In this document: positions 1 through 64,000 of the stretch, one piece after another
How the letters are laid out: the number at the start of each line of letters is the position of its first letter
Position numbering within the stretch: position 1 is the first letter of the stretch
From: Pyrobaculum oguniense TE7
Lineage (GTDB): Archaea > Thermoproteota > Thermoprotei > Thermoproteales > Thermoproteaceae
Length of the DNA: 64,000 nucleotides
NCBI GenBank assembly: GCA_000247545.1
Contig: CP003316.1
Location: forward strand, 281,233 to 345,232
Reading direction: 5' to 3'
Program-made: the position numbers and the translations under genes
Notes under the pieces: generated by a model
Databases searched by the model: none
What the model was told of the DNA's origin: nothing
The model's input: the letters and a program-made list of their open reading frames with translations, nothing else

Positions 1-550
1 TTAATATGTCGCCTACAAGCTTGTTATTAGGTACTAGTATTTTGTTTCCCTCAGCGTCTCTGAGAACCGTAAACATGGCGCTGATGTCCTCCACTACGCC
101 TTCTTGACCTGCGCCCACTATTTTGTCACCTATTTTGAAGGGCCTAGCTAGCAAGAGGAAAGTCCCAGCTACTGCCTGGCCTAGTACTTGCTGTGTGGCG
201 AAGCCGATTACTAGGCCTATGAAGCCGCCAAGCGCCGCCGCGGCGGGGCCTCCGGATACTGCGCCGGCTATCGATGCCACCAGCGCGCCGATGCCTATCA
301 GCTTGACTAGGTTAGACACGGCCTTGCCCGCAGTTTCACCTTGCTTCTTAGCCACCGGCAACGCTATTATGTCCGCAAACGCCTTAACGATCTGCCAGCC
401 AAAGAACAGGGAGAGCAATATGTCTACGTAGATCTTGTAGTCCATTATCGGTTTATAAATATTAGCTACATAGCTAAATAGGAATTGGACGGCGGCCATC
501 ACCACTACGTATGCTATTATCCACCCTACAAGTCTTGCTACAGGGTTCAT
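1..550 (-). CDS. mscS: MscS-family small-conductance mechanosensitive channel (3' end outside window)
   Basis: The reading frame starts at an ATG whose complement is at 548-550 and runs off the left edge, so the C-terminus is missing. About 183 residues are visible. They include an N-terminal hydrophobic stretch (AYVVVMAAVQFLF), further membrane segments, a glycine/alanine-rich pore-helix-like segment, and the MscS beta-domain signature GQEGVVEDISAMFTVLRDAEG followed by VPNNKL, which is diagnostic for the family. The family opens under membrane tension and releases solutes during osmotic downshock. A TATA-like ctttaaaaat on the minus strand is centred about 24 nt upstream of the ATG, so the message is probably leaderless. 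The gene is divergent from the small GTPase gene. Confidence 0.88.
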   Translation of the reverse strand, partial: MNPVARLVGWIIAYVVVMAAVQFLFSYVANIYKPIMDYKIYVDILLSLFFGWQIVKAFADIIALPVAKKQGETAGKAVSNLVKLIGIGALVASIAGAVSGGPAAAALGGFIGLVIGFATQQVLGQAVAGTFLLLARPFKIGDKIVGAGQEGVVEDISAMFTVLRDAEGNKILVPNNKLVGDIL

Positions 551-648
551 GGAGGCTTTTTATTATGTATTTTTAAAGATAACTGTGTAATATCTATGGA
601 GGCGCAACGAGGACAGAGACTTATTTATTGAGCTACAGAGGTGTGCCA

Positions 649-1125
649 ATGCAACGCCACATTGTTGTCCTTCTTGGCGTCGGCGGCGTCGGCAAGACGA
701 CACTTGCGTATCGGCTTATGGGACTTTCAATAAGGCCTACCGTTACTCTAAGGCCCGGCATCTACAAGCTGTACCTAGCCAACCGGGAAATTAACCTCAT
801 AGACGTCCCGGGGCAGTACGTTTTGGAGATTGTTCAGAACTTCGCAAGGATGTGGACCTTCTACGTAGACAAGGCAGTCTTTATGTACGATGTTCTGGAC
901 TACTACACACTGCGCTCGCTGGTGGAGATATACAGCGGACTGCTAGACAGGGGGATAAAGCCGTTTAAGAGACTTGCAATTGTCGGAAATAAAATGGACT
1001 TAGCAAAAGAATATGGAATTCAGATCGAGGCTGATGAAATAGCGCAAGCCCTGGGCGCCCAGGAGGTTTTCTACATATCTGCGCTCAAAGACGAGCCCAA
1101 GGATCTACTAAAAGTTATCTTATAG
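649..1125 (+). CDS. Small Ras/Arf-like GTPase
   Basis: A 158-aa protein with the standard GTPase motifs: P-loop GVGGVGKTT (residues 10-18), G3 motif DVPG (52-55), G4 motif NKMD (114-117) and a G5-like ISAL near residue 145. The G3 motif has proline where most Ras proteins have threonine or alanine, as in several archaeal small GTPases. An upstream in-frame start exists at 628. ATG 649 is preferred because the TATA-like ttatttat is centred about 24 nt upstream of it, which fits a leaderless transcript. The partner and process are unknown; archaeal relatives are linked to membrane or polarity functions only by homology. The neighbouring MscS gene is divergent. Confidence 0.8.
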   Translation: MQRHIVVLLGVGGVGKTTLAYRLMGLSIRPTVTLRPGIYKLYLANREINLIDVPGQYVLEIVQNFARMWTFYVDKAVFMYDVLDYYTLRSLVEIYSGLLDRGIKPFKRLAIVGNKMDLAKEYGIQIEADEIAQALGAQEVFYISALKDEPKDLLKVIL

Positions 1126-1267
1126 TCACGCACAACCTAAGACAGATCGGTAGGCCCAGCATATCACTTCCTCCCGTCCATGCATGATCGGGTCGCTCCT
1201 CGCAAATATTACATACAGGTAGAAGACCTGGCCGCAACACACGCCATGTAGTTGTGTAGGTAGCCAA
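1115..1267 (-). CDS. Candidate small zinc-binding protein (about 50 aa)
   Basis: On the minus strand a frame open from about 1300 to the TAA at 1115-1117 reads like a real protein. It contains LPVCNICEERPDHAW and then GLPICLRLC, giving two cysteine pairs (CxxC and CxxxC) about 18 residues apart, as in small zinc fingers. There is no ATG. TTG at 1267 (50 aa) and GTG at 1240 (41 aa) are the possible starts, and an ATT at 1300 marks the upper limit. The end overlaps the 3' end of the convergent GTPase gene by 11 bases. No clear TATA box fits any start, so this stays a candidate. Confidence 0.4.
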   Translation of the reverse strand: MATYTTTWRVLRPGLLPVCNICEERPDHAWTGGSDMLGLPICLRLCVTIR

Positions 1268-1371
1268 AAGCTTGTTTCCCGAATGCTTGATACTCTCAAT
1301 TCACGGCTCCATGTAGCAAAATGACACGGGTATCCAGGTGAGTATTTTTAAACTGCGTTATGCATAATATT

Positions 1372-2397
1372 GTGTTTGTTTTACAGGAGGTAGCGACAAA
1401 GGGTTTTACTGTGGTGTACGGCCCACCTGGTAGTGGAAAGACTAGCGTAGCAGCGAAGATGGCGGATAGGGTCGCTAATAGAATTTTTTGGATTAGTACC
1501 AACGAGCCTCCCGGGATTTTGAAAGAAGTATTTATGCGCGTTGGAGCGAAGGCCGAGAAGTTCTACGTTTTTGACTTCCCCCGCGCCTTTAGGGGAAACG
1601 TCGCAAAGTTTATCGCTGATCACATACACGAGTACGAGGCGCTTGTGGTAGACGCTGTGACAGGCATCGCGGCGCAAGAGGAGAAGCTAGAGGAGCTTGT
1701 CCACGGCTTCCTTTACCAACTTGCTAAGGACATGCCTGTGGTGGCTGTGGTGGAGGGAACGCCGAAAAAGATATTCTACATAGCAGATAACTTGGTTAAA
1801 GTAAGCTATAAAGAAAATGCCTTGGGGCACACAGTGCGGTATATTAAGCTTGTTAAGTCCCGATTTGCTCCGCCAAGCGAGCGCTACTTATTCGACTTCG
1901 TAGAGGGGGTTGGGCTCGTCTACATTTACACCCCTCAGAGGCCGCAGGTAGCCAAAATCACCCTCGAAGAAGATGCCGCAATTCTTGGCATCAACGAGCT
2001 CTACAAGTCGCAAATAGTGGGAGTATTTGGAAAAGATAAAAGATCGTTGGCAAGAAAACTTCAAGAAGTGGCCCAGTCGCGCGAGTTGTTTTACCTTTCG
2101 CTATTTCCTCCCACAACCCTACCCGCAGATCTCGACGAGAACAAAGTCAAAATAGCAACTACCTTTAAGGATCTTGTAGAGACGGTTTACGAAATTTACT
2201 CAGGCCGCCTTAAGCCTAGAGTTTTCGCGGTCTCGGGTCTGCGGGATATTGAAAGGATAGCTGGGAACGATGTGGTAGATTACATAAACGCGGTGGCGAG
2301 TGTGGCGAAATACGTAGATTATATACTAGATTTTGAAATAGAAGCACCCGGCGCTAGGATAGTGGACTCTTTTCTTGACATAAAAATAGAAACTTAA
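1372..2397 (+). CDS. RecA/KaiC-superfamily ATPase
   Basis: About 341 aa. A Walker A motif GPPGSGKTS sits near residues 17-25, right at the N-terminus, and a Walker B-like strand YEALVVDAV lies around residue 85. The arrangement (P-loop near residue 20, WISTNEP after strand 2) is that of single-domain KaiC/RadA-like archaeal ATPases. The C-terminal half (from about residue 195) has no motif I recognise. An upstream ATG at 1360 is possible, but the TATA-like ttttaaac is centred about 23 nt before GTG 1372, so the leaderless start is chosen. No function beyond ATP binding is supported. Confidence 0.75.
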   Translation: MFVLQEVATKGFTVVYGPPGSGKTSVAAKMADRVANRIFWISTNEPPGILKEVFMRVGAKAEKFYVFDFPRAFRGNVAKFIADHIHEYEALVVDAVTGIAAQEEKLEELVHGFLYQLAKDMPVVAVVEGTPKKIFYIADNLVKVSYKENALGHTVRYIKLVKSRFAPPSERYLFDFVEGVGLVYIYTPQRPQVAKITLEEDAAILGINELYKSQIVGVFGKDKRSLARKLQEVAQSRELFYLSLFPPTTLPADLDENKVKIATTFKDLVETVYEIYSGRLKPRVFAVSGLRDIERIAGNDVVDYINAVASVAKYVDYILDFEIEAPGARIVDSFLDIKIET

Positions 2398-2432
2398 AAA
2401 ACGCCGACAGCCGCGATAACAAGACGTTTTTT
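2396..2432 (+). terminator. Inverted repeat with T-run, likely terminator
   Basis: AAAAAACG at 2396-2403 is repeated in inverse as CGTTTTTT at 2425-2432, around a 21-nt loop. It begins at the last base pairs of the ATPase gene's stop region and ends in a six-T run, the usual archaeal termination signal. Confidence 0.5.
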
Positions 2433-2475
2433 CACCTTCTCCATGTTAGTAGGATTAATGGGGGGCTTTATAGCC

Positions 2476-2499
2476 AATACATTATTTAAGTAATGTATT
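2476..2499. promoter_or_regulatory. 24-bp near-perfect palindrome over the TATA box (candidate operator)
   Basis: AATACATTA (2476-2484) and TAATGTATT (2491-2499) are exact inverted copies around TTTAAG. The central TTAA is itself symmetric, so only the 2485/2490 pair breaks a 24-bp palindrome. The centre is about 22 nt upstream of the GTG start at 2509, exactly where the TATA box of a leaderless gene should be. A dimeric repressor bound here would block TBP. The bound factor is unknown. Confidence 0.6.
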
Positions 2500-2508
2500 A
2501 CAGATGCC

Positions 2509-3264
2509 GTGCTCGGCGTGCTGGAAGCGGTAGTAGTGCACGCATCGCACTTTTTATTAGAACATTTCAGATCGGGAAAGGGGACCGAAATCGTATACCG
2601 TAAAGATGATGATGTGACAAGGGAGATTGACCTAGCAACTGAGGAGCTGGTGTACAAGATGCTGAAGAGCAACTTCGCCGAAGGCGGGGTTCTATACGCC
2701 GAGGAGGCTGGGGTTTACAGGTGGGGAGACGAGCGCTATATCTTTGTACTAGATCCACTAGATGGGTCTCTCAACTACGCAGTTGGGATACCATTTTTCT
2801 CCGTCTCGTTAGCAGCTGGGAGACACAGAGAAGGCACATTGGCCGACTTAGAATATGCCGCCGTATCTATTCCTCCTGCCGGCGTTGTATACACAGCAGG
2901 TCCCAGCGTAGGTGCTAGAAAAAACGGCCGCCCAGTGAGCAGAGATGCGAAGAGCACCATAGTATTCGCCGCACTGAGCAACGACTTCCCTGACAAGACC
3001 TGTGCCGTGATAAAGAAGTTAGGACTTAAAGGGAGGAGCCTCGGTAGCTCCGCCGCCGAGCTTGTGTATACCGCAGAAGGCCTTGCCAGAGGTTTTATAG
3101 ATCTCAGAGGCAAACTTCGCATACTCGACGTTGCGGGGGCGCTTGTGGTAGGCAGATACGTAGACGGCTTCAAATTCAGAGTGTTCGGCGACACCTCTCC
3201 TCACTCTAGGATCTCTCTAGTTGCTGGAGACGAACAGTTCGTAAATGCAACAACCGCCGATTGA
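2509..3264 (+). CDS. suhB: Inositol monophosphatase-family phosphatase (IMPase/FBPase type IV)
   Basis: A 251-aa protein with the IMPase metal-binding signatures: YAEEAG near residue 65, DPLDGS (82-87) and a C-terminal ILDVAGA (about 205). Archaeal members hydrolyse inositol-1-phosphate and often fructose-1,6-bisphosphate, so a role in inositol compounds or gluconeogenesis is possible. The sequence alone does not decide between them. The start is GTG, placed about 22 nt after the TATA/palindrome at 2476-2499, so the gene is probably leaderless and regulated. The last 20 bases overlap the SWIM protein gene, so the two are likely co-transcribed. Confidence 0.88.
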   Translation: MLGVLEAVVVHASHFLLEHFRSGKGTEIVYRKDDDVTREIDLATEELVYKMLKSNFAEGGVLYAEEAGVYRWGDERYIFVLDPLDGSLNYAVGIPFFSVSLAAGRHREGTLADLEYAAVSIPPAGVVYTAGPSVGARKNGRPVSRDAKSTIVFAALSNDFPDKTCAVIKKLGLKGRSLGSSAAELVYTAEGLARGFIDLRGKLRILDVAGALVVGRYVDGFKFRVFGDTSPHSRISLVAGDEQFVNATTAD

Positions 3265-3634
3265 GGGAAGGGTAAAGGAATTTCTTTACGCCCTATCCAG
3301 GACGTTGGGGTCACGTTACGAGAAGGTATTAGAACTATACCTATACGTGAAGCCGGATACTGTAAAAATTGTGGAACTTGTGGAGCGCGGCGGGGAGATA
3401 ACTGGTGTTAGAATCGCTGTGCGTTCCAAAAGAAGACACGACGTGTGGTACTACACAGCCGTTGGGTACTACGGTGCCAAGTGCACGTGCGAGGGAAACA
3501 CCTTGGGTGGGAAGATCTGTAAACACATCGTAATAGGGGTAATCACCTGGAATGTGGTATCGCTTATAAAAACCGGCAAAGAAATAGATCTATCCAAGCT
3601 TTCGTGGCTGAGATCTTCCGAGAAGGAGGTTTAA
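3245..3634 (+). CDS. SWIM zinc-finger protein
   Basis: 129 aa. Residues 80-94 hold a SWIM-type pattern: C80-x-C82, nine residues, then C92-x-H94 (KCTCEGN...KICKH). SWIM domains bind zinc and are found in DNA- or protein-binding factors, including recombination partners in eukaryotes. The N-terminal half is predicted alpha/beta and carries no other recognised motif. The start overlaps the end of the phosphatase gene by 20 bases. Its specific function is unknown. Confidence 0.78.
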   Translation: MQQPPIEGRVKEFLYALSRTLGSRYEKVLELYLYVKPDTVKIVELVERGGEITGVRIAVRSKRRHDVWYYTAVGYYGAKCTCEGNTLGGKICKHIVIGVITWNVVSLIKTGKEIDLSKLSWLRSSEKEV

Positions 3635-3659
3635 GATTTTAAATCTAGACTTAGTAAGT

Positions 3660-3714
3660 GTTGGTGACGACAGGAGGGTGGAGATGGATGATCGAGGATT
3701 TGAACGCTGACTCC
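3660..3714 (+). ncRNA. C/D box sRNA, predicted guide for tRNA C56 2'-O-methylation
   Basis: C box GTGACGA (3664-3670, one mismatch to RTGATGA), a weak D' near 3681-3684, C' ATGATCG (3688-3694), a 12-nt guide (3695-3706) and D box CTGA (3707-3710). The guide string ggatttgaac is the exact complement of the tRNA T-arm GTTCAAATCC and occurs identically in both tRNA-Ser genes of this window. Counting five bases upstream of the D box (g3702) gives pairing with C56. In Pyrobaculum, Cm56 is known to be made by a C/D sRNP because the protein Trm56 is absent. Box spacing and target agree, so the call is strong. The exact RNA ends are inferred. Confidence 0.83.
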
Positions 3715-3745
3715 TCTCTTACTTTTTAAAAGACCCAGATACTTT

Positions 3746-4729
3746 GTGGACCTCCATATAAGAATCTCTCCCAGCAGAGTGCTTGAAATAGGCGGGGGGA
3801 AGCTACGTCTAGGCAGTAGTGCTGTCGTTGGGAAAGTGGAGGTGAGAAACGATGGGCTTTATCTCGGCGACAAGTTGGTAGTTTTTAGGCAGGCGTTGAA
3901 GTGCCCTGTCAGAGTTGGCGGATCCTACCTATGCCACGGCCCGGCAGAGGTGCCAAGGTTTTTCTACAGAGTTATCTACGCAGATGGGCTGAATGTATTG
4001 TTGAGATACGCAGAGCTGTATGCAACCGACAGATTAAACAGAGGGGATTGCCTCGCTGAGTACCTATACGCAGTGGTCTGGGGGGCTCCATACCTGTGGG
4101 ATCTTTACTACAGGAAAACACCAACGATTCCCCGTCGATGTGCCGATGTGGCTAGTCTGCTAGTAGCACGGGGGCTTAGAGAGACAAGACTATACACGCC
4201 GCCTCATGTAGACAACGCCACGGCGGCTCTGCTGGGGCTTTTAAAGTTCAGAGAGGCGCTGGGGCTCATAGAGTTTTCGTGGTGGGGGCTCGCCGTGGCG
4301 CTACGCTACGGGGTGTACAGCGCCTTAAGATGGCGCTTGCCGCATACACCTGACATGTGGTTTCTACTTTTTGGCATATATTCAGCCCTAGACCCCGTCG
4401 TAGTGCCCGGCGGCGTTGCTGTGGACCTCGGCATACTAAGAGCTCTGCCTTATCTGGTAGCCCGCATTCTAGGTAGGTGGCTCGTGGCGTTCAACTCAGC
4501 AGGGTTGTACATGGCGGCTGGAAATTTCAACATGATGACAGATGGGGGGAGAAAGAGAGCTAGCTACGCCTCCTGCGATGGCGTTATGTGCGACGTCGGC
4601 GGCTTGCTCTTCAATAAATGTGTAGATGTAGACTGCGGAATTTTCAGAACTTGGGATTTCGAATTTAAGGGACCGATTAAATGCCCTAGCTGGGATCTCC
4701 CCTACGTGGCGGTAGAACCTTGTAAATAA
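3746..4729 (+). CDS. Uncharacterised 327-aa protein
   Basis: Not recognised. The N-terminal 50 residues look beta-rich (repeated GGGKLRLGSS/VVGKVEVRNDG), the middle is rich in aromatic residues (WGAPYLWDLYY, FSWWGLAVALRYG) with weakly hydrophobic helices, and the C-terminus holds a cysteine cluster (residues about 274-326: SCDGVMCDVGG, NKCVDVDCG, KCPSW, EPCK) that could bind metal or form disulfides. The GTG start is about 23 nt after a TTTTTAAAA TATA-like box. The flanks are the C/D sRNA upstream and a phosphoribosyltransferase downstream. It is probably a lineage-restricted family. Confidence 0.7.
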   Translation: MDLHIRISPSRVLEIGGGKLRLGSSAVVGKVEVRNDGLYLGDKLVVFRQALKCPVRVGGSYLCHGPAEVPRFFYRVIYADGLNVLLRYAELYATDRLNRGDCLAEYLYAVVWGAPYLWDLYYRKTPTIPRRCADVASLLVARGLRETRLYTPPHVDNATAALLGLLKFREALGLIEFSWWGLAVALRYGVYSALRWRLPHTPDMWFLLFGIYSALDPVVVPGGVAVDLGILRALPYLVARILGRWLVAFNSAGLYMAAGNFNMMTDGGRKRASYASCDGVMCDVGGLLFNKCVDVDCGIFRTWDFEFKGPIKCPSWDLPYVAVEPCK

Positions 4730-4761
4730 CATATATAAACGCTGTATATCAGGAACACCTT

Positions 4762-5424
4762 GTGCCGAAGATTCCTGTTAAGGTAGTTACGTTTGAAGAA
4801 ATAGTAGAGTGGTCGAGGACGCTTGCTGAGAGGATTAGGGAAAGCGGTTGGCAACCTGACGTGATAGTTGCCATAGCCCGCGGCGGCTACATCCCAGCGA
4901 GGCTTTTGTGCGACTGGCTTGGCGTCAGTGATCTCGTCAGTATACAAGTGGTGCACTGGCCCACGGCGGCGCAGATGGCTGAGAAGGCCTATGTGAAATA
5001 CCCTGTAAGTGTAGACCTAAGCGGCAAAAAGGTATTGGTTGTCGACGACATTGTAGATACTGGAGACAGCGTAGAGCTGGCAAAAAAGAGCGTTGAGGAG
5101 TGTTGCAAACCAGCGGAGGTAAGAACTGCAACTCTACAAGTTATAACCCCCGTAGCTAAGTACATTCCCAACTACTACGCAATCGAGGTGAAGGAATGGA
5201 TATGGTTCGCCTATCCGTGGAACGCCGTAGAGGATGCCGTTGGATTTGTGATGAAAATTGTTAAAGAAACCGGTAAAACTACGTGGTGCCTCGACGAGTT
5301 GATCCACGCCCATATAGAGTGGTACGGTCGAGAGTATATAGAAAAGAGGTTTGGCTACATACTCTACGCTGTCGATTTGATGGGAAAAAGAGGGCTAATA
5401 AAACTCGACAAATGTACATCCTAG
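4762..5424 (+). CDS. Phosphoribosyltransferase (purine PRTase-like)
   Basis: 220 aa. The PRPP-binding signature VLVVDDIVDTGDS is at 91-103, preceded by the type I PRTase core strand VIVAIARGGYIPARLL (35-49). Such enzymes transfer ribose-5-phosphate from PRPP to a nucleobase. Hypoxanthine/xanthine/guanine salvage is typical of close archaeal relatives, but the base specificity cannot be read here. About 65 residues follow the PRT fold and end in a helix-rich segment (LDELIHAHIEWYGREY...) that resembles a small winged-helix-like tail. The start is GTG with TATA-like atatataaa about 26 nt upstream (leaderless). Convergent with moeA. Confidence 0.82.
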   Translation: MPKIPVKVVTFEEIVEWSRTLAERIRESGWQPDVIVAIARGGYIPARLLCDWLGVSDLVSIQVVHWPTAAQMAEKAYVKYPVSVDLSGKKVLVVDDIVDTGDSVELAKKSVEECCKPAEVRTATLQVITPVAKYIPNYYAIEVKEWIWFAYPWNAVEDAVGFVMKIVKETGKTTWCLDELIHAHIEWYGREYIEKRFGYILYAVDLMGKRGLIKLDKCTS

Positions 5425-5522
5425 AAGGCTGGTATTTAGAGGAGCTTCTCAAATACCCTGCGTAAGGACATTTGCCCGCCCACTTAGTGACCTGTCCCAC
5501 CTCATTTGCCGCTCCCACTCCG

Positions 5523-5540
5523 ATCTCCTTATGCGGAGAT
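5523..5540. terminator. Stem-loop between convergent genes
   Basis: ATCTCC (5523-5528) and GGAGAT (5535-5540) form a perfect 6-bp stem with a TTATGC loop, followed by AAAA. It lies between the convergent phosphoribosyltransferase and moeA genes and could act on transcripts from either side. Hairpins are not required for archaeal termination, so the role is inferred. Confidence 0.3.
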
Positions 5541-5558
5541 AAAATCCGCCAAATGGTC

Positions 5559-6779
5559 TCAGAGCTTCCTGACGTCGCGAAATACCAACACCGGCACCAC
5601 GTCGCCCTTTTTCGTTCCTCCAGGCGGTATTAGCGCCACACCACACGTCTCAGGCTCTGTGAATGAGTGGTGTTTCGCCTTAATCGGCCTGGCTAATAAC
5701 TCCCCTTCACTTATCTCCAGCTTCACTCTGACTATCTGGGCCATCTCTCCCTGGACGTCTTGAGCCATCGTGGCGTATACCCATCCGCTACCAGGCGGCC
5801 TCGTCACGTTAGCCATGTGGCGCAACACGGGCTCTACTACTCTTATGACGCCGTGTAGTGCGCTAATGGGATAGCCAGAGAGGCCGAAGACAGGCTTTCC
5901 GTTGATCACGGCAACGCTGGTCGGCCTACCCGGCTTCATTCTAAACCCTCTCAGACCGCTGAACCCCAGCTTGTAGAAGTGGTCAATTTCACTTGGCCCT
6001 GCGCCGCCGGTGATTATTACAGCATCGTAATTTTCTAGGAATTTGTATACATAGAAGCGCACCTCTTCGTGCTTATCGCCTGTCACCACCCTTTCCTCTA
6101 CCTTCACATATGGCATGTATGTATCAATATACCACGCCACTAGAGATGCTGTTGACTCAATTACCTTCCCTTTCAAAACCAGCTCAGTTGCCACTTCTGG
6201 GTCAATTGGCGGAACTATAAGCTCGTCCCCCGTGGCGATTATGCCCACTCTCAACCTCCTGTACGCGTAAACTGCGGTTATCCCGACATCTAGAAGGCCG
6301 ACCACGTCAAAGGGGGTCAGCACGGTACCTTGACTCGCCATGACTGTTCCCTTCCGCACGTAGGACCCCGGTGGGTCTACATTGGCGTACTTCTCAAATT
6401 TCGACTTTACTACCACGAAGTCTCCTTCACGTTCCACAGCCTCCTCGGGCACCACGGCGTCGGCCCCCTCTGGGAGAAATGCGCCGACTGTTACATACAC
6501 AGCCTCCCCAGGCTTAACTTCGATATCTCTCCGATACTGACCTACCAGGACTGTGCCCACTACCCTGAATCTGCCAGGCGTCGCCTCTGAGTTAACAGCG
6601 TATCCGTCGTAGGAAGCCCTGGGAAGCGGGGGATAGTCATGAGGAGCTGTTACGTCCTTTGCAACAACTCTGCCAACGGCGTCCCACGTGGCCACCTTCT
6701 CTACTTGGTCTATTCTTTTCACCAGAGGCAACACCTCTGCAACCTTCGCCACAGGATTAAGGCCGCTGAGATACCTCAT
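5559..6779 (-). CDS. moeA: Molybdopterin molybdenumtransferase MoeA
   Basis: A full-length 406-aa MoeA. Recognisable parts are the N-terminal PRASYDGYAV (residues about 53-62), the central MoCF-binding domain with VGIIATGDELI, ITGGAGPSEIDHFY and MKPGRPTSVAVI, then GLSGYPISAL, and a C-terminal beta-barrel domain. MoeA inserts molybdate or tungstate into adenylated molybdopterin. Thermoproteales depend on tungsten/molybdenum enzymes such as aldehyde ferredoxin oxidoreductases and nitrate or DMSO-type reductases. A minus-strand TATA-like cttattaaac is centred about 24 nt before the ATG. Divergent from Elf1, with a candidate sRNA between. Confidence 0.95.
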   Translation of the reverse strand: MRYLSGLNPVAKVAEVLPLVKRIDQVEKVATWDAVGRVVAKDVTAPHDYPPLPRASYDGYAVNSEATPGRFRVVGTVLVGQYRRDIEVKPGEAVYVTVGAFLPEGADAVVPEEAVEREGDFVVVKSKFEKYANVDPPGSYVRKGTVMASQGTVLTPFDVVGLLDVGITAVYAYRRLRVGIIATGDELIVPPIDPEVATELVLKGKVIESTASLVAWYIDTYMPYVKVEERVVTGDKHEEVRFYVYKFLENYDAVIITGGAGPSEIDHFYKLGFSGLRGFRMKPGRPTSVAVINGKPVFGLSGYPISALHGVIRVVEPVLRHMANVTRPPGSGWVYATMAQDVQGEMAQIVRVKLEISEGELLARPIKAKHHSFTEPETCGVALIPPGGTKKGDVVPVLVFRDVRKL

Positions 6780-6831
6780 GTGGCTAAGCCTCAGCTGGTT
6801 TAATAAGTTTTTATATTATGCCAAAAACTTC

Positions 6832-6887
6832 ACAGGTGATGCGGTCAGGGTTACGGTGAGAGGTGACCGGGGCGCTTGGGCTGATAT
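6832..6887 (+). ncRNA. Candidate C/D box sRNA
   Basis: C box GTGATGC (6836-6842, one mismatch), 13-nt guide, D' GTGA (6856-6859), 3-nt spacer, C' GTGACCG (6863-6869), 11-nt guide, D box CTGA (6881-6884). The geometry matches that of archaeal C/D sRNAs and of the stronger candidate at 53001, including a very similar C' box. A plus-strand TATA-like tttttatatt is centred about 24 nt before the C box. The guides read ggtcagggttacg and ggcgcttggg; I could not assign targets with confidence. It lies between the divergent moeA and Elf1 genes. Confidence 0.5.
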
Positions 6888-6931
6888 ACTGCGCCCAACG
6901 CACTTTTATATAATGCCTATATGGCGCTTCC

Positions 6932-7237
6932 ATGGGCAAGCGCAGAAAGAGAAGGAAAGTTTTGCTAAGACCTAAGAGAACTTTGCCGAAAATTTTCACG
7001 TGCCCACACTGTGGGGCACAGTTGGTGTCTGTAAAAAAGACAAAGAATGGATATCTGGTTGTTTGTGGGAACTGCGGGCTTAGCTACGAGTTCGAGGAGA
7101 GACAAGGCTGGATGCATGTGGATTATTACAATGCGTTTGTAGATCTATACCTGGAGGGGAAGATCTCTCCACCAGCGCAGACGCCTAAGTCTCAGCCAGA
7201 GGAATCTGAGTCTGAGATGGGCGATGAATCTCTATGA
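6932..7237 (+). CDS. elf1: Transcription elongation factor Elf1-like zinc ribbon
   Basis: 101 aa. The basic N-terminus [16 protein letters not shown] precedes a zinc ribbon with C24, C27 (CPHCG) and C45, C48 (CGNCG), and the [14 protein letters not shown] segment that follows is typical of Elf1. Elf1 binds RNA polymerase during elongation in eukaryotes and many archaea carry a homologue. The C-terminus is an acidic serine/glutamate tail. A TATA-like ttttatataa is centred about 24 nt upstream. The 3' end overlaps the GGGP synthase gene by 14 bases, indicating co-transcription. Confidence 0.87.
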
Positions 7238-7943
7238 GTACCTCTCACAAGGCGTTAAGCACTTTACGTTAATAGACCCCGACAAATCTGTCGATTATCT
7301 CAGAATTGCAAGGTACGCATTGGAGGCGGGAACAGACGGCATCCTAGTAGGCGGCTCCCTCGGAATTACGGCGAGCCAAATGGACAAAGTAGTAAAAGAT
7401 ATCAAAAGTATTGCAAATGTACCTGTGGTTCTTTTCCCGGGCTCTCTGTCGCAATTAACAGACGCAGCGGATGGGGTGTTATTCCTCAGCGTATTGAATT
7501 CCCTTGACCCCTATTTCATAATAGGTGCACAAGTCCACGGCGCGGTTCTCATAGCTAAGCACTATCCTCGGCTAGAAGTAATATCTACGGCGTATGTGAT
7601 AGTAGGCGACGGCGGAGCGGCCGGCTTTGTTTCTATGAGCAAGCCAATTCCCTACACTAGGCCGGACATCGCGGCGGCGTACGCCCTTGCTGCAGGATAC
7701 ATAGGGTTTAAAGCCCTCTACTTAGAAGCGGGGAGCGGGGCGCCGCAACCTGTGCCGCCCGACATGGTAAGAGCTGTGAGGAAAGCCTTTCCACGAGTGC
7801 TCATAGTAGGCGGGGGGATAAGGAGCAACGAAGTAGCGAGGAGCATAGCCCGCGAGGGGCCTAACGTGATCGTAACGGGGACTCTTGCCGAGGAGTCGCC
7901 GGAAAAACTCGGCGAAATAGTACGCGCAATTAAGCAACGCTAG
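7224..7943 (+). CDS. Geranylgeranylglyceryl phosphate synthase
   Basis: A 239-aa TIM-barrel prenyltransferase with the GGGPS pattern: [10 protein letters not shown] at the N-terminus, [19 protein letters not shown], then [15 protein letters not shown] and [12 protein letters not shown], the phosphate-binding end of the barrel. It joins geranylgeranyl diphosphate to sn-glycerol-1-phosphate, the first committed step of archaeal ether lipid synthesis. The start overlaps Elf1. The stop overlaps the convergent L39e gene by 4 bases. Confidence 0.93.
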
Positions 7944-8095
7944 GCCTTTAACTTGACTCGGCGCCAGTGCCTACGCGTAGGCGATCTAGTGACTCGCCTC
8001 TTTGTCTTAGCCACCACCCATACAGGCGGGTTTCTATTAGACTTTAAGGCAGCTCCGAGCCTCAGCTTCTTACCAAGAGGCTTGTTCCTAGCCAT
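7940..8095 (-). CDS. rpl39e: Ribosomal protein L39e (short gene)
   Basis: A 51-aa, very basic protein beginning [18 protein letters not shown] and containing [14 protein letters not shown] and [11 protein letters not shown], which is the L39e family almost end to end. L39e lines the peptide exit tunnel of the large subunit. The gene is easily missed because of its length. The stop (7940-7942) overlaps the GGGP synthase stop, tail to tail. It heads a minus-strand run with the PDCD5-like, S19e and TFS genes upstream. Confidence 0.95.
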
Positions 8096-8124
8096 AACCC
8101 TGCGACAAACATTGTCTTAAAAAC

Positions 8125-8457
8125 TTATAGCCGGAATTTGTACTCTTTTCTTGTCTGGCTGTACACCGCCTCGAGTATCTTTTTCAAAGTGTTGTCGTCT
8201 ATAGGCACCTTTACCCTCCCCGACGAGGCTAAGGCTATTATCTGTTGCTCCAACGCCTCTGCCAGCTCCGGCCTCACTATTCTAATATTGTCAAGCCTGG
8301 CCAGAGCCTCGGGCGTTAGTATTCTCTTCAAGGCCATTCTCCTCTGGGCAGCAACTATCTGAGCTTGCCGCTCTAGTTCCGCCTTTTTTTGTAACTCCTC
8401 GAGCTTCTTCCGGCGAAGTTCCTCTAGTTCTCTGTCCTCGATCTCACCCTCAGCCAT
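8125..8457 (-). CDS. PDCD5/TFAR19-like DNA-binding protein
   Basis: 110 aa. A charged N-terminal helix ([25 protein letters not shown]) leads into the compact helical core [21 protein letters not shown] and [13 protein letters not shown], the PDCD5 signature in archaea and eukaryotes. The family binds DNA; its cellular role in archaea is not settled. The ATG overlaps the S19e stop region by one base, and archaea commonly pair the two genes. Confidence 0.9.
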
Positions 8458-8933
8458 TACTCTTTGGGCGGGGCTAGATATTTGGCTAACTCCGGCCTTG
8501 TCTTCACGAGCTCCTTTGCGATTTTAGCCACTATTCGATCTACAAGTGACCTCCCCTCCGGGGTTAAAACCCTCCCTTTCTTCGTCTTGGCTACGAAGCC
8601 AGCCTGCTCTAGTTGCTGGAGAATTTTCCTTATTACGGCCCCGCCGGCCTTCCGAGTCCTCTCAGGCCTCATCTTATCGCCAATCTTAGCCCTGTAGCCA
8701 TAAGCCGTGCGCAGACTTCCAACCCCAACGGGCCCGTATAGGTACAGCTTTCTGATAATAGACGCCGCCCTTATGTACCACCAGTCTGGAGTATCAGGCG
8801 GCCTCTCTTTATTTGCTCCAGTTTTCACAAAGGGGGCCCACACAGGTGGCTTTACCTGAGGCACATTTTCCTTTATGTACCTCGCCAGCTCGCCTATTAG
8901 CAAATCCGCGGGCACGTCCTTGACCGAAGGCAT
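8457..8933 (-). CDS. rps19e: Ribosomal protein S19e
   Basis: 158 aa, matching S19e in motifs [19 protein letters not shown] near the start, [22 protein letters not shown] in the middle and [16 protein letters not shown] near the end. It is a small-subunit protein of archaea and eukaryotes needed for 30S/40S maturation. Next to the PDCD5-like gene in one operon. Confidence 0.96.
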
Positions 8934-8987
8934 AGAGGCACCGTATAGCTTGATAAATAAATTTTCTCCTATTTCAAGAACCGCCTC

Positions 8988-9320
8988 CTACTCGTACTCG
9001 CGCCAAGTGTGGCCACATTTGGTGCAACGATAAAAGCGGGTGGGGGGTTCGTCCGCAGCCCTGGTCTGCTGGACCCAGAAATACGCCTCGTCGTGGCCGC
9101 ACTTGGGGCATCCCCGCGTCTTGACCTTAGGCAAGTTTACCTCGTTGCCGGCCACCACCACTACCGGGTTTTTGTTTTCAACGGTCATCTTGCTCTGGTA
9201 GCGCGACTTGACGTCTTGCGACGCCTCTTCCTCATACCCGCACTTAGGACATACCAATACTGTTTTGTCTCCTTTCTTCTTTGGTACTAGAATGCTCCTG
9301 TCATTTGGACAGAACCTCAT
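8988..9320 (-). CDS. tfs: Transcription factor S (TFS, TFIIS-like)
   Basis: 110 aa with two zinc ribbons: N-terminal C4 plus CPKCG (RPB9-like), and a C-terminal ribbon with CPKCGHDEAYFWVQQTR followed by ADEPPTRFYRCTKCGHTW. The paired acidic residues of the ADEP loop are the catalytic residues that stimulate transcript cleavage in paused RNA polymerase. Divergent from PCNA. Confidence 0.96.
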   Translation of the reverse strand: MRFCPNDRSILVPKKKGDKTVLVCPKCGYEEEASQDVKSRYQSKMTVENKNPVVVVAGNEVNLPKVKTRGCPKCGHDEAYFWVQQTRAADEPPTRFYRCTKCGHTWREYE

Positions 9321-9426
9321 TGCGCTTTGCCACAGGGCGTGGTATATAAATTCTTTTCCCGCACAAGTGTGCCGTAATACTGGGTATCACAGTTTAGTTT
9401 TTAATACTGCGTCCTCGGATTCATAC

Positions 9427-10176
9427 ATGTCTAAACAAGTGCTGACCTACATCGACGCGAAGGAGTTTGCTTACATAATAGACTCCGTGTCGGTCATTGT
9501 GGAGGAGGCTAGCTTTGTCTTGAGACAAGATGGCCTCCACCTCAGAGCGTTGGACGTGTCGCGGACTGCGATGGTAGACCTTTCAATTCCAAAAGAGGCG
9601 TTTGAGGAATTTCCTGAAGTAGACGAGTTGCGGTTCGGTTTTAATTTTAAGGATTTGAAGAAGCTTCTAAGGCGGGTTAAGAAGGGCGATAAGATTTCTA
9701 TCGAGTTTGAAGAAGGGCGGGCTAGGATTAAGCTAATTGGCAAGGCCACTAGATCTATAACGGTCCCATCCATCGAGATCCTCAGCGAGGATCTCCCAAC
9801 TCCCAAGGTGGTCTACACAGCTATGGTAAAGACGGCAAGTGATGTGTTAGCATCGGCTGTAAAGGATGCAGATGCGGTTGCAGACGAGGCGAAATTCGAC
9901 GCAAGTGAAGAGGCCCTTGTAATAAGCGCATCAAGCGACAAGGGCGAAGTGGAGGTAAGGCTTGACAAAAACAGCGAGCTTGTATACGAATTTGACGTGA
10001 AGGAGCCGGCCTCTGCGAGGTTTTCCCTAGAATACCTTCTGGATATCACGAGCAAGACTTCAAAGATCAGCGATATGGTGACCATAGAGCTGGCCACAGC
10101 AAAGCCGCTTCTCCTAACCTTCGACATCCCCGCCGGGGGGCGGATTTCTTATTATATAGCACCAAGAGTAGAGTGA
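9427..10176 (+). CDS. pcn: DNA polymerase sliding clamp PCNA
   Basis: A 249-aa PCNA beginning [20 protein letters not shown], with the [18 protein letters not shown] strand and the end [15 protein letters not shown]. It forms the ring that tethers polymerases, ligase and FEN1 to DNA. The open frame extends upstream to 9208, but ATG 9427 is the right start because homology begins there and a TATA-like ttttaata is centred 25 nt upstream. Crenarchaea usually have several PCNA paralogues; only this one is in the window. The stop overlaps the PriS start by 4 bases. Confidence 0.96.
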
Positions 10177-11111
10177 TAACAGAGGTATTTTTCCGCAACT
10201 TTTACAGAAACTACGCAAAGTTCGACGTAGTATATGTGGAAAGGAGAGAATTCGCCTTTCAACCCTTCGGCGGAGGGATTGTTAGGCACAAATCTTTCAA
10301 TTCTGTGGATGAGCTTAGGAGGTACATCGTGGAGAAAACCCCGAGGCACATCTACCACTCAGTGGCGTACTACGAAAGACCCGGCGAGGATGATATGGAC
10401 CGGAAGGGATGGCTCGGCGCCGATCTCGTATTTGACATCGACGGCGACCACCTCAACACCGAGGCTTGTAAAGGCAGTGTGGTGGTGTCCTTACGTTGTC
10501 TCGAAGACGCCAAGGAGGAGACCAACAAGCTGATAGACATCCTTGTGCGTGAGCTAGATCTCAGACCAACCCGAATAGTATTTTCTGGGAACAGGGGCTT
10601 CCACATCCACATCACAAGCGAGGAGGTTCTAAAGCTGGGGGCCAGGGAGAGAAGAGAAGTTGTTAATTTCATAAAGGGCATCGGCTTCGACCCCAGTAGG
10701 TTTGAGGTGAAGCTAGGTAGAAGGAGGGTGAAACTCTACGAGGAAGAGCCGGTGGGTAGCCTCTTGAGAGTGAGACAAGGGGTGGAGAACCCCGACGCGC
10801 TGAGAGTTGAAATAGACGAAGTAGTGACTCAGGACATCCACCGCCTCATAAGATTACCCGGCTCTCTCAACGGGAAGACCGGGCTCGTCGCCATGCCTCT
10901 GGAATTGAAAGACCTAGAAAGAGGCGTTGAGAACATCGTCGAACGCGCTATTGCGTTTAGGAAAGGCAATTTAAAATTCAGATTTGAAAAGCCGCTTATC
11001 GGTGAGGTGCTCTTCGAAAAAATAGAGGCCCGTGCGGGGGATCTGAAAATTTTGCCAGCCCACGTGGCAATATATTTAGAACTCCAAGAGTTTGGGAAAA
11101 TATATGATTGA
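10173..11111 (+). CDS. priS: DNA primase small (catalytic) subunit PriS
   Basis: 312 aa. The catalytic carboxylate motif [10 protein letters not shown] (about residues 85-94) and the downstream [12 protein letters not shown] (about 136-147) are the archaeo-eukaryotic primase signatures. It makes RNA/DNA primers with PriL, which is not in this window. The GTG start overlaps the PCNA stop, and the 3' end overlaps the GINS gene, giving the operon PCNA-PriS-GINS. Confidence 0.96.
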
Positions 11112-11592
11112 AAAACTGAGGCTCTGGCTACTCGCCGAGCTTAACTCAAGGGTTCTCTCAGATCCTCCGTTCAGCTCCTATGCAGAAGTTGCCGAACGTT
11201 TTGCCAAAGAGTTGCAATCAGTGTCGCTACCTCAGGGCCTCCACGAGGAGGTTAAGTCACAAGTAATGTCGACGGTGCTAACTATTATGGAGCTAAGGCT
11301 TAGGAAAATAGTATGGGAGTTGAGCAGAGGCAGGGTGCCTACCAACGTAACCGCAGAGGAAGATCGCCTTATTAGGCCGCTTGCGAAGATAAAACAGGCA
11401 GGCCCCCAGGCAAAGAGGGCCCAAGACTACGTGGTTGTTCAATTTCTCACTAGACATCCGGCTATTGTGACTGAGGATTTCATCCAGGTGGGCCCGTTTG
11501 ACAAAGGAGACTTAGCAAAGCTCCCCTTGAGAGATGCTAAAGACCTTGAAGAGAGGGGCGTGGCGAGGAGGTTCTTTGCGGATAAAATTTAA
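11104..11592 (+). CDS. GINS replication complex subunit (Gins15/51-like)
   Basis: About 162 aa. A helical A-domain is followed by a C-terminal small B-domain containing [15 protein letters not shown] and [19 protein letters not shown], the conserved end of archaeal GINS proteins with an A-B order (Gins15). GINS joins MCM and a RecJ/Cdc45-like protein in the replicative helicase. An upstream TTG (11092) is possible, but ATG 11104 overlaps the PriS stop by 8 bases in the usual coupled way. Confidence 0.87.
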
Positions 11593-11614
11593 ATCACCAC
11601 CTATTGCCACAGCC

Positions 11615-11890
11615 ATGAAGTTTCCCAAGTCGGTTAATACGTACTGCCCCCGTTGCAACGCCCACACTAAGCACAGCGTCTCTAACTACCATGCAGGTCA
11701 GAGAAGGACCTTAGCCGAGGGGCAACGAAGGTATGAGAGAAAGCTAAAGGGCTACGGCTCCACGCCGAAGCCCAAACAGAAGAGGTTCGCCAAGGTGAAC
11801 AAGAAAGTTACACTTGTATTTACATGTAGCAAATGTGGCTACAAGCAGGTAAAAACTCTAAAAAGAATGAAGAAGGTAGAACTGGTATAA
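11615..11890 (+). CDS. rpl44e: Ribosomal protein L44e
   Basis: 91 aa from ATG 11615: [20 protein letters not shown], then [14 protein letters not shown], and a second cysteine pair CSKCGYK near the end, the four-cysteine zinc site of L44e. The frame is open further upstream, but homology starts here and TATA-like aatttaaatc lies 20-25 nt before. Followed after one base by S27e. Confidence 0.95.
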
Positions 11891-11891
11891 T

Positions 11892-12095
11892 ATGCCAGTT
11901 AAATTCGGCAAAGTTCTTATACCACAGCCACGGTCTAAGTTTGTAAAAATCAGGTGTCCAGACTGTGGTAACGAACAAGTAACCTTCAGCCACGCGGCCA
12001 TGGTGGTGAGGTGTTTAGTATGCGGCAGAGTCCTAGCCCAGCCAACCGGCGGTAAGGCGAAATTCGCCGGCCACATCGTGAAAATACTAGAGTAA
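11892..12095 (+). CDS. rps27e: Ribosomal protein S27e
   Basis: 67 aa. The zinc ribbon is CPDCGNEQ...[19 protein letters not shown], the conserved S27e pattern (C-x2-C-x14-C-x2-C). It is a small-subunit protein paired with L44e in most archaea, as here with a one-base gap. Confidence 0.96.
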
Positions 12096-12405
12096 ACCTT
12101 TAGACTCAGCAATAGAATTCTTCTAGTCTCCCTTAAAAATCTCGGCACACATGATGCGATGTTCCCCCTCTGTGCACTAGCTGTCATGTCCCCCATAGGA
12201 TCAGCCCCGTATAGTGACATAGAGGTACCTTAGCTACGTGTCCTTATCGTAAGCCCTGTAAGGGCACAAAACATTGGCAGTCGTGGACATGGCTAGAAAG
12301 CCTTACTGATTTTTCGCGACGCTGTATTGTTTGGAAGCCGCCCAGTCTCCAGTCCGGGCTCTCCGAGACTAGAAAATTTAAATCACTGCACTATGCGATG
12401 ATTCC
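12096..12405. other. 310-base intergenic region with no confirmed gene
   Basis: Stops are frequent in all frames. A TATA-like aaaatttaaatc (12372-12383) serves the aIF2-alpha gene about 26 nt downstream. A C box-like ATGATGC at 12151-12157 has no D box at the right distance, and a short GCCC-TGTAA-GGGC hairpin lies near 12252-12264. Nothing here can be assigned a function. Confidence 0.5.
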
Positions 12406-13203
12406 GTGAAGTTGGTAAAGAAGGACTTTCCTGATGTGGGAGAGCTGGTTATTGGCACTGTGAAGAAACTAGCTGAGCACGGCGCCTACGTGTACCTCGA
12501 CGAGTACGACCTCGAGGCTTTTGCTCCAACGCAGGAGATAATCCAGTCTTGGTTCCACTCTATAAGAGATTACGTAAAGGAGGGCAACAAGACGGTCTTT
12601 AAGGTTATTAGCGTAAATCCCCGGATGAGAGTTGTTGAGGTGTCTCTTAAGCGTGTGAGAGTAGACGAGAAGGAGAAGAAGCTTCTCCTGTACCGCCACA
12701 GGGTGAGGACACTGAAACTTTTAGAAATAGCGGTAAAGAGGCTTAACAAGCCTCCAGAGGAGGCATTGAAGGTGTTGTGGTATCTGGAGGAGCAGTTTGG
12801 AGACCCCTTCAGGGTGTTTGAAGACGTGGTAAAGATTGGGCCTCACGTGCTAGACGACCTCGAGCTAGACCCCAAGCTAAAGGAGGCAATAATCGAGCTG
12901 GCAACTCAACAAATTACACTACCGCCTACCAAAATTTCCGGGATTATAAAAGCCGTAAGCGTCGACGGGGATGGCGTAGAGAAAATAAAAGCCGCCCTGG
13001 AAGAGCTGGCGAAGACATTGCAAGAGAAATATCCACAAGTATCTACCAAAATATACGTTATAGGCCCCCCTCGGTATAGAATAGACATGGTTGGCCAGGC
13101 GCCGAAGCAGGTGGAGTCGGCCTTTACAGAAGTTGGAAATATGCTACAGACATTGCAGAAGAAATATAAAATCATCGCGACGATACAGCGACTTGAACAA
13201 TGA
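12406..13203 (+). CDS. Translation initiation factor aIF2 alpha subunit
   Basis: 265 aa. An S1-type OB domain (VGELVIGTVKKLAEHGAYVYLDEYD) is followed by the helical domain and a C-terminal alpha/beta domain ending with IDMVGQAPKQVE. It is part of the aIF2 complex that brings initiator tRNA to the 30S subunit. The start is GTG with a TATA-like box 26 nt upstream (leaderless). The stop overlaps the Nop10 start (ATGA), a conserved archaeal gene pair. Confidence 0.95.
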   Translation: MKLVKKDFPDVGELVIGTVKKLAEHGAYVYLDEYDLEAFAPTQEIIQSWFHSIRDYVKEGNKTVFKVISVNPRMRVVEVSLKRVRVDEKEKKLLLYRHRVRTLKLLEIAVKRLNKPPEEALKVLWYLEEQFGDPFRVFEDVVKIGPHVLDDLELDPKLKEAIIELATQQITLPPTKISGIIKAVSVDGDGVEKIKAALEELAKTLQEKYPQVSTKIYVIGPPRYRIDMVGQAPKQVESAFTEVGNMLQTLQKKYKIIATIQRLEQ

Positions 13204-13430
13204 GGAGCCTGCTAAGGCGGTGTACTGCTTGCGGAAGGTATACTCTTTCAAAGGAGAAGTGCCCCCAATGCGGGGGCCCGGTCAAGGTGCCTCACCCTCC
13301 AAAATTCTCCCCAGAAGACAAATACCAGAAATATAGAATTATGCAAAAGCTTTTGCAGGGAAAAATACAGGTTAAAGAAGAGGTTAGGGAAAAGATACTC
13401 CAGGAACTTACGACGATACCTGGTATATAA
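13200..13430 (+). CDS. nop10: H/ACA ribonucleoprotein Nop10
   Basis: 76 aa. A zinc ribbon (CTACGRYTLSKEKCPQCGGP) is followed by the invariant HPPKFSPEDKYQKYR segment that contacts Cbf5. Nop10 is a core protein of pseudouridylation guide RNPs. The C-terminal tail of about 25 residues is longer than in many archaea and overlaps the convergent AglB gene by 23 bases. Confidence 0.95.
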   Translation: MRSLLRRCTACGRYTLSKEKCPQCGGPVKVPHPPKFSPEDKYQKYRIMQKLLQGKIQVKEEVREKILQELTTIPGI

Positions 13431-15741
13431 CAACCCAGCCGTAGGGCTTCGAGACGTAGACAGGCCTCAGATTCTGGGGCACCACTGTGATATAGGGTAT
13501 GCGCTCCGTCTTGCCGGTCAGCGGATCTACAACCACGTCGACACCGCCCTGTGTCCAGCCTTGCATGACGTAGGTCGCGATGCCCTGGAGTTTCTGGGTC
13601 AGATCTACCGGGAGATAGACGTTGCCTCCAACTAATTTTAGGCTTCTAAACGAGGTGAAACCAACACCAGTGTCTACCCCCTCAAAAATCCAGGGAAGGT
13701 ACTGTGAATCGTTGCCGTAGATTGGGAACAACCTCACCTTGGAGAACAGCATTGTGTATAGAGTCCTGTTTAGGCTAATGGGTACAGGATAATAGCTCTG
13801 GCCTATGGTGAAGTAGGCGTAGTTAGCCGGCGGGGGGCCGGGGTAAGACATGACCCTTGTATATATAAAGTCGTCTGCGGAGACTCCAGCCGGCGCGCCT
13901 AAAATAGCCCTAGCCGCCGCCACGTTTTCAAGAGCTATCCTCGTCATCCAGTACGATTTGAGAAAGTCGCCGCCGGGGGGATATTCGTGTACGAGCACAG
14001 GGACGGTCCCATACTGTTGCAGGTTTATGGGATACACGGCGTAGGGCATTATGGCCAGTATGTACTTGGTATGGAAGTTGTCGGCGAATATTTTAGTGCC
14101 GATCTGCGGCGGCGCCATCATGCCGAGACCGATCATCCCGATCTGGGTGGCGTTGATAGTAGAGTTGTCCGCCAGGCTTGTCTTATTCCCAATTATGGAT
14201 ATCCAGTAGCCGTAGTCCCACCAAGACGCCACAGGCTCGTAGGCAGGTAGCCTAGTCTTAAGCCACATTAACGCGTCGAGAAAGTCGTCGCTTACTGCGC
14301 CTACAGCTGAAGTGACGATCTGGGTCGGTTGCGAGACGATCCCAAACGACGAGTTTGTAAGTATGATAAGCGAGATAACCGATGCAAGTAGGGCAAGATA
14401 GCCAAGCCTTCTATTATTTACTAACTTAACTATTCCCACAGCCGCCGTCACCGCTGCCACCGGCGCCAGCAACACCAAAAGACGCACCATAGTGGCAGCG
14501 GCGTATCCCCCGGTTACTAAATACGTCAACGCCATCAGGCCGCCAGTGGTAAAGAGGTGGGGAATAGAGACTACTATGAAGGGCAGGATGGGGCCGTATC
14601 TAATGAGCACCTGGATAAATTGTGTAGTGCTGTGCTCCGCGACGCTTGCCACAATCGCTGAGCGCCCAACTGGGAGAAGAGTGGCCAAGAACTTGCCGCC
14701 TATTTGCCCAGTGGCTATGGCCACTAACAACAAGACAATGCCCAGTGCCGCAGCGCCCAGGAGCAACCATACGTACCTCCTCAGCATCTGCGTTGTTCGG
14801 GTTACGCCTAGCCTTGAGTCCAAGAGCCAGGTGGCAAGAGCGACGAATAGGCCGAAGGTGGGCAAGATATTAAATGCGCTCAGCAAACTGCTGACCCCGT
14901 AGCGGGGGATAGTAGCCACGAACGCGGCGTAGACCACGTAGAACAGAGCATAGGATACGAAGAAGTTTCTTGTGTTGAAGGGGAGGCTCAGCGGCTGGGG
15001 AGCCGGCTGCCGCTTTCCAACCTTTGAGGGCCTCTCGCTTCTCGCAAAGGCAAGTTTTAGGAAGTAGTAAGTTGGGAGGACAACGGCGTATAAGCCCACT
15101 AAGTTCCAGATATAGAAGTGAGCTCCCCAAGTCCATGCGATGTAGCCCAAGGCGGCCCCCGCCGCCGCCCCCAACCACGGCCGCCTCAAACCGTCTATCA
15201 ACAGCGCGAGGCCGAGGGGTATTAGGAACAGGCTAATCGGCTCGTCATCAAACCACGTAGCAGAGCCTCGCTCTATGTAAGCAGGCATTATGGCGACAAG
15301 GAGCGACGCGGCGAGGCCTACTCTCAGCCCGCCATTTGGAATACCCAGCTCCTCCCCTATCCTGTAGCCAAGGTAAAACATGGAGAATACAGCCAAGGCG
15401 TTCATGATAGCCGGCGCGGCGATAGCCGCGTGCCATAGGTCAACTCCGAAAGGACTCAGGAGAAAGTACGTGAAAAGCCCATAGAACGAGGTGCCAGGCA
15501 GAAGGACTTTTCCCCAATCGACGCCAAAGGGGTACCAGAACTGCGTAAAGTGGGCGCCGCTCCACCACCAGCCAGGCCCGTGCTCAAGTGTGTACTTGGC
15601 CAAATAGTAGCGGATATAGGGGTCAAACTCGTCAAGCCACCATCCCCATGCAAAAACTCTATACATCCTCATGTATAGCGCAATAGCGAAGGCGGCAATA
15701 AGGGCCGGAACTGCAACCAGAAGCTTCTCCCTCTTATCCAT
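13408..15741 (-). CDS. aglB: Oligosaccharyltransferase AglB (STT3 family)
   Basis: About 777 aa, with an N-terminal hydrophobic domain of some 12-13 membrane segments and a C-terminal extracytoplasmic domain. The catalytic signature WWDYGYW is at about residues 507-513, and the N-terminal DEFDPYIRYYLA and DDEPISLF match the metal-binding DxD-type loops. The enzyme transfers lipid-linked glycan to asparagine in N-x-S/T sites of secreted proteins. ATG 15741 is chosen over the longer frame because a minus-strand TATA box (ttaaaaatat) is about 25 nt upstream. GlmS and a sugar nucleotidyltransferase lie nearby. Confidence 0.94.
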   Translation of the reverse strand: MDKREKLLVAVPALIAAFAIALYMRMYRVFAWGWWLDEFDPYIRYYLAKYTLEHGPGWWWSGAHFTQFWYPFGVDWGKVLLPGTSFYGLFTYFLLSPFGVDLWHAAIAAPAIMNALAVFSMFYLGYRIGEELGIPNGGLRVGLAASLLVAIMPAYIERGSATWFDDEPISLFLIPLGLALLIDGLRRPWLGAAAGAALGYIAWTWGAHFYIWNLVGLYAVVLPTYYFLKLAFARSERPSKVGKRQPAPQPLSLPFNTRNFFVSYALFYVVYAAFVATIPRYGVSSLLSAFNILPTFGLFVALATWLLDSRLGVTRTTQMLRRYVWLLLGAAALGIVLLLVAIATGQIGGKFLATLLPVGRSAIVASVAEHSTTQFIQVLIRYGPILPFIVVSIPHLFTTGGLMALTYLVTGGYAAATMVRLLVLLAPVAAVTAAVGIVKLVNNRRLGYLALLASVISLIILTNSSFGIVSQPTQIVTSAVGAVSDDFLDALMWLKTRLPAYEPVASWWDYGYWISIIGNKTSLADNSTINATQIGMIGLGMMAPPQIGTKIFADNFHTKYILAIMPYAVYPINLQQYGTVPVLVHEYPPGGDFLKSYWMTRIALENVAAARAILGAPAGVSADDFIYTRVMSYPGPPPANYAYFTIGQSYYPVPISLNRTLYTMLFSKVRLFPIYGNDSQYLPWIFEGVDTGVGFTSFRSLKLVGGNVYLPVDLTQKLQGIATYVMQGWTQGGVDVVVDPLTGKTERIPYITVVPQNLRPVYVSKPYGWVVIYQVSS

Positions 15742-15957
15742 AGGGGGCGAGGAGTCCCCCAATATATTTTTAACTCACTCCCCCAATGTTGTGAATACCC
15801 CGTAATATCCGGCGGCATCTATACAACGGACATTAAAGTCTATACGCGCTTACGGGAAGTACTTAAATACAGCGCTGCACAGCTCGTCAGAAGTCACGAG
15901 ATAAGGTAACGACGTACAAATCCACCGGATGATAATATTTCATAAGTGAGAAAAGAG

Positions 15958-16134
15958 CTATCCTGCTTTTCTTTCTTTTAGAAGGCCCACTGCAATTTTT
16001 ATTGGCCGTCTTTCTAATGGCGACATACATTTAGGACATACCCCGCCCCACAATCTCAGAACTGCTTCAACTGTTTTGGGGTCTGCCCCTTTGTATAGCA
16101 CAAATCCGCATGAGTCACATTTTATCACATACAT
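15958..16134 (-). CDS. Small zinc-ribbon protein
   Basis: About 58 aa from ATG 16134 (a GTG at 16143 is also possible). Two cysteine pairs, CDSCGFVLYKG and VCPKCMSPLERRP, form a zinc ribbon. It resembles small archaeal zinc proteins of unknown function. The 216 bases between this gene and AglB hold AT-rich promoter-like segments (a plus-strand TATA-like acttaaatac near 15865) but no assignable RNA. Confidence 0.7.
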   Translation of the reverse strand: MYVIKCDSCGFVLYKGADPKTVEAVLRLWGGVCPKCMSPLERRPIKIAVGLLKERKAG

Positions 16135-16179
16135 GTCTCCCACACTGCGCTTATTATTAAAGTTGTGGGCATATTGTTA

Positions 16180-16716
16180 TTAGCATATAGATGCCACGAT
16201 GCCTTCGTAGTACGTGAAAGAAAGGGCGTCTATCTCGTCCTCTGTTAGTTGGGGATACTTATTTCTCAACCACCTCCTCGACCAGCTCGCCGTGAGCTCG
16301 TCAACTAGGCGCAACTCACTACACCGCCTCGCCGCAGCAACTCTCTTCACATCTACATAGGGTGAGGACCCGACGAACACCTCCACGCCGTCTGTCTTTC
16401 TCAAAATCTCCTCAACCGCTGGCCAGTCCAACACTGCATGTAGAACCGGCTCCCCGTTCCATACGTAGGCTAGGCCGTTTTTAGAAGTGCCGAGATCTAA
16501 GCCTAGCTTCCCACCGCCAAGAAGCCGGGGGAGCGTAGTGAACAGCTCGCGCGCCACACATCTGTAGTCTCCGCAGAGTAAAGTCACGTCGCCCTTCTCC
16601 CTTATTAACCCGTCTACCACTGTTATGTCGCCGCGCTCAAAGAGAGCTACCTCGAAGGCTATTTTCCTGATCACGTCGTATAGGCTCCTCCTTCCTAGGT
16701 AGCCCAGTCTCAACAA
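16180..16716 (-). CDS. YqgF/RuvX-like RNase H-fold protein
   Basis: 178 aa. After about 68 unrecognised residues comes LGLDLGTSKNGLAYV (D74), then VFVGSSPYV, then LRLVDELTASW (D139, E140) and EIDALSF (D163). This order and spacing of acidic residues matches the YqgF/RuvX family of Holliday-junction-resolvase-like nucleases (DxGxxxxG, DE-[RL]-T[ST], D-A). Bacterial members process 16S rRNA ends. The N-terminal extension is unlike bacterial members. It is divergent, with a 40-base gap, from a DHH phosphoesterase, which suggests a shared nucleic acid role. The assignment is an inference from motifs. Confidence 0.6.
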   Translation of the reverse strand: MLRLGYLGRRSLYDVIRKIAFEVALFERGDITVVDGLIREKGDVTLLCGDYRCVARELFTTLPRLLGGGKLGLDLGTSKNGLAYVWNGEPVLHAVLDWPAVEEILRKTDGVEVFVGSSPYVDVKRVAAARRCSELRLVDELTASWSRRWLRNKYPQLTEDEIDALSFTYYEGIVASIC

Positions 16717-16756
16717 ATTATGTTAAGTCTATAAGGATTTATGTTTTTAGCTACGC

Positions 16757-17782
16757 GTGAGGATTACAAGGGCGTTGTGGGCTAGGCTTACAGGTAAGCC
16801 GCTGGCGTTGTGCGACATAGGGGATGTAGACGGCGTGGCATCCGCGGCGCTGTTTAAAAGGAGGTATCCACACGGCGTAGTTGTACTAATGGGACCCAAT
16901 GATGTGAGAAAATGGTGGGTGCGGGCTTTAAGATGGGATTTCGTGGCCGACCTCCCATGTCCAGGCAAGGCGAGGGTTAGGGCTGACCACCACATCACAA
17001 ACAAGCCGTGCGCCGAAGAGGAGTACTACGACCCCAACGCCCCGGCCGCGGCCGTGTTGGCGGCAAAGGCGCTGGGGCTTGAGGGAGATCCCGTGGCGAG
17101 GGAGTTGGTTGAAGCGGCTGTCCAAACTGATACCGCGAAGGTCTCCGATAGACGCGTAATGTTGTTAGACCTCGCTGTGCGCTACGCAAGCGAAGAGGAG
17201 AAGTACACCGTAGTAAACATGCTCGCAGAGAAGGGGCTTGCAGCGCTGGACGCAGAACCGCTGAAAATGCTAACAGAAAGAGGACTAGCGAGACACGGCT
17301 TGGTTTTAAAAATCGCAGACGCCTTACCTCGCGCCGATGTTTTGACCATCTACGTCCCCACTAGACTTGGGATATCTTACCGCATGCTGACAATAGAGCT
17401 TCAAAAACGGGGGACGCAGTTCGTCAACGTCCTCGTCAAGAAGGGGTGGAGGGGCTTCAGGCTGTACTGCGGCGCAAATAGAGACAGCGGCTACAATTGC
17501 GCCGAGTTGGCCGCCAAGTTTGGAGGGGGCGGTCACAAGTTCGCCGCAGGCGCTCACATTAAGGCCCCCCTCTTCAAGCCCGACGCGCCGATCTGGAACT
17601 TAGTCAATATTACAAGGCCAAAGGCGCTTTATGTGATAACAAAATGCGACAGATCAATATGCGTTCAAGAGTGGGCGCCGAGCCGGAGCCACGAGAGGAG
17701 GGAAATTTTAAGGATAGAGGATGTCAGAGCCGCTGAAGGCCGCTCACACATTCGCTTGAACCTCTACTCATCACAGACATAG
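16757..17782 (+). CDS. DHH-family phosphoesterase (RecJ-like)
   Basis: 341 aa. Motif I CDIGDVDGVASA (D20, D23, D25), motif III ADHHI (the DHH signature), and a C-terminal DHHA1 domain with FGGGGHKFAAGA that binds substrate. Family members are ssDNA exonucleases (RecJ), oligoribonucleases or Cdc45-like helicase partners. The intact acidic and DHH residues argue for an active nuclease. Start GTG. Which of the archaeal RecJ-like subfamilies it belongs to cannot be settled by eye. Confidence 0.87.
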   Translation: MRITRALWARLTGKPLALCDIGDVDGVASAALFKRRYPHGVVVLMGPNDVRKWWVRALRWDFVADLPCPGKARVRADHHITNKPCAEEEYYDPNAPAAAVLAAKALGLEGDPVARELVEAAVQTDTAKVSDRRVMLLDLAVRYASEEEKYTVVNMLAEKGLAALDAEPLKMLTERGLARHGLVLKIADALPRADVLTIYVPTRLGISYRMLTIELQKRGTQFVNVLVKKGWRGFRLYCGANRDSGYNCAELAAKFGGGGHKFAAGAHIKAPLFKPDAPIWNLVNITRPKALYVITKCDRSICVQEWAPSRSHERREILRIEDVRAAEGRSHIRLNLYSSQT

Positions 17783-17826
17783 GTCCATTTTGGTAATACA
17801 TATATAACTTAGAAACGTAGGCGGTT

Positions 17827-19635
17827 GTGTGCGGTATTTTTGGCATAGTCTTCGCCGAGAGGCCAAGACGGCCGCTCGGCGAGATTCTGCGTAGGAGTTT
17901 AGAGAGGCTTGAATATCGAGGCTACGACTCAGCCGGGGTTGCTGTAGTGGACAGGGGGTTGGTTGTGAGAAAAGATGCGGGAAAAGTTGCGGAGGTGGCG
18001 TCACGCCACGGTTTTGACGCGTTGCAAGGCGTCGCGGGACTTGCCCATACCAGATGGGCCACGCACGGCGCTCCTAACCAAATCAACGCCCATCCTCACA
18101 CTGACTGTAGGGGAGTGTTGGCAGTAGTCCACAATGGGATTATAGAAAACTACGCCGAGCTTAGAGAAGAACTCGCAAAGAGGGGTCACATATTTCGCAC
18201 CGAGACCGACACAGAGGTTTTTGTGCACTTGGTGGAAGAATACAAGAGACAGGGGCTCGACACTTTCTCCGCGTTTAAAAAAGCGCTGGCAAGAATAAAA
18301 GGCGCCTACGCCATCGCCCTAATAGACGCCGAAAATCCGCAAGTTATATACTTCGCCCGGAATCTCTCGCCTCTTATAATCGGCGTGGGGGATGGTTTTA
18401 ACATAGTCGCCAGCGACATACCGACGGTTCTCGACCACACCCGGAGAGTAATAGCCATAAAAGACGGTGAGTACGGCTATATAACTCCCACAAAGGTATA
18501 CATAGAATTAGACGGCTTGTTGCAAGATGCCGCCTCTAGAATTGAGGAGATCCCTTGGAGCGCCGAGATGGCTACAAAGGGAGGCTACCCCCACTTTATG
18601 CTAAAGGAGATATATGAGCAGCCTGAATCGCTTGCCTTCACCGTCGCCGGGCTTGAGCCCGCCCAGCTTGAGGCTGTGGCCAACGCCGTCTTGTCCGCAA
18701 GGAATGTGTACTTGGTTGGCGCCGGGACGTCCTACCACGCCGGGCTCACATTGGCGTATCTGCTCCCCAGGTTGAGAATCACAGCTATTCCCATTATATC
18801 GTCTGAGTACGCCATATACGAGAACCTCTTTGACAGAGACGACGTGGCCATCGTCGTATCGCAGTCTGGAGAGACCATAGATACCATAAAAGCTGCAAGA
18901 GCCATGAGAGAAAAAGGCGTGAGGGTAGTAGCGGTGACCAACGTGGTTGGAAGTACTCTCTCCCGAGAAAGCGACGCTACAATATACACAAGAGCCGGGC
19001 CAGAAATCGGAGTAGCCGCTACAAAGACTTTTACTACCCAAGTCCTCACTCTAGGCGCGCTGTATGTCACGGCGCTGAGTCTGTTGGGATACGACGTTTC
19101 TCAACACGTCGACGAGATGAAAAAGGTGCCGGATCTGGCGAGGAAGACTATAGAAAACACCGCAGGCACGGCAAAAGATCTCGCCCGGAGGCTAAGAAAT
19201 AGGCCAAGCGCATACTACCTAGGAAGGGGGGCTGCCTTGCCTGTCGCCATGGAGGGGGCACTAAAGTTGAAAGAGGTGGCATATATACACGCTGAGGCCT
19301 ACTCGGCAGGCGAGTCCAAACATGGTCCAATAGCACTTGTGGAGCCAGGCTTCCCCACACTATTCGTATTCTCAGACCCCCAGACTAGGGAGAAGACGTT
19401 GAGCAACGTCGCAGAGATGAAGGCAAGAGGGGCGTTAACCATTGGCACAGTTCCGGCAAAAAGCGACTACGCCAAGAAGCTGGACGTGGCGATAGAGGTT
19501 CCAGAGATGGGCGACGTCTTCGCCCCAATTATCCACGTCATCCCATTGCAGATGCTCGCCTACTTCGCCGCCGTTGAGAGGGGGTACGACCCCGACAAAC
19601 CGAGAAATCTAGCGAAAACCGTGACAGTGGAATAA
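17827..19635 (+). CDS. glmS: Glucosamine-6-phosphate synthase (isomerizing)
   Basis: 602 aa, starting GTG-encoded Met then Cys2 (CGIFGIVFA), the glutaminase nucleophile exposed after Met removal. GATase motifs RWATHG, NAHPHTD and HNGIIENY follow. Two SIS domains hold GAGTSYHAG and SQSGETIDT, and the C-terminus ends ...PRNLAKTVTVE as in all GlmS enzymes. It makes glucosamine-6-phosphate from fructose-6-phosphate and glutamine, the entry to UDP-GlcNAc. One base separates it from the nucleotidyltransferase gene. Confidence 0.97.
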   Translation: MCGIFGIVFAERPRRPLGEILRRSLERLEYRGYDSAGVAVVDRGLVVRKDAGKVAEVASRHGFDALQGVAGLAHTRWATHGAPNQINAHPHTDCRGVLAVVHNGIIENYAELREELAKRGHIFRTETDTEVFVHLVEEYKRQGLDTFSAFKKALARIKGAYAIALIDAENPQVIYFARNLSPLIIGVGDGFNIVASDIPTVLDHTRRVIAIKDGEYGYITPTKVYIELDGLLQDAASRIEEIPWSAEMATKGGYPHFMLKEIYEQPESLAFTVAGLEPAQLEAVANAVLSARNVYLVGAGTSYHAGLTLAYLLPRLRITAIPIISSEYAIYENLFDRDDVAIVVSQSGETIDTIKAARAMREKGVRVVAVTNVVGSTLSRESDATIYTRAGPEIGVAATKTFTTQVLTLGALYVTALSLLGYDVSQHVDEMKKVPDLARKTIENTAGTAKDLARRLRNRPSAYYLGRGAALPVAMEGALKLKEVAYIHAEAYSAGESKHGPIALVEPGFPTLFVFSDPQTREKTLSNVAEMKARGALTIGTVPAKSDYAKKLDVAIEVPEMGDVFAPIIHVIPLQMLAYFAAVERGYDPDKPRNLAKTVTVE

Positions 19636-19636
19636 T

Positions 19637-20728
19637 ATGAAAATAGCTCCTGTCGTACTAGCGGGCGGCACGGCCGGCATATTTGAAAAATTAACAGGTC
19701 AACTCCCCAAGACTTACATAAAAATCGGCGGGAAAAGACTGTACCAATACACCGCCGACGCGTTACTGGCTATATTCGGAAAAGTCTACGTAGCGGCGCC
19801 CCGCCCCGAAGATAACCCCTACATCTATGTAGAAGAAAGAGGGACTGGAATCGAGAGGGCAATCTCCGCGGCAGAGGCCTACTTAGGCGCTGAGACCCAT
19901 ATGCTGATAGCATATGGCGACGTTTATGTAGAGAGCTCTGCGTACAGGTCTCTAATAGAGGCGACAGCTGCCACAGGCGCAGACGGCGCTGTGCTCGCCG
20001 TGCCGAGAAAAGCCACAAAGGGATACGGCGTACTGGAGACGAAAGCCGGGACCCTCCTAGCCAAAATAGGGGGAGAAGGCCAGTGGATATTCGGAGGATT
20101 AGCCCTCCTCCCACGCGCCGCGCTAAGGATAATAGAACAAGCCGGGCTTTACGAAGGCTTAAACCAAATAGCACAGCGATCAAAAATAGCGGTTGTGCCA
20201 TGGAGCGGGACGTGGCACGATGTAAATCACCCAGAAGACTTAATGCAACTGCTAGAGTACACAGCGCCGAGGAATACCATTATTGCTAAAACCGCCAAGG
20301 TAAGCCCCACTGCCGTGTTGGAGGGACCCGTCGTAATTGAGGACGGCGTAGAGATAGACCACTACGCCGTGATAAAAGGTCCTGCCTACATAGGAAAGGG
20401 GGCCTTTATAGGAGCCCACGCACTTATACGTAACTATACCGACATAGAGGAGGGCGCCGTCATCGGCAGTAGCACAGAAGTAAGCCACAGCCTCATCTGC
20501 GAGAGGGCCACTGTGGGGAGGGGGTCCTTTGTCTCTTACAGCGTAGTAGGCGAAGAGGCAGTTCTAGAACCCAACATCGTGACTATGTCGGTACTCAGAG
20601 AGGGGCGCGATAGACTAGAACCAATACAAGTAAGAGGCCAGGTATACTACAAACTAGGCGCCTTAATACCGCGGAAAGCCCGAGTATCCGCAGGCACAAC
20701 ACTACCTCCAGGAGCTGGCTGGGACTAA
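19637..20728 (+). CDS. Sugar-phosphate nucleotidyltransferase with left-handed beta-helix (GlmU-like)
   Basis: 363 aa. The N-terminal nucleotidyltransferase domain begins APVVLAGGTAG and includes QLPKTYIKIGGKRLYQ, with the lysine that contacts the sugar-phosphate or pyrophosphate. From about residue 215 there are hexapeptide repeats (SPTAVLEGPVVIEDGVEID, GKGAFIGAHALI, VGRGSFVSYSVVG) of a left-handed beta-helix acyltransferase or regulatory domain. Coupling to glmS argues for GlcN-1-P/GlcNAc-1-P uridylyltransferase, possibly with acetyltransferase activity. The precise substrate is inferred from the operon. Confidence 0.85.
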   Translation: MKIAPVVLAGGTAGIFEKLTGQLPKTYIKIGGKRLYQYTADALLAIFGKVYVAAPRPEDNPYIYVEERGTGIERAISAAEAYLGAETHMLIAYGDVYVESSAYRSLIEATAATGADGAVLAVPRKATKGYGVLETKAGTLLAKIGGEGQWIFGGLALLPRAALRIIEQAGLYEGLNQIAQRSKIAVVPWSGTWHDVNHPEDLMQLLEYTAPRNTIIAKTAKVSPTAVLEGPVVIEDGVEIDHYAVIKGPAYIGKGAFIGAHALIRNYTDIEEGAVIGSSTEVSHSLICERATVGRGSFVSYSVVGEEAVLEPNIVTMSVLREGRDRLEPIQVRGQVYYKLGALIPRKARVSAGTTLPPGAGWD

Positions 20729-20935
20729 ATCCTTAACAACAGCCCATAAACAACGCGATAACTAAGGCGAGCAATATTATACTTAAACCGCTACCTTAAA
20801 GCATTGGGCCCATCATCAGCTCTGCATTAGACCTAAGGGTCTATATTAAACACGCCAAACAAAACCTGGCAAGGAGCTACTACCCTAGCCAATTGTAAGA
20901 GATCTGAGCCTGGACGTATCGAGATAAGAAATGGC

Positions 20936-21859
20936 TTAACTACTACCAGTTGGTTCTAGCCAGTTTTTACCGTCTCTCTTCTCGATTTTTATCAAGCCTT
21001 GTTCTGCCAACCTTCTAACAGCCCTGTGGACGGTCGTTCTGGGCAGAGATAGTTCCCTAGCTATCTGCGCCTCGTAAGCTCCACCTCTTTTGTGGAGATA
21101 GGCGAGTATCTTAGAGTCTACCTCGGAGAGTTGAGTTGCACTTGGCGCCATCCTCGCCTTTCTGTATAACGCAAAGCCTAATGCCGATGCGGCGACAGCT
21201 ACAGCCACAAGCAGAAATGGCGTTAATTCCTGAGCTGTGTGATCAACTTGATGAGTTGTCAAAGTCTCTGAGAGCACGGGGGATGAAGTGGTTGGCTGTG
21301 TTAAAGGCACAGAGGTACTTGTCGTCACCGCGGTAGTGGCGATGTTGTTGAGACTTGTCGACGAAGTTGTAGCTGAGGGGGCTGTTAGGCTGGGGAAGAG
21401 CCCGCCGCTCTGTGTGGTAGTAGGCCTGGGGGTTCCAGCGCTCTGCGTAGCCACAGGCAGAGCTGGCTTGGCGTAGGCCAACACACCGGGTCCCTTCGCT
21501 ACTATGAGCAAATCACCGTTTAACATAGTATAGTTTATTATCCTCAGCTTAGGCACGGCGATAACTCCCCGCTGGACCCAGATGGCAAAGAGGTCGCTAG
21601 TCGTAATATTAAAGTAAAGGAGGTTATCGGCTTCTCCAAGCCGCGGGACATACCGGACAGTGACCACTCCTTGACCACCCGTAGGCACTAAAAGACTGTT
21701 ATTTACAATTAAGGCGGGTACTGGGATGCCGTCGAGCCTCACCTCCGGCACAGAAGCCGGAGGCGCCGGCAGAGATATATTGGCCACAGTAGCTACAAGC
21801 GTGGCGTTGAAGAGCAACAGAACTGTACCGTTGGCAAATAGGGTAATAACCCAAAACAT
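20936..21859 (-). CDS. Membrane-anchored winged-helix regulator with extracytoplasmic domain
   Basis: 307 aa. A hydrophobic N-terminus (signal-like, about 1-27), an outside domain to about residue 135 with N-x-S/T sites, a Ser/Thr-rich linker (about 136-208), one membrane helix (about 213-232, LTPFLLVAVAVAASALGFAL), and a cytoplasmic winged-helix domain (about 245-303: ILAYLHKRGGAYEAQIAREL, LPRTTVHRAVRRLAEQGLI). This is the layout of archaeal membrane-bound one-component regulators, where the outer domain senses and the inner domain binds DNA. It follows the secreted protein gene by 29 bases on the same strand, suggesting a functional pair. Confidence 0.8.
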   Translation of the reverse strand: MFWVITLFANGTVLLLFNATLVATVANISLPAPPASVPEVRLDGIPVPALIVNNSLLVPTGGQGVVTVRYVPRLGEADNLLYFNITTSDLFAIWVQRGVIAVPKLRIINYTMLNGDLLIVAKGPGVLAYAKPALPVATQSAGTPRPTTTQSGGLFPSLTAPSATTSSTSLNNIATTAVTTSTSVPLTQPTTSSPVLSETLTTHQVDHTAQELTPFLLVAVAVAASALGFALYRKARMAPSATQLSEVDSKILAYLHKRGGAYEAQIARELSLPRTTVHRAVRRLAEQGLIKIEKRDGKNWLEPTGSS

Positions 21860-21888
21860 GAGGCGGGGTGTTCTGAAAAATATATTTG

Positions 21889-22887
21889 TTACTTACCCTT
21901 CTTGTTATCCTTCCTGTTCTTGTTGTCGTCGTTTTCCTTGCCCTTATCCTTATTTTCTGCCTTGTCTTTCTCCTCCTTCTCATTCTCGTCGTTGTTCTCG
22001 TTACCATTCTGAGACCCTCCGTTCTTAGATCCACCCTTATCTTTCTCGTCTTTCTCTTCCTCCTTCTCCTTTACTTCATCCTCTTTACCTTTCTTATCCT
22101 CATGTTCATTTTTATTTTCATTTACTTTATCTTTATTCTTCTTATCGTCATATACGTTTTTATCTTCGCTTTCTATTTCTATTTTGAACTTATCGCTCTT
22201 TCTCTCTACTTTTATTACGGTGCCGTTGCGCACGATCTCCAGCTTGCCGGTGATGTTGGCTATATTCTGGCTAAGATAGAGCAGGTCGGAGGCGGTTTTG
22301 TTGTCGTAAGGCGCTATGCGGGAGGCCAGCGCCCTCAGCACAGAGGCCAACTTGGCCATATCTCTGGCGTAGCCCTTTATTTCGAGCTCCGTCTCGGGGG
22401 CGTAGACCTTAGAGCCGTTTATCTTGACGAGTTTTCTCTCCATTTCGTACTCTATCTTAGCCTTGAGCCAGGTGGCGTTGTAGCTTGTGAAGTTCAGCGC
22501 CTTGGCAACCACCATTATATTGGCCTTAAGCTCTTTAGTCTCGTTAGATGTTGCCAATAAGGCGCCTAGCTGTCTCAACACGGAGAGAGCCTCTTGCCCT
22601 GTGGCGTTTCTAAGCCTCGCCAAGAGTTGGGCAATCTGTGCATATGTGGAGTTGCTGTAGGGGCCAACCGCCTTGCCCACGAGATGTATGTAGTACATGT
22701 CGGTGGCATTCGTGATGTTGAGCTTTGCGTTTATTGTCAATACCTTGTTATTGTTGAAGTTTATTACTAGGAATGTGCCGTTATCGCTGTAGGTTATGTG
22801 TATATTACCCGACGGCGTCACGACGTACGTCACATTTGCCGCCAGCGCCAGGGCAGCTATCAGACCTATTGTAATCAGCCCGCGCAT
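21889..22887 (-). CDS. Secreted sequon-rich protein with long charged low-complexity tail
   Basis: 332 aa. A signal peptide (MRGLITIGLIAALALAA) is followed by a domain to about residue 225 carrying 13 N-x-S/T sequons, an exceptional density, then a tail of about 105 residues made almost only of K, D, E, N and G. The sequence is not recognised. The tail's base composition is strongly biased (runs of TTC/CTT on the plus strand). A minus-strand TATA-like box (ccttaaaaag) lies about 20-25 nt upstream. It is the first gene of a pair with the membrane-anchored regulator; AglB in the same window could glycosylate it. Confidence 0.75.
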   Translation of the reverse strand: MRGLITIGLIAALALAANVTYVVTPSGNIHITYSDNGTFLVINFNNNKVLTINAKLNITNATDMYYIHLVGKAVGPYSNSTYAQIAQLLARLRNATGQEALSVLRQLGALLATSNETKELKANIMVVAKALNFTSYNATWLKAKIEYEMERKLVKINGSKVYAPETELEIKGYARDMAKLASVLRALASRIAPYDNKTASDLLYLSQNIANITGKLEIVRNGTVIKVERKSDKFKIEIESEDKNVYDDKKNKDKVNENKNEHEDKKGKEDEVKEKEEEKDEKDKGGSKNGGSQNGNENNDENEKEEKDKAENKDKGKENDDNKNRKDNKKGK

Positions 22888-22984
22888 AGGCGCTTATGAC
22901 CCCCTCTTTTTAAGGAATGTCTTTTTTCCACGTGAGGAATACTTCTGCTTTCAATTTCCTCGGGCGGAATACAAGGCGGAACGC

Positions 22985-23149
22985 TCAGCCGCACGGGCAG
23001 CCCCCTCCCGTACTACCGACAATGATTTTGTTCTCAGCCATTAGCCTAGACCAGCACTCTGGACATACCAGAGCGGGTCCCATACCCTTTATATTAGCCT
23101 CTAGTAGCGGGACGTCTTCCCTTCCGCAGATAGCACATTTGTATACCAT
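22985..23149 (-). CDS. Small zinc protein, 54 aa
   Basis: A complete short gene: MVYKCAICGREDVPLLEAN, then ALVCPECWSRLMAEN and the end GGGCPCG. Cysteines 5, 8, 29 and 32 form a CxxC...CxxC zinc site, and C51/C53 sit in a flexible tail. The minus-strand TATA-like aaatttatc is centred about 24 nt before the ATG, matching the leaderless pattern of its neighbours. Located between gamma-glutamyltranspeptidase and the secreted protein gene. Function unknown. Confidence 0.72.
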   Translation of the reverse strand: MVYKCAICGREDVPLLEANIKGMGPALVCPECWSRLMAENKIIVGSTGGGCPCG

Positions 23150-23185
23150 GTGTTGCACCGCATTACGAGAAGATAAATTTTCCGC

Positions 23186-24577
23186 CTATGCCCCCAGGGC
23201 GAGGCCGTCTCCTCGAATATCCGCCACCGCGACGACGCCGTGCTTCCGCTTTGCGACGAGAGATGCAACCCCCAGCCTACTTGGATACTTGACGAAGACT
23301 ACGCCGGGCCCCGGCTCCCAGCCCTCTTCGGCCTTTACCCCCCAGCCGCCAGTCCAAACAAAACGCGGCGCCCACACCGCCGCGCGGGGATCCATGTTAT
23401 ATAATACAATGTTTTGAATGAGCTGTGCATATATGGCTGGTCTGTAGTGCCCAGCGCTAGCCCCTAGGGCGTACGCCTCATCTTCTCTCTGGATAATAAC
23501 TGCAGATAGTGTGTGTAGAGGACGTTTCCAAGGAGCCGCTTTGTTCAGGCCGGCTGTGAAGTCACTAGCTCTGTTGTTAAATGTCACGCCCCACTTGGGA
23601 TCCGTGAAGCCGGAGCCGAAGGGATAGTAGAGCGACTGTATGGCAGACACAACAAGTTCTCCGTCGCATGTTGCCAGATACGTAGTTCCTACAGTCGGCT
23701 CGGGTCTCTCCGCTTCGCCAAGCTCTAATTTGCCTGACAGAAGCTCCTCCACAGGCACAGGTCCGTCGTGAAGATAATTGTGAATAGCCCAGTGAGCCTT
23801 TCTAAGCGCCACTACTGTATTTCTGATTCGGGCATAGCTAAAGGCGCCCCCAGCCGGTTCGGCAAGCTTCAAGGTAAGCAAAACCGCAAAACCCAATGAG
23901 GGGGGAGGCGCCTCGTATATCTGCCAATCGCCGTATTTCATCGAAACCGGCTGGCGTGTCTCAGCCCTATAGCGGGAAAAGTCGTCTAACTCAAAATAGC
24001 CATGCCTCGTGAAGTCTTGCGCTATTTCCTCGTAAAAAGCCTCGGGGCGGTCTCGTAGCACCTGCCACAGCTTGAGCAAGGGCTCTATTCTGTACGGCGC
24101 GCCGGGAGTGTTGGGGAGGCTTAAATATATCTCCCCACCGGGATCCGAAAAAAGCAGATCTCTATACGTCCTAGTGGCTTCAGCCAAAGAGGGGTGCACA
24201 ACAGCTTGGCCCATCAGCTCAAGGGCAACATCCACAACGTTACTCCACGGTAGTTGGCCAAATTTCTTGTGAAATTCCAAGACCCCAGCCAAGTATCCGG
24301 GCACTACTGCTGACCGCAACCCCCGGCGCGGGGGGTTGTCAGGAACTCTCCGTGGCGCCCACCCAAGCCCTAGAACAGCCTGTACCTGGCCTCCGCGGCT
24401 CACCAAAGCCAAAAAGTCGCCACCGATACCGTTTAAGTGAGGGAGGACGTAAGTAAGAACTATCGACGCCGCAACCGCCGCGTCAGCGGCGTTGCCGCCC
24501 CTTTTATAAACCTCGTAACCTGCTCTGGTAGCTAAGAAGCTTTCTGTCGCTATACCAAACTCCTTACCAAGGTACAT
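23186..24577 (-). CDS. ggt: Gamma-glutamyltranspeptidase family protein
   Basis: 463 aa, shorter than the usual 530-580. N-terminal GIATESFLATRAGYEVYKRGGNA and GIGGDFLALV are typical of the large subunit. The autoprocessing site is PTVGTTY (T298, T299): the family has T-T-H, here T-T-Y. No signal peptide is visible, unlike most bacterial GGTs, so a cytoplasmic protein is likely. It may act on gamma-glutamyl compounds or belong to an acylase/hydrolase branch. A TATA-like box (gtgttaaatac on the minus strand) is about 25 nt upstream. Confidence 0.85.
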   Translation of the reverse strand: MYLGKEFGIATESFLATRAGYEVYKRGGNAADAAVAASIVLTYVLPHLNGIGGDFLALVSRGGQVQAVLGLGWAPRRVPDNPPRRGLRSAVVPGYLAGVLEFHKKFGQLPWSNVVDVALELMGQAVVHPSLAEATRTYRDLLFSDPGGEIYLSLPNTPGAPYRIEPLLKLWQVLRDRPEAFYEEIAQDFTRHGYFELDDFSRYRAETRQPVSMKYGDWQIYEAPPPSLGFAVLLTLKLAEPAGGAFSYARIRNTVVALRKAHWAIHNYLHDGPVPVEELLSGKLELGEAERPEPTVGTTYLATCDGELVVSAIQSLYYPFGSGFTDPKWGVTFNNRASDFTAGLNKAAPWKRPLHTLSAVIIQREDEAYALGASAGHYRPAIYAQLIQNIVLYNMDPRAAVWAPRFVWTGGWGVKAEEGWEPGPGVVFVKYPSRLGVASLVAKRKHGVVAVADIRGDGLALGA

Positions 24578-24621
24578 AAATTTTTATTTAGGGTTAGTAT
24601 TTAACACCCCCGGTTCCCCGC

Positions 24622-24664
24622 CCGCCTGACGCACCCGCGGTCACGGGTGGGAGTATGACGGCGG
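24622..24664. other. GC-rich two-stem hairpin, candidate structured RNA or leader element
   Basis: CCGCC (24622-24626) pairs with GGCGG (24660-24664). Inside it CACCCG (24632-24637) pairs with CGGGTG (24644-24649) around a 6-nt loop. The internal loop has TGAC on both sides, so on the plus strand tandem G-A pairs of the kink-turn type are possible. It sits in the 110-base gap between guaA and ggt. No C/D or ACA box set is complete, so the class is open. Confidence 0.35.
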
Positions 24665-24688
24665 AGCCGGTAGGGCCGACCGCATATC

Positions 24689-26206
24689 TTAACACGGCTC
24701 AATTGTTGAAGGGGGTTTGGAGGTAATTGCATACGTAACCATTGTTACGTGTGGAATTTCTGATGCAATACGTGAGGCGATCTTGTCCAAGACGTCGTGT
24801 GGGATCTTGGCCCAGTCGGCTGTCATAGCATCTTCGCTTTCCACAACCCTAACTGTAACTATGTAGCCCTCGGCGCGTCTATCTCCCTTTACTCCCACCC
24901 ATTTATCCTCACCCACTGTGGCGAAAGCTTGCCATACCTTCCTCAGAAGACCCGCCCTATCCAGCTCTTCTTCTACAATCTTAGTAGCTCTCCTCACTAT
25001 TTCAAGCTTCTCAAGGGTAAAGGGCCCTATTATCCTTACCGCAAGCCCTGGACCAGGAAAGGGATGTCGGTAAACTACCTCATCTGGCAAACCAAGGGAC
25101 TTTGCTATTCTTCTTACTTCGTCTTTGTAAAAATCTCTAAGCGGTTCGATTAGTTCTAGGGAAAACCAGGACGGGATTCCGCCGACGTTGTGATGGCTTT
25201 TTATTCTATCTGCGCCCTTTACTGCTCCGCTTTCTATGACGTCCGGATACAGCGTACCTTGTGCGAGGTATTTTGCATTAGGTATCCCAGCCACCACTTC
25301 TGTGAACACCTCAGCAAAGGTCTCTCCGACAATTCTTCTCTTCTCTTCGCAGTCGGACACCCCATCAAGCTTCTTAAGAAAACGCTCTCTCGCGTCGATA
25401 TACAACACGTCTATTCCTATTGATCTAAGGAGCTGTACAGCCTTCTCGGGCTCCCCCTCTCTGAATAAGCCGTGGTCGATGAAAACCGCCTTGACGCGGC
25501 TCCCTAACGCCATGTGGAGGAGAACTGCGGTGACGGTGCTGTCCACGCCACCGCTGACGCCTACGACAACAATGCCTTCTTTGACCCTTGCTTTTATCTC
25601 TTCCACTATTTTACCAACTTGCTCTTCAGGTACCCAAACCGATTTGATGCCGGCAACCTTTCTCACAAAGTTTTCCAAAAGTCGAACCCCCTTTGCCGTG
25701 TGTCTAACCTCAGGATGGAACTGAACTCCGTAGATGTGGCCGCTCCTCATAGCCGCAACGTAGCCGTTTTCGCTTACTGCCAAGACTTGGAAGCCGCTTG
25801 GAACCTCCTTTACGTAGTCGCTGTGGCTCATCCAAACCACCTCCTCTGCTTCCCACCCCTCAAAGAGGGGGTCGCTAGACAAGATTCTAACCATAGTCTT
25901 TCCGTACTCGCCCTTGCCGCGTTCTACGACTCCTCCTAGTTTTTTGGCTATCCACTGGTGTCCGAAGCATATGCCAAGCACAGGTTTTCCGAGGTAAAGG
26001 AGGTCCACCGGCAGATCTGGCGAGTTTGGTTCGTACACCGAAGCCGGGCCTCCCGAGAGAACTATGGCTTTTACCTCATCGCTTTTCGCCACTTCGAGAA
26101 CGGAGTCGTATGAAGCAATCTCCGCGTATGCCCCGATTTCTCTAATTCTTCTCGCTATTAGGTGAGCATATTGTCCGCCTAGATTTACGACAAGGATCTT
26201 CTCCAC
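24689..26206 (-). CDS. guaA: GMP synthase (glutamine-hydrolysing)
   Basis: A full-length fused enzyme, 505 aa. The class I glutaminase has the nucleophile in PVLGICFGHQ (C80) and FHPEVRHT. The ATP pyrophosphatase has GVSGGVDSTVTA (about 220), and the C-terminal dimerisation domain has HPFPGPGLAVRIIG. It converts XMP to GMP. In many euryarchaea the two domains are separate genes; here they are fused. Upstream by 27 bases is pus10. Confidence 0.97.
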   Translation of the reverse strand: MEKILVVNLGGQYAHLIARRIREIGAYAEIASYDSVLEVAKSDEVKAIVLSGGPASVYEPNSPDLPVDLLYLGKPVLGICFGHQWIAKKLGGVVERGKGEYGKTMVRILSSDPLFEGWEAEEVVWMSHSDYVKEVPSGFQVLAVSENGYVAAMRSGHIYGVQFHPEVRHTAKGVRLLENFVRKVAGIKSVWVPEEQVGKIVEEIKARVKEGIVVVGVSGGVDSTVTAVLLHMALGSRVKAVFIDHGLFREGEPEKAVQLLRSIGIDVLYIDARERFLKKLDGVSDCEEKRRIVGETFAEVFTEVVAGIPNAKYLAQGTLYPDVIESGAVKGADRIKSHHNVGGIPSWFSLELIEPLRDFYKDEVRRIAKSLGLPDEVVYRHPFPGPGLAVRIIGPFTLEKLEIVRRATKIVEEELDRAGLLRKVWQAFATVGEDKWVGVKGDRRAEGYIVTVRVVESEDAMTADWAKIPHDVLDKIASRIASEIPHVTMVTYAITSKPPSTIEPC

Positions 26207-26233
26207 TTTTCCAATTAACCATGTGTTTAAAAA

Positions 26234-27469
26234 CTATTCGATGTACAAGACGTCTAGTTCTAGGACTTCTAACCTAGTATTTAAAAGCTCTGCGACGTTT
26301 GGGGCGGTCCTGCCGCCGTCGCCGTGTACAAATTCCTTTATGTATAGCCCACCTTGGCACCTTATATAGAGCTCAAAGACGTGCGGCGACACGAGGCGCC
26401 ACGCCACGTCGTAGACCATCCTTACCCTCTTTTTTCTCGGATGAAGTCTTTTTATCCGCCTCGGGGTATATTGTGTAACAGTGGCGCCTGAAAGAGCAGA
26501 CAGCTTACTTAGGTCATCTTGTTTAAGCGGAGATTCTGAAAGTACAAGCACCCGGTAAAGCTTAATATCGGTCTTGGCCTTCTCCTTTAGCCTTCTTACC
26601 TCATTTCTGTCGGTAAACCCCACAGGAAGAAAAATTACGTCTTTATCTCTAAACGGGGCTACCTGGGCGGTGTATCTAAGCGGCTGCTTTACTTCGACAA
26701 CTAGTGGACGGCCGCTACCAAGCATACGCGCATCGCTATCTTCTCTACCCGATACATGTATTACGTGGTCCTCTCCGCCGAACGTATCACGTAGATAGGC
26801 CAATTTTTCTAGCAACGTCGTTCGCACATTACCAAATCTTTTTGCCTGGGCAATTTTCCGCCCAAGTTTGAGATAACGGCCTCCAATAAGAATGGGGTTT
26901 CTTACCACCTTTACTTGGCCGCTTACCAAGTCTACATTCACCACCACGTTAGGTCTTAGCTTGTCTACTCTCTTGTCAGAAAGGCGTCTCAGAAGCTCCT
27001 TACCGATGCGTCGGTTTACTTCATGCTTTACCGACTCACCGGTAGTGACAAGAAGACTCCTTACCACCTCAGCCTCCTTCTCAAGCAACTCTTCTGGAAG
27101 CGTAGAACCCACAGCGAAGCTTACAAAGTCTAAGCCGCGTAGTTGCTCAACAGCCATCTCTGCGTATTTTTCAACCCCCTCCATCAGATCGCCGCAGATA
27201 TAGCACTTTTCCTCGTCTACTCTTATCCCAACGCCTGCCAGAAACCTTCTCGTAGGGAGGTGGCATTTGGCCAATGCGATGAGGTCTGCCGTAACATCTT
27301 TCCCCTTTCTATAGTCTGAGACTGCGGCCATGTGCAGGATGGTCTTGATGGCTTGGCCACGCTCCCGGTTTTCAATGCCATATCCCATTAGGGCAAAAAG
27401 CCTACCTAGACAAGAGTCGCACAGGGGATATCTCCTCACCGCCTCTAGGGCCTTGAATATTAACTCCAC
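26234..27469 (-). CDS. pus10: tRNA pseudouridine synthase Pus10
   Basis: 411 aa. An N-terminal zinc/THUMP-containing region has CDSCLGR (17-23) and CYICGD. The catalytic segment SGREDSDARMLGSGRP carries the conserved aspartate in the Pus10 motif, and RCQGGLYIKEFVHGDGGR closes the catalytic domain. Archaeal Pus10 makes pseudouridine 54 and 55 in the tRNA T-loop. It lies 21 bases downstream of a TrmY-like gene that acts on the same nucleotide. Confidence 0.96.
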   Translation of the reverse strand: MELIFKALEAVRRYPLCDSCLGRLFALMGYGIENRERGQAIKTILHMAAVSDYRKGKDVTADLIALAKCHLPTRRFLAGVGIRVDEEKCYICGDLMEGVEKYAEMAVEQLRGLDFVSFAVGSTLPEELLEKEAEVVRSLLVTTGESVKHEVNRRIGKELLRRLSDKRVDKLRPNVVVNVDLVSGQVKVVRNPILIGGRYLKLGRKIAQAKRFGNVRTTLLEKLAYLRDTFGGEDHVIHVSGREDSDARMLGSGRPLVVEVKQPLRYTAQVAPFRDKDVIFLPVGFTDRNEVRRLKEKAKTDIKLYRVLVLSESPLKQDDLSKLSALSGATVTQYTPRRIKRLHPRKKRVRMVYDVAWRLVSPHVFELYIRCQGGLYIKEFVHGDGGRTAPNVAELLNTRLEVLELDVLYIE

Positions 27470-27490
27470 GGCGCCTCGTTAACCCCCCTT

Positions 27491-27964
27491 TTAAAAAGTC
27501 CTTCTACCGCTCAGCAATCTATCAGTCGTGACGTTAACAACTACTACTTGATGATGAGGCGGCAACGCCGCCAGGCCCATGCCGCAGTCAATTTCAAACC
27601 CCACTTTTTCTAGTTCTAACACGTAAGTATAGGGCGGTTTGGGGAGGCAGGGCGGTCCACTTACCGGTCCCATTACTATCCCTTCCCTTTCCGGCGTCCC
27701 TTTCCTCGTTACCACCCCAGTCTGTCCCCCGGCTACTAGGGCTTTTTTTAGAAAGCCTATTGCAGATTGCTCGTCTGGGAAAAGCCTCTTTACTCTTCCG
27801 CCGATAATCTTTACCGTCTTTTTAACATCGGTGAGGTAATAGATCACCTCCACATCCTGTCTTACTCCGTTTGATATGAGCAAGGCCCCGACCAAGATTT
27901 TAGCGTGGACGTGAGGTTCTGCTTGGAATCTCGACAACGACGTCGCTATTAAGAAACGCCTCAC
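27491..27964 (-). CDS. trmY: TrmY-like tRNA (pseudouridine54-N1)-methyltransferase
   Basis: 157 aa, somewhat shorter than the about 200 aa of euryarchaeal TrmY. Matching blocks are LLISNGVRQDVEVIYYL, KIIGGRVKRLFPDEQSAIGF followed by LKKAL, and a C-terminal LPPHHQVVVVNV that corresponds to the SPOUT knot end. TrmY methylates pseudouridine 54 to m1-pseudouridine. The neighbouring Pus10 gene supports the call strongly, since it supplies the substrate. The start overlaps the SRP54 stop by 4 bases (ATGA). Confidence 0.8.
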   Translation of the reverse strand: MRRFLIATSLSRFQAEPHVHAKILVGALLISNGVRQDVEVIYYLTDVKKTVKIIGGRVKRLFPDEQSAIGFLKKALVAGGQTGVVTRKGTPEREGIVMGPVSGPPCLPKPPYTYVLELEKVGFEIDCGMGLAALPPHHQVVVVNVTTDRLLSGRRTF

Positions 27965-29262
27965 CTGGCCATCCTAAGCCTCATCTGGCGCTTCAACGTC
28001 TTAGACATTTTCTTCAAGTTTTCGTAAACAGTCAGCATCTCCTTTACGTCTTTCGGCGTAACGCCGGCTCCCAGCGCTATGCGGCGGATCCTTGACGCGT
28101 TTAAAATATCAGGGTTTTTCAACTCTTCCATAGTCATTGAGCTCAGTATAGCACGCCACTTTTTCAGATTTTTCTGCGACAGCTCTATCTGCTCTTCGGA
28201 TATCTTAGCTGCTAATCCTCCAGGCAGTAGCTGAAAAACCTTACTGAGGGGCCCCAACTTCATCAAGCTGTCGATCTGCTTCTTGAAGGTGAGAAGGTCT
28301 AGCCTCCCGCTCTCGATTTCTTCTAGCACCTCTTCCTCTTCGAACACCGCCTTGATTTTTTCCAACAACGCGTCTAGGTCGCCCATGCCTAGCAACCTGG
28401 CTACGAACTTCCGGGGGTTAAAGGGCTCCAGCTCCTCTACGTCCTCCCCCACCCCTATGAATTTTACCCGGGCACCAGTCTTAGCTACTGCTGCCAGTGC
28501 TCCGCCTCCGCGGGCTGTGCTGTCCATTTTAGTAATAATAACTGTGTGTATTGGGAGATATTTCATAAAGGCCTCTGCCTGTGCCGCAGCGAGCTTACCC
28601 ACAGTGGCGTCTACCACGAGCACCACCTCGTCGGGGTTCACCGCGTCGTATATAGCCTTGACTTCTTGGAGCAGCGCCTCTTCATTTCTGTGCCTGCCTG
28701 CTGTGTCTATTATCAATACGTCAACCCCCTTTAAGTTGGTGACTCCGCGCCTAGCTATCTCTACGGCGTCTTTTCCATCCCTTTCGCCGTAGAAGGGGGC
28801 TCCTATCTTTTCAGCTAGTTGCTTAAGCTGATCAAACGCCGCTGGTCTAATGGTGTCGGTCTCCACCATGCCGACCTTGTAGCCCCTCTTCATTAGGTAT
28901 CTTGCCAGCTTCGCCGAAGTGGTGGTCTTGCCGCTGCCCTCTACGCCAAGTAGCAATACGATGTAGGGCTTCTTTGTCGGCTTGAACTCGGCCGGTTGCT
29001 CGCCGCCCATTAGCTTTACCAACTCCTCGTAGAGCACGTAGATTAGGTATTCTCTCGGCGGTATGCCGGCCGGCGGCTTCTCCTCCCTTATCCTCTTTAC
29101 CGCGTTATCAGTAAAGGTCTTAACAAGATCGAGCGGGACATCTGCCTTTAGTAATGTCCTTTGTATTTCCCGCGCTATTTCTTGTAAGGTTGCCTCGTCT
29201 ATGTACTCGACGCCTCTGATCTTATCTACTAGCTTGCTGAACAGCTCAGTAAGTGCCTTCAC
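27961..29262 (-). CDS. srp54: Signal recognition particle 54 kDa GTPase
   Basis: 433 aa. N domain, then the G domain with GVEGSGKTTTSAKLA (about 106), DTAGRH (about 190) and TKMD (about 245), and an M domain with a methionine-rich, basic end (KRQMRLRMAR). It binds signal peptides and 7S RNA and docks with FtsY. TATA-like attattaatacc is about 24 nt upstream of the ATG. SRP19 is also in the window (45602-45892). Confidence 0.97.
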   Translation of the reverse strand: MKALTELFSKLVDKIRGVEYIDEATLQEIAREIQRTLLKADVPLDLVKTFTDNAVKRIREEKPPAGIPPREYLIYVLYEELVKLMGGEQPAEFKPTKKPYIVLLLGVEGSGKTTTSAKLARYLMKRGYKVGMVETDTIRPAAFDQLKQLAEKIGAPFYGERDGKDAVEIARRGVTNLKGVDVLIIDTAGRHRNEEALLQEVKAIYDAVNPDEVVLVVDATVGKLAAAQAEAFMKYLPIHTVIITKMDSTARGGGALAAVAKTGARVKFIGVGEDVEELEPFNPRKFVARLLGMGDLDALLEKIKAVFEEEEVLEEIESGRLDLLTFKKQIDSLMKLGPLSKVFQLLPGGLAAKISEEQIELSQKNLKKWRAILSSMTMEELKNPDILNASRIRRIALGAGVTPKDVKEMLTVYENLKKMSKTLKRQMRLRMAR

Positions 29263-29299
29263 TTAGGGCCTCTGCGCCGAGGTATTAATAATTTCTCTC

Positions 29300-30142
29300 T
29301 TAAGTAGCTGGAGGGGCTTGGGCTTGTTGGCTTAGGTTGGCGTACCAGATGTCTATCTGCTTCATGAAATTCTCCAACCGATCTAGGATGTAGATGCCGT
29401 ACTGGGGGTATATCTCAAACACCAGCTTCTGGGGCCTCACCGCAGTCCACCTCATCTTTCTTATAAACATCACCCTAAAGACGAAGCCTCTGTACTCCAT
29501 TAGTTCTAGTTTTATCACTCCGCTGGCTAGGTATTCCTCAACGCCGAATCTGCTGATTTTATTTTCGCCGGTCGGTATTTCAGACGTCATCAGCGTCGTT
29601 ATGTCCTTTATCTTCCTGAGCTGGAACACAAGCTCTCTCATGTACTCCCTCACCCAGAGAATGTCGGTATGCGACGTTATTATAAGCGGAGCGATTGGGT
29701 CTATTACCAGCCTCTTTATACCGAACTTCTTCACGTACTCTAGGATAATCTTCGCTATCTCTCTCGGATCGGCAGTGACTTTTTCCTCCTTCGCATAGGT
29801 GCGGAAGTGCGTCCTGAGATCTAGGAATACCAGCTTGTTCTGGGTCTCCAAAGCCTCGAGGTCCCAGCCCAGCGACTCCCTTACGCCCCTCTTAACGTCC
29901 TCAGAAGGCTCGTCAATTGTGATATAGAGCCCAGGCTCGTCGTACAGCTCTGCCCCAGTCTTCAGAAACTGAAGGCTGAATATGGTCTTTCCCTGACCCG
30001 CCTCCCCTGCCACGAGGTAGATCTCCCCCTTACGGAAGCCTCCCTGTAGTAGCTGATCAATATACCAGATACCTGTTGGCACCCTGTTATCATATACTGG
30101 GTAGGTCTGGTAGTCATAGCTGTACTGCTCCTGATAAGCCAT
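29300..30142 (-). CDS. KaiC-like RecA-superfamily ATPase
   Basis: About 280 aa with one KaiC domain: GIWYIDQLLQGGFRKGEIYL, Walker A GEAGQGKT, then GLYITIDEPSEDVKRG and Walker B-like RLVIDPIAPLI. The Tyr/Gln-rich N-terminus (YQEQYSYDYQTYPVY) is unusual. A longer frame starts at 30196, but the TATA-like aaatatattta is centred about 26 nt before ATG 30142, so that start is used. The role is unknown; archaeal KaiC-like proteins act in signalling or motility control. Confidence 0.83.
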   Translation of the reverse strand: MAYQEQYSYDYQTYPVYDNRVPTGIWYIDQLLQGGFRKGEIYLVAGEAGQGKTIFSLQFLKTGAELYDEPGLYITIDEPSEDVKRGVRESLGWDLEALETQNKLVFLDLRTHFRTYAKEEKVTADPREIAKIILEYVKKFGIKRLVIDPIAPLIITSHTDILWVREYMRELVFQLRKIKDITTLMTSEIPTGENKISRFGVEEYLASGVIKLELMEYRGFVFRVMFIRKMRWTAVRPQKLVFEIYPQYGIYILDRLENFMKQIDIWYANLSQQAQAPPAT

Positions 30143-30198
30143 ACGCCGTACTTTGGGGGCGTAAATATATTTGTTTTGTTCAACATCACTATACACCT

Positions 30199-30636
30199 CT
30201 AGAAATTTGACTTTTCATAATTGCGTTGCTCCACAACGCGCCAATGATCTTTAAACTCGAAAAGCAGGACACCAGCTATCCCTGACCATAGCGAGGCAAG
30301 TTCGTCAAACTGTCTGGGATCCGCTGACGAGATGAAGAGAGCTGAGCTAAAGGCGCCGTCTCTAAAAGGCGGCATCCTGTAATCGGCGATGAGGAGCTCT
30401 CCCCAAATGCCCCTCTTATCCCTTGCCAGGCCAAGCATCTCTGTAGATATGTCCATACAGACCACGTAGCTACTCAATACCTCGAAGACTATGCCGGTGC
30501 CGCATCCCACATCGACTACCTTCTCTCCTGCCAGGGCGGCCGCCCGCAGGTACTTGGCTCTCTGCTCCGCCCCATACACCTCCTCGTATACAGGAGCTAG
30601 TTGTCTGTAGAGCTCTAGTACGTGGTCAATCTCCAT
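30199..30636 (-). CDS. SAM-dependent methyltransferase
   Basis: 145 aa. Motif I VVDVGCGTGIVFEV (about 40-53) and a motif II-like VVCMDISTEMLGLA are the class I methyltransferase fold. The protein is short and lacks the usual last strands, so it may be a minimal or partial enzyme. ATG 30636 overlaps the end of the MFS gene by 22 bases. The longer upstream frame is the antisense-free extension inside the MFS gene and lacks homology. Substrate unknown. Confidence 0.75.
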   Translation of the reverse strand: MEIDHVLELYRQLAPVYEEVYGAEQRAKYLRAAALAGEKVVDVGCGTGIVFEVLSSYVVCMDISTEMLGLARDKRGIWGELLIADYRMPPFRDGAFSSALFISSADPRQFDELASLWSGIAGVLLFEFKDHWRVVEQRNYEKSNF

Positions 30637-31709
30637 AGCATGTAGAAAGAGGCCAGCGAGGCGGCGGAGGCCAGTGCCGCCACTGCCCGGAATGTCCCCA
30701 CGTCTGTTAAAAAGCCGTAGACTATCCCGCCGGCTAACAGCCCTAGCCCCCACATCGCGTTGACGAGACCTAACGAGGCAGCAGCCCCTAGCTTCGCCGC
30801 GTAGGCCTTCGCCACCACATCGGCATAGGAAGTAGCTACTGCGTACAGCGCTGCGCCCAAGAACAAGTAATGCCCACCCGCCATGAACGACAGCGCGAGC
30901 AACACGGTGAATACGGGCCCTACGAGAAGCGCCTTAGATGATTTGTCGTGGAGAAAACCCAACAGCAATGAGGCAGGCACCTCGGCGATCATAGCTATTA
31001 GGAACAGCAACGAGGCGAGCCAAGGAACCTCGGCTAGTCTGTACTGAAACAGCGAGATGTGTATTAGGGAGAGGCCGAGGAAAAACTGCGTAGCCGCAAA
31101 GGCCGTAGCAACCCTCCACTCTCCGCCGACACGGCCTCTGCCGGACGGCCTCACACCGCTTAGCCTATACGCCGCGTAGAGTAAAGCCAGTGCGACGGCG
31201 CCGGGAAGCAAAGCCGCTGCAAAGACGTCCCTAGGCGTGTAGTACATATATAACATAGCCGTAGCCATAGTAGCACCGATAATAGCCCCTATCTGATCCA
31301 GAGCCGCGTGGATGCCGAAGGCCTTGCCCTTCGCCTTGCCGCCTCCCGCGGCTGATATGAGCACATCACGCGCGGGTGTCCTCAAAGCTTTGGCAAACCT
31401 CTCCAAGAAAATAAGCCCGGCGGCCTGCCACAGATCCTTTGCGAATATCAAGCCGCCGACGGCGGCAATCTGTAGGCCATAGCCGAGAAAAGTCTCCAGC
31501 CAGTAGCCGCCTCTCCTGTCGGCCAGAGGACCCGTCACTATACGCGCGGCGTAGCCCAAAGCGTCGCCTAGCCCGAAAACGAAGCCCACAAACACCGCTG
31601 TTGCGCCCAGCATGTATAGATACTGCGGAGCCACGGCGCGCATGCTTTCGTATAACCAATCGGCAAAAAGCGAGACGAGCCCCAACATTATTATAAGTCT
31701 TATATTCAT
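30615..31709 (-). CDS. Major facilitator superfamily transporter
   Basis: 364 aa, with about 11-12 hydrophobic segments and the MFS loop 2-3 motif GDALGYAARIVTGPLADRRGGYW. The second half repeats the pattern (SLLLGFLHDKSSKALLVG). It is slightly short for the family. Substrate unknown. It begins 7 bases after the pseudogene stop on the same strand, so the two were once co-transcribed, and it overlaps a methyltransferase gene downstream. Confidence 0.85.
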   Translation of the reverse strand: MNIRLIIMLGLVSLFADWLYESMRAVAPQYLYMLGATAVFVGFVFGLGDALGYAARIVTGPLADRRGGYWLETFLGYGLQIAAVGGLIFAKDLWQAAGLIFLERFAKALRTPARDVLISAAGGGKAKGKAFGIHAALDQIGAIIGATMATAMLYMYYTPRDVFAAALLPGAVALALLYAAYRLSGVRPSGRGRVGGEWRVATAFAATQFFLGLSLIHISLFQYRLAEVPWLASLLFLIAMIAEVPASLLLGFLHDKSSKALLVGPVFTVLLALSFMAGGHYLFLGAALYAVATSYADVVAKAYAAKLGAAASLGLVNAMWGLGLLAGGIVYGFLTDVGTFRAVAALASAASLASFYMLWRLTTY

Positions 31710-31716
31710 AGGAAGG

Positions 31717-33036
31717 CTATTTGTTCAGTCTTAAAATTTCTCTTGATATTAATATTGGTACAAGCGATATGATAAACATAATGGTGGCAATGTCGATGTT
31801 TATTATATGCGCCTCTTTTGAAGGCACAGAGAAGTAGACCAGTCCTACTGGTGTGTTGTAGTAGATATAGGTATTAAAGTTTGTCAATACTGTACCTTCA
31901 ACGGTGGGAGCGATAGATGAGCCAAAATTGCGAAAAAAAGTGTTGAGGCTGGCGGCGGCGCCCGGTCGCTTCCTTGAAACGGGGTAAAAACAGCATTTAC
32001 GGAAAGCCCTGGGATTGGCGCATACAACTCAGGCGTATTTAATACCGCAGGACGAGAAGTGACATATCTCCAACAGATATCTTCACATCCCCGTACTTAC
32101 TTACTACAAGCTGGATGGGTAGCTATATCTGCGTGAGCAAAGGTATGGTAACTGGGTTGGAGACCTCTACACCATCGCCGCTTAGGACTTGAATACTGAC
32201 GTTTTTCAAAAGCGCTGAACTTTCCTGAGATATCGCCAACGTCACCAATGTGGGGGAGCCTACAACTACGGGTTGCGTAGGCGTCGCCATCACGTTCACG
32301 TCGACGCCGCTGATGAGCGGCAGTTGTACCGTCTTTCTAAAAGTTACAGCACCGGCGTACCCCGATATACTACTCAAAGCAACTATCAAAGGAGCGTCGT
32401 AAAAACCCCCGAATTCGACCCGCTAGGTGTCATGAAGTTTAGAAAAACACGTAGAATTGGATCTAGGAGGTGAAAGAGTATCGCACGGAAACGAGGAGTT
32501 TAGGTTTTGTGAAACGGCAGACCCATTTATTGCCACGCGGGCTCTTATGTAACCAGCCGTGGGGTTAAATACCAGAACGGGTAGCTGAACAGGCTGGCCA
32601 GGTAGGTAAGCCATAGGCCTTGCCACGACAAAAGAGGAGAAGTCAAAGGGCAGCACTTCAACATTGATGCTTGACTCTGCCGAGTACATTAGAGTATACG
32701 TTACTACCTTAATAGTGTAGTATCCAGGCCGCGCGTCGAGGGGTACCTGAATAACTGCTGTGAACGTTGCCGGCGTGCCGGGTGATATTTGTTTTATTTG
32801 AATTGTAGAGCCTGTTAATACTTTAAAAGAGGAATTTATATCTATGTATAAGTTAGGCACAGGTTGTATAGATATAACTGTTATATAGAGTTGGACAATA
32901 GAGCCGGGGTATATATACGGCGGGGAGTACGATACGCCTACGTTAAAAGAAGACTGTTGCATACTAGGCGTAGCTACCTGGGCATTCGCTATCATTGCAA
33001 GGCTATTATTAATATTAACCGATATATCGGTTTCAT
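31717..33036 (-). pseudogene. Broken gene for a secreted, membrane-anchored repeat protein
   Basis: Reading the minus strand from ATG 33036 gives the signal peptide start MKPIYRLILIIA, which continues out of frame into LAMIANAQVATPS. The body holds Ig-like/NEW3-type segments (YPGSIVQLYITV, YLPGQPVQLPVLVF). In-frame TAG codons at 32423-32425 and 32123-32125 interrupt sequence that continues coherently after each (RVEFGGFYDAPLIVAL; LPIQLVVSKYGDVKISVGD). Two further frame changes occur near 32050-32070 and 31961-31984 before an intact C-terminal membrane helix (ATIMFIISLVPILI) and TAG at 31717. Five lesions make a functional product unlikely. The TATA box (aattttata) about 25 nt upstream of 33036 is still present. 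Confidence 0.85.
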
Positions 33037-33159
33037 TAGGGCAGACGAAATAGGACCATATAAAATTTTCCACTACCAGAACTCAAGCCATATCTTCACT
33101 CCGCGCAATAAATCGCTTATCCCACTTATCGGTCGTCCCGATAATTGTACAAGGAAAAG

Positions 33160-33244
33160 CGCCGGGGGTGGGATTTGAACCCACGCCCCCGAACGGGGAC
33201 GGGCTTAGCAGGCCCGCGCCTTGGACCAACTCGGCCACCCCGGC
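33160..33244 (-). tRNA. tRNA-Ser (anticodon GCT)
   Basis: An 85-nt class II tRNA with a long variable arm (TCCCCGTTCGGGGGC). The acceptor GCCGGGG pairs with CCCCGGC, with discriminator G. The anticodon loop CTGCTAA sits in the CGGGC/GCCCG stem, and the T-arm is GTGGG-TTCAAAT-CCCAC. The anticodon GCT reads AGC/AGT. No intron, CCA not encoded. A TATA-like tttaaaa lies about 27 nt upstream on the minus strand. Confidence 0.97.
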
Positions 33245-33319
33245 TGAATCCACTCCCAACGTCTGGTTTTAAAATTTTCCCCCATCTAGGGGTGGTTTAG
33301 TTCTAGTGATGGAGAAAGG

Positions 33320-33417
33320 CGCCGGGGCCGGGATTTGAACCCGGGCCCCCTGAACGGGGACGGGATTTCTCGCTTTTGTCTCCAGTCCCGCGCCTTGGGC
33401 CGCTCGGCCACCCCGGC
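33320..33417 (-). tRNA. tRNA-Ser (anticodon GGA) with 13-nt intron
   Basis: A 98-nt class II tRNA, with acceptor GCCGGGG/CCCCGGC, variable arm TCCCCGTTCAGGGGG and T-arm CCGGG-TTCAAAT-CCCGG. The anticodon loop region is 20 nt instead of 7; removing 13 nt (about 33368-33380, placement ambiguous by a few bases) gives loop CTGGAAA or CTGGAGA. Every placement from 3 to 6 bases into the loop leaves anticodon GGA (TCC/TCT codons). It is tandem with tRNA-Ser(GCT). Confidence 0.95.
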
Positions 33418-33447
33418 TGTGTTCTTTTGGCGGTGCGTATTTAAGTT

Positions 33448-34212
33448 TTATCCCCCGATGTATACCTCCTTTACTCTGGGGTTGTTGGCCACCTCCTCAG
33501 GGAGTCCCTGCGCGATTACCCTCCCGCTTGCCATTGCGTAGACGTAGTCTACATATCTGAACGCTATGTCGATGCGGTGCTCTATTACTAGGAACGAAGT
33601 GCCCTGCTGGTTTATTTCTCTGACTATCTTAAAGACTTCGTGGGCTTGATCAATGGGGACGCCGGCTATAGGCTCGTCTAGTATTATCAAGTCGGCGCCT
33701 GCCATCAACGCCCTGGCAAGCTCCAACAACTTCATTTCACCAGCCGACAGGAGATAGGCTGGCGTATCCCACTTATCAGCAAGTTTTACGGCTTTTAAGA
33801 TCTGGAAAGCCCTTTTCGCGTTTTCCTCCTCTTCGCGTACCCAGTTTTTTAACAGCGCGGATATGACCCCCTCGCCTCTCTGCCCTCTGGCCACTGCGAG
33901 CAAATTTTCTAGTACTGTGAGTTTTTGAAATACCTGCGGTATTTGGAAAGTCCTGACTACCCCCTCCTCGAATACTTTGTGCGGCGGCCAGCCCGTTATG
34001 TCTACGCTTCTCCCATCTTTCTTCACGTAAATTACTTTGCCGGCCTCTGGCCTGTACACTCCAGTTATGACGTTCACTAACGTGGTTTTGCCAGATCCAT
34101 TGGGGCCTATTATCAGCGTCACCTTGCCGCGTTCTACTGTAATATCTACACCGTCTAATGCCCTGAAAGCTCCAAATTGTTTTACAATGCCCCTTATCTG
34201 GAGAATTGTCAT
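33448..34212 (-). CDS. livG: ABC transporter ATP-binding protein, LivG type
   Basis: 254 aa from ATG 34212. Walker A GPNGSGKTTL; the family-specific VVRTFQIPQVFQKLTVLENL; signature LSAGEMKLLELARAL (in place of LSGGQ); Walker B LIILDEP; and switch IEHRID. These are the marks of the branched-chain amino acid/amide (HAAT) transporter ATPase LivG. The frame extends upstream to 34278, but homology and a TATA-like ttttaaacc about 24 nt before 34212 set the start. It is downstream of the binding protein gene, and no LivF partner lies in the window. Confidence 0.93.
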   Translation of the reverse strand: MTILQIRGIVKQFGAFRALDGVDITVERGKVTLIIGPNGSGKTTLVNVITGVYRPEAGKVIYVKKDGRSVDITGWPPHKVFEEGVVRTFQIPQVFQKLTVLENLLAVARGQRGEGVISALLKNWVREEEENAKRAFQILKAVKLADKWDTPAYLLSAGEMKLLELARALMAGADLIILDEPIAGVPIDQAHEVFKIVREINQQGTSFLVIEHRIDIAFRYVDYVYAMASGRVIAQGLPEEVANNPRVKEVYIGG

Positions 34213-34240
34213 TGTAGAAAAAAGTTTAGGGTTTAAAATA

Positions 34241-35551
34241 CTATTGGAATAGTGGCTTGCCTGCGTCGTACATCTCAATTTTTCTGTCTGTGCCGTAGTA
34301 GTAGGCGGCGTCTATGTATTTTGGCTGTCCGCCCTCGGTTACTACGCCCCATATGATGTAGTTGGGGTAGGCCCTGTCGCCGGCGGCGTCTAGGTATACT
34401 CTCCCAGTGACGCCTTGGTAGGTGCCGTCTCTGCCCCACTGCTCAAGCGTTGCGCGCACCTTGTCTGGGTCCTCTGTCCCCAGCTGGCAGACGATCTGCA
34501 TTAGCAACATGGCGGCGTCGTAGCCGTAGGGGTCGTAGGCCACTGGATCCTTGCCGTACTTGGCCTTGTACCTCTGCTTAAACTCCTGGTACTTCGGATC
34601 GGCGGGGTTCGGCCCAGCGATTGTGCCCAGCATCTTCGCCGCCGCCATCTCTTTACCCACCTGCTTAATCAACGCGTCGCTGTAAGCAATGCCGTCTGTA
34701 CCAATCCACCTAATCCTCCCCAACACCGGGTCGCCTGCGGCGGATTGAACAGCCACAAGGCCGTCGTCCTCAAAGGTTACTAGTATCAAAGCGACGTCGG
34801 GGCTGGGCCCACCAAGGGCGCTAGACAGCTTCTTAACAGCCTCCGGCACCGCGGTGGGGAAGGCCTTGGGGTCTGGGTCGTAGCCCTCCGCGGCGGCTAT
34901 CTGTATTCCCAGCTTCTTAGACTCGTTGGTTATCGCGTCTCTGAGGCCTACTCCCCAGGCGTCGTTGCGGTATAGGATGGCAGCCTTTTTAATGCCCAGC
35001 TTCTGCATCAGCGTGGCTATGGCGGCGGCTTGGGCGAAGTCCGTCGGCACGATTCTGTATATCCAGTCGTTGGGTATAGCCAAAAGCGGAGACGTGGAGG
35101 AGGGCGAGAATATCAATACACGGTTTTGGTCGGCGAAGGACTTCACAGCGCTGACCTCTCTACTAGACATAGGGCCTACGATTAGCCTAGCGCCCTTGGA
35201 ATACAACGTCTGCACCTTCTGCAAAGCTTGTGTTGGATCTGTGGCTGTGTCCTCAACAAGAAGCTCAAACTTAACCTTCTCCCCGCACATCTTGTTAGCA
35301 TCCTCCACAGCCATCTCCACAGCGTTCTTCACACCAACACCATAAGACTGCAAGCCGCCGGTCAGCGGAAGGGCGGCGCCTATATACACAGTTTTAACCG
35401 CCTGAGTCGGGGTAGTGGCTGTTACTGTTGGCGACTGTGTGGGTGGCTGCGTGGGGGTTGTTTGCCCTCCGCCTTGGGATAGAAGTACTGCGACTGCTGC
35501 TATTAGCACTACTGCTATTGCTAGTCCTATATACAGTGTTTTGGAGGCCAT
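34241..35551 (-). CDS. Extracellular substrate-binding protein, LivJ/K type
   Basis: About 436 aa. An N-terminal membrane anchor (KTLYIGLAIAVVLIAAVAVLL), a Thr/Pro/Gln-rich linker (about 28-50), and then a type I periplasmic-binding fold beginning VYIGAALPLTGGLQSYG with the ARLIVGPMSSREV segment. It binds branched-chain amino acids, amides or related solutes for LivH/LivM/LivG. There is no lipobox cysteine, so it is held by its helix. ATG 35551 is supported by a TATA-like box about 22 nt upstream. Confidence 0.92.
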   Translation of the reverse strand: MASKTLYIGLAIAVVLIAAVAVLLSQGGGQTTPTQPPTQSPTVTATTPTQAVKTVYIGAALPLTGGLQSYGVGVKNAVEMAVEDANKMCGEKVKFELLVEDTATDPTQALQKVQTLYSKGARLIVGPMSSREVSAVKSFADQNRVLIFSPSSTSPLLAIPNDWIYRIVPTDFAQAAAIATLMQKLGIKKAAILYRNDAWGVGLRDAITNESKKLGIQIAAAEGYDPDPKAFPTAVPEAVKKLSSALGGPSPDVALILVTFEDDGLVAVQSAAGDPVLGRIRWIGTDGIAYSDALIKQVGKEMAAAKMLGTIAGPNPADPKYQEFKQRYKAKYGKDPVAYDPYGYDAAMLLMQIVCQLGTEDPDKVRATLEQWGRDGTYQGVTGRVYLDAAGDRAYPNYIIWGVVTEGGQPKYIDAAYYYGTDRKIEMYDAGKPLFQ

Positions 35552-35660
35552 GGAAACCGTATTCTTTGAATATAAATGCATTGACCAAGTAAATAATCTA
35601 TATATTGATATGTAATCTCTGTTTTAGGTAAAGCTTATTTGCGAGTTAATTTCTGACGCT

Positions 35661-36620
35661 ATGGATATATTAAGTGTGGTGGATTATCAAACAGTTTTTA
35701 GGGCGATTATACTTTCTAATATATACGCACTTATGGCGTTGGGGCTTAACCTTACCTACATCACTACTAAGATTCCTTCTTTTGCCCACGGTGATCTCGC
35801 CACGATAGGCGCATACACCAGCTACTTAACTCTCGCCTTTTTAGTTATCCCTCTAGGCCTGCCTGCCAATGTATACACCACGTTTCCCATAGCAGCTCTC
35901 GTGGCCGGTGCTACGGCGTGGCTGACGTACGTGGCCGTGTTTAGGCCAATGATCAGGCGGGGGGCTAGCATTACGTCGTTGATGATAGCCTCTTTTGGTA
36001 TCCACTACGTCCTTTTTGCCATCGTGGCGATAATAGCGGACTATGTACAGAATACGTATAAGGTGCTTAGTAGGAATATTCTGCTGTCGCGTTGGGAGTA
36101 CGTGTGGCCCGGTACGGATTTCTTAACATCGTCACTGATAAACACAACCATCGCAGTCGCGGTGGTGACCGCCCTCCTCTACCTACTCCTCTACAAGACG
36201 CGTTACGGCATAGTGATGCGGGCTAGTATAGACAACCTCTACTTGGCCAGGGCGGTGGGGATAAACGTAGAGAGGGTTTTCGCAGTGGCTTGGATTCTCA
36301 TTGGGGCCGTCACGGGGATAGCAGGGATCTACTTAGCTATGTTTTACACAATGACAGAAGAGCTTGGGTGGCTGAGATTAGCGCTTGTCTTCGTCGCTTC
36401 TGTAGTCGGAGGACTTTCCAACATATACGGAGCGGTTTTGGGCGGCTACGTGGTGGGGCTAAGCACCGTGCTGGGCGCCGCGTATATCCTCAGACCTCTG
36501 GGAGTTCCCACAGAGTTCCAGCTGGCGATTCCCTTCGCCTTCGTAATTGCGATATTGCTATTCGCGCCGCAAGGACTTGCCGGCGTGATATCTAACTTGG
36601 TACAGCGCGGGAGGAAATGA
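35661..36620 (+). CDS. livH: ABC transporter permease, LivH type
   Basis: 319 aa with 8 or so membrane helices. LMALGLNLTYITTKIPSFAHGDLATIGAY near the start and the loop RYGIVMRASIDNLYLARAVGIN are typical of LivH. TATA-like gcttattt is about 24 nt upstream of the ATG. The stop overlaps livM by 4 bases (ATGA). Divergent from the binding protein gene. Confidence 0.94.
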   Translation: MDILSVVDYQTVFRAIILSNIYALMALGLNLTYITTKIPSFAHGDLATIGAYTSYLTLAFLVIPLGLPANVYTTFPIAALVAGATAWLTYVAVFRPMIRRGASITSLMIASFGIHYVLFAIVAIIADYVQNTYKVLSRNILLSRWEYVWPGTDFLTSSLINTTIAVAVVTALLYLLLYKTRYGIVMRASIDNLYLARAVGINVERVFAVAWILIGAVTGIAGIYLAMFYTMTEELGWLRLALVFVASVVGGLSNIYGAVLGGYVVGLSTVLGAAYILRPLGVPTEFQLAIPFAFVIAILLFAPQGLAGVISNLVQRGRK

Positions 36621-37702
36621 TACTCCAGCTCGACCAACTCGCTGTTCTCGTAAGAGAGACTTCAATCCTAGTAGCCATTTACGGCATATATGTGCTCAGC
36701 TTGAACCTAGAGGCTGGCTATCTCGGGCTTCCGCAATTTGGGAAAGTGATGTTTCTAGCACTGGGGGGCATAGCGGTGGGGGGCATCGCCACCAAGATCG
36801 CACTGTTGATCTACGGCAGGGCGATTTCAGCTAATTTAGGCATTTCTCCCTTGTCTAACTTAGGTACCTACTGCTCTACCTATCAATACCAGACGATTGA
36901 CATTATTAATAATATATTTGCCAAGTCGCCTTTTGAGGGCATAATCTTCTTCCTAATGGCTGTTGTACTTGCTGCGATTCTCGGCGGCGTTTTTGGAGTG
37001 TTGATGGCGGGACCTGCTCTGAGGTTGCGGGAGGATTACCTGGGTATATTTCTACTTGTAAGCGCCGAGATGGTGAGAGTTGTCTCCACGTACACGCCCG
37101 AAGTGGCGTGTGGTGTGTTTGGCGCGGTTGTGCCAGATCCCTTCAAATGGCTCGGTGAGTGGAGGCAGTGGGCATATCTCATTGTCGTTGTCCTCTTTCT
37201 GTTACTATCGTTTGTGGCGCTGGAGAGGTTGGGCAACTCGCCTTTTGGCAGAGCTCTGAGGGCCATACGCGACGCGGAGGTTGCTGCGAGGGTTTTTGGA
37301 AAGGATATCGTCAGGTTTAGAGTGAGGGTTTTGGCCACGGCGTCGGCGCTGGGTGGCGTTGCTGGGGCGTTGCTCGTGTTTTACAACACCTATGTGCAGA
37401 TGGGTATGTTTGTACCTGTGGAAACATTTAAGGCATGGGCAATGTTGATAATAGGCGGCATGGGGAACAACGTAGGCGCACTCGCGGGTGTCGCCGTATA
37501 TTTCATTCTTGACAGGGTTCTTAGCATGTATAAAGAGGGTATTAGACAAGTAGTAAATGTCGATCCAGTGTTCTTCCAGTATATAATATTTGGCATAATA
37601 ATAATACTGGTGCTTATGTATAGACCTCAGGGCATTATAGGCGAGAAGCCAGCCAAGACCCTGAAGAGACGGATTCTGACAAAGTTGCAGAGAGGGGCGT
37701 AA
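36617..37702 (+). CDS. livM: ABC transporter permease, LivM type
   Basis: 361 aa with about 10 membrane segments. It contains LVSAEMVRVVSTYTP and the coupling-loop SPFGRALRAIRDAEVAARVFGKD, then LGGVAGALLVFYNTYV and the C-terminal MYRPQGIIGEK. It pairs with LivH as the second transmembrane subunit. The stop lies beside the L7Ae TATA box. Confidence 0.94.
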   Translation: MILQLDQLAVLVRETSILVAIYGIYVLSLNLEAGYLGLPQFGKVMFLALGGIAVGGIATKIALLIYGRAISANLGISPLSNLGTYCSTYQYQTIDIINNIFAKSPFEGIIFFLMAVVLAAILGGVFGVLMAGPALRLREDYLGIFLLVSAEMVRVVSTYTPEVACGVFGAVVPDPFKWLGEWRQWAYLIVVVLFLLLSFVALERLGNSPFGRALRAIRDAEVAARVFGKDIVRFRVRVLATASALGGVAGALLVFYNTYVQMGMFVPVETFKAWAMLIIGGMGNNVGALAGVAVYFILDRVLSMYKEGIRQVVNVDPVFFQYIIFGIIIILVLMYRPQGIIGEKPAKTLKRRILTKLQRGA

Positions 37703-37733
37703 AGATTTATAAAACCGGTTCTTTGTGGCACCC

Positions 37734-38195
37734 ATGGCAGTGACGATAGATCCGAAGACCTTCTACGCGAACCCGCTGCCCGGTAAGCCATTTTACGTAA
37801 GGTTCGAAGTGCCAAGCGATGTAGCTGAGAAGGCCTTAGAGATACTATCTATTGCAAAGCAGACTGGGAAAATTAAGAAAGGCACCAACGAGGCTACTAA
37901 AGCAGTTGAGAGGGGGCTGGCTAAGCTTGTCCTAATAGCAGAGGATGTTGATCCTCCCGAGGTGGTTGCCCACCTGCCGTTGCTCTGCGAGGAGAAAAAG
38001 GTTCCATACGTCTATGTGCCTTCTAAGGAGAAGTTGGGCAAGGCCGCAGGCATAAACGTCTCTGCTGCAGCAGCTGTGGTGATAGAGCCTGGCCAGGCTG
38101 CTGGTGAGCTAGAGGCTTTAGTATCAAAGATTAATGAGATAAGGGCAAAGAACGGGCTTAACGCGATACCTCTCCCAGCGGGGGCTAGGAGGTAG
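37734..38195 (+). CDS. rpl7ae: Ribosomal protein L7Ae
   Basis: About 153 aa. The L7Ae core includes [27 protein letters not shown] and the [17 protein letters not shown] loop, which binds kink-turns. L7Ae is a component of the large subunit, of C/D and H/ACA RNPs (several C/D sRNAs lie in this window) and of RNase P. The N-terminus is longer than in euryarchaea by about 25 residues. ATG 37734 is preferred to GTG 37725 because the TATA box tttataaaa is centred 24 nt upstream. Confidence 0.96.
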
Positions 38196-38382
38196 ACTGT
38201 TTTTGTTTTCGTTGCAGTTTTCTAACCCAAGCTAGTTTTCTGGGGTTTCTGCCATACTTGGTTGCGCTTACGAAGCATTTTCTGCTACAGTACCTAAGTA
38301 CTGTGCCATCTGACTTAACATACATTATGCCATAGCCAGGCGGTATATCGGCTCCGCAGAAGGCGCACTGGTAGATCTTCAT
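38185..38382 (-). CDS. rpl24e: Ribosomal protein L24e
   Basis: 65 aa with the zinc site [17 protein letters not shown] and [11 protein letters not shown], then [10 protein letters not shown], the L24e signature. The stop overlaps the convergent L7Ae gene by 11 bases. The start overlaps the S28e stop by 4 bases, a conserved archaeal pair. Confidence 0.96.
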
Positions 38383-38612
38383 CTTGCTGAGATTCTTCTC
38401 GCTTCTCTTTCTGTTTCCCTAAGCATTACAATGTCTCCCAGCCTCACAGGTCCTTTGATGTTCCGCGTTAATACGCGCCCCTTGTCTCTGCCTTCTAATA
38501 TTTTGACCTTTACCTGTGTGACTTCCCCCGCTATCCCGGTTCTGCCTAGTATTTGTATAACTATTCCGGCAACTGCGTCTTCGTAAGGCGAGAATTTAAC
38601 CTCTTCAGCCAT
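38379..38612 (-). CDS. rps28e: Ribosomal protein S28e
   Basis: 77 aa with the OB-fold core [21 protein letters not shown] and the invariant end [19 protein letters not shown]. Leaderless, with a TATA-like ctttaaatac about 24 nt upstream on the minus strand. Divergent from argS. Confidence 0.96.
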
Positions 38613-38677
38613 GGCATGGGGGGTTGGGTACGTATTTAAAGTTTTCTAAGTATTTATAGCTTGGCATTTGTACCTTT

Positions 38678-40570
38678 GTGGATCCTCTGAAGTTGCCTAG
38701 GCAAGAGTTCGCCGACGCATTAGGCAAAATCTCTAGCCGTCTGGGCTTGGCGGAGGTGCCCGAGATTGAGAAAACGCGTCGTTACGGCTACTTCTCGGCA
38801 AGGTTTCACAAATACAAGATAGACCCAACGAGACTAAGGGATGCTGTGGAAGAGCTAAGCAACGCAGGTTTTCAGTACATCTCTGGTCTGTCCGCAGAGG
38901 GGCTTTACGTCAATGCCGGCTTAAACGCAAGAAGGCTGGGGGAGCTCGTCTTCGAGGCTGTGGCTAAGATGGGGAGGAGGTACGGATTTACGGAGGAGTG
39001 CCGGCTGGGGTCTTTCCTGGTGGAGCACACCTCTGCCAATCCCATACACCCGTTGCACATAGGCCATGGCAGAAACGCCATACTGGGCGACTCGCTTGCA
39101 AGACTGCTGAGGTTCTGCGACAACCGTGTGGAGGTCCATTTCTACGTCGACGACTGCGGCGTGCAGGTGATGTATGCAACAATTGGTTACAACGCTGTTA
39201 GGGATGAGGCCAGAGAGTGGATTGAAAGAGCGAAGCCTGATCTTGTTGTTGGGCATATATACTCGGCAACAAACGCCGTGGCCGAGATCGGCCGTCTTAA
39301 AAAAGAGGTGGAGAGAGCGCAAGACGATGAGCACAAGCGTAGTCTGATAGGGGAAATAGACGAGTGGGTGGCTGTGTTGAAGAGGCTTATGGAGAGTGAG
39401 GGAGATCTAGTTGCCAAGGTTGTCGAGAGGCTTGGCCAGAGAGACGTGGCCGGGGAGGCGGTGGAGCTGAATAGGCGCTACGAGGTCGGCGACCCCGAGG
39501 CAAAGAGAGCCGTACGAGAGGTGGTAGACCTCGTGCTGAGGGGGCAAAGAGAAACTCTTGCCAGGCTCGGCATCGAGATAGACAAGTGGGATTATGAAAG
39601 CGAGCTGGCGGTGTGGTCTGGCGAGGCTTCACGCATAGTTGAGGAACTTCAGAGAAAATGGCCCCAGTACGTTGAGCATAAGGGCGGGGCGGTGGTGTTC
39701 CGTGCCGACAAATTCGTGGAGGATTTCAAGCTCTGGGATGTCTTAGACTTGCCTAAGTTCATTCCACCTGTCACCTTGACTAGATCGGATGGGACCACTT
39801 TATACGTTACGAGGGACGTGGCCTATGCGCTTTGGCAGGCCCGGCAGGGATTCGACAAGGTTGTACGCGTAATCTCGACTGAGCAAACCCACGAGCAGGC
39901 CCACGTCCGTATTATCCTCTACGCACTTGGTTTTGAAGACGCAGCTAAGAAAATTGTCCACTACGCATACGAGATGGTTAATCTGCCTGGGATGAAAATG
40001 TCGGCGCGTCGCGGGCGATACATCTCGCTTGATGAAATACTTGACGAGGCGGCCGAGCGCTCTGCTAGTTTAGTCAAGGAGAAGAGCCCGGAGATAGCTG
40101 GGGTGATAGCTGAGAAGGTGGGAGTGGGGTCGGTCAGATACGCATTCCTCTCCACCAGCCCGCGTAAGCCTATAGAGTTTAGGTGGGAAGTAGTCCTAAA
40201 CCTTAGGCAAAACTCAGGTACGTTCTTGCAGTACACCTACGTGAGGGCCTACTCTATTCTTGAGAAGGCGCCAGATGTGGAGAGGGCCTCCGTCCCCGAG
40301 CGGATGCTAGAGGAAGAGAAGGAGCTTCTTGTAAAAATTGCCGAGTGGCCTAGTGTTGTGAGAGAGGCCGTGAGGGCGCTTAGGCCGGATTACGTGGCAG
40401 AATACCTAGACGGATTGGCGTTGCTTTTCAACAGCTATTACGAAAAGGCGCCAGTTCTCAAGGCAGAAGAAGGCGTCAGGGAGTTCAGAATAGCGTTGGT
40501 AAACGCCGTAAAGACTGTGCTGGAAGCTGGGTTCTACATTCTGGGCATACCAACGCTGACAAAGATGTGA
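38678..40570 (+). CDS. argS: Arginyl-tRNA synthetase
   Basis: 630 aa, class I synthetase. The HIGH motif appears as HPLHIGHGRNA (about 124-134), after EHTSANP. KMSxR is KMSARRGRYI (about 440), and the C-terminal anticodon-binding domain has RQNSGTFLQYTYVRA. The start is GTG with a TATA-like tatttatag about 23 nt upstream. The stop overlaps the start of a nuclease-like gene by 4 bases. Confidence 0.97.
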   Translation: MDPLKLPRQEFADALGKISSRLGLAEVPEIEKTRRYGYFSARFHKYKIDPTRLRDAVEELSNAGFQYISGLSAEGLYVNAGLNARRLGELVFEAVAKMGRRYGFTEECRLGSFLVEHTSANPIHPLHIGHGRNAILGDSLARLLRFCDNRVEVHFYVDDCGVQVMYATIGYNAVRDEAREWIERAKPDLVVGHIYSATNAVAEIGRLKKEVERAQDDEHKRSLIGEIDEWVAVLKRLMESEGDLVAKVVERLGQRDVAGEAVELNRRYEVGDPEAKRAVREVVDLVLRGQRETLARLGIEIDKWDYESELAVWSGEASRIVEELQRKWPQYVEHKGGAVVFRADKFVEDFKLWDVLDLPKFIPPVTLTRSDGTTLYVTRDVAYALWQARQGFDKVVRVISTEQTHEQAHVRIILYALGFEDAAKKIVHYAYEMVNLPGMKMSARRGRYISLDEILDEAAERSASLVKEKSPEIAGVIAEKVGVGSVRYAFLSTSPRKPIEFRWEVVLNLRQNSGTFLQYTYVRAYSILEKAPDVERASVPERMLEEEKELLVKIAEWPSVVREAVRALRPDYVAEYLDGLALLFNSYYEKAPVLKAEEGVREFRIALVNAVKTVLEAGFYILGIPTLTKM

Positions 40571-41121
40571 AACAGCTCATCGGGAAAATAGGCGAATGCG
40601 CCGCTGAGGAGTACTTGAAGCATAGGGGCTTTCTTGTTTGGAAACCCAGCGAGTTCATCCATCTCCTCGAGCTAGTCGCGCTTTACAACGCGTTGACAGG
40701 CGAGTGCGCCGCGGAGCCTAGAGAGCCCGTCACAATGAAACTACCTACACGCGTCGGCTACGTATCAGTCACGTATTGGAGAAACAAGTGCATACAGGTG
40801 AGCGGAAGAGAGGCCACCCCACTAGAGGCGTCCACATATGCGCCTTGTGTGAGGAGATGTGTAGCCGAGGCCTTGGGGCAATCCCTTTTGCAAACGCTAA
40901 GCGGCGTATCTGAGCAACTTCTCGAAAACCGAAGAGCTCTGGAGACGGTAGATCTATTCGCATACAAAGACGGCGTTCTATACGCAGTTGAGGTGAAGGC
41001 AAATGGGGGAAAACTTACAGAGAGGCAGGTGGAAAAAGCATTTGTTTTAAGAGATTTGCTTAAACCCCTGGTGGTGCGTATCCACTTGCAGAACCTTGTT
41101 TTTGAGATAGAGCGTCTATAA
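40567..41121 (+). CDS. PD-(D/E)XK nuclease-like protein
   Basis: 184 aa, not a recognised named family. The N-terminus IGKIGECAAEEYLKHRGF resembles the first helix of YraN/Hjc-like nucleases (E10). The C-terminal half has VDLFAYKDGVLYAVEVKANGG, with D129, E142 and K144 spaced as in the PD-(D/E)XK active site. Between them is an insert of about 90 residues with four cysteines. GTG overlaps the argS stop, so it is translated with argS. The 3' end overlaps an opposite-strand gene by 62 bases. The nuclease call rests on motif spacing only. Confidence 0.6.
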   Translation: MKQLIGKIGECAAEEYLKHRGFLVWKPSEFIHLLELVALYNALTGECAAEPREPVTMKLPTRVGYVSVTYWRNKCIQVSGREATPLEASTYAPCVRRCVAEALGQSLLQTLSGVSEQLLENRRALETVDLFAYKDGVLYAVEVKANGGKLTERQVEKAFVLRDLLKPLVVRIHLQNLVFEIERL

Positions 41122-41401
41122 CTTGTGCTGTTTTCTCAAGACATAAAACAACGTCACGTGCCAGAAACTCCCTGGTTGACCTTGACAGAAGGCGGTATAT
41201 CTCCTCATGTGCCAGGACGTATGCAGATGCTAAAAACTTCGAGAGCACAAACTCCCCACTGGCAGTAACCACCTCCTCCATCTTCTTCCACCCCTCTAGC
41301 CAGTCTTTGGCGCCTAAGAGGTCGAGACAGAGAAGCGCCAGCGTCTTATAATCCTCGCTTTGCAAAACCTCCCTTATTCTATGCCTCGGTAACTCCCTCA
41401 T
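41060..41401 (-). CDS. Uncharacterised helical protein
   Basis: 113 aa, not recognised. Mostly helical and leucine/arginine-rich ([45 protein letters not shown]). The start overlaps the aIF1 gene end by 23 bases, in the usual coupled arrangement. The last 20 or so codons are antisense to the nuclease-like gene and look less protein-like. Confidence 0.55.
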
Positions 41402-41741
41402 CTATGAGGATATTCTCCTCCTTGAACCCCATTTCTATTAACAACTTCTTAATCTTCTGCCTATGGTCCCCTTGTATCTCTATCCAACTGTCCCGAATAG
41501 TACCACCGGCGGCGAGTTTCTTTTTCAACTCACGCGCCATGTCCTTAATGCCGAGTTGCTTTGCGTCTTCAGAATTGCCAAAATCGACAATAGTCACGTA
41601 GTGCCCCCGTCTGTTTTCCAGCCTAATTCTTACAAGCGCCTTTTCTTTTGTTATTGTCTGCATCAACGCCTCTTCCTGAGTATTACCTAATAGTTGGTCA
41701 ATGATATCTTCGGCGTCCTGACTTGGGAGTTTTATCTCCAT
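41379..41741 (-). CDS. sui1: Translation initiation factor aIF1 (SUI1 family)
   Basis: 120 aa. The SUI1 core is [33 protein letters not shown] and [20 protein letters not shown]. aIF1 controls start-codon selection on the 30S subunit. The N-terminus of about 45 residues is longer and more divergent than in canonical archaeal aIF1, and the usual 'acGGT' cysteine is alanine. Confidence 0.9.
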
Positions 41742-41766
41742 TCCGACAATTACTTCACATGCATAT

Positions 41767-42258
41767 TTAAACGTTATCTCTTACAATAGGTTGTAATACC
41801 ACACGGAGATTTTTTATGAGCTGAATAGGCGCGTTTACAAACACCGCAATATATCTGGCTCTAAATGCGCGGTCAATACACGAAATAAGCCCCTCACGAT
41901 CCGTGAGGAGTAGCTCAACAGGCTTTATTGTTATGTGGGGCGCTAATTGTACATCGATAGGCTTTGAATAGCCTTTGTGAACGCATGAGAACATGCGCTT
42001 ACGCTTAGCTACGATGTAGCCAACTCCGAATTCCCCCGAGGCATCGATGAGCGCCACGTAGGCCTCCCATGGAGGGTATAGACCATCTACTTTAACTCCA
42101 TCTATAACATAGCCAGGGCCTGGCGCTACTTCAAATTCCAGTTCTCGCCTAAAAACCCACGGCAAGTTCAAAGCTGAGACTTCGTACTTTTCATCAGCTG
42201 TCTTCTTAGCCCCATACAGCTTTAGCAATTCAGCTGGGCTCGGCGCAAAGACTTCCAC
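41767..42258 (-). CDS. Uncharacterised 163-aa protein
   Basis: Not recognised. It contains [19 protein letters not shown] and [21 protein letters not shown], which suggest a beta-barrel-like fold such as a PUA-like domain, but I cannot confirm it. The ATG is divergent from MTA phosphorylase, and the 31 bases between them hold AT-rich promoter sequence for both. Confidence 0.65.
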
Positions 42259-42289
42259 AAATATTAAAACCTAGGAACTTATTATATTT

Positions 42290-43132
42290 ATGGCAGTAAA
42301 GCTGACACAACCTCCCAAAAGTCCGAAGGATATAGGCTTTGACGAGTTCCCCGCCATCGGCATAATTGGGGGGAGCGGGCTATACGACCCCGGCATATTT
42401 GAAAACACTGTTGAGATCCAAATGCACACCCCCTACGGCCTGCCCAGCGACAACGTAATCGTGGGGAGGGTGTCGGGCCGCGTCGTGGCCTTCCTGCCGA
42501 GACACGGCAGAGGTCATAAATACCCACCCCACAAGATACCCTACAGGGCCAACATTTACGCCCTCCACGCCCTCGGCGTGAGGTCCATCATAGCCGTAAG
42601 CGCCGTGGGCTCTCTAAGGCCGGATTACGCCCCCGGCGACTTCGTCGTGCCTGACCAATTCGTAGACATGACAAAGGGGAGGGAGTACACCTTCTACGAC
42701 GGCCCCAGGACGTGCCACGTGCAGATAGGCCTTGAGCCCTTCACCCAGGAGATTCGGCATGTGTTGCTGGAAACGGCTAGGAAATACAACAAGACCCACG
42801 ACGGTGGGTGCTATGTATGTATAGAGGGGCCGAGGTTCAGCACCAAGGCCGAGTCAAGGATATGGCGCGAGGTATACGGCTGTGATATTATCGGCATGAC
42901 CCTCGTCCCCGAGATCAACCTAGCCCGCGAGCTCGGCATGTGCTACGGCATGATAGCCTTGGTCACAGACTACGACATATGGGTGCCACATCAGCCCGTC
43001 ACGGCGGAGGCCGTGGAGAGGATGATGATAGAGAAGCTTGGTATTATCAAAAAAGTCATAGCGGAGGCGGTGCCTAAGATACCCGCAGAGATTCCTAAAT
43101 GCGCTGACGTATTGAAATACGCCTGCGTCTAA
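42290..43132 (+). CDS. mtnP: S-methyl-5'-thioadenosine phosphorylase
   Basis: 280 aa with [12 protein letters not shown] (phosphate loop), [21 protein letters not shown] and [18 protein letters not shown], plus [19 protein letters not shown]. These are the MTAP/PNP family II signatures. It splits methylthioadenosine from polyamine and SAM metabolism. Cysteines in the C-terminal region fit the disulfide-stabilised MTAPs of hyperthermophiles. TATA-like aatattaaaacc is about 26 nt upstream. Confidence 0.95.
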
Positions 43133-43161
43133 AATTTATATATCTCCACGTTGAGGGGGGC

Positions 43162-43560
43162 ATGTCGACGAAATTTGTCGAGGTGGGAGAGCTAAAAGAA
43201 GGCTCGTACGTAGTCATAGATGGAGAGCCTTGCAGGGTTGTAGAAATAGAGAAGTCGAAGACGGGTAAACACGGTAGCGCAAAGGCGAGGATTGTAGCTG
43301 TAGGCATGTTTGACGGCGGCAAGAGGACGTTGAGCCTCCCCGTTGATGCCCAAATAGAGGTCCCGATTATTGAAAAGTTCACAGCGCAGATATTGTCAAT
43401 TTCTGGAGACGTCATCCAGCTAATGGATATGAGGGACTACAAGACAATCGAGGTACCCATGAAATACGTGGAGGAGGAGGCCAAGGGGAGGTTGGCGCCG
43501 GGTAGCGAGGTTGAGGTTTGGCAAATCTTAGACAGGTACAAAATCGTGAGGGTTAAGTAG
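43162..43560 (+). CDS. Translation factor aIF5A (hypusine-containing)
   Basis: 132 aa. The hypusine loop [13 protein letters not shown] places K36 as the modified lysine. The N-terminal SH3-like domain ([20 protein letters not shown]) is followed by a C-terminal OB domain. It promotes peptide-bond formation at stalled sites. TATA-like aaatttatatat is about 24 nt upstream. Confidence 0.96.
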
Positions 43561-44148
43561 TTACTGCGCCGTCGCAGGTGGGGGAGAGGCAAAAAGATAG
43601 TACGGGTCTTCACCCGCTATTTCTCTAAGAACCCTGTCAGTAATCAGCTCTATGATGTCTATCCCAGTTCTCTGTTTTACATCTTCGTAGGATGTGAATT
43701 GTCTTTTCTTTCTCTCTTCTAGAATTTCTTGGACCTTCTTCTTGCCAACCCCTCTTAGGAGCTCAAGGCTGTGTAGCTTTAATGTGATAGGCCCAGCTTC
43801 GTTGAGCCACTTCACAAATCTCTGTTCCTGTTGTTCTACTATCTTCCTCACAACTGATTTGAGGTTTTCTCGGCCCTGGGGCTGAAGATCTTCGTATCGG
43901 ATCCTCCTCACTATCTTGTCTACTTTGTCCCTAGCCCCCTGACCCACATATACTTTTTCGCCTATTTCCACGCTTACGCCCTTTTTCAGAGTGACTTCTA
44001 AGAGTGTGAAGTGGAGCTCTCCAACTAGGTGGGCGTAGGAAACGTCGTGAGGAAATTCTCTTCTTATTTTTGGAGGAAGCTTATACACGGCTACTTCAGG
44101 CGGCAAAATGTCTACTACGTATGCGTATTCTTCTCTTCTTCCTTTCAT
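43561..44148 (-). CDS. DUF655 nucleic acid-binding protein
   Basis: 195 aa. It matches the archaeal DUF655 family: EEYAYVVDILPPE at the start, a middle OB-like segment (GEKVYVGQGARDKVDKI), and a C-terminal helix-hairpin-helix region (HSLELLRGVGKKKVQEILEERKKR). It is likely a nucleic acid-binding protein of unknown role. The start overlaps the RpoF stop by 4 bases, a conserved pairing. Confidence 0.88.
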   Translation of the reverse strand: MKGRREEYAYVVDILPPEVAVYKLPPKIRREFPHDVSYAHLVGELHFTLLEVTLKKGVSVEIGEKVYVGQGARDKVDKIVRRIRYEDLQPQGRENLKSVVRKIVEQQEQRFVKWLNEAGPITLKLHSLELLRGVGKKKVQEILEERKKRQFTSYEDVKQRTGIDIIELITDRVLREIAGEDPYYLFASPPPATAQ

Positions 44149-44480
44149 TGCCCCGTCAGAACTTTGAGTATTTCCTTCAGTTCGCCTTCTGAGTACTCTC
44201 TTCTTTCAAGATAGGAAAGAACCGTGCGCAGTTCATCTATATTGTCTATGCGGAGATTTGCCAACTGTATCGCGGTTATCCGAGTAAATCCAAATTTTTC
44301 AACTAATTGCTTAACAATGTTTTCAGCTTCCTCAGGCGTCCTAACAGCGACCTTTTCAAGGTAGTCTAGAGTTTTTCGTTGCTCCTCTGTCAGCTGGGTA
44401 GTTGACGCAAGTTCCCTCAGTATCGCCAAAGCCTTCGCATTGGTGAGTTCTTCTGACTTCCTTATCCGCTTCACGCCCAC
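44145..44480 (-). CDS. rpoF: RNA polymerase subunit F (Rpo4/Rpb4)
   Basis: 111 aa with the helical HRDC-like core TPEEAENIVKQLVEKFGFTRITAIQLANLR followed by LSYLERREYSEGELKEIL. It forms the stalk with subunit E. In many archaea the order is L21e-rpoF-DUF655 on one strand; here L21e is divergent from rpoF. Confidence 0.92.
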   Translation of the reverse strand: MGVKRIRKSEELTNAKALAILRELASTTQLTEEQRKTLDYLEKVAVRTPEEAENIVKQLVEKFGFTRITAIQLANLRIDNIDELRTVLSYLERREYSEGELKEILKVLTGQ

Positions 44481-44564
44481 TTAGAGATATCTAGCTAATG
44501 TTTATATCTTATACGCTCTGGAAAACCGCTTAAGTTTTAAAATATTGAAAATTTGCGAGGATTC

Positions 44565-44867
44565 ATGGTCAAGAGAACTCATGGCTACCGCTACAAATCA
44601 CGAAAACTCTTGAGCAAAAAGCCAAGAGAAAGGGGTGTGCCAGGTCTTTCTAGGCTGTTGTACGAGTATAAGCCAGGCGACAAGGTTGTGATTGACGTCG
44701 ACCCTACTTTCGTCTCCACTGCGCCCCACCGACGCTACCAGGGCAAGGTAGGCGTAGTCATAGGGACGCGGGGAAAAGCGTATGTAATCGAGACATATAT
44801 AGGTGATAAGAAGAAAATTATAATAACTACGCCGGAGCACTTGAAGCCGTTTCAGGGAGGGAGCTGA
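44565..44867 (+). CDS. rpl21e: Ribosomal protein L21e
   Basis: 100 aa from ATG 44565: VKRTHGYRYKSRKLLSKKPRERG, GDKVVIDVDPTFV, and PHRRYQGKVGVVIGTRGKAYVI, the L21e pattern. TATA-like gttttaaaat is about 25 nt upstream. The stop region overlaps the convergent GPN GTPase gene by 16 bases. Confidence 0.96.
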   Translation: MVKRTHGYRYKSRKLLSKKPRERGVPGLSRLLYEYKPGDKVVIDVDPTFVSTAPHRRYQGKVGVVIGTRGKAYVIETYIGDKKKIIITTPEHLKPFQGGS

Positions 44868-45601
44868 GCGTCTTCTCCTCCAGTGTAGTGGATTTGTAGC
44901 TGGTAGTAGAGCTTGTCTAGCCCTTCTCCAGTCTTTGCAGATACGAAGATAGGCTCTACAAATCCTCCCATATTTGCTACCGATCTCAGAATCTCCTTCT
45001 CGTAGTTGGGAAGATCCATAGACTCTAGGAGCGTTTCGGGATCTTCAGTCCAGTTTATGATGTTTGCCTGTGTCTCTTCCGTTATTAAATCAGCTTTATT
45101 CACCACAAGAATCTGTGGCTTCTTGAACCTAATTCTACTAGAGAGGGCCAGCAACATGGTCGTGGCGAAGCCGTCGACGCTCTGTACATATACGGCATCT
45201 GAGACGTATACAACAAGCGTGTGCACGTCGGACAACTTCTGTATCAAATAGGCGCCGCTTTGCCTAAAGGCGAATAGCTCCATCTGTCCTGGCGTGTCTA
45301 TCAAGTAGATAGGCGCGCCGACCACCTCCATTTCCTCCTTTATTCTCTCCGCCTCAGTCACTACCATGTCAACGGCGGCAATTATCGACGCATTGGGGCC
45401 TAGCTTGTACTGCTTCATCACCTTCCTGGCGCTTATCCTGTCCCTTATGTCTATGTCGGGCACATAGGGGAGATATTCAGCGGCTGGGTCCAAGTTGATG
45501 ATTCCTACGTCGAGGCCTTGTTCCTCCATCCAATTGGACAAAGCCGACACTAACGAGGACTTCCCCGAGCCGGCTGTGCCAATAAAGAAAATAGTATACA
45601 T
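44852..45601 (-). CDS. GPN-loop GTPase
   Basis: 249 aa. Walker A GTAGSGKSSL, the family-defining GPN insert KLGPNASI, DTPGQMELFAFRQSG and VNKADL. Eukaryotic GPN proteins assemble or import RNA polymerase II; the archaeal function is less clear. The start directly abuts the SRP19 gene stop, so S8e, SRP19 and this gene form an operon. Confidence 0.95.
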   Translation of the reverse strand: MYTIFFIGTAGSGKSSLVSALSNWMEEQGLDVGIINLDPAAEYLPYVPDIDIRDRISARKVMKQYKLGPNASIIAAVDMVVTEAERIKEEMEVVGAPIYLIDTPGQMELFAFRQSGAYLIQKLSDVHTLVVYVSDAVYVQSVDGFATTMLLALSSRIRFKKPQILVVNKADLITEETQANIINWTEDPETLLESMDLPNYEKEILRSVANMGGFVEPIFVSAKTGEGLDKLYYQLQIHYTGGEDAQLPP

Positions 45602-45892
45602 TTAACCCCGTATCTGTTTTATCTTCTCAGCCACCTTTGCGGCGATGATGCGCATTTTTTCACCAGTCTTCACAACGACGTAACCCTGAGCCCTATCGTC
45701 GTACCAGAGGGGGGGATACTTCTTGTCGGGATACACCTCGTATTTATATCCCAGCGCCTCTAATGCCTTAACCATTTCCTGCAGAGTAGGCTTGCTAACA
45801 GCCTGGCTTCTTGGAAGTATCCTCCCTCTAGACCTAGGCACCGTCGAGTCGATATAGACAAGCCAGAGCGTCCTCCCCCCTCTTTTCTTCAT
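45602..45892 (-). CDS. srp19: Signal recognition particle 19 kDa protein
   Basis: 96 aa. SRP19 hallmarks [28 protein letters not shown] and [12 protein letters not shown]. It binds 7S RNA and primes SRP54 binding. The start overlaps the S8e stop by 4 bases. Confidence 0.95.
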
Positions 45893-46284
45893 TCGATAAG
45901 TATGGCGTTGATAACGCCGTGTTGCCCAGGTTGCGACGTGATAACCGCCTTGCCCACCTCTGTCCGGATCACAGCGCCTTTGACCATGTAATTACGCCGG
46001 GCGAAGTCGGGGTTGGCCGGAGTTTCTACTATAGACAATATCTTGGCCTTTACGTATCGCTTCTCTTTTGGGATGTAGACATTAGCGTACTTAGCCTCTC
46101 TCAACCTCACCTTTATATTCCCTCCTCTTACCCTCTCCACAAATCTAACATCCTCCTCTCCCAGCTTAGGGATCTGAGGTGGACCGCCGCCAAGCGCCTT
46201 TTTCTTTGTCCTTCTAACCTTTCTCTTCTTTCCGCCAGATGGTTTTTTAAGGTCGCCCCCCTTGTAATAAGCGCCTAGCTTCAC
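45889..46284 (-). CDS. rps8e: Ribosomal protein S8e
   Basis: 131 aa. [29 protein letters not shown] at the start and the body [22 protein letters not shown] match S8e. TATA-like gtatttaaat about 22 nt upstream on the minus strand (46301-46312). Divergent from gar1. Confidence 0.95.
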
Positions 46285-46322
46285 AGCTTAGCATAACACT
46301 AGGGGTATTTAAATTCTCGCCG

Positions 46323-46335
46323 CTTGTATTACAAG
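46323..46335. promoter_or_regulatory. 13-bp palindrome between divergent promoters
   Basis: CTTGTA-T-TACAAG is a perfect 6-bp inverted repeat placed between the S8e TATA box (46301-46312, minus) and the Gar1 TATA box (about 46352-46363, plus). The position would let a dimeric protein affect both ribosome-biogenesis promoters. This is suggestive only. Confidence 0.3.
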
Positions 46336-46382
46336 GGTATTGGGGGAACAACTCTTATTAAATTAGGGGCAATAGTGATTTA

Positions 46383-46628
46383 ATGAAGCGTATTGGTCTT
46401 GCTCTTCACTACTCCCGTATGGGGAACCTCGTCATAAAACTCGCCGAGGTTCCCCCCCTGTATATAAATGTCTACACATATACGATGAAAAAAGTGGGAA
46501 CCCTATACGACGTCATTGGTAATGTGAAAAATCCCTACGGCTTAGTTAAGCCAGTTGAGCGCAACGATTCCATAATTGGACAACCTCTCTACGTAAAGGT
46601 ACAGGACATGCAGAAAAAGAGGAGATGA
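46383..46628 (+). CDS. gar1: H/ACA ribonucleoprotein Gar1-like
   Basis: 81 aa, a beta-barrel protein with VGTLYDVIGNVKNPYGLVKP and GQPLYVKVQD, the archaeal Gar1 pattern. It binds Cbf5 in pseudouridylation RNPs; Nop10 is also in the window. The stop overlaps the TFB start by 4 bases, the common gar1-tfb pair. TATA-like ttattaaatt is about 25 nt upstream. Confidence 0.9.
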   Translation: MKRIGLALHYSRMGNLVIKLAEVPPLYINVYTYTMKKVGTLYDVIGNVKNPYGLVKPVERNDSIIGQPLYVKVQDMQKKRR

Positions 46629-47521
46629 CGCGCAGACTTATTTTTGAGATAGAAGAACAGGTGTGCCCAGTATGTGGCTCTAAGGGAGAAATTACAATAG
46701 ACCACGAACGGGGGCAGGTTGTTTGTAGAGCCTGCGGTACAGTAATTAGAGAGGGGATTGCAGACTTAGGCCCCGAGTGGAGAAAACCGGAGTCCTCTAG
46801 GGCCTATTCCGGGCCAATGGGAGCCTCTATAGGGGATATAGAATATGGAAATGTAAAAATTACAGACAAGCTAAAGGCTCTGAGCCTTAAGAAGTTCTCC
46901 CGGCCCATTTCCACCCCTCTTGAAAGAGTGGAGTCGGAAATTAGAGAGTTCCTAGAATCTGCCAAGGAAAAGCTTAACATCCCTAAGACGGTTGTAGAGG
47001 AAACGGTTATTCTATATAAGAAACTCTACGACGCAGGTTATAGGGCGCCGCGGCTCGAGAGCTACGCAGCTGTTCTGTACTTCACCTTAAAAAGACACAG
47101 CATACCCTCTGTTACGTTGAAAAAAATTGTGGAGGGCCTAGGGATAGAGCGCTCGTCGTTCATCTCGGCATATATGGAGCTTATGAAAGTGGCTAACCAG
47201 CTGGGAATTAAGCCGCCGCGGGTAGATCCCAAGGTCTATATACCGAAGATAGTCTCGGCGCTGGGGCTCGGCGACGAGAAGTCGGCAGAGGTCCAGCGGA
47301 TTGCCGTGGATATTTTGAGGTACATTACGTCAATACCCCGTATTAAGAATGGTAGGAAGCCCCAGGTGCTGGCCGCGGCTGCCGTGTTTTTCGCTTGTTA
47401 CATAGCCGGCGTGGAGATCACACAGAAGGAGGTGGCAAAAGCTGCTGACTCCACAGAGGGTCCTGTGCGGGAGCTGTTGAAAGATCTCTCAAATGTTCTC
47501 TACATCGAGATTACTGTGTAA
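46625..47521 (+). CDS. tfb: Transcription initiation factor TFB
   Basis: 298 aa. The N-terminal zinc ribbon CPVCGSKGEI...VCRACGTV, the B-reader/linker DLGPEWRKPES, and two cyclin-like repeats (YAAVLYFTLKRH, VLAAAAVFFACYIAG with the recognition helix ITQKEVAKAA). It recruits RNA polymerase to TATA/BRE promoters. Start ATG overlapping gar1. Followed by a TFE-beta-like gene. Confidence 0.96.
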   Translation: MTRRLIFEIEEQVCPVCGSKGEITIDHERGQVVCRACGTVIREGIADLGPEWRKPESSRAYSGPMGASIGDIEYGNVKITDKLKALSLKKFSRPISTPLERVESEIREFLESAKEKLNIPKTVVEETVILYKKLYDAGYRAPRLESYAAVLYFTLKRHSIPSVTLKKIVEGLGIERSSFISAYMELMKVANQLGIKPPRVDPKVYIPKIVSALGLGDEKSAEVQRIAVDILRYITSIPRIKNGRKPQVLAAAAVFFACYIAGVEITQKEVAKAADSTEGPVRELLKDLSNVLYIEITV

Positions 47522-47548
47522 TTTATAAAGTTCGACAAATCAAATTTC

Positions 47549-47989
47549 GTGGCCGCTCAGGAATATAATGAGGAGTCTGACGTACTGACAGAGGTGGAGA
47601 TCCAGATACTTCAAGGTCTCGAAAGGCTGGGGGGGAGCTACCAGCAACGCAACTTGTGGAAATACATCGGCATTGACAGCAAGACCGGGCTCCCCATCTT
47701 GGCGCGGCTAGAGAAAAGGGGGTTAATCGTGAGGGAGAGGGTAGGGGGAAATAAAAGAGGCATGTATATTATTAGGCTTACCGATAAGGCGTATAAGATA
47801 TTGAGCAAAATACATGAGGAGGCTGTCGAGACTTTTGTCTTGAATATCGACGCCTTGCCGGACGAGATGAGGCTTCTTCTCACAAGCCCTTGCACATTTT
47901 GCCCATACTCGGACAAATGCGGCGTAGGGTTTATAGCGCCGCACTCCTGTGAACTTCTTGCCAGGTGGGTACGCCAGGTTGATATATGA
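47549..47989 (+). CDS. Winged-helix iron-sulfur-type protein, candidate TFE-beta (RPC34/39-like)
   Basis: 146 aa. The N-terminal winged helix (VLTEVEIQILQGLERLGGS, ILARLEKRGLIVRERV) is followed by a C-terminal four-cysteine cluster C115-x2-C118-x5-C124-x9-C134 (CTFCPYSDKCG...SC). A winged helix plus four-cysteine [4Fe-4S] domain in about 140-150 aa is the architecture of crenarchaeal TFE-beta, the RPC39 homologue that works with TFE-alpha and TFB in initiation. The location right after tfb supports this. It might instead be another FeS winged-helix regulator. GTG start, TATA-like tttataaag about 24 nt upstream. Confidence 0.68.
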   Translation: MAAQEYNEESDVLTEVEIQILQGLERLGGSYQQRNLWKYIGIDSKTGLPILARLEKRGLIVRERVGGNKRGMYIIRLTDKAYKILSKIHEEAVETFVLNIDALPDEMRLLLTSPCTFCPYSDKCGVGFIAPHSCELLARWVRQVDI

Positions 47990-48549
47990 ACCTCGTCAGA
48001 TCTTTTATCGCAGTAGACCTCGACGCCCCAGACGTCGTGAAGAGAATCGAGGAGGTTCAACGCGAGGTGGTGAGACTCGGCTTAGACATAAAGCTCGTGG
48101 AGAGGGAAAACCTGCACATAACTCTCCGCTTCCTTGGGGAAATCCCTCAGCAGAGGGTTAACGATGTGATACGCGCGTTGTCCACGGTTAAGTTCGCCAA
48201 GTTTGAGATGAGGCTCGCAGACCTCGGCGTCTTCCCCGATTTGTCGAGGCCGCGGGTTTTGTGGGTAGGCGTATCCCAAGGCGCGGAGGCGCTGGCCAAC
48301 TTAGCAAATGCGGTGAGGGCGGCTGTGGATAAGTATGCAGAACACGAGGAGGAGAGAGAATTCACGCCGCATTTGACCATCGGCCGGATTAAGAGTAGTA
48401 GAAATGTAGACCGGCTCGGGGATTTGATACGCCGCTACAAGGGAGTAGAGTTCGGCGTAGTAGTCGTTGACAAGGTGAAGTTAAAAAGGTCGGTGCTTAC
48501 GCCGAGGGGACCTATTTATAGCGACCTATTTGTTGTTCCACTTACGTGA
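47986..48549 (+). CDS. thpR: RNA 2',3'-cyclic phosphodiesterase (2'-5' RNA ligase family)
   Basis: 187 aa. The two HxT[x] motifs, HITLRF (about 44-49) and HLTIGR (about 126-131), define the 2H phosphoesterase active site, and the N-terminus RSFIAVDLD is typical of ThpR. It opens cyclic phosphates or ligates tRNA halves in vitro. It overlaps the preceding gene by 4 bases (ATGA) and overlaps cca downstream, consistent with a tRNA-processing cluster. Confidence 0.94.
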   Translation: MNLVRSFIAVDLDAPDVVKRIEEVQREVVRLGLDIKLVERENLHITLRFLGEIPQQRVNDVIRALSTVKFAKFEMRLADLGVFPDLSRPRVLWVGVSQGAEALANLANAVRAAVDKYAEHEEEREFTPHLTIGRIKSSRNVDRLGDLIRRYKGVEFGVVVVDKVKLKRSVLTPRGPIYSDLFVVPLT

Positions 48550-49802
48550 CTCTTGAGGAAGTTCTTAAAGAGGCGGCTAGGTTAGTAACACCAAGCGAGG
48601 AGGAGGAGAGGATAGTGAAAGAGATTTCGCAAAGCGTAAAAGAACTGGTGTCTCAGATAATTCGCGAAGAGGGTGTCAACGCGGAGGTTGAGGTGTATGG
48701 ATCCAGCGCAAGGGGCACGTGGCTACCGGGACAACGCGATATCGATGTGTTCGTCGTGATGTCGGATAGGGGGAGAAGTCCTGAGGATGTGGTTAGGCTA
48801 CTTACTAGGCGTTTCTCAGAGCTTGGCTTGGACTGGACGTTGAGATACGCGCAACACCCATACGTCACGCTACACGTAAGAAGCTACGAGGTCGATATTG
48901 TTCCTTGTTATAAAATCCAGCCGGGTGAGAGGCCGGTGACCGCCGCAGATAGGTCGCCGCTTCATCACAAGTTTCTTGTAGAAAGGTTGAAGCCAGAACA
49001 AGCACTTGAGGTCAGACTCCTTAAGCGGTTTCTGCAGACTATAGGGGTGTACGGCGCCGAGGTCAAAGTGGAAGGTTTTTCGGGCTACCTTTCTGAACTT
49101 CTCGTGGCGTACTACGGCTCTTTTATAAACGTTCTTAAAGCCGCTACTAGTTGGAGGCCGTACCGCACCTATATTTCTTTCTACGAGAGTAAGGCAAAGT
49201 TCAAAGCGCCTCTTATCGTGCTGGATCCGGTTGATCCGAACAGAAACGCCGCAGCGGCGGTGTCGCTGACTTCTATGTCTATATTTATTTTGGCGGCAAG
49301 GAGATTTTTGAAAAGGCCCTCGTTGTCATATTTCCGCCAAGAGCAAGGCGACTTGGTAGAGGGCGTTAATAGAGTTGAGGTGGTATATCCCTATCCCAAT
49401 GAGCCGCCGGATGTGGTTTGGGGCAGGTTTAAGAGACTAGGCCGGGCTTTGGCCTCGTGGCTTAGGGAATGTGGGTTCAGAGTTATGAGGTGGGGGGTAG
49501 AAAGCGACGAGCGGACTTACGTCTCCCTCATATACGTCATAGAGCAGACCCAGCTTGCGCCTTACGTCATACACAGGGGGCCGCCTGTGTACGACGAAGC
49601 TGTCGATAAATTTATTGAGAAATACCTCGGTAGTGACGTAGTAGGCCCCTTCGTACAAGGGACAAGAGTCTACGTAATTAAGAGGAGGCGGTATACGGAG
49701 ATTACGGAGTGTATATCCGCGAGGTTGGGCAAGGGAGATTACAATATAAGGGTTAACCTGTACAGCGGCGAGCTAGTAAGAAAAAATCCTTGGATTACAT
49801 AA
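48546..49802 (+). CDS. cca: CCA-adding tRNA nucleotidyltransferase (archaeal class I)
   Basis: 418 aa. The nucleotidyltransferase signature VYGSSARGTWLPGQRDIDVFVV (G-S then DxD) is near residues 55-75, followed by LHVRSYEVDIVPCY and the LRLLKRFLQ-type helical domain typical of archaeal CCA enzymes. It adds CCA to tRNA 3' ends, which matches the two tRNA-Ser genes here that do not encode CCA. GTG start overlapping thpR. Confidence 0.96.
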   Translation: MTLEEVLKEAARLVTPSEEEERIVKEISQSVKELVSQIIREEGVNAEVEVYGSSARGTWLPGQRDIDVFVVMSDRGRSPEDVVRLLTRRFSELGLDWTLRYAQHPYVTLHVRSYEVDIVPCYKIQPGERPVTAADRSPLHHKFLVERLKPEQALEVRLLKRFLQTIGVYGAEVKVEGFSGYLSELLVAYYGSFINVLKAATSWRPYRTYISFYESKAKFKAPLIVLDPVDPNRNAAAAVSLTSMSIFILAARRFLKRPSLSYFRQEQGDLVEGVNRVEVVYPYPNEPPDVVWGRFKRLGRALASWLRECGFRVMRWGVESDERTYVSLIYVIEQTQLAPYVIHRGPPVYDEAVDKFIEKYLGSDVVGPFVQGTRVYVIKRRRYTEITECISARLGKGDYNIRVNLYSGELVRKNPWIT

Positions 49803-49838
49803 GCGTTGTGTTTATATACTTAGACGGGTGAAAAAGGC

Positions 49839-50258
49839 ATGGATATACTTACTGCAAAGACATATGACGACGCTAGGCAGTTCCTGTCGGATTTAGATAG
49901 GCAGATAAAGGAGCTGGAAAGCTTAGTCAAGACCGTTGGCGAAGAAGTAGAGAAGATAAAGCCATCCTTGGAGAGGTATAGGAGACTTCAGGAGCTATTG
50001 AAAAGATTCAGCAGTGAGAGCCCCGAGAGGAGTGCTCCGATTGAGATAACTGGGTTGCAGTTGTTTATTGACCCGAATCCCATGGTGAGACACGAGATCC
50101 TAGAAGAGTCATATAAGCATATGGTTGATCTACTTACTGTGTTAAAGAAGGTGAGAGAGGTGGCGCAGTCTATTATACAGGAAGGCGGCTTAGAACAACT
50201 GAAAGTAACTGTGCAGTATAAAAACGGAGTGCCTGTAAAGCTTATCGTAACTGGCTAA
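49839..50258 (+). CDS. Uncharacterised coiled-coil protein
   Basis: 139 aa, not recognised. Residues about 15-60 form a heptad coiled coil (LSDLDRQIKELESLVKTVG, EVEKIKPSLERYRRLQELL), followed by an alpha/beta segment and a C-terminal strand QLKVTVQYKNGVPVKLIV. It may oligomerise. TATA-like gtttatatac is 24 nt upstream of the ATG. The stop overlaps the opposite DUF89 gene by 17 bases. Confidence 0.65.
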   Translation: MDILTAKTYDDARQFLSDLDRQIKELESLVKTVGEEVEKIKPSLERYRRLQELLKRFSSESPERSAPIEITGLQLFIDPNPMVRHEILEESYKHMVDLLTVLKKVREVAQSIIQEGGLEQLKVTVQYKNGVPVKLIVTG

Positions 50259-51036
50259 TAGCCTTCGCCGTTTGGCCGCTTATAATAATAGGCGCGTTTC
50301 TTGGCACTGAAAATACTCTTGACAAAACGTCGCACTTAGCTCTGAACAGGAGCAAGGCAGGTGCCTCCCCCCATTCTAGGTATGCCTCTAGGTTTGCTAT
50401 TCCTTTTGCTAGAATAAAACCGTCCCTTATCCACCTAACTGGTGATATATTGCCCGGCGTCGTGACCACCCTATACGTCGATATATCTTTCTCAATTATG
50501 TCGATTTCATACGGCTGAGCTCTCACTACAAACGTGGACTTAACTCCGTTCCTCTCAAGGGCCTCCGCCACGACGAGGTCTACCTGGGCCTCTCCTGCGT
50601 TGTCCAAGACGTAGTATACGCTATTAGGCAACTCTACCCGCTCCTCTATAGAGGGGGGGTCCCAGACGGCTTCTTCCAGCTTCTTTGGCCTGTAACCCAA
50701 CACGCTAGTGTCCACAATGTTAGCCGCCGCGGCAATCCTCAGTGCCATTACTATGTCCCAAGAAGCTTGCTCAAGCCTCATCCTCACAGCCTCGGCTACT
50801 CTCTTCCCTATGGCGATGAGCTTTGTCTTGTAATCCCTGTACGGGTCGTCGTCGCCTACAAGCTTCGCAACTATCCTGAAACTAGTGGAAAAAGCCTCGC
50901 TTCTGCTCTGTAGCCTCAGCAACTTGGACAACTCGCTTAGAATTTCCGGTAACTTGTCAGGTCTATTCAGCCTAATTAAGTCCCCGGTTCTCGAAGTTAT
51001 GATACACAGCTTGCAACTAGCCTCGTCCAGCCACAT
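50242..51036 (-). CDS. DUF89/ARMT1-like metal-dependent phosphatase
   Basis: 264 aa. CKLCIITSR near the N-terminus, the DNAGE motif (YYVLDNAGEAQVDL), a later KGIANLEAYLEW and AKCDVLSRVF are the DUF89 signatures with the metal-binding D/N cluster. Relatives hydrolyse small phosphomonoesters and are viewed as damage-control phosphatases. Here the gene is third in an operon after SerA and a class V aminotransferase (20-base overlap), so a phosphoserine phosphatase role is possible. That step is an inference. Confidence 0.8.
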   Translation of the reverse strand: MWLDEASCKLCIITSRTGDLIRLNRPDKLPEILSELSKLLRLQSRSEAFSTSFRIVAKLVGDDDPYRDYKTKLIAIGKRVAEAVRMRLEQASWDIVMALRIAAAANIVDTSVLGYRPKKLEEAVWDPPSIEERVELPNSVYYVLDNAGEAQVDLVVAEALERNGVKSTFVVRAQPYEIDIIEKDISTYRVVTTPGNISPVRWIRDGFILAKGIANLEAYLEWGEAPALLLFRAKCDVLSRVFSVPRNAPIIISGQTAKAISQLR

Positions 51037-52036
51037 CGTTGAGAACCTCGGCCACAGCTTTTAAGTCATTCATAGTTATGTCGCCCATAACGCCTATTCT
51101 GATAGATCTGTCTCTATACTTGTACATTCCCCCAGCGATGACGTATCCCGCCTCTCGCAATTTGGCTATTGCCTCTTTTGGTTTTTCGCACAGAAAAGCC
51201 GTAACCGTTACGCTTCTCACGTCGGGAGGCGGTATTGGGTTCAGCCGCACTGCTGAGTACAGATACTCGACTCTTTCTCGGTGTGTATCCGTGTACTTCT
51301 TGCCTAGCTCCAGTATATAGCTCAGCGATACGTCTAGCGCATAGAGCACAGAGATCGGCGGGGTGTACGGCGTCTCTAGATGCTCAAGAGTTTTTACAAA
51401 CTTCCGGAGATCCATAGACGGCGGCACTCCGCCAGAGGCTCTGGGCTGAACGCCAATGTATAGGATCGAGGCACCAGGCGGGGCCAAAAGCGCCTTGTGA
51501 GATGCGGTGGCCACTACGTCGACCTCGGGGGGCAAAGGCTCCGCGGGGAATCCCGACACGCTGTCCACAAGGAGCAAAACGCCATACGCCTTGGTTATAT
51601 CAACTAGCCTCTTGAGGTTTTTGTAAGCAATGCCGGTGCTTGTCTCGTTGTGTACTAAAAGCACTGCCTTAATTGTGCTGTCCCTGCGCAGTATGTCCTC
51701 CACCTCATCCGGCTGAGGCGGCAAGTCCCTCTCTAGCTCCACCACATCGGCGCCTCTTATCCTCGCACTTTCCACAGCCCTTTTGCCAAATTCGCCGTAT
51801 ATTATGGCTAATATCCTTTCTCCTGGGTTTACATAGTTGTAAATCATAGTATCTACAGCCAATGTGCCTGTGCCAGGCATTACGATGCTAGTGGCTGAAT
51901 ACAGCGCCTGTAGCTTATCCAGCACCGATTTAAAGAGCTGTCTAAACTCGTCGCCTCTGTGAAACGGGGGTTGTCTCGCCATTGCGTCTACCACAGGTTT
52001 TGGAAGCTGCACCGGACCTGGGGTGAGGTACTTCAT
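51017..52036 (-). CDS. Class V aminotransferase (serine/alanine-glyoxylate or phosphoserine type)
   Basis: 339 aa. PLP-lysine motif VDVVATASHKALLAPPG (K about 187), upstream VMPGTGTLAVDTMIYNYVNPGERILAI and HNETSTGIAYKN, and the N-terminus YLTPGPVQLPKPVVDAM, typical of alanine-glyoxylate/serine-pyruvate enzymes. Such proteins serve as phosphoserine aminotransferase in several archaea. The start overlaps the SerA stop by 4 bases (ATGA), which favours a serine pathway role. Confidence 0.9.
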   Translation of the reverse strand: MKYLTPGPVQLPKPVVDAMARQPPFHRGDEFRQLFKSVLDKLQALYSATSIVMPGTGTLAVDTMIYNYVNPGERILAIIYGEFGKRAVESARIRGADVVELERDLPPQPDEVEDILRRDSTIKAVLLVHNETSTGIAYKNLKRLVDITKAYGVLLLVDSVSGFPAEPLPPEVDVVATASHKALLAPPGASILYIGVQPRASGGVPPSMDLRKFVKTLEHLETPYTPPISVLYALDVSLSYILELGKKYTDTHRERVEYLYSAVRLNPIPPPDVRSVTVTAFLCEKPKEAIAKLREAGYVIAGGMYKYRDRSIRIGVMGDITMNDLKAVAEVLNDVAGRG

Positions 52037-52956
52037 AGCCCAAGTCTAGAGATCACCTCTTCAAGATTCATGGCCAGCTCATCGGCCAGTCTTTTCATCG
52101 CCTCGTAGGTCTCAGACCCCACGTGGGGAGTCACAACAACTTTTTCATGCTCTATGAGCTGTTTTAAATAGGGGCTTTTGGGAGGTTCTTCGGGTAGCAC
52201 ATCAAGGCCTACTCCCCACAGCCTGTCTATATGTCGCAATAAGGCCTCGTGGTCTATCACCTCCCCTCTGCTTGTGTTTACGAGAATAGCTCCATCTCTT
52301 AAAAGGGAGAGCCTCTCCGCGTCAAGGAGTCTATATGTCTGAGGAGTGAGTGGAACATGTATTGACACAACATCGCTTTCTCTAAGCAGATCTTCCAGCG
52401 GCACTTGTCTCCCCCCAACCTTCTCAACCTCTTTAGCCACGTCTATCACGTCGCTGGCGAGGATTTTCATATCTAGTCCTCGTGCTAGTTGGGCTACTGC
52501 CTTGCCTATTCTGCCGAACCCAACGATACCTAGAGTTTTGCCAGCTAGCTCCATCCCTATGTACTTCCCCTTTGGCCACTCACCTGCTTTCACCTTCCTA
52601 TCAAAAAGGGCCACCCTGCGGGCAACTGAAAATATGAGGGCAATTGTGAGTTCTGCGACGCTTCTCGTAGGAGCGTTTGGGGCGCTCACCACCGAGATAC
52701 CCCGCTTTACGGCGTACTCCACGTCGACATTATCGAGCCCAACCCCGTATCTGGCTAATATCTTGAGGCTACGCCCTGCGTCTATTATTTCTCTGTCTAT
52801 CTTAAGACGCCCTCTGAATACCAAGATGTTGTATTTATCAATTATCTTCACTAACTCTTCTCTAGATATGCCTGGCCTATAGTCCACTTTAATACCTAGC
52901 TTCTCAAGCCTCTCTTTCAGTGTAGGGTCTACGCTGTCTGCTATAAGGGCCGACAT
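52033..52956 (-). CDS. serA: D-3-phosphoglycerate dehydrogenase
   Basis: About 307 aa. D-isomer-specific 2-hydroxyacid dehydrogenase fold: GKTLGIVGFGRIGKAVAQLARGL for NAD binding, VSIHVPLTPQTYRLLDAE and NTSRGEVIDHEALL, with the catalytic R/E/H set (R at NTSRGE, H in VVTPHVGSETY). There is no C-terminal ACT domain, as in short archaeal SerA. ATG 52956 is chosen over a longer TTG frame because the TATA-like region at 52977-52987 lies about 25 nt upstream. First gene of the serA-aminotransferase-DUF89 operon. Confidence 0.92.
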   Translation of the reverse strand: MSALIADSVDPTLKERLEKLGIKVDYRPGISREELVKIIDKYNILVFRGRLKIDREIIDAGRSLKILARYGVGLDNVDVEYAVKRGISVVSAPNAPTRSVAELTIALIFSVARRVALFDRKVKAGEWPKGKYIGMELAGKTLGIVGFGRIGKAVAQLARGLDMKILASDVIDVAKEVEKVGGRQVPLEDLLRESDVVSIHVPLTPQTYRLLDAERLSLLRDGAILVNTSRGEVIDHEALLRHIDRLWGVGLDVLPEEPPKSPYLKQLIEHEKVVVTPHVGSETYEAMKRLADELAMNLEEVISRLGL

Positions 52957-53000
52957 TAACGCCTCAATCAAATTGCTATAAAAAATTTTTTACAAAAATA

Positions 53001-53056
53001 TTCTGTGATGAGAGTACGGTCGTGTGATAGATGACCGGGAGACCGATCGCTGATCC
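53001..53056 (+). ncRNA. C/D box sRNA (canonical boxes)
   Basis: C box GTGATGA (53005-53011, exact), 12-nt guide gagtacggtcgt, D' GTGA (53024-53027), 3-nt spacer, C' ATGACCG (53031-53037), 12-nt guide ggagaccgatcg, D box CTGA (53050-53053). Lengths are exactly those of archaeal double-guide sRNAs. The predicted methylation positions are the targets paired with g53019 and g53045, both cytidines in the complements ACGACCGTACTC and CGATCGGTCTCC. Targets are not assigned. A TATA-like ctataaaaaa lies about 24 nt upstream on the plus strand, in the same AT-rich block as the serA promoter. Confidence 0.8.
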
Positions 53057-53095
53057 CATTTAGAAATCTTTATAAAAGGCGCCATATCTACAACT

Positions 53096-53956
53096 ATGTC
53101 GCACCTTACAGATCCAGTGTATAATGTCTTGAAGACCCTTGTCGAGTTGTACAATAAAGAAAACGCCCCCATCAAGTCTAGGGATATCGCTAACTCCTTG
53201 AAAATACACGAAGGCTACGTGCGTAATATGCTTTCTATTCTCAAGTCAATGGGGCTAGTGGTAAGCAAGGCGGGTCCCCACGGAGGCTATGTTCCCACTA
53301 CAAAGGCCTTAGATGTCTTGTCACGCCAGACCTTCTCAGTACCCATAGTATCTATGGGGAATGTAATTGGGTACGCACTAGACGTCACCATAATTGGCCT
53401 ACTATCCGAGAGGCCCTACGCCTTGATGAGAGTGGTGGGTGATCTAAGTGGATACATGGAGAAAGAGGTCAGAGTAGGACCTCTCCCAAGCGGCGTAGTC
53501 ATCGTGGGGAAAATCATAAAGGCAGAGCTCGAGTCGCTGGTCGAGATCAGCTCAATAGTCTCTCTTCCCAGGGCTCCGGTCAAAAGTATTATGACCCCCA
53601 ACCCCATAACGGCGAGACCAGAAGACTCGGTAGAGGAGTATGTAAAGTATTTTGTTGAGAAAAGATTTCGTGGAATACCTGTAGTTGATGAACAAACAAA
53701 ACCTGTAGGTCTTCTAATGGCGTCAAAGGTTATGGAGGCCTTGGCTAACTGCATTCTCAAGGCAAAGGTAAGAGACTTGATGGCCCGCAACCCCCCTACG
53801 ATTCACGAAGATGAAGATCTACACGAGGCTGTCCGGCTGATGATCTCAAGCGGGATAGGCAGACTGCTTGTAGTAGACTCTGAAGATAGACTTGTGGGAA
53901 TTGTTACAAGAACAGATATACTATCTAAAATTGCTACACTTGAACAACTTGTTTAA
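53096..53956 (+). CDS. Winged-helix CBS-domain regulator
   Basis: 286 aa. An N-terminal HTH (IKSRDIANSLKIHEGYVRNMLSILKSMGLV) is followed by a middle domain with NVIGYALDVT, and two CBS motifs (SIMTPNPITARPEDSVEEYV; DLMARNPPTIHEDEDLHEAV with GIVTRTDILSKI). CBS pairs bind adenine nucleotides or SAM, so this looks like a ligand-sensing regulator or enzyme switch. TATA-like tttataaaag is about 24 nt upstream. The stop overlaps the opposite PfkB gene by 23 bases. Confidence 0.85.
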   Translation: MSHLTDPVYNVLKTLVELYNKENAPIKSRDIANSLKIHEGYVRNMLSILKSMGLVVSKAGPHGGYVPTTKALDVLSRQTFSVPIVSMGNVIGYALDVTIIGLLSERPYALMRVVGDLSGYMEKEVRVGPLPSGVVIVGKIIKAELESLVEISSIVSLPRAPVKSIMTPNPITARPEDSVEEYVKYFVEKRFRGIPVVDEQTKPVGLLMASKVMEALANCILKAKVRDLMARNPPTIHEDEDLHEAVRLMISSGIGRLLVVDSEDRLVGIVTRTDILSKIATLEQLV

Positions 53957-54704
53957 TACAGCCAAACTCATGTTTTGTTATGGTTTTTGTCAATAAGAAT
54001 CCTGCCACAATCTTGCTGGCCTCGCAGACGGCTTCTAGTATATCTAGCTTCTTGTAAAAGTAGAAGTAGGTCAGCGCCGCCAGAAATACGTCTCCGCTAC
54101 CTGTCGTGTCAGGAACATTGAGCTTTGCGCTATTCATGTAATACACCTCACCCCCCTTTACGAGGAAGGCGCCATCTTCGCCAAGCGTGTAGACAACTAT
54201 TGGCCATCTTTTTCCCATACTCACTAGCTCTCTTGGAGTGATCTGCATATCATCGTATGATAGGTGAATAATATCGGCATCGGGAAACGGGAGCCTCGCC
54301 CGGATGAAGCCTTGTAGATCTACGACTACTTTATCGGCCTCTACTTCTACGCCAGCTAGTTCGTCGTATACAGGAGAAAGAATTACTATATCACCAGACA
54401 CATGTCTAATCTTCTTAGCAGGTTTTGCAACCAGCCTTACTGATCTGGGCTTTGTAGTGTAGTCGAGCTCAAATGTGGTGGCCACGTCGGTTACCTCAAG
54501 CTGCACCTCTATGTTAAGTTTACTAAGTAGATTTCTGATCTCTTTTACTACCTCCGCTGATGCGACGCCTACAGCCTTTGCTTTTACCCCTAAGGCGCCG
54601 AGGACAAGAGAGGCGTAGTATATAGGGCCCCCGAGTCGTCTATACACGCCCTCTTTTGAGATTATTATATCCACTGTTGGGTTGCCCGCTATTGTGATTT
54701 CCAC
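53934..54704 (-). CDS. PfkB-family carbohydrate/nucleoside kinase
   Basis: About 256 aa. N-terminal ITIAGNPTVDIIIS and RRLGGPIYYASLVLGALG, and the C-terminal catalytic motif NVPDTTGSGDVFLAALTYFY (Asp as base, GSGD anion hole), which is the PfkB signature 2. It is shorter than ribokinase. GTG 54704 is chosen because TATA-like catatattt lies about 24 nt upstream; the longer frame to 54848 has no homology. Sugar or nucleoside substrate unknown. Confidence 0.88.
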   Translation of the reverse strand: MEITIAGNPTVDIIISKEGVYRRLGGPIYYASLVLGALGVKAKAVGVASAEVVKEIRNLLSKLNIEVQLEVTDVATTFELDYTTKPRSVRLVAKPAKKIRHVSGDIVILSPVYDELAGVEVEADKVVVDLQGFIRARLPFPDADIIHLSYDDMQITPRELVSMGKRWPIVVYTLGEDGAFLVKGGEVYYMNSAKLNVPDTTGSGDVFLAALTYFYFYKKLDILEAVCEASKIVAGFLLTKTITKHEFGCIKQVVQV

Positions 54705-54796
54705 GCCTTTCGTTATAATCTCAAATATATGCGTCGCGTGCCCAAGCTGTGGAACCAGCACAATAGATATATATATAGCATAGCTGGCAAGCTTCC

Positions 54797-55765
54797 GTGC
54801 CACCTCTCTTGGAGTTACGGAATGTGAAGATGTACTACAACACAACAAGGGGAACTGTGAAAGCCGTTGATGGGATTTCGTTTAAGCTGGAAAAAGGAGA
54901 GGCCATGGCCTTGGTCGGAGAGAGCGGAAGCGGAAAAAGCTCGCTCGCTTTTACGATAATAAGGCTGTTGCCTAGGAACGTGGCGGAGTCAAGTGGCGAG
55001 ATCCTGTTTTATGATGAAGAACTTGGAGTAGTAGATCTGATGAAGATGTCTGAAAGCGAGATTAGAAGAAAGATTAGGTGGAAGAAGATATCCATGGTGT
55101 TTCAAGCTTCTATGAATGCGCTAAACCCCATATTAAGAATACAGGACCAGATGATTGAGCCGCTTGTGCTTCACCTAGGTATGTCTAAAGAAAGCGCGGT
55201 AAAAATCGCCGAGGAGGCCCTCAGATCTGTGGGCTTGTCTCGAGATGTCCTGTCTCGATATCCCTTCGAACTATCGGGCGGTATGAAACAGAGGGTGGTC
55301 ATAGCTATGGCCATAATGATGAGACCGAGGCTAGTTATCTTAGACGAGCCGACGTCGGCGCTGGACGTCATTACACAAGCTAATATTATGAATTTGTTAA
55401 AGGAGCTTAAGGCCAAGTTCGACTTATCTTATATCTTAATTACTCACGACATAGCACTTGCCTCTGAGATAGCCGATAAAATAGGCGTTATGTACGCAGG
55501 TAAGCTGGTGGAGATAGCCCCCGCAGATCTCTTCTTTAGGATGCCTAAACACCCATACTCTCAGAAATTACTAGCCGCAATGCCGACGTTGAGAGAGGAC
55601 AAGAAAATTGAGCACATACCTGGAGATGTCCCAAGTCTCATTAATCCTCCGCCTGGTTGCCGCTTCCACCCCAGATGCCCCTACGCCATAAAAGGCAAAT
55701 GCGAAAAAGAAGAACCGGCAGTGAAAGACGTGGAGGGCAGTCTAGTGGCCTGCTGGCTGTACTAG
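54797..55765 (+). CDS. dppD: Oligopeptide/dipeptide ABC transporter ATPase, DppD type
   Basis: 322 aa. Walker A GESGSGKSS, Q-loop VFQASMNALNP, signature ELSGGMKQRV, Walker B LVILDEPTSALD and a C-terminal oligo_HPY extension with CRFHPRCPYA. It powers peptide or sugar uptake (the family also serves oligosaccharides in hyperthermophiles). The GTG start is about 25 nt after gatatatatat. The stop is one base from the DppF gene. No permease or binding protein is in the window. Confidence 0.94.
   Translation: MPPLLELRNVKMYYNTTRGTVKAVDGISFKLEKGEAMALVGESGSGKSSLAFTIIRLLPRNVAESSGEILFYDEELGVVDLMKMSESEIRRKIRWKKISMVFQASMNALNPILRIQDQMIEPLVLHLGMSKESAVKIAEEALRSVGLSRDVLSRYPFELSGGMKQRVVIAMAIMMRPRLVILDEPTSALDVITQANIMNLLKELKAKFDLSYILITHDIALASEIADKIGVMYAGKLVEIAPADLFFRMPKHPYSQKLLAAMPTLREDKKIEHIPGDVPSLINPPPGCRFHPRCPYAIKGKCEKEEPAVKDVEGSLVACWLY
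55631..55713 (+). repeat. 83-bp direct repeat, copy 1 (in dppD)
   Basis: Bases 55631-55713 are identical to 56595-56677. Both encode the same part of the oligo_HPY C-terminal domain (SLINPPPGCRFHPRCPYAIK...). Identity starts abruptly at ccaagtctcattaatcc and ends before the a/g difference at 55714/56678. Confidence 0.95.
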
Positions 55766-55766
55766 T

Positions 55767-56732
55767 ATGCCGTTGCTGGAGGTTAAAGAACTAAGGACGT
55801 GGTTCCCTGTGAAAAAAGGCCTCTTCGGCCCTACTAGGTATGTTAAGGCGGTAGACGGGGTGAGCTTCACGCTGGAAAGGGGAGAGGTGTTGGCGGTGAT
55901 AGGCGAGTCAGGATCCGGCAAGACCACACTGGGGAGGACTGTGCTAAGACTGATAAAGCCCACTGGCGGGAAGATAATATTTGAGGAGAAGGACATCACC
56001 AATACTCCTGAGAGCCAGCTAAGGTGGTATAGGTTTTCCACTGCTATGGTTTTTCAAGACCCCTTCAGCTCGTTGAATCCCTACCACACAGTGCAGTACA
56101 TTTTAGAAGAGCCGCTTATATTGAGGGGGGTACCGCCGGAGGAAAGGCACGAGCTTGTGGTGAAGGCGCTGGAGGAGGTAAGGCTAACGCCGCCGGAGGA
56201 TTTTCTCAAGAAATATCCGCACATGCTTAGCGGGGGCCAGAGACAACGTATTGGCATTGCCAGGGCATTGATCACACGACCTAAGTTCGTAGTGGCAGAC
56301 GAGCCTGTATCTATGCTGGATGTTTCAATCAGAGCTGAAATGCTATCCCTTATGAGGAGCTTGCAAGAGAAGTACGGCATCACAATGATATACATCACCC
56401 ATGACATAGCCACCGCCAAGTATTTGTCAGACAAGATCTTGGTAATGTACGCCGGAAAGATGGTGGAGTACGGACCATTTAGAGATGTCATAAAAGAGCC
56501 TCTACATCCGTACACCCAAGCGCTGATCGAGGCTCTGCCCGACCCTGACCCTACAAATAGGTTTAGAATTAGGAAGGTGCCGCCCGGCGAGCCGCCAAGT
56601 CTCATTAATCCTCCGCCTGGTTGCCGCTTCCACCCCAGATGCCCCTACGCCATAAAAGGCAAATGCGAAAAAGAAGAGCCGCCCTTTATTGAGGCGAAGA
56701 AAAACCACTTCGTCGCTTGTTGGCTTCATTAA
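55767..56732 (+). CDS. dppF: Oligopeptide/dipeptide ABC transporter ATPase, DppF type
   Basis: 321 aa. Walker A GESGSGKTTL, VFQDPFSSLNPY Q-loop, signature LSGGQRQRIGIARAL, Walker B FVVADEPVSMLD and the same oligo_HPY tail. It is the partner of DppD with one base between them. The C-terminal 83-bp block is identical to that of dppD, whereas the rest of the genes differ widely. Confidence 0.94.
   Translation: MPLLEVKELRTWFPVKKGLFGPTRYVKAVDGVSFTLERGEVLAVIGESGSGKTTLGRTVLRLIKPTGGKIIFEEKDITNTPESQLRWYRFSTAMVFQDPFSSLNPYHTVQYILEEPLILRGVPPEERHELVVKALEEVRLTPPEDFLKKYPHMLSGGQRQRIGIARALITRPKFVVADEPVSMLDVSIRAEMLSLMRSLQEKYGITMIYITHDIATAKYLSDKILVMYAGKMVEYGPFRDVIKEPLHPYTQALIEALPDPDPTNRFRIRKVPPGEPPSLINPPPGCRFHPRCPYAIKGKCEKEEPPFIEAKKNHFVACWLH
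56595..56677 (+). repeat. 83-bp direct repeat, copy 2 (in dppF)
   Basis: Exact match to 55631-55713 across 83 bases, in the same reading frame, inside otherwise diverged genes. Confidence 0.95.
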
Positions 56733-56764
56733 CGACATTTAAAAATCCAAGAGTTCATTACTAT

Positions 56765-57193
56765 ATGAAAATCGAGAGGACAGGACAGTCTGTTTCACAA
56801 CTTCTCCAACTACTTGAAGAGGATCTACGGCGCGATGATATTATACATGTAGAAAGGGTCCCCACCCCAAAGCCTGGCGAAAAGTATAGGGAGATCATAT
56901 CGAAATTTCTCAAGGAGTTTGGAATCTCCACCGTCTACATGAGAGTTAGGTCCCCCTCTTTCGAGAGGCGTTATGTAATATCGATAAAGTATGACTGGAC
57001 CATGGGCGGCGTCGTTGAGGGCTGGGTGGTGGAGGGCAGAGTTGTGAAGGTGTTTGAACCTATTGCCGTGAGCTTGTCAGATATTGAAAGGGCGCTTGAT
57101 CATTACGGAGATGCTTTTTGGAAAACCGAGGAACGCCTTCTTTCCAAGAAGATGGGAGAGGCGTATACTGAAGAGAAGCCGCCCGCAGATTAG
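56765..57193 (+). CDS. Uncharacterised 142-aa protein
   Basis: Not recognised. From ATG 56765 (TATA-like catttaaaaa about 25 nt upstream): an acidic helical N-terminus (LLQLLEEDLRRDDIIHVERV), an alpha/beta middle (ISTVYMRVRSPSFERRYVISIKYDW) and a short charged end. It overlaps the convergent S4e gene by 4 bases. Confidence 0.65.
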   Translation: MKIERTGQSVSQLLQLLEEDLRRDDIIHVERVPTPKPGEKYREIISKFLKEFGISTVYMRVRSPSFERRYVISIKYDWTMGGVVEGWVVEGRVVKVFEPIAVSLSDIERALDHYGDAFWKTEERLLSKKMGEAYTEEKPPAD

Positions 57194-57906
57194 GGGGTTA
57201 TCTTTATCACGGGGCTCTCCTCGCCCACTGCCATGATGTAGTCCAGAATTGTCCTTCTTACTTCTTCACCCTTTTTAAGCCCGACAACGGATTGCCTCCG
57301 CTTAAGCGTCCACACTATTTCGTAGAGTTTGCCAGAGAATCCTACGTTGCTACCGTGCGTCACCACGGCCATCACCCCTAGTTTCATAGGAATATGCGTC
57401 TTAATCGACTTGTTTTCCAAGTCGTAAAGTATCGTGTCAAATGTCTTGATTTTCGCTCCCATGTCTGGCGATGTTATTAAATTCCTCCCGTCGTGGAAGT
57501 GGAGTTGCAACCTCCCGCCGTTGACGGTAGTTTTACCCTCTACTCTTAACAACTTAAGCGATGCCTCGCTTGAGGGTATTGACAACAGATTGTAATACCT
57601 ATCCTGATCTGGGACTACTCTATACACCTCCCCTGTGGGCACTATCTCAATTACATCCATTAGACCGACGGGAAATCTGTAATCTTTTCTCACAACTCCA
57701 TCCACCTTTATGTAGCCCCTCGATACTATATACCTAGCCTCGCGCAACGTCTTGGCGTATCTCAACACGTCTCTAATAACTATGGCTAATGGTAGCGAAT
57801 AGGCGAAACTGTGAGGACCCGGCGATGGCTTGACGACCCATACACCACCGGCTTTTCTGGGAATAGGCCACCAATAAGGAGCTAGAGATCTACGAAGATG
57901 GACCAT
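57190..57906 (-). CDS. rps4e: Ribosomal protein S4e
   Basis: 238 aa. HLRRSLAPYWWPIPRKAGGVWVVKPSPGPH at the N-terminus, then the S4-type region (SRGYIKVDGVVRKDYRFPVGLMDVIEI) and the KOW-like end are the S4e signatures. In most archaea it sits inside the S17-L14-L24-S4e-L5 operon; here only L24 and S4e are together. Confidence 0.96.
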   Translation of the reverse strand: MVHLRRSLAPYWWPIPRKAGGVWVVKPSPGPHSFAYSLPLAIVIRDVLRYAKTLREARYIVSRGYIKVDGVVRKDYRFPVGLMDVIEIVPTGEVYRVVPDQDRYYNLLSIPSSEASLKLLRVEGKTTVNGGRLQLHFHDGRNLITSPDMGAKIKTFDTILYDLENKSIKTHIPMKLGVMAVVTHGSNVGFSGKLYEIVWTLKRRQSVVGLKKGEEVRRTILDYIMAVGEESPVIKITP

Positions 57907-57910
57907 AGCC

Positions 57911-58279
57911 CTACTTCTTCCTCCTCTCTATTATCTTCTGCCTGGCTTTGTCGGACATATCTACGTCAACTATCATCACCTTGCTGGGGTGGATAGGGTA
58001 GTACACAGTTTGGCCCCTGCTGTTGGTCCTTGTGGCCCCCTCTACGTATATACGCACCTTTTTTAAATCGACTCTAACAACCTTGCCGGTGACTCCCTTA
58101 AAGTCGCCTCTCAGTATCATAACTGTGTCGCCTCTCCTCACCGGAAGTCTCTTCACCCCAAGCTTCTTTTCCAGTTCGGGCGATAGCTTGGCGTTGAATA
58201 GCTTATGTCGCAAGTGGAGCGGCGCGTTGAATAAGGCAAGACGCTGCTTCCTTGGCTGTGCCGAGGTGGTAATAGGCAT
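57911..58279 (-). CDS. rpl24: Ribosomal protein L24
   Basis: 122 aa. A KOW motif [26 protein letters not shown] and the [23 protein letters not shown] loop match archaeal L24/L26e. TATA-like atttatataaat about 22-25 nt upstream. Followed after 4 bases by S4e. Confidence 0.96.
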
Positions 58280-58379
58280 AGGCGCCGTAGCTGTGTGATT
58301 TATATAAATTTTATCGATGTGTACAGACGCCGTTAAGCCATCTTCATACCCGAGCTCGTGGAGGTAGAAGCTTATACCC

Positions 58380-58514
58380 TTAAAAGGCTAAGCTATCCTT
58401 CTCTCTCCTTTTCGAGATTTTCTGCGTTAGGAGCTGGTTTACTTCTTCTAGGTTAACCAGGATTCTTCGGTTTATCTCAATAATCCGCTCGAGCTGTTTT
58501 TGTAAGGCCTCCAC
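58380..58514 (-). CDS. Candidate small coiled-coil protein, 44 aa
   Basis: A short frame from GTG 58514 to TAA 58380-58382 reading [19 protein letters not shown] then [19 protein letters not shown]. The hydrophobic heptads fit a short coiled coil with a basic end. TATA-like cattaaata is centred about 24 nt upstream on the minus strand, the same spacing as its leaderless neighbours, and the gene lies in an otherwise empty 300-base gap. Function unknown. Confidence 0.55.
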
Positions 58515-58582
58515 ATCGCCTCTCTAATTTGTTATTTAATGCTTTGCTGTTTAGTTTTTTATAGTGACATACATCAGACGGC

Positions 58583-59860
58583 GTGAGGATTAAGCTACTA
58601 GGCGGCGCTGGTGAGGTCGGGAGACTTGCCGTGCTTATAAAAACCGCGTCTAGCGGCTTACTACTAGACTATGGAGTGTCTTTCGATGCACAGGACAGGC
58701 CCGTTTTTCCGCTTCACGTACGCCCAAAAGACCTCTCTGCGGTTTTCCTAAGCCATGCACATTTAGACCACAGCGGAGCTTTGCCTTTTCTATACATCTC
58801 GACAAGGACGCCGCTGTACTCCACACCTTTGACCATGGAGCTCAGCGACTTGATGTATACAGACGCCATAAAGCTGTCTGGCTACTACCTACCCTATACA
58901 CTTGAGGAGGTAAAGGAGACGATGTCCAGTGCTATCCCGCTTACATACGGCGAACCTGTAGATGTGGGCAACGGCATATCGCTTACGGCGTATAACGCAG
59001 GGCATATACCTGGTAGCGCCTTGGCTGTGATTGAGGTAGAGGGGAGGGTAGTTGTGTTCACTGGCGATTTTAATACCGTGGATACGAATCTTCTGAGGGG
59101 CGCTGACGTTTACAACTTACCTAAAAACCCCGACGTGGTGATAATGGAGGCCACCTACGCCTCGGCAAACCACCCGCCGCGTGACAAATTGGAGAAGGAA
59201 TTCGTCCAGTCCGTGAAAGAGGTGCTCGAGGGGGGTGGGTCGGTCTTAATACCGTCGTTCGCCCTAGGGCGGGCACAAGAAATACTGTTAACTCTGGTAA
59301 AACATGGGGTTGAATATCCCATATACGTCGATGGGTTAGCCAGACAGATAAACCAAATAGTGGGGAGATATCCACACCTCCTCAAAGACCCCTCTCTCTA
59401 CAAAAAAGCACTAGATGTATCCATAGAGGTGCCCAACACATATGTGCGGAAGGGCGCCGCGGAAGAGCCCTCCGTGATTATAGCCCCAGCCGGCATGATA
59501 AAGGGCGGAGCGGCCCTCTTCTACTTCAAGAAAATGGCTGGTAATAGGAAAAACGGCGTATTCCTACCCTCGTTCCAAGCGCCTAACACCCCGGGTTTCC
59601 AGATACTGAGCAAAGGATACGCCATCGTCGACGGCGCTGTCATAAAAGTCGAGGCAAGACTAGAGTGGTTCGACTTCAGCGCGCACGCCGGCAGGGGGGA
59701 GCTCGAAGCATTTATAAAACGCTTTTCTCCAGAGACAAAAATAATCCTAGTCCACACAGATCCAGCCACCGCGGCGCCACTGGTGAAAAAACTTGGTGAA
59801 GACGGCTACGACAACATTTACCTCCCCACCACGCCGGGAGAGGAATTGGGGCTACAGTAG
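58583..59860 (+). CDS. Beta-CASP metallo-beta-lactamase RNase (archaeal CPSF-like)
   Basis: 425 aa. MBL motif 2 is FLSHAHLDHSG (HxHxDH), with NAGHIPGSA and FTGDF as further metal ligands, then the beta-CASP motifs ATYA (A), GSVLIPSFALGRAQE, PAGMIKGGAALFYFKK and SAHAGRGEL (motif C His). There are no KH domains, so this is the shorter aCPSF2 type, not FttA/aCPSF1. It is probably a 5'-3' exonuclease/endonuclease on RNA. GTG start with ttttttatag about 24 nt upstream. Confidence 0.93.
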   Translation: MRIKLLGGAGEVGRLAVLIKTASSGLLLDYGVSFDAQDRPVFPLHVRPKDLSAVFLSHAHLDHSGALPFLYISTRTPLYSTPLTMELSDLMYTDAIKLSGYYLPYTLEEVKETMSSAIPLTYGEPVDVGNGISLTAYNAGHIPGSALAVIEVEGRVVVFTGDFNTVDTNLLRGADVYNLPKNPDVVIMEATYASANHPPRDKLEKEFVQSVKEVLEGGGSVLIPSFALGRAQEILLTLVKHGVEYPIYVDGLARQINQIVGRYPHLLKDPSLYKKALDVSIEVPNTYVRKGAAEEPSVIIAPAGMIKGGAALFYFKKMAGNRKNGVFLPSFQAPNTPGFQILSKGYAIVDGAVIKVEARLEWFDFSAHAGRGELEAFIKRFSPETKIILVHTDPATAAPLVKKLGEDGYDNIYLPTTPGEELGLQ

Positions 59861-59881
59861 TTTTTATTAGCGCATAAAAGC

Positions 59882-60028
59882 ATGAAGATTTACATAAGAA
59901 AAAGAGATGAGACCCTTATTCCAGAACTCGTGGAGACAAAGCCGTCTGCTCTGAAAAAAGTGAGACTAGAAGATGTCATCATCATGCTAGACGACGTAGA
60001 CGGATATAAATACGTGGATTATTTGTAA
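59882..60028 (+). CDS. Small protein, 48 aa
   Basis: A short frame MKIYIRKRDETLIPELVE, ...ALKKVRLEDVIIMLDDVDGYKY, ending VDYL. It lies 21 bases after the CPSF-like gene and one base before the next gene, with TATA-like ttttatta about 20 nt before its ATG. The charged strand-helix pattern looks like a small folded protein. Function unknown. Confidence 0.6.
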   Translation: MKIYIRKRDETLIPELVETKPSALKKVRLEDVIIMLDDVDGYKYVDYL

Positions 60029-60029
60029 A

Positions 60030-60344
60030 GTGTGCGAACTATATTGGCGCCTGTACGAACAGGATATTCCTGTGCTGACAGGCCCCTCTCCGCTTGCTAG
60101 AGTGCTTGGTTGCCCAGCGCCCTGCGACTGCGACGTGGTGGTGTATGTGGGAGATCGCGAGCGAATAGGCAGAAATGACTGCGTCTGGGCTACGTCAGAT
60201 CCAACCTTTATACACAGGCCAATATGGATAGGCGGTTACCCCCACGTGGCGCCTGAGGATTTGAAAAACATAATCTCGCCGGAGGTCTCTTCCACTGTTG
60301 AATGTATTATGAAAAAACTTAGAGGTGAAGTTCATGCACCTTGA
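60030..60344 (+). CDS. Uncharacterised cysteine-rich protein
   Basis: 104 aa, not recognised. Six or seven cysteines (LGCPAPCDCDVVVYVG, RNDCVW, VECIMKK) and the segment DVVVYVGDRERIGRND suggest a Rossmann-like or metal-binding fold. The GTG start is one base after the preceding small gene's stop, so they share a transcript. The end overlaps the opposite His-rich gene by 26 bases. Confidence 0.65.
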   Translation: MCELYWRLYEQDIPVLTGPSPLARVLGCPAPCDCDVVVYVGDRERIGRNDCVWATSDPTFIHRPIWIGGYPHVAPEDLKNIISPEVSSTVECIMKKLRGEVHAP

Positions 60345-60831
60345 GGCGTCTCCCGTCCTCAGCCGGTAATATAACCGTGATTTTATAGGCGTCGCCGAAA
60401 TATATACCGCTGAGATCTTCGCCTAGGTGGAACTCGCCGTCAAGCGAGTGCAATATGCACTTTTCGCAGTTAAGTTTCACAAATTCTATGACATCTCTTA
60501 AGACCTTTGTCAGCTCTTTTGGAGATCCCTTAACAGAGAACATGACACTGCCGTGGTTGCTGTGTATATGTGGATGAACGTGGGCATTGTACTCTTGCGC
60601 CACGTAATCGATCATCTTCGCCACTTCTCTAGTAAATTCGTTCTCGTCTAGGTGGTGGGCGTGATAGTGGTGGTGCTCCTCTTCTTCCTCCTCGCCAGCC
60701 TCGTCGCTTGAGGAAACCAACGTCACGTTTATTACGATCTCAAGAGGCTGGCCAGCGGCGATCCTCTCAAGATCAGACTCTAGCTTCCTCCAATCCTCCA
60801 TACCTAGCTTTATCTTGCTAAACACCAACAT
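60319..60831 (-). CDS. His/Glu-rich small protein, candidate metal-binding
   Basis: 170 aa from ATG 60831. A ferredoxin-like N-terminus (PLEIVINVTLVSS) is followed by an acidic-histidine block: six glutamates at about 47-52 and then HHHYHAHH (53-60). The C-terminal part has VHPHIHSNHGSVMF and further His/Cys (NCEKCILHSLDGEFHLG). The cluster of histidines points to Ni, Co, Zn or Cu handling. Divergent from the Nudix gene, with which it shares one AT-rich promoter block. Confidence 0.7.
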   Translation of the reverse strand: MLVFSKIKLGMEDWRKLESDLERIAAGQPLEIVINVTLVSSSDEAGEEEEEEHHHYHAHHLDENEFTREVAKMIDYVAQEYNAHVHPHIHSNHGSVMFSVKGSPKELTKVLRDVIEFVKLNCEKCILHSLDGEFHLGEDLSGIYFGDAYKITVILPAEDGRRLKVHELHL

Positions 60832-60873
60832 CGATCGGGAGACGTGTTTAAAAATTTGAAACTCAGCGCACTT

Positions 60874-61314
60874 GTGCCCAGAAAATGCATAGTAGCTAGC
60901 GGCGTCCTTATGGAAAACGGCAAGGTTCTGCTTATCAAACACCGACTCCTAGGCGTCTACATATATCCCGGCGGACACGTAGAGCCGAGCGAAACCCCCA
61001 CAGAGGCCGTTATCAGAGAATTCGAGGAAGAAACCGGGCTAAGAGTGGAGCCCATTGGGCATATCCACGGAGTGAGGGATAAAGACGTGGTGGAGCGACC
61101 ACTGCCGCTACTCATCCTAGAGGAGTTGGTGCGTTACCCTGACGAAGTTCACGTTCACTTCGACCTCATATATCTAGTGAGGAGAGTTGGAGGCGTACAG
61201 ACAGAGGGATACTGGGTCGACGTGGACGACGTAGACAAAATAGAGACCTACCCAAACGTGCGCTGGGTTATAAAAATAGCACACGACACGATATATAGGT
61301 TAAGAAAAGTTTAA
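60874..61314 (+). CDS. Nudix hydrolase
   Basis: About 146 aa. A full Nudix box G-x5-E-x7-REFEEE-x-GL lies at residues 34-56 (GHVEPSE...REFEEETGL). It hydrolyses a nucleoside diphosphate linked to another moiety; the substrate cannot be read. GTG 60874 is chosen because the TATA-like tttaaaaat is centred about 24-26 nt upstream; a longer GTG start at 60844 lies inside that box. Confidence 0.85.
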   Translation: MPRKCIVASGVLMENGKVLLIKHRLLGVYIYPGGHVEPSETPTEAVIREFEEETGLRVEPIGHIHGVRDKDVVERPLPLLILEELVRYPDEVHVHFDLIYLVRRVGGVQTEGYWVDVDDVDKIETYPNVRWVIKIAHDTIYRLRKV

Positions 61315-61338
61315 ATAGAATATAGTTCGTCAGCCATA

Positions 61339-61454
61339 ATGTCGGGGGTATCGGGGCTTCGACAGGGAATTCCCAACGGGTCGTTGATAGGCTAGTTCAA
61401 ACATTAAAGCAATACGGAATAAGGCATATCCTAGGAATAACAGGGGGCTCAATA
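61339..61454 (+). other. Displaced 5' end of ilvB (one-base frameshift)
   Basis: The expected start is ATG 61339, about 26 nt after TATA-like gtttaaatag. From it the frame closes at a TAG after 18 codons. In the frame of the downstream gene this stretch reads RVVDRLVQTLKQYG followed by IRHILGITGGSI, the normal beginning of acetolactate synthase. The distance to ATG 61455 is 116, one base short of a multiple of three. Adding one G in the run at 61344-61348 (or at 61353-61356) restores a continuous frame with 39 more residues. Confidence 0.75.
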
Positions 61455-63104
61455 ATGGCGTTATACGATGCGCTATACAACCAAGATATTGAACCCATTA
61501 TGTTTAGGCACGAGCAGGGAGCCATACATGCCGCGGAGGCCTTTGCGAGAGTCTCCGGGAGACCTGCTGTCGTGGCCGTCACCAGCGGCCCTGGTGCCAC
61601 TAACATAGTCACAGGTCTGGCCGACGCGTATATGGACTCAGTGCCTGTGGTGGCTATTACAGGTCAGGTGCCCACTACTATATTCGGCCGAGACGGCTTC
61701 CAAGAAACAGACATACTAGGCGTGGTTACTCCCATTACTAAATTCGCATACCAAGTCAAGAAGGCCGAAGAGGCGGTTGCTGCTTTTAAGACTGCATACG
61801 AGATTTCGATAATCGGAAGGCCGGGACCCACCTTAGTCGATATACCGAGAGATATACAGCTCGCAGCCGCTCCAGATCGTGAGGAAAAAATTCCAGTAAA
61901 CAGGGAGAAGTTTATACCTCCGCCACCCGACGAGGATAAACTTAGGCTGGCTGCCAAGTACTTAATAGAGGCTAGAAGGCCGGTAGTATTAGTCGGCGGC
62001 GGCGTGTTGTGGTCGGGGGCAACGCCCGAGGTCTTGGAGTTATCCCGCATGTTGTACGCCCCTATCGTGTCGACGTTGCCGGGCAAGGCGGCGGTACCTC
62101 ACGATTATCCCCTCTACATGGGCCCAGCAGGGATGCACGGAAGAGCTGAGGCAGATGCCGCGTTGGCGAACGCAGATGTTATACTCGCAGTAGGCACGAG
62201 ATTCAGCGATAGAACATGGGGCAGGTTTAAAGAACTCCAGGAAAATGTGAAGAACGGAAAGGTAAAACTGATACACATAGACGCAGATAGAAGCGAGATT
62301 GGGAAAAACGTAAAGCCAACAATAGGCGTCATCGCGGATGCCAAGGAGGCGCTGAGGACGCTACTCAAATTTGTGGACGCCAGCGCCCAAAGAGATGGAA
62401 AATTCGTAACTTGGCTACTGGAAATAAGGAAGAAGTACGAAGAAGTAATGTCAAAAATAGCCGACTCGTCTAAGGCCTTTCACCCCTGGCGTGTGCTTAA
62501 AGTACTGAGGAGGGCCGCGCCGAGGAACACCATCACAACGACGGGCGTTGGGAGCCACCAGATGTGGGCGGAGGTGGCATGGGAAGTATACGAGCCCGGC
62601 ACCTTCATCACTTCGGCTGGCCTCGGCACCATGGGCTTCGGCGTGCCGGCAGCACTGGGGGCAAAACTGGCGGATCCCACAAGGCCGGTTCTGTGCATAG
62701 ACGGCGACGGCTCGTTCCAAATGACCATGAATAACCTAGCCCTAGTGAGGGAGTACAACCTGCCCATCGTGGTGGCTGTCTTCGATAATAGAGCCTTGCA
62801 ACTGGTAAAACAGTGGCAGATATACCTCTATAGGCGGAGGATTATAGCCACGGAGTTCGGCAAAATGCCCGACTTCATGAAAATAGCTGAGGCATACGAC
62901 ATAGAGGGAATAAAGCCGGAGAGCTACGACCAGCTGGAGAAGGCCGTGGCTAAGGCCCTGAGAAATAACGAGGCGCTGATAGTGGACTTGACGATTGACA
63001 GCGAAGAGGACATAGTGCTACCATGGGTTAAGCCAGGCGATTGGCTTACCTCGGCGATACTCCCAGAAGGGATGAACACCCCGCTGACATATGTGGAGAA
63101 TTAG
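61455..63104 (+). CDS. ilvB: Acetolactate synthase large subunit
   Basis: 549 aa from ATG 61455; about 39 N-terminal residues lie upstream in another frame. The catalytic glutamate is in PIMFRHEQGAIHAAEAFAR, VTSGPGATN follows, and the TPP-binding motif CIDGDGSFQMTMNN (GDG...NN) is intact. It joins two pyruvates, or pyruvate and 2-ketobutyrate, at the start of branched-chain amino acid synthesis. Truncation at ATG 61455 would remove part of the first strand and helix, so activity of that form is doubtful. The 3' end overlaps ilvN by 14 bases. Confidence 0.92.
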   Translation: MALYDALYNQDIEPIMFRHEQGAIHAAEAFARVSGRPAVVAVTSGPGATNIVTGLADAYMDSVPVVAITGQVPTTIFGRDGFQETDILGVVTPITKFAYQVKKAEEAVAAFKTAYEISIIGRPGPTLVDIPRDIQLAAAPDREEKIPVNREKFIPPPPDEDKLRLAAKYLIEARRPVVLVGGGVLWSGATPEVLELSRMLYAPIVSTLPGKAAVPHDYPLYMGPAGMHGRAEADAALANADVILAVGTRFSDRTWGRFKELQENVKNGKVKLIHIDADRSEIGKNVKPTIGVIADAKEALRTLLKFVDASAQRDGKFVTWLLEIRKKYEEVMSKIADSSKAFHPWRVLKVLRRAAPRNTITTTGVGSHQMWAEVAWEVYEPGTFITSAGLGTMGFGVPAALGAKLADPTRPVLCIDGDGSFQMTMNNLALVREYNLPIVVAVFDNRALQLVKQWQIYLYRRRIIATEFGKMPDFMKIAEAYDIEGIKPESYDQLEKAVAKALRNNEALIVDLTIDSEEDIVLPWVKPGDWLTSAILPEGMNTPLTYVEN

Positions 63105-63327
63105 TGCTATCCTCCCAAAATCGCTCGACGGGCTGGGGCGACTTGTGGCAATTACGAGACGCGCCAAGGTGGAGGTGCTGAAAATGACAGTCACCACCAA
63201 CGATATGAGGACTTACAACGTAGTTCTTGAAATCAGAGGAGAGCCAGACGAAGTGAACTGGCTTGTAGCAAAGCTTGATAAGTTACCAGAGATTCTTTCG
63301 ATTGAACAGATAAATATAGGCCCCTGA
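63091..63327 (+). CDS. ilvN: Acetolactate synthase small regulatory subunit (ACT domain)
   Basis: 78 aa, essentially one ACT domain: ISAILPKSLDGLGRLVAITRRAKVEVLKM, then NVVLEIRGEPDEVNWLVAKLDKL. It is the short archaeal version of IlvN, half the size of bacterial ones. It overlaps ilvB and sits 12 bases before ilvC, giving the operon ilvBNC. Confidence 0.9.
   Translation: MWRISAILPKSLDGLGRLVAITRRAKVEVLKMTVTTNDMRTYNVVLEIRGEPDEVNWLVAKLDKLPEILSIEQINIGP

Positions 63328-64000
<673 letters not shown>

What the first reader, a model, noticed from the sequence alone, without database searches (positions are those of the whole stretch)
3660..3714. C/D sRNA aimed at tRNA C56, seen from guide-target complementarity
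The 10-base guide string ggatttgaac just before the D box is the complement of the T-arm of both tRNA-Ser genes in this window, and the fifth base from the D box pairs with C56. Box spacing is that of archaeal C/D RNAs. In Pyrobaculum the protein Trm56 is replaced by an sRNP, which this explains. The D' guide (about 3671-3680) has no known target here.
Basis: partly seen in the sequence, partly recalled or inferred. Interest (0 to 1): 0.75.

Follow-up and report, generated by a model that had tools for sequence, protein, structure and literature searches.

The report
Guide RNA for tRNA C56 methylation
This is a small archaeal RNA gene whose 10-base guide pairs with the same spot in every tRNA found in this Pyrobaculum genome and should direct methylation of base C56, doing the job that a protein enzyme (Trm56) does in most other archaea; the mechanism is already known from a close relative.

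Summary
A C/D box sRNA lies at about 3660-3714 (+), in the gap between two genes: box C 3664-3670, degenerate D' about 3681-3684, C' about 3688-3694, guide 3695-3706, box D 3707-3710. Ten guide bases (3696-3705) pair with T-arm positions 53-62 of all 44 tRNAs tested in the genome, not only the two tRNA-Ser; the fifth base from box D (G3702) faces C56. The genome matches P. oguniense TE7 in size. It has fibrillarin and no Trm56. The guide core GGATTTGAACG is identical in homologs from 42 of 44 genomes of the two families that lack Trm56, and no such sRNA was found where Trm56 is present: 0 of 81 genomes carry both. The D' guide has no rRNA or tRNA target and differs between genera. Guide-directed Cm56 formation is published for P. 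aerophilum (Renalier 2005), and its ortholog of this locus is present, so this is a known RNA in a known role. The modest addition is the distribution: the guide replaces Trm56 across two families. The Trm56-bearing family of the same order already has a uniform T-arm, so uniform targets probably preceded the switch.

The parts
3660..3714 (+). C/D box sRNA gene for tRNA Cm56 (ends approximate)
   Evidence: anatomy; homologs in 42 genomes
3638..3644 (+). TATA-like element TTTAAAT, likely own promoter
   Evidence: A+T peak about 28 nt upstream of box C over 42 homologs, 0.78 against about 0.45 further upstream; inferred, position varies between genera
3664..3670 (+). box C, GTGACGA
   Evidence: TGA and the final GA invariant in alignment A1
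3671..3680 (+). D' guide, orphan
   Evidence: no rRNA or tRNA complementarity above shuffles
3681..3684 (+). degenerate box D' (GAGA; CTGA at this place in the homologs of the second genus of the family)
   Evidence: alignment A1
3688..3694 (+). box C' (ATGATCG)
   Evidence: alignment A1
3695..3706 (+). D guide, 12 nt; 3696-3705 pair with tRNA 62-53, G3702 opposite C56, T3701 opposite R57
   Evidence: 3696-3706 invariant in all homologs read
3707..3710 (+). box D, CTGA
33160..33244 (-). tRNA-Ser(GCT), one of the targets
   Evidence: Rfam RF00005 62.7 bits
33320..33417 (-). second tRNA-Ser, one of the targets; extra bases in the anticodon loop suggest an intron
   Evidence: Rfam RF00005 45.4 bits

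Best explanation
The locus encodes a C/D box sRNA that assembles with L7Ae, Nop5 and fibrillarin. Its D guide (bases 2-11 from box D) pairs with positions 53-62 of the tRNA T-arm, places C56 at the fifth base from box D, and fibrillarin methylates the 2'-OH of C56 on all tRNAs. It substitutes for the missing SPOUT enzyme Trm56. The D' half is structural or an orphan guide. Shown here: sequence anatomy, pairing register, conservation, absence of trm56, presence of fibrillarin. Inferred from the P. aerophilum work and archaeal C/D RNP biochemistry: RNP assembly, catalysis, action on pre-tRNA or partly unfolded tRNA.
For: 10-bp duplex with 44/44 tRNAs, 27 with Watson-Crick pairs only and 17 with one G-U at R57, against no rRNA match above shuffles. 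N+5 places C56. The 12-nt spacer with pairing at bases 2-11 fits the reported 8-10 bp optimum (PMC7089733, citing Yang 2016). GGATTTGAACG identical in homologs from 42 genomes while flanks drift: mean column identity 82% for the core alone, 55% with flanks. No Trm56 in the own genome, controls positive. In 81 genomes of the class: guide without Trm56 42, Trm56 without guide 34, both 0, neither 5. Fibrillarin present. P. aerophilum (genome G001 by size 2,222,430) carries the ortholog (L003), and Cm56 by C/D sRNP is reported for that species.
Against: No transcript or Cm56 measurement in this species here. Box C, D' and C' deviate from consensus. The fold is no better than shuffles, which is usual for C/D sRNAs and so says little. 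The Fisher p-value for exclusivity ignores shared ancestry: it is probably one event, not 42. Nop5 and L7Ae were not searched separately.
Confidence: 0.95

Rival explanations
1. The 10-mer is a fragment of a tRNA or tRNA remnant lying antisense in the intergenic gap, not a guide.
For: GGATTTGAAC is the antisense of the T-arm of many tRNAs in the genome.
Against: Complementarity stops exactly at bases 2-11 of the spacer, with box D next to it and boxes C and C' upstream; no tRNA flanks; guide identical across 42 genomes while flanks diverge; GGATTTGAACNCTGA not expected by chance.
Confidence: 0.01
2. A C/D sRNA whose main function is served by the D' guide, the tRNA match being secondary.
For: Part of the D' region just after box C is fairly conserved within the family.
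Against: The D' guide has no rRNA or tRNA match above shuffles, its box D' is degenerate here, and it is different in other genera while the D guide is identical.
Confidence: 0.03
3. The sRNA acts mainly as a tRNA folding chaperone or stabiliser, methylation being incidental.
For: Guide binding must open the T-arm, and C/D RNAs can have chaperone roles (general knowledge).
Against: Exact N+5 placement on a position known to be Cm in archaeal tRNA, and mutual exclusion with the C56 methyltransferase.
Confidence: 0.02

Closest known systems
P. aerophilum C/D sRNA guiding tRNA Cm56 (Renalier et al. 2005, RNA 11:1051; cited in PMC7912444, PMC5372735, PMC6313347)
   Same: Same genus; the P. aerophilum-sized genome G001 holds a homolog (L003) with identical D guide, same box register and same neighbours.
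   Different: Different species; the D' guide differs in sequence. The Renalier paper itself was not available, so locus identity was not checked letter by letter.
Pyrobaculum C/D sRNA families of Lui et al. 2018 (110 families in six species) and the 83 C/D sRNAs annotated in P. oguniense TE7 (PMC3558965)
   Same: The pattern of one guide aimed at tRNA with the other orphan is described there (as summarised in PMC7994747).
   Different: The paper and its tables were not held; the family name of this RNA could not be given.
aTrm56 (COG1303, PF01994), SPOUT tRNA Cm56 methyltransferase
   Same: Same product, Cm56.
   Different: Protein-only enzyme; absent here.

Membership tests
Archaeal C/D box sRNA | Boxes C (RUGAUGA-like) and D (CUGA) | tested here: met
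   GTGACGA 3664-3670, CTGA 3707-3710; one mismatch to consensus C
Archaeal C/D box sRNA | Internal C' and D' boxes with about 9-12 nt guides | tested here: met
   degenerate D' GAGA and C' ATGATCG; spacers 10 and 12 nt; CTGA at the D' place in homologs of the second genus
Archaeal C/D box sRNA | Guide complementary to target with N+5 rule | tested here: met
   10 bp, C56 opposite the fifth base
Archaeal C/D box sRNA | Expressed as about 50-60 nt RNA bound by L7Ae, Nop5, fibrillarin | not testable with these tools
   only the fibrillarin gene was shown
Cm56-guide sRNA (P. aerophilum type) | D guide to the T-loop shared by all tRNAs | tested here: met
   44/44 tRNAs
Cm56-guide sRNA (P. aerophilum type) | Trm56 absent from the genome | tested here: met
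   PF01994 0 hits, controls positive
Cm56-guide sRNA (P. aerophilum type) | Cm56 present in tRNA and dependent on the sRNA | not testable with these tools
   reported for P. aerophilum only

The most novel reading that the evidence does not exclude
Trm56 was lost once, before Thermoproteaceae and the Vulcanisaeta-containing family split, and one guide RNA took over a modification of the whole tRNA set. This was possible because tRNA positions 53-62 were already uniform, as they are in the Trm56-bearing family of the same order. The evidence fits a clean one-for-one enzyme-to-guide replacement kept across the two families.
Probability: 0.7. Interest if true: 0.4.

Novelty: already known. Interest (0 to 1): 0.22.

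Why it matters
It is a clear example of a universal archaeal tRNA modification being made by either of two unrelated machines, a protein enzyme or an RNA-guided one. The distribution found here (42 guide-only, 34 Trm56-only, 0 both among 81 genomes) helps place the switch on the tree, and the uniform T-arm in a Trm56-bearing genome of the same order suggests why a single guide could take over.

Tried and rejected
Idea that the guide forced tRNA T-arms to become uniform: not needed, since the Trm56-bearing genome G019 of the same order is just as uniform (44/44 GTTC[AG]AATCC), although a more distant Trm56 genome, G074, is more varied. Targets for the D' guide in rRNA and tRNA, in three registers and in homologs: none above shuffles; mRNA and other RNAs were not searched. 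Rfam at gathering threshold: no C/D family hit. Single-strand fold: uninformative. Renalier 2005, Lui 2018 and Bernick 2012 full texts were not held.

Full report
Where it is. The window lies at G000:C1:281233-345232 of a genome of 2,436,033 + 16,887 bases, the size published for Pyrobaculum oguniense TE7, which has 83 annotated C/D box sRNAs (PMC3558965). The feature sits in a gap between a 129-aa protein with a weak SWIM zinc-finger match (3245-3634) and a 327-aa protein without Pfam match (3746-4729).

The observation. Box C GTGACGA 3664-3670, degenerate D' about 3681-3684, C' about 3688-3694, 12-nt guide 3695-3706 and box D CTGA 3707-3710 are in the sequence. GGATTTGAACNCTGA is found once, with none in shuffles. 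A C/D-anatomy scan finds this site and two others in the window, none in 20 randomised windows.

The target. All 44 confidently found tRNAs of the genome have GTTC[AG]AATCC at positions 53-62; guide bases 2-11 pair with all ten positions, 27 with Watson-Crick pairs only and 17 with one G-U at R57. G3702, fifth from box D, is opposite C56. A 45th marginal Rfam hit (29.5 bits) does not match and is probably not a tRNA. The 10-bp duplex with the base next to box D unpaired fits the reported optimum of 8-10 bp (PMC7089733). rRNA gives no match above shuffles.

Conservation. A nucleotide search gave homologs in all ten other genomes of the genus and in part of the second genus of the family. Aligned, the guide GGATTTGAACG is invariant while flanks drift. 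A sequence model and a pattern extended this to 42 of 44 genomes of two families, including G033, which matches Vulcanisaeta distributa in size; box C is found upstream in all 42. The two without it are 76% and 54% complete. An A+T peak at about -28 from box C suggests an own promoter, mainly in the first family. The neighbouring genes are shared within the family only.

Trm56. PF01994 finds no match in this genome, while control genomes are positive. Over 81 genomes of the class: 42 guide without Trm56, 34 Trm56 without guide, 0 both, 5 neither (the two above plus G046, G058 and G063, all below 90% complete). Pattern hits outside the two families all carry a mismatch, and none was followed up for C/D boxes. 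The count is not a set of independent events; shared ancestry most likely makes it one swap.

Why a single guide suffices. The Trm56-bearing genome of the same order (G019) has the same uniform 53-62 segment in 44/44 tRNAs; a distant Trm56 genome (G074) is more varied, but 37 of 39 tRNAs would still pair at all ten positions if G-U pairs are allowed. So uniform T-arms need no guide to explain them and probably came first. G019 is one genome with 5% contamination, and the branching of the three families was not tested here.

D' guide. No target in rRNA or tRNA in any register. D' guides differ among genera. This matches the published statement that tRNA-targeting Pyrobaculum sRNAs have one tRNA guide and one guide without target (PMC7994747).

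Comparison. In P. aerophilum Cm56 is made by a C/D sRNP instead of Trm56 (PMC7912444, PMC5372735, PMC6313347). G001, the size of P. aerophilum IM2, holds the ortholog with the same neighbours. The finding is therefore a known RNA in a known role.

Noticed in passing
window 17724-17774 (-): Second C/D sRNA candidate, overlapping the 3' end of a gene on the other strand; its D guide CTTCAGCGGC is fully complementary to 23S rRNA (GCCGCTGAAG at chromosome 1435254; about 3% of shuffled guides do as well).
   Followed up: partly
window 53005-53053 (+): Third C/D sRNA candidate, intergenic; D guide GAGACCGATC pairs with 23S rRNA GGTCGGTCTC (chromosome 1435957) with one G-U (about 1% of shuffled guides do as well).
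   Followed up: partly
L118 (G000:C1:395429-395475, - strand), L116, L117: Another conserved C/D sRNA family in Pyrobaculum with a similar but different D guide, GGATCTAAAC, and a well-kept D' guide (TCCAGGCTAG before the D' box).
   Followed up: no
window 3746-4729 (+): A 327-aa protein without Pfam match, conserved at 49-70% identity next to the sRNA in most family members examined.
   Followed up: partly
window 33320-33417 (-): tRNA-Ser missed by ARAGORN but found by Rfam; extra bases in the anticodon loop suggest an intron.
   Followed up: no
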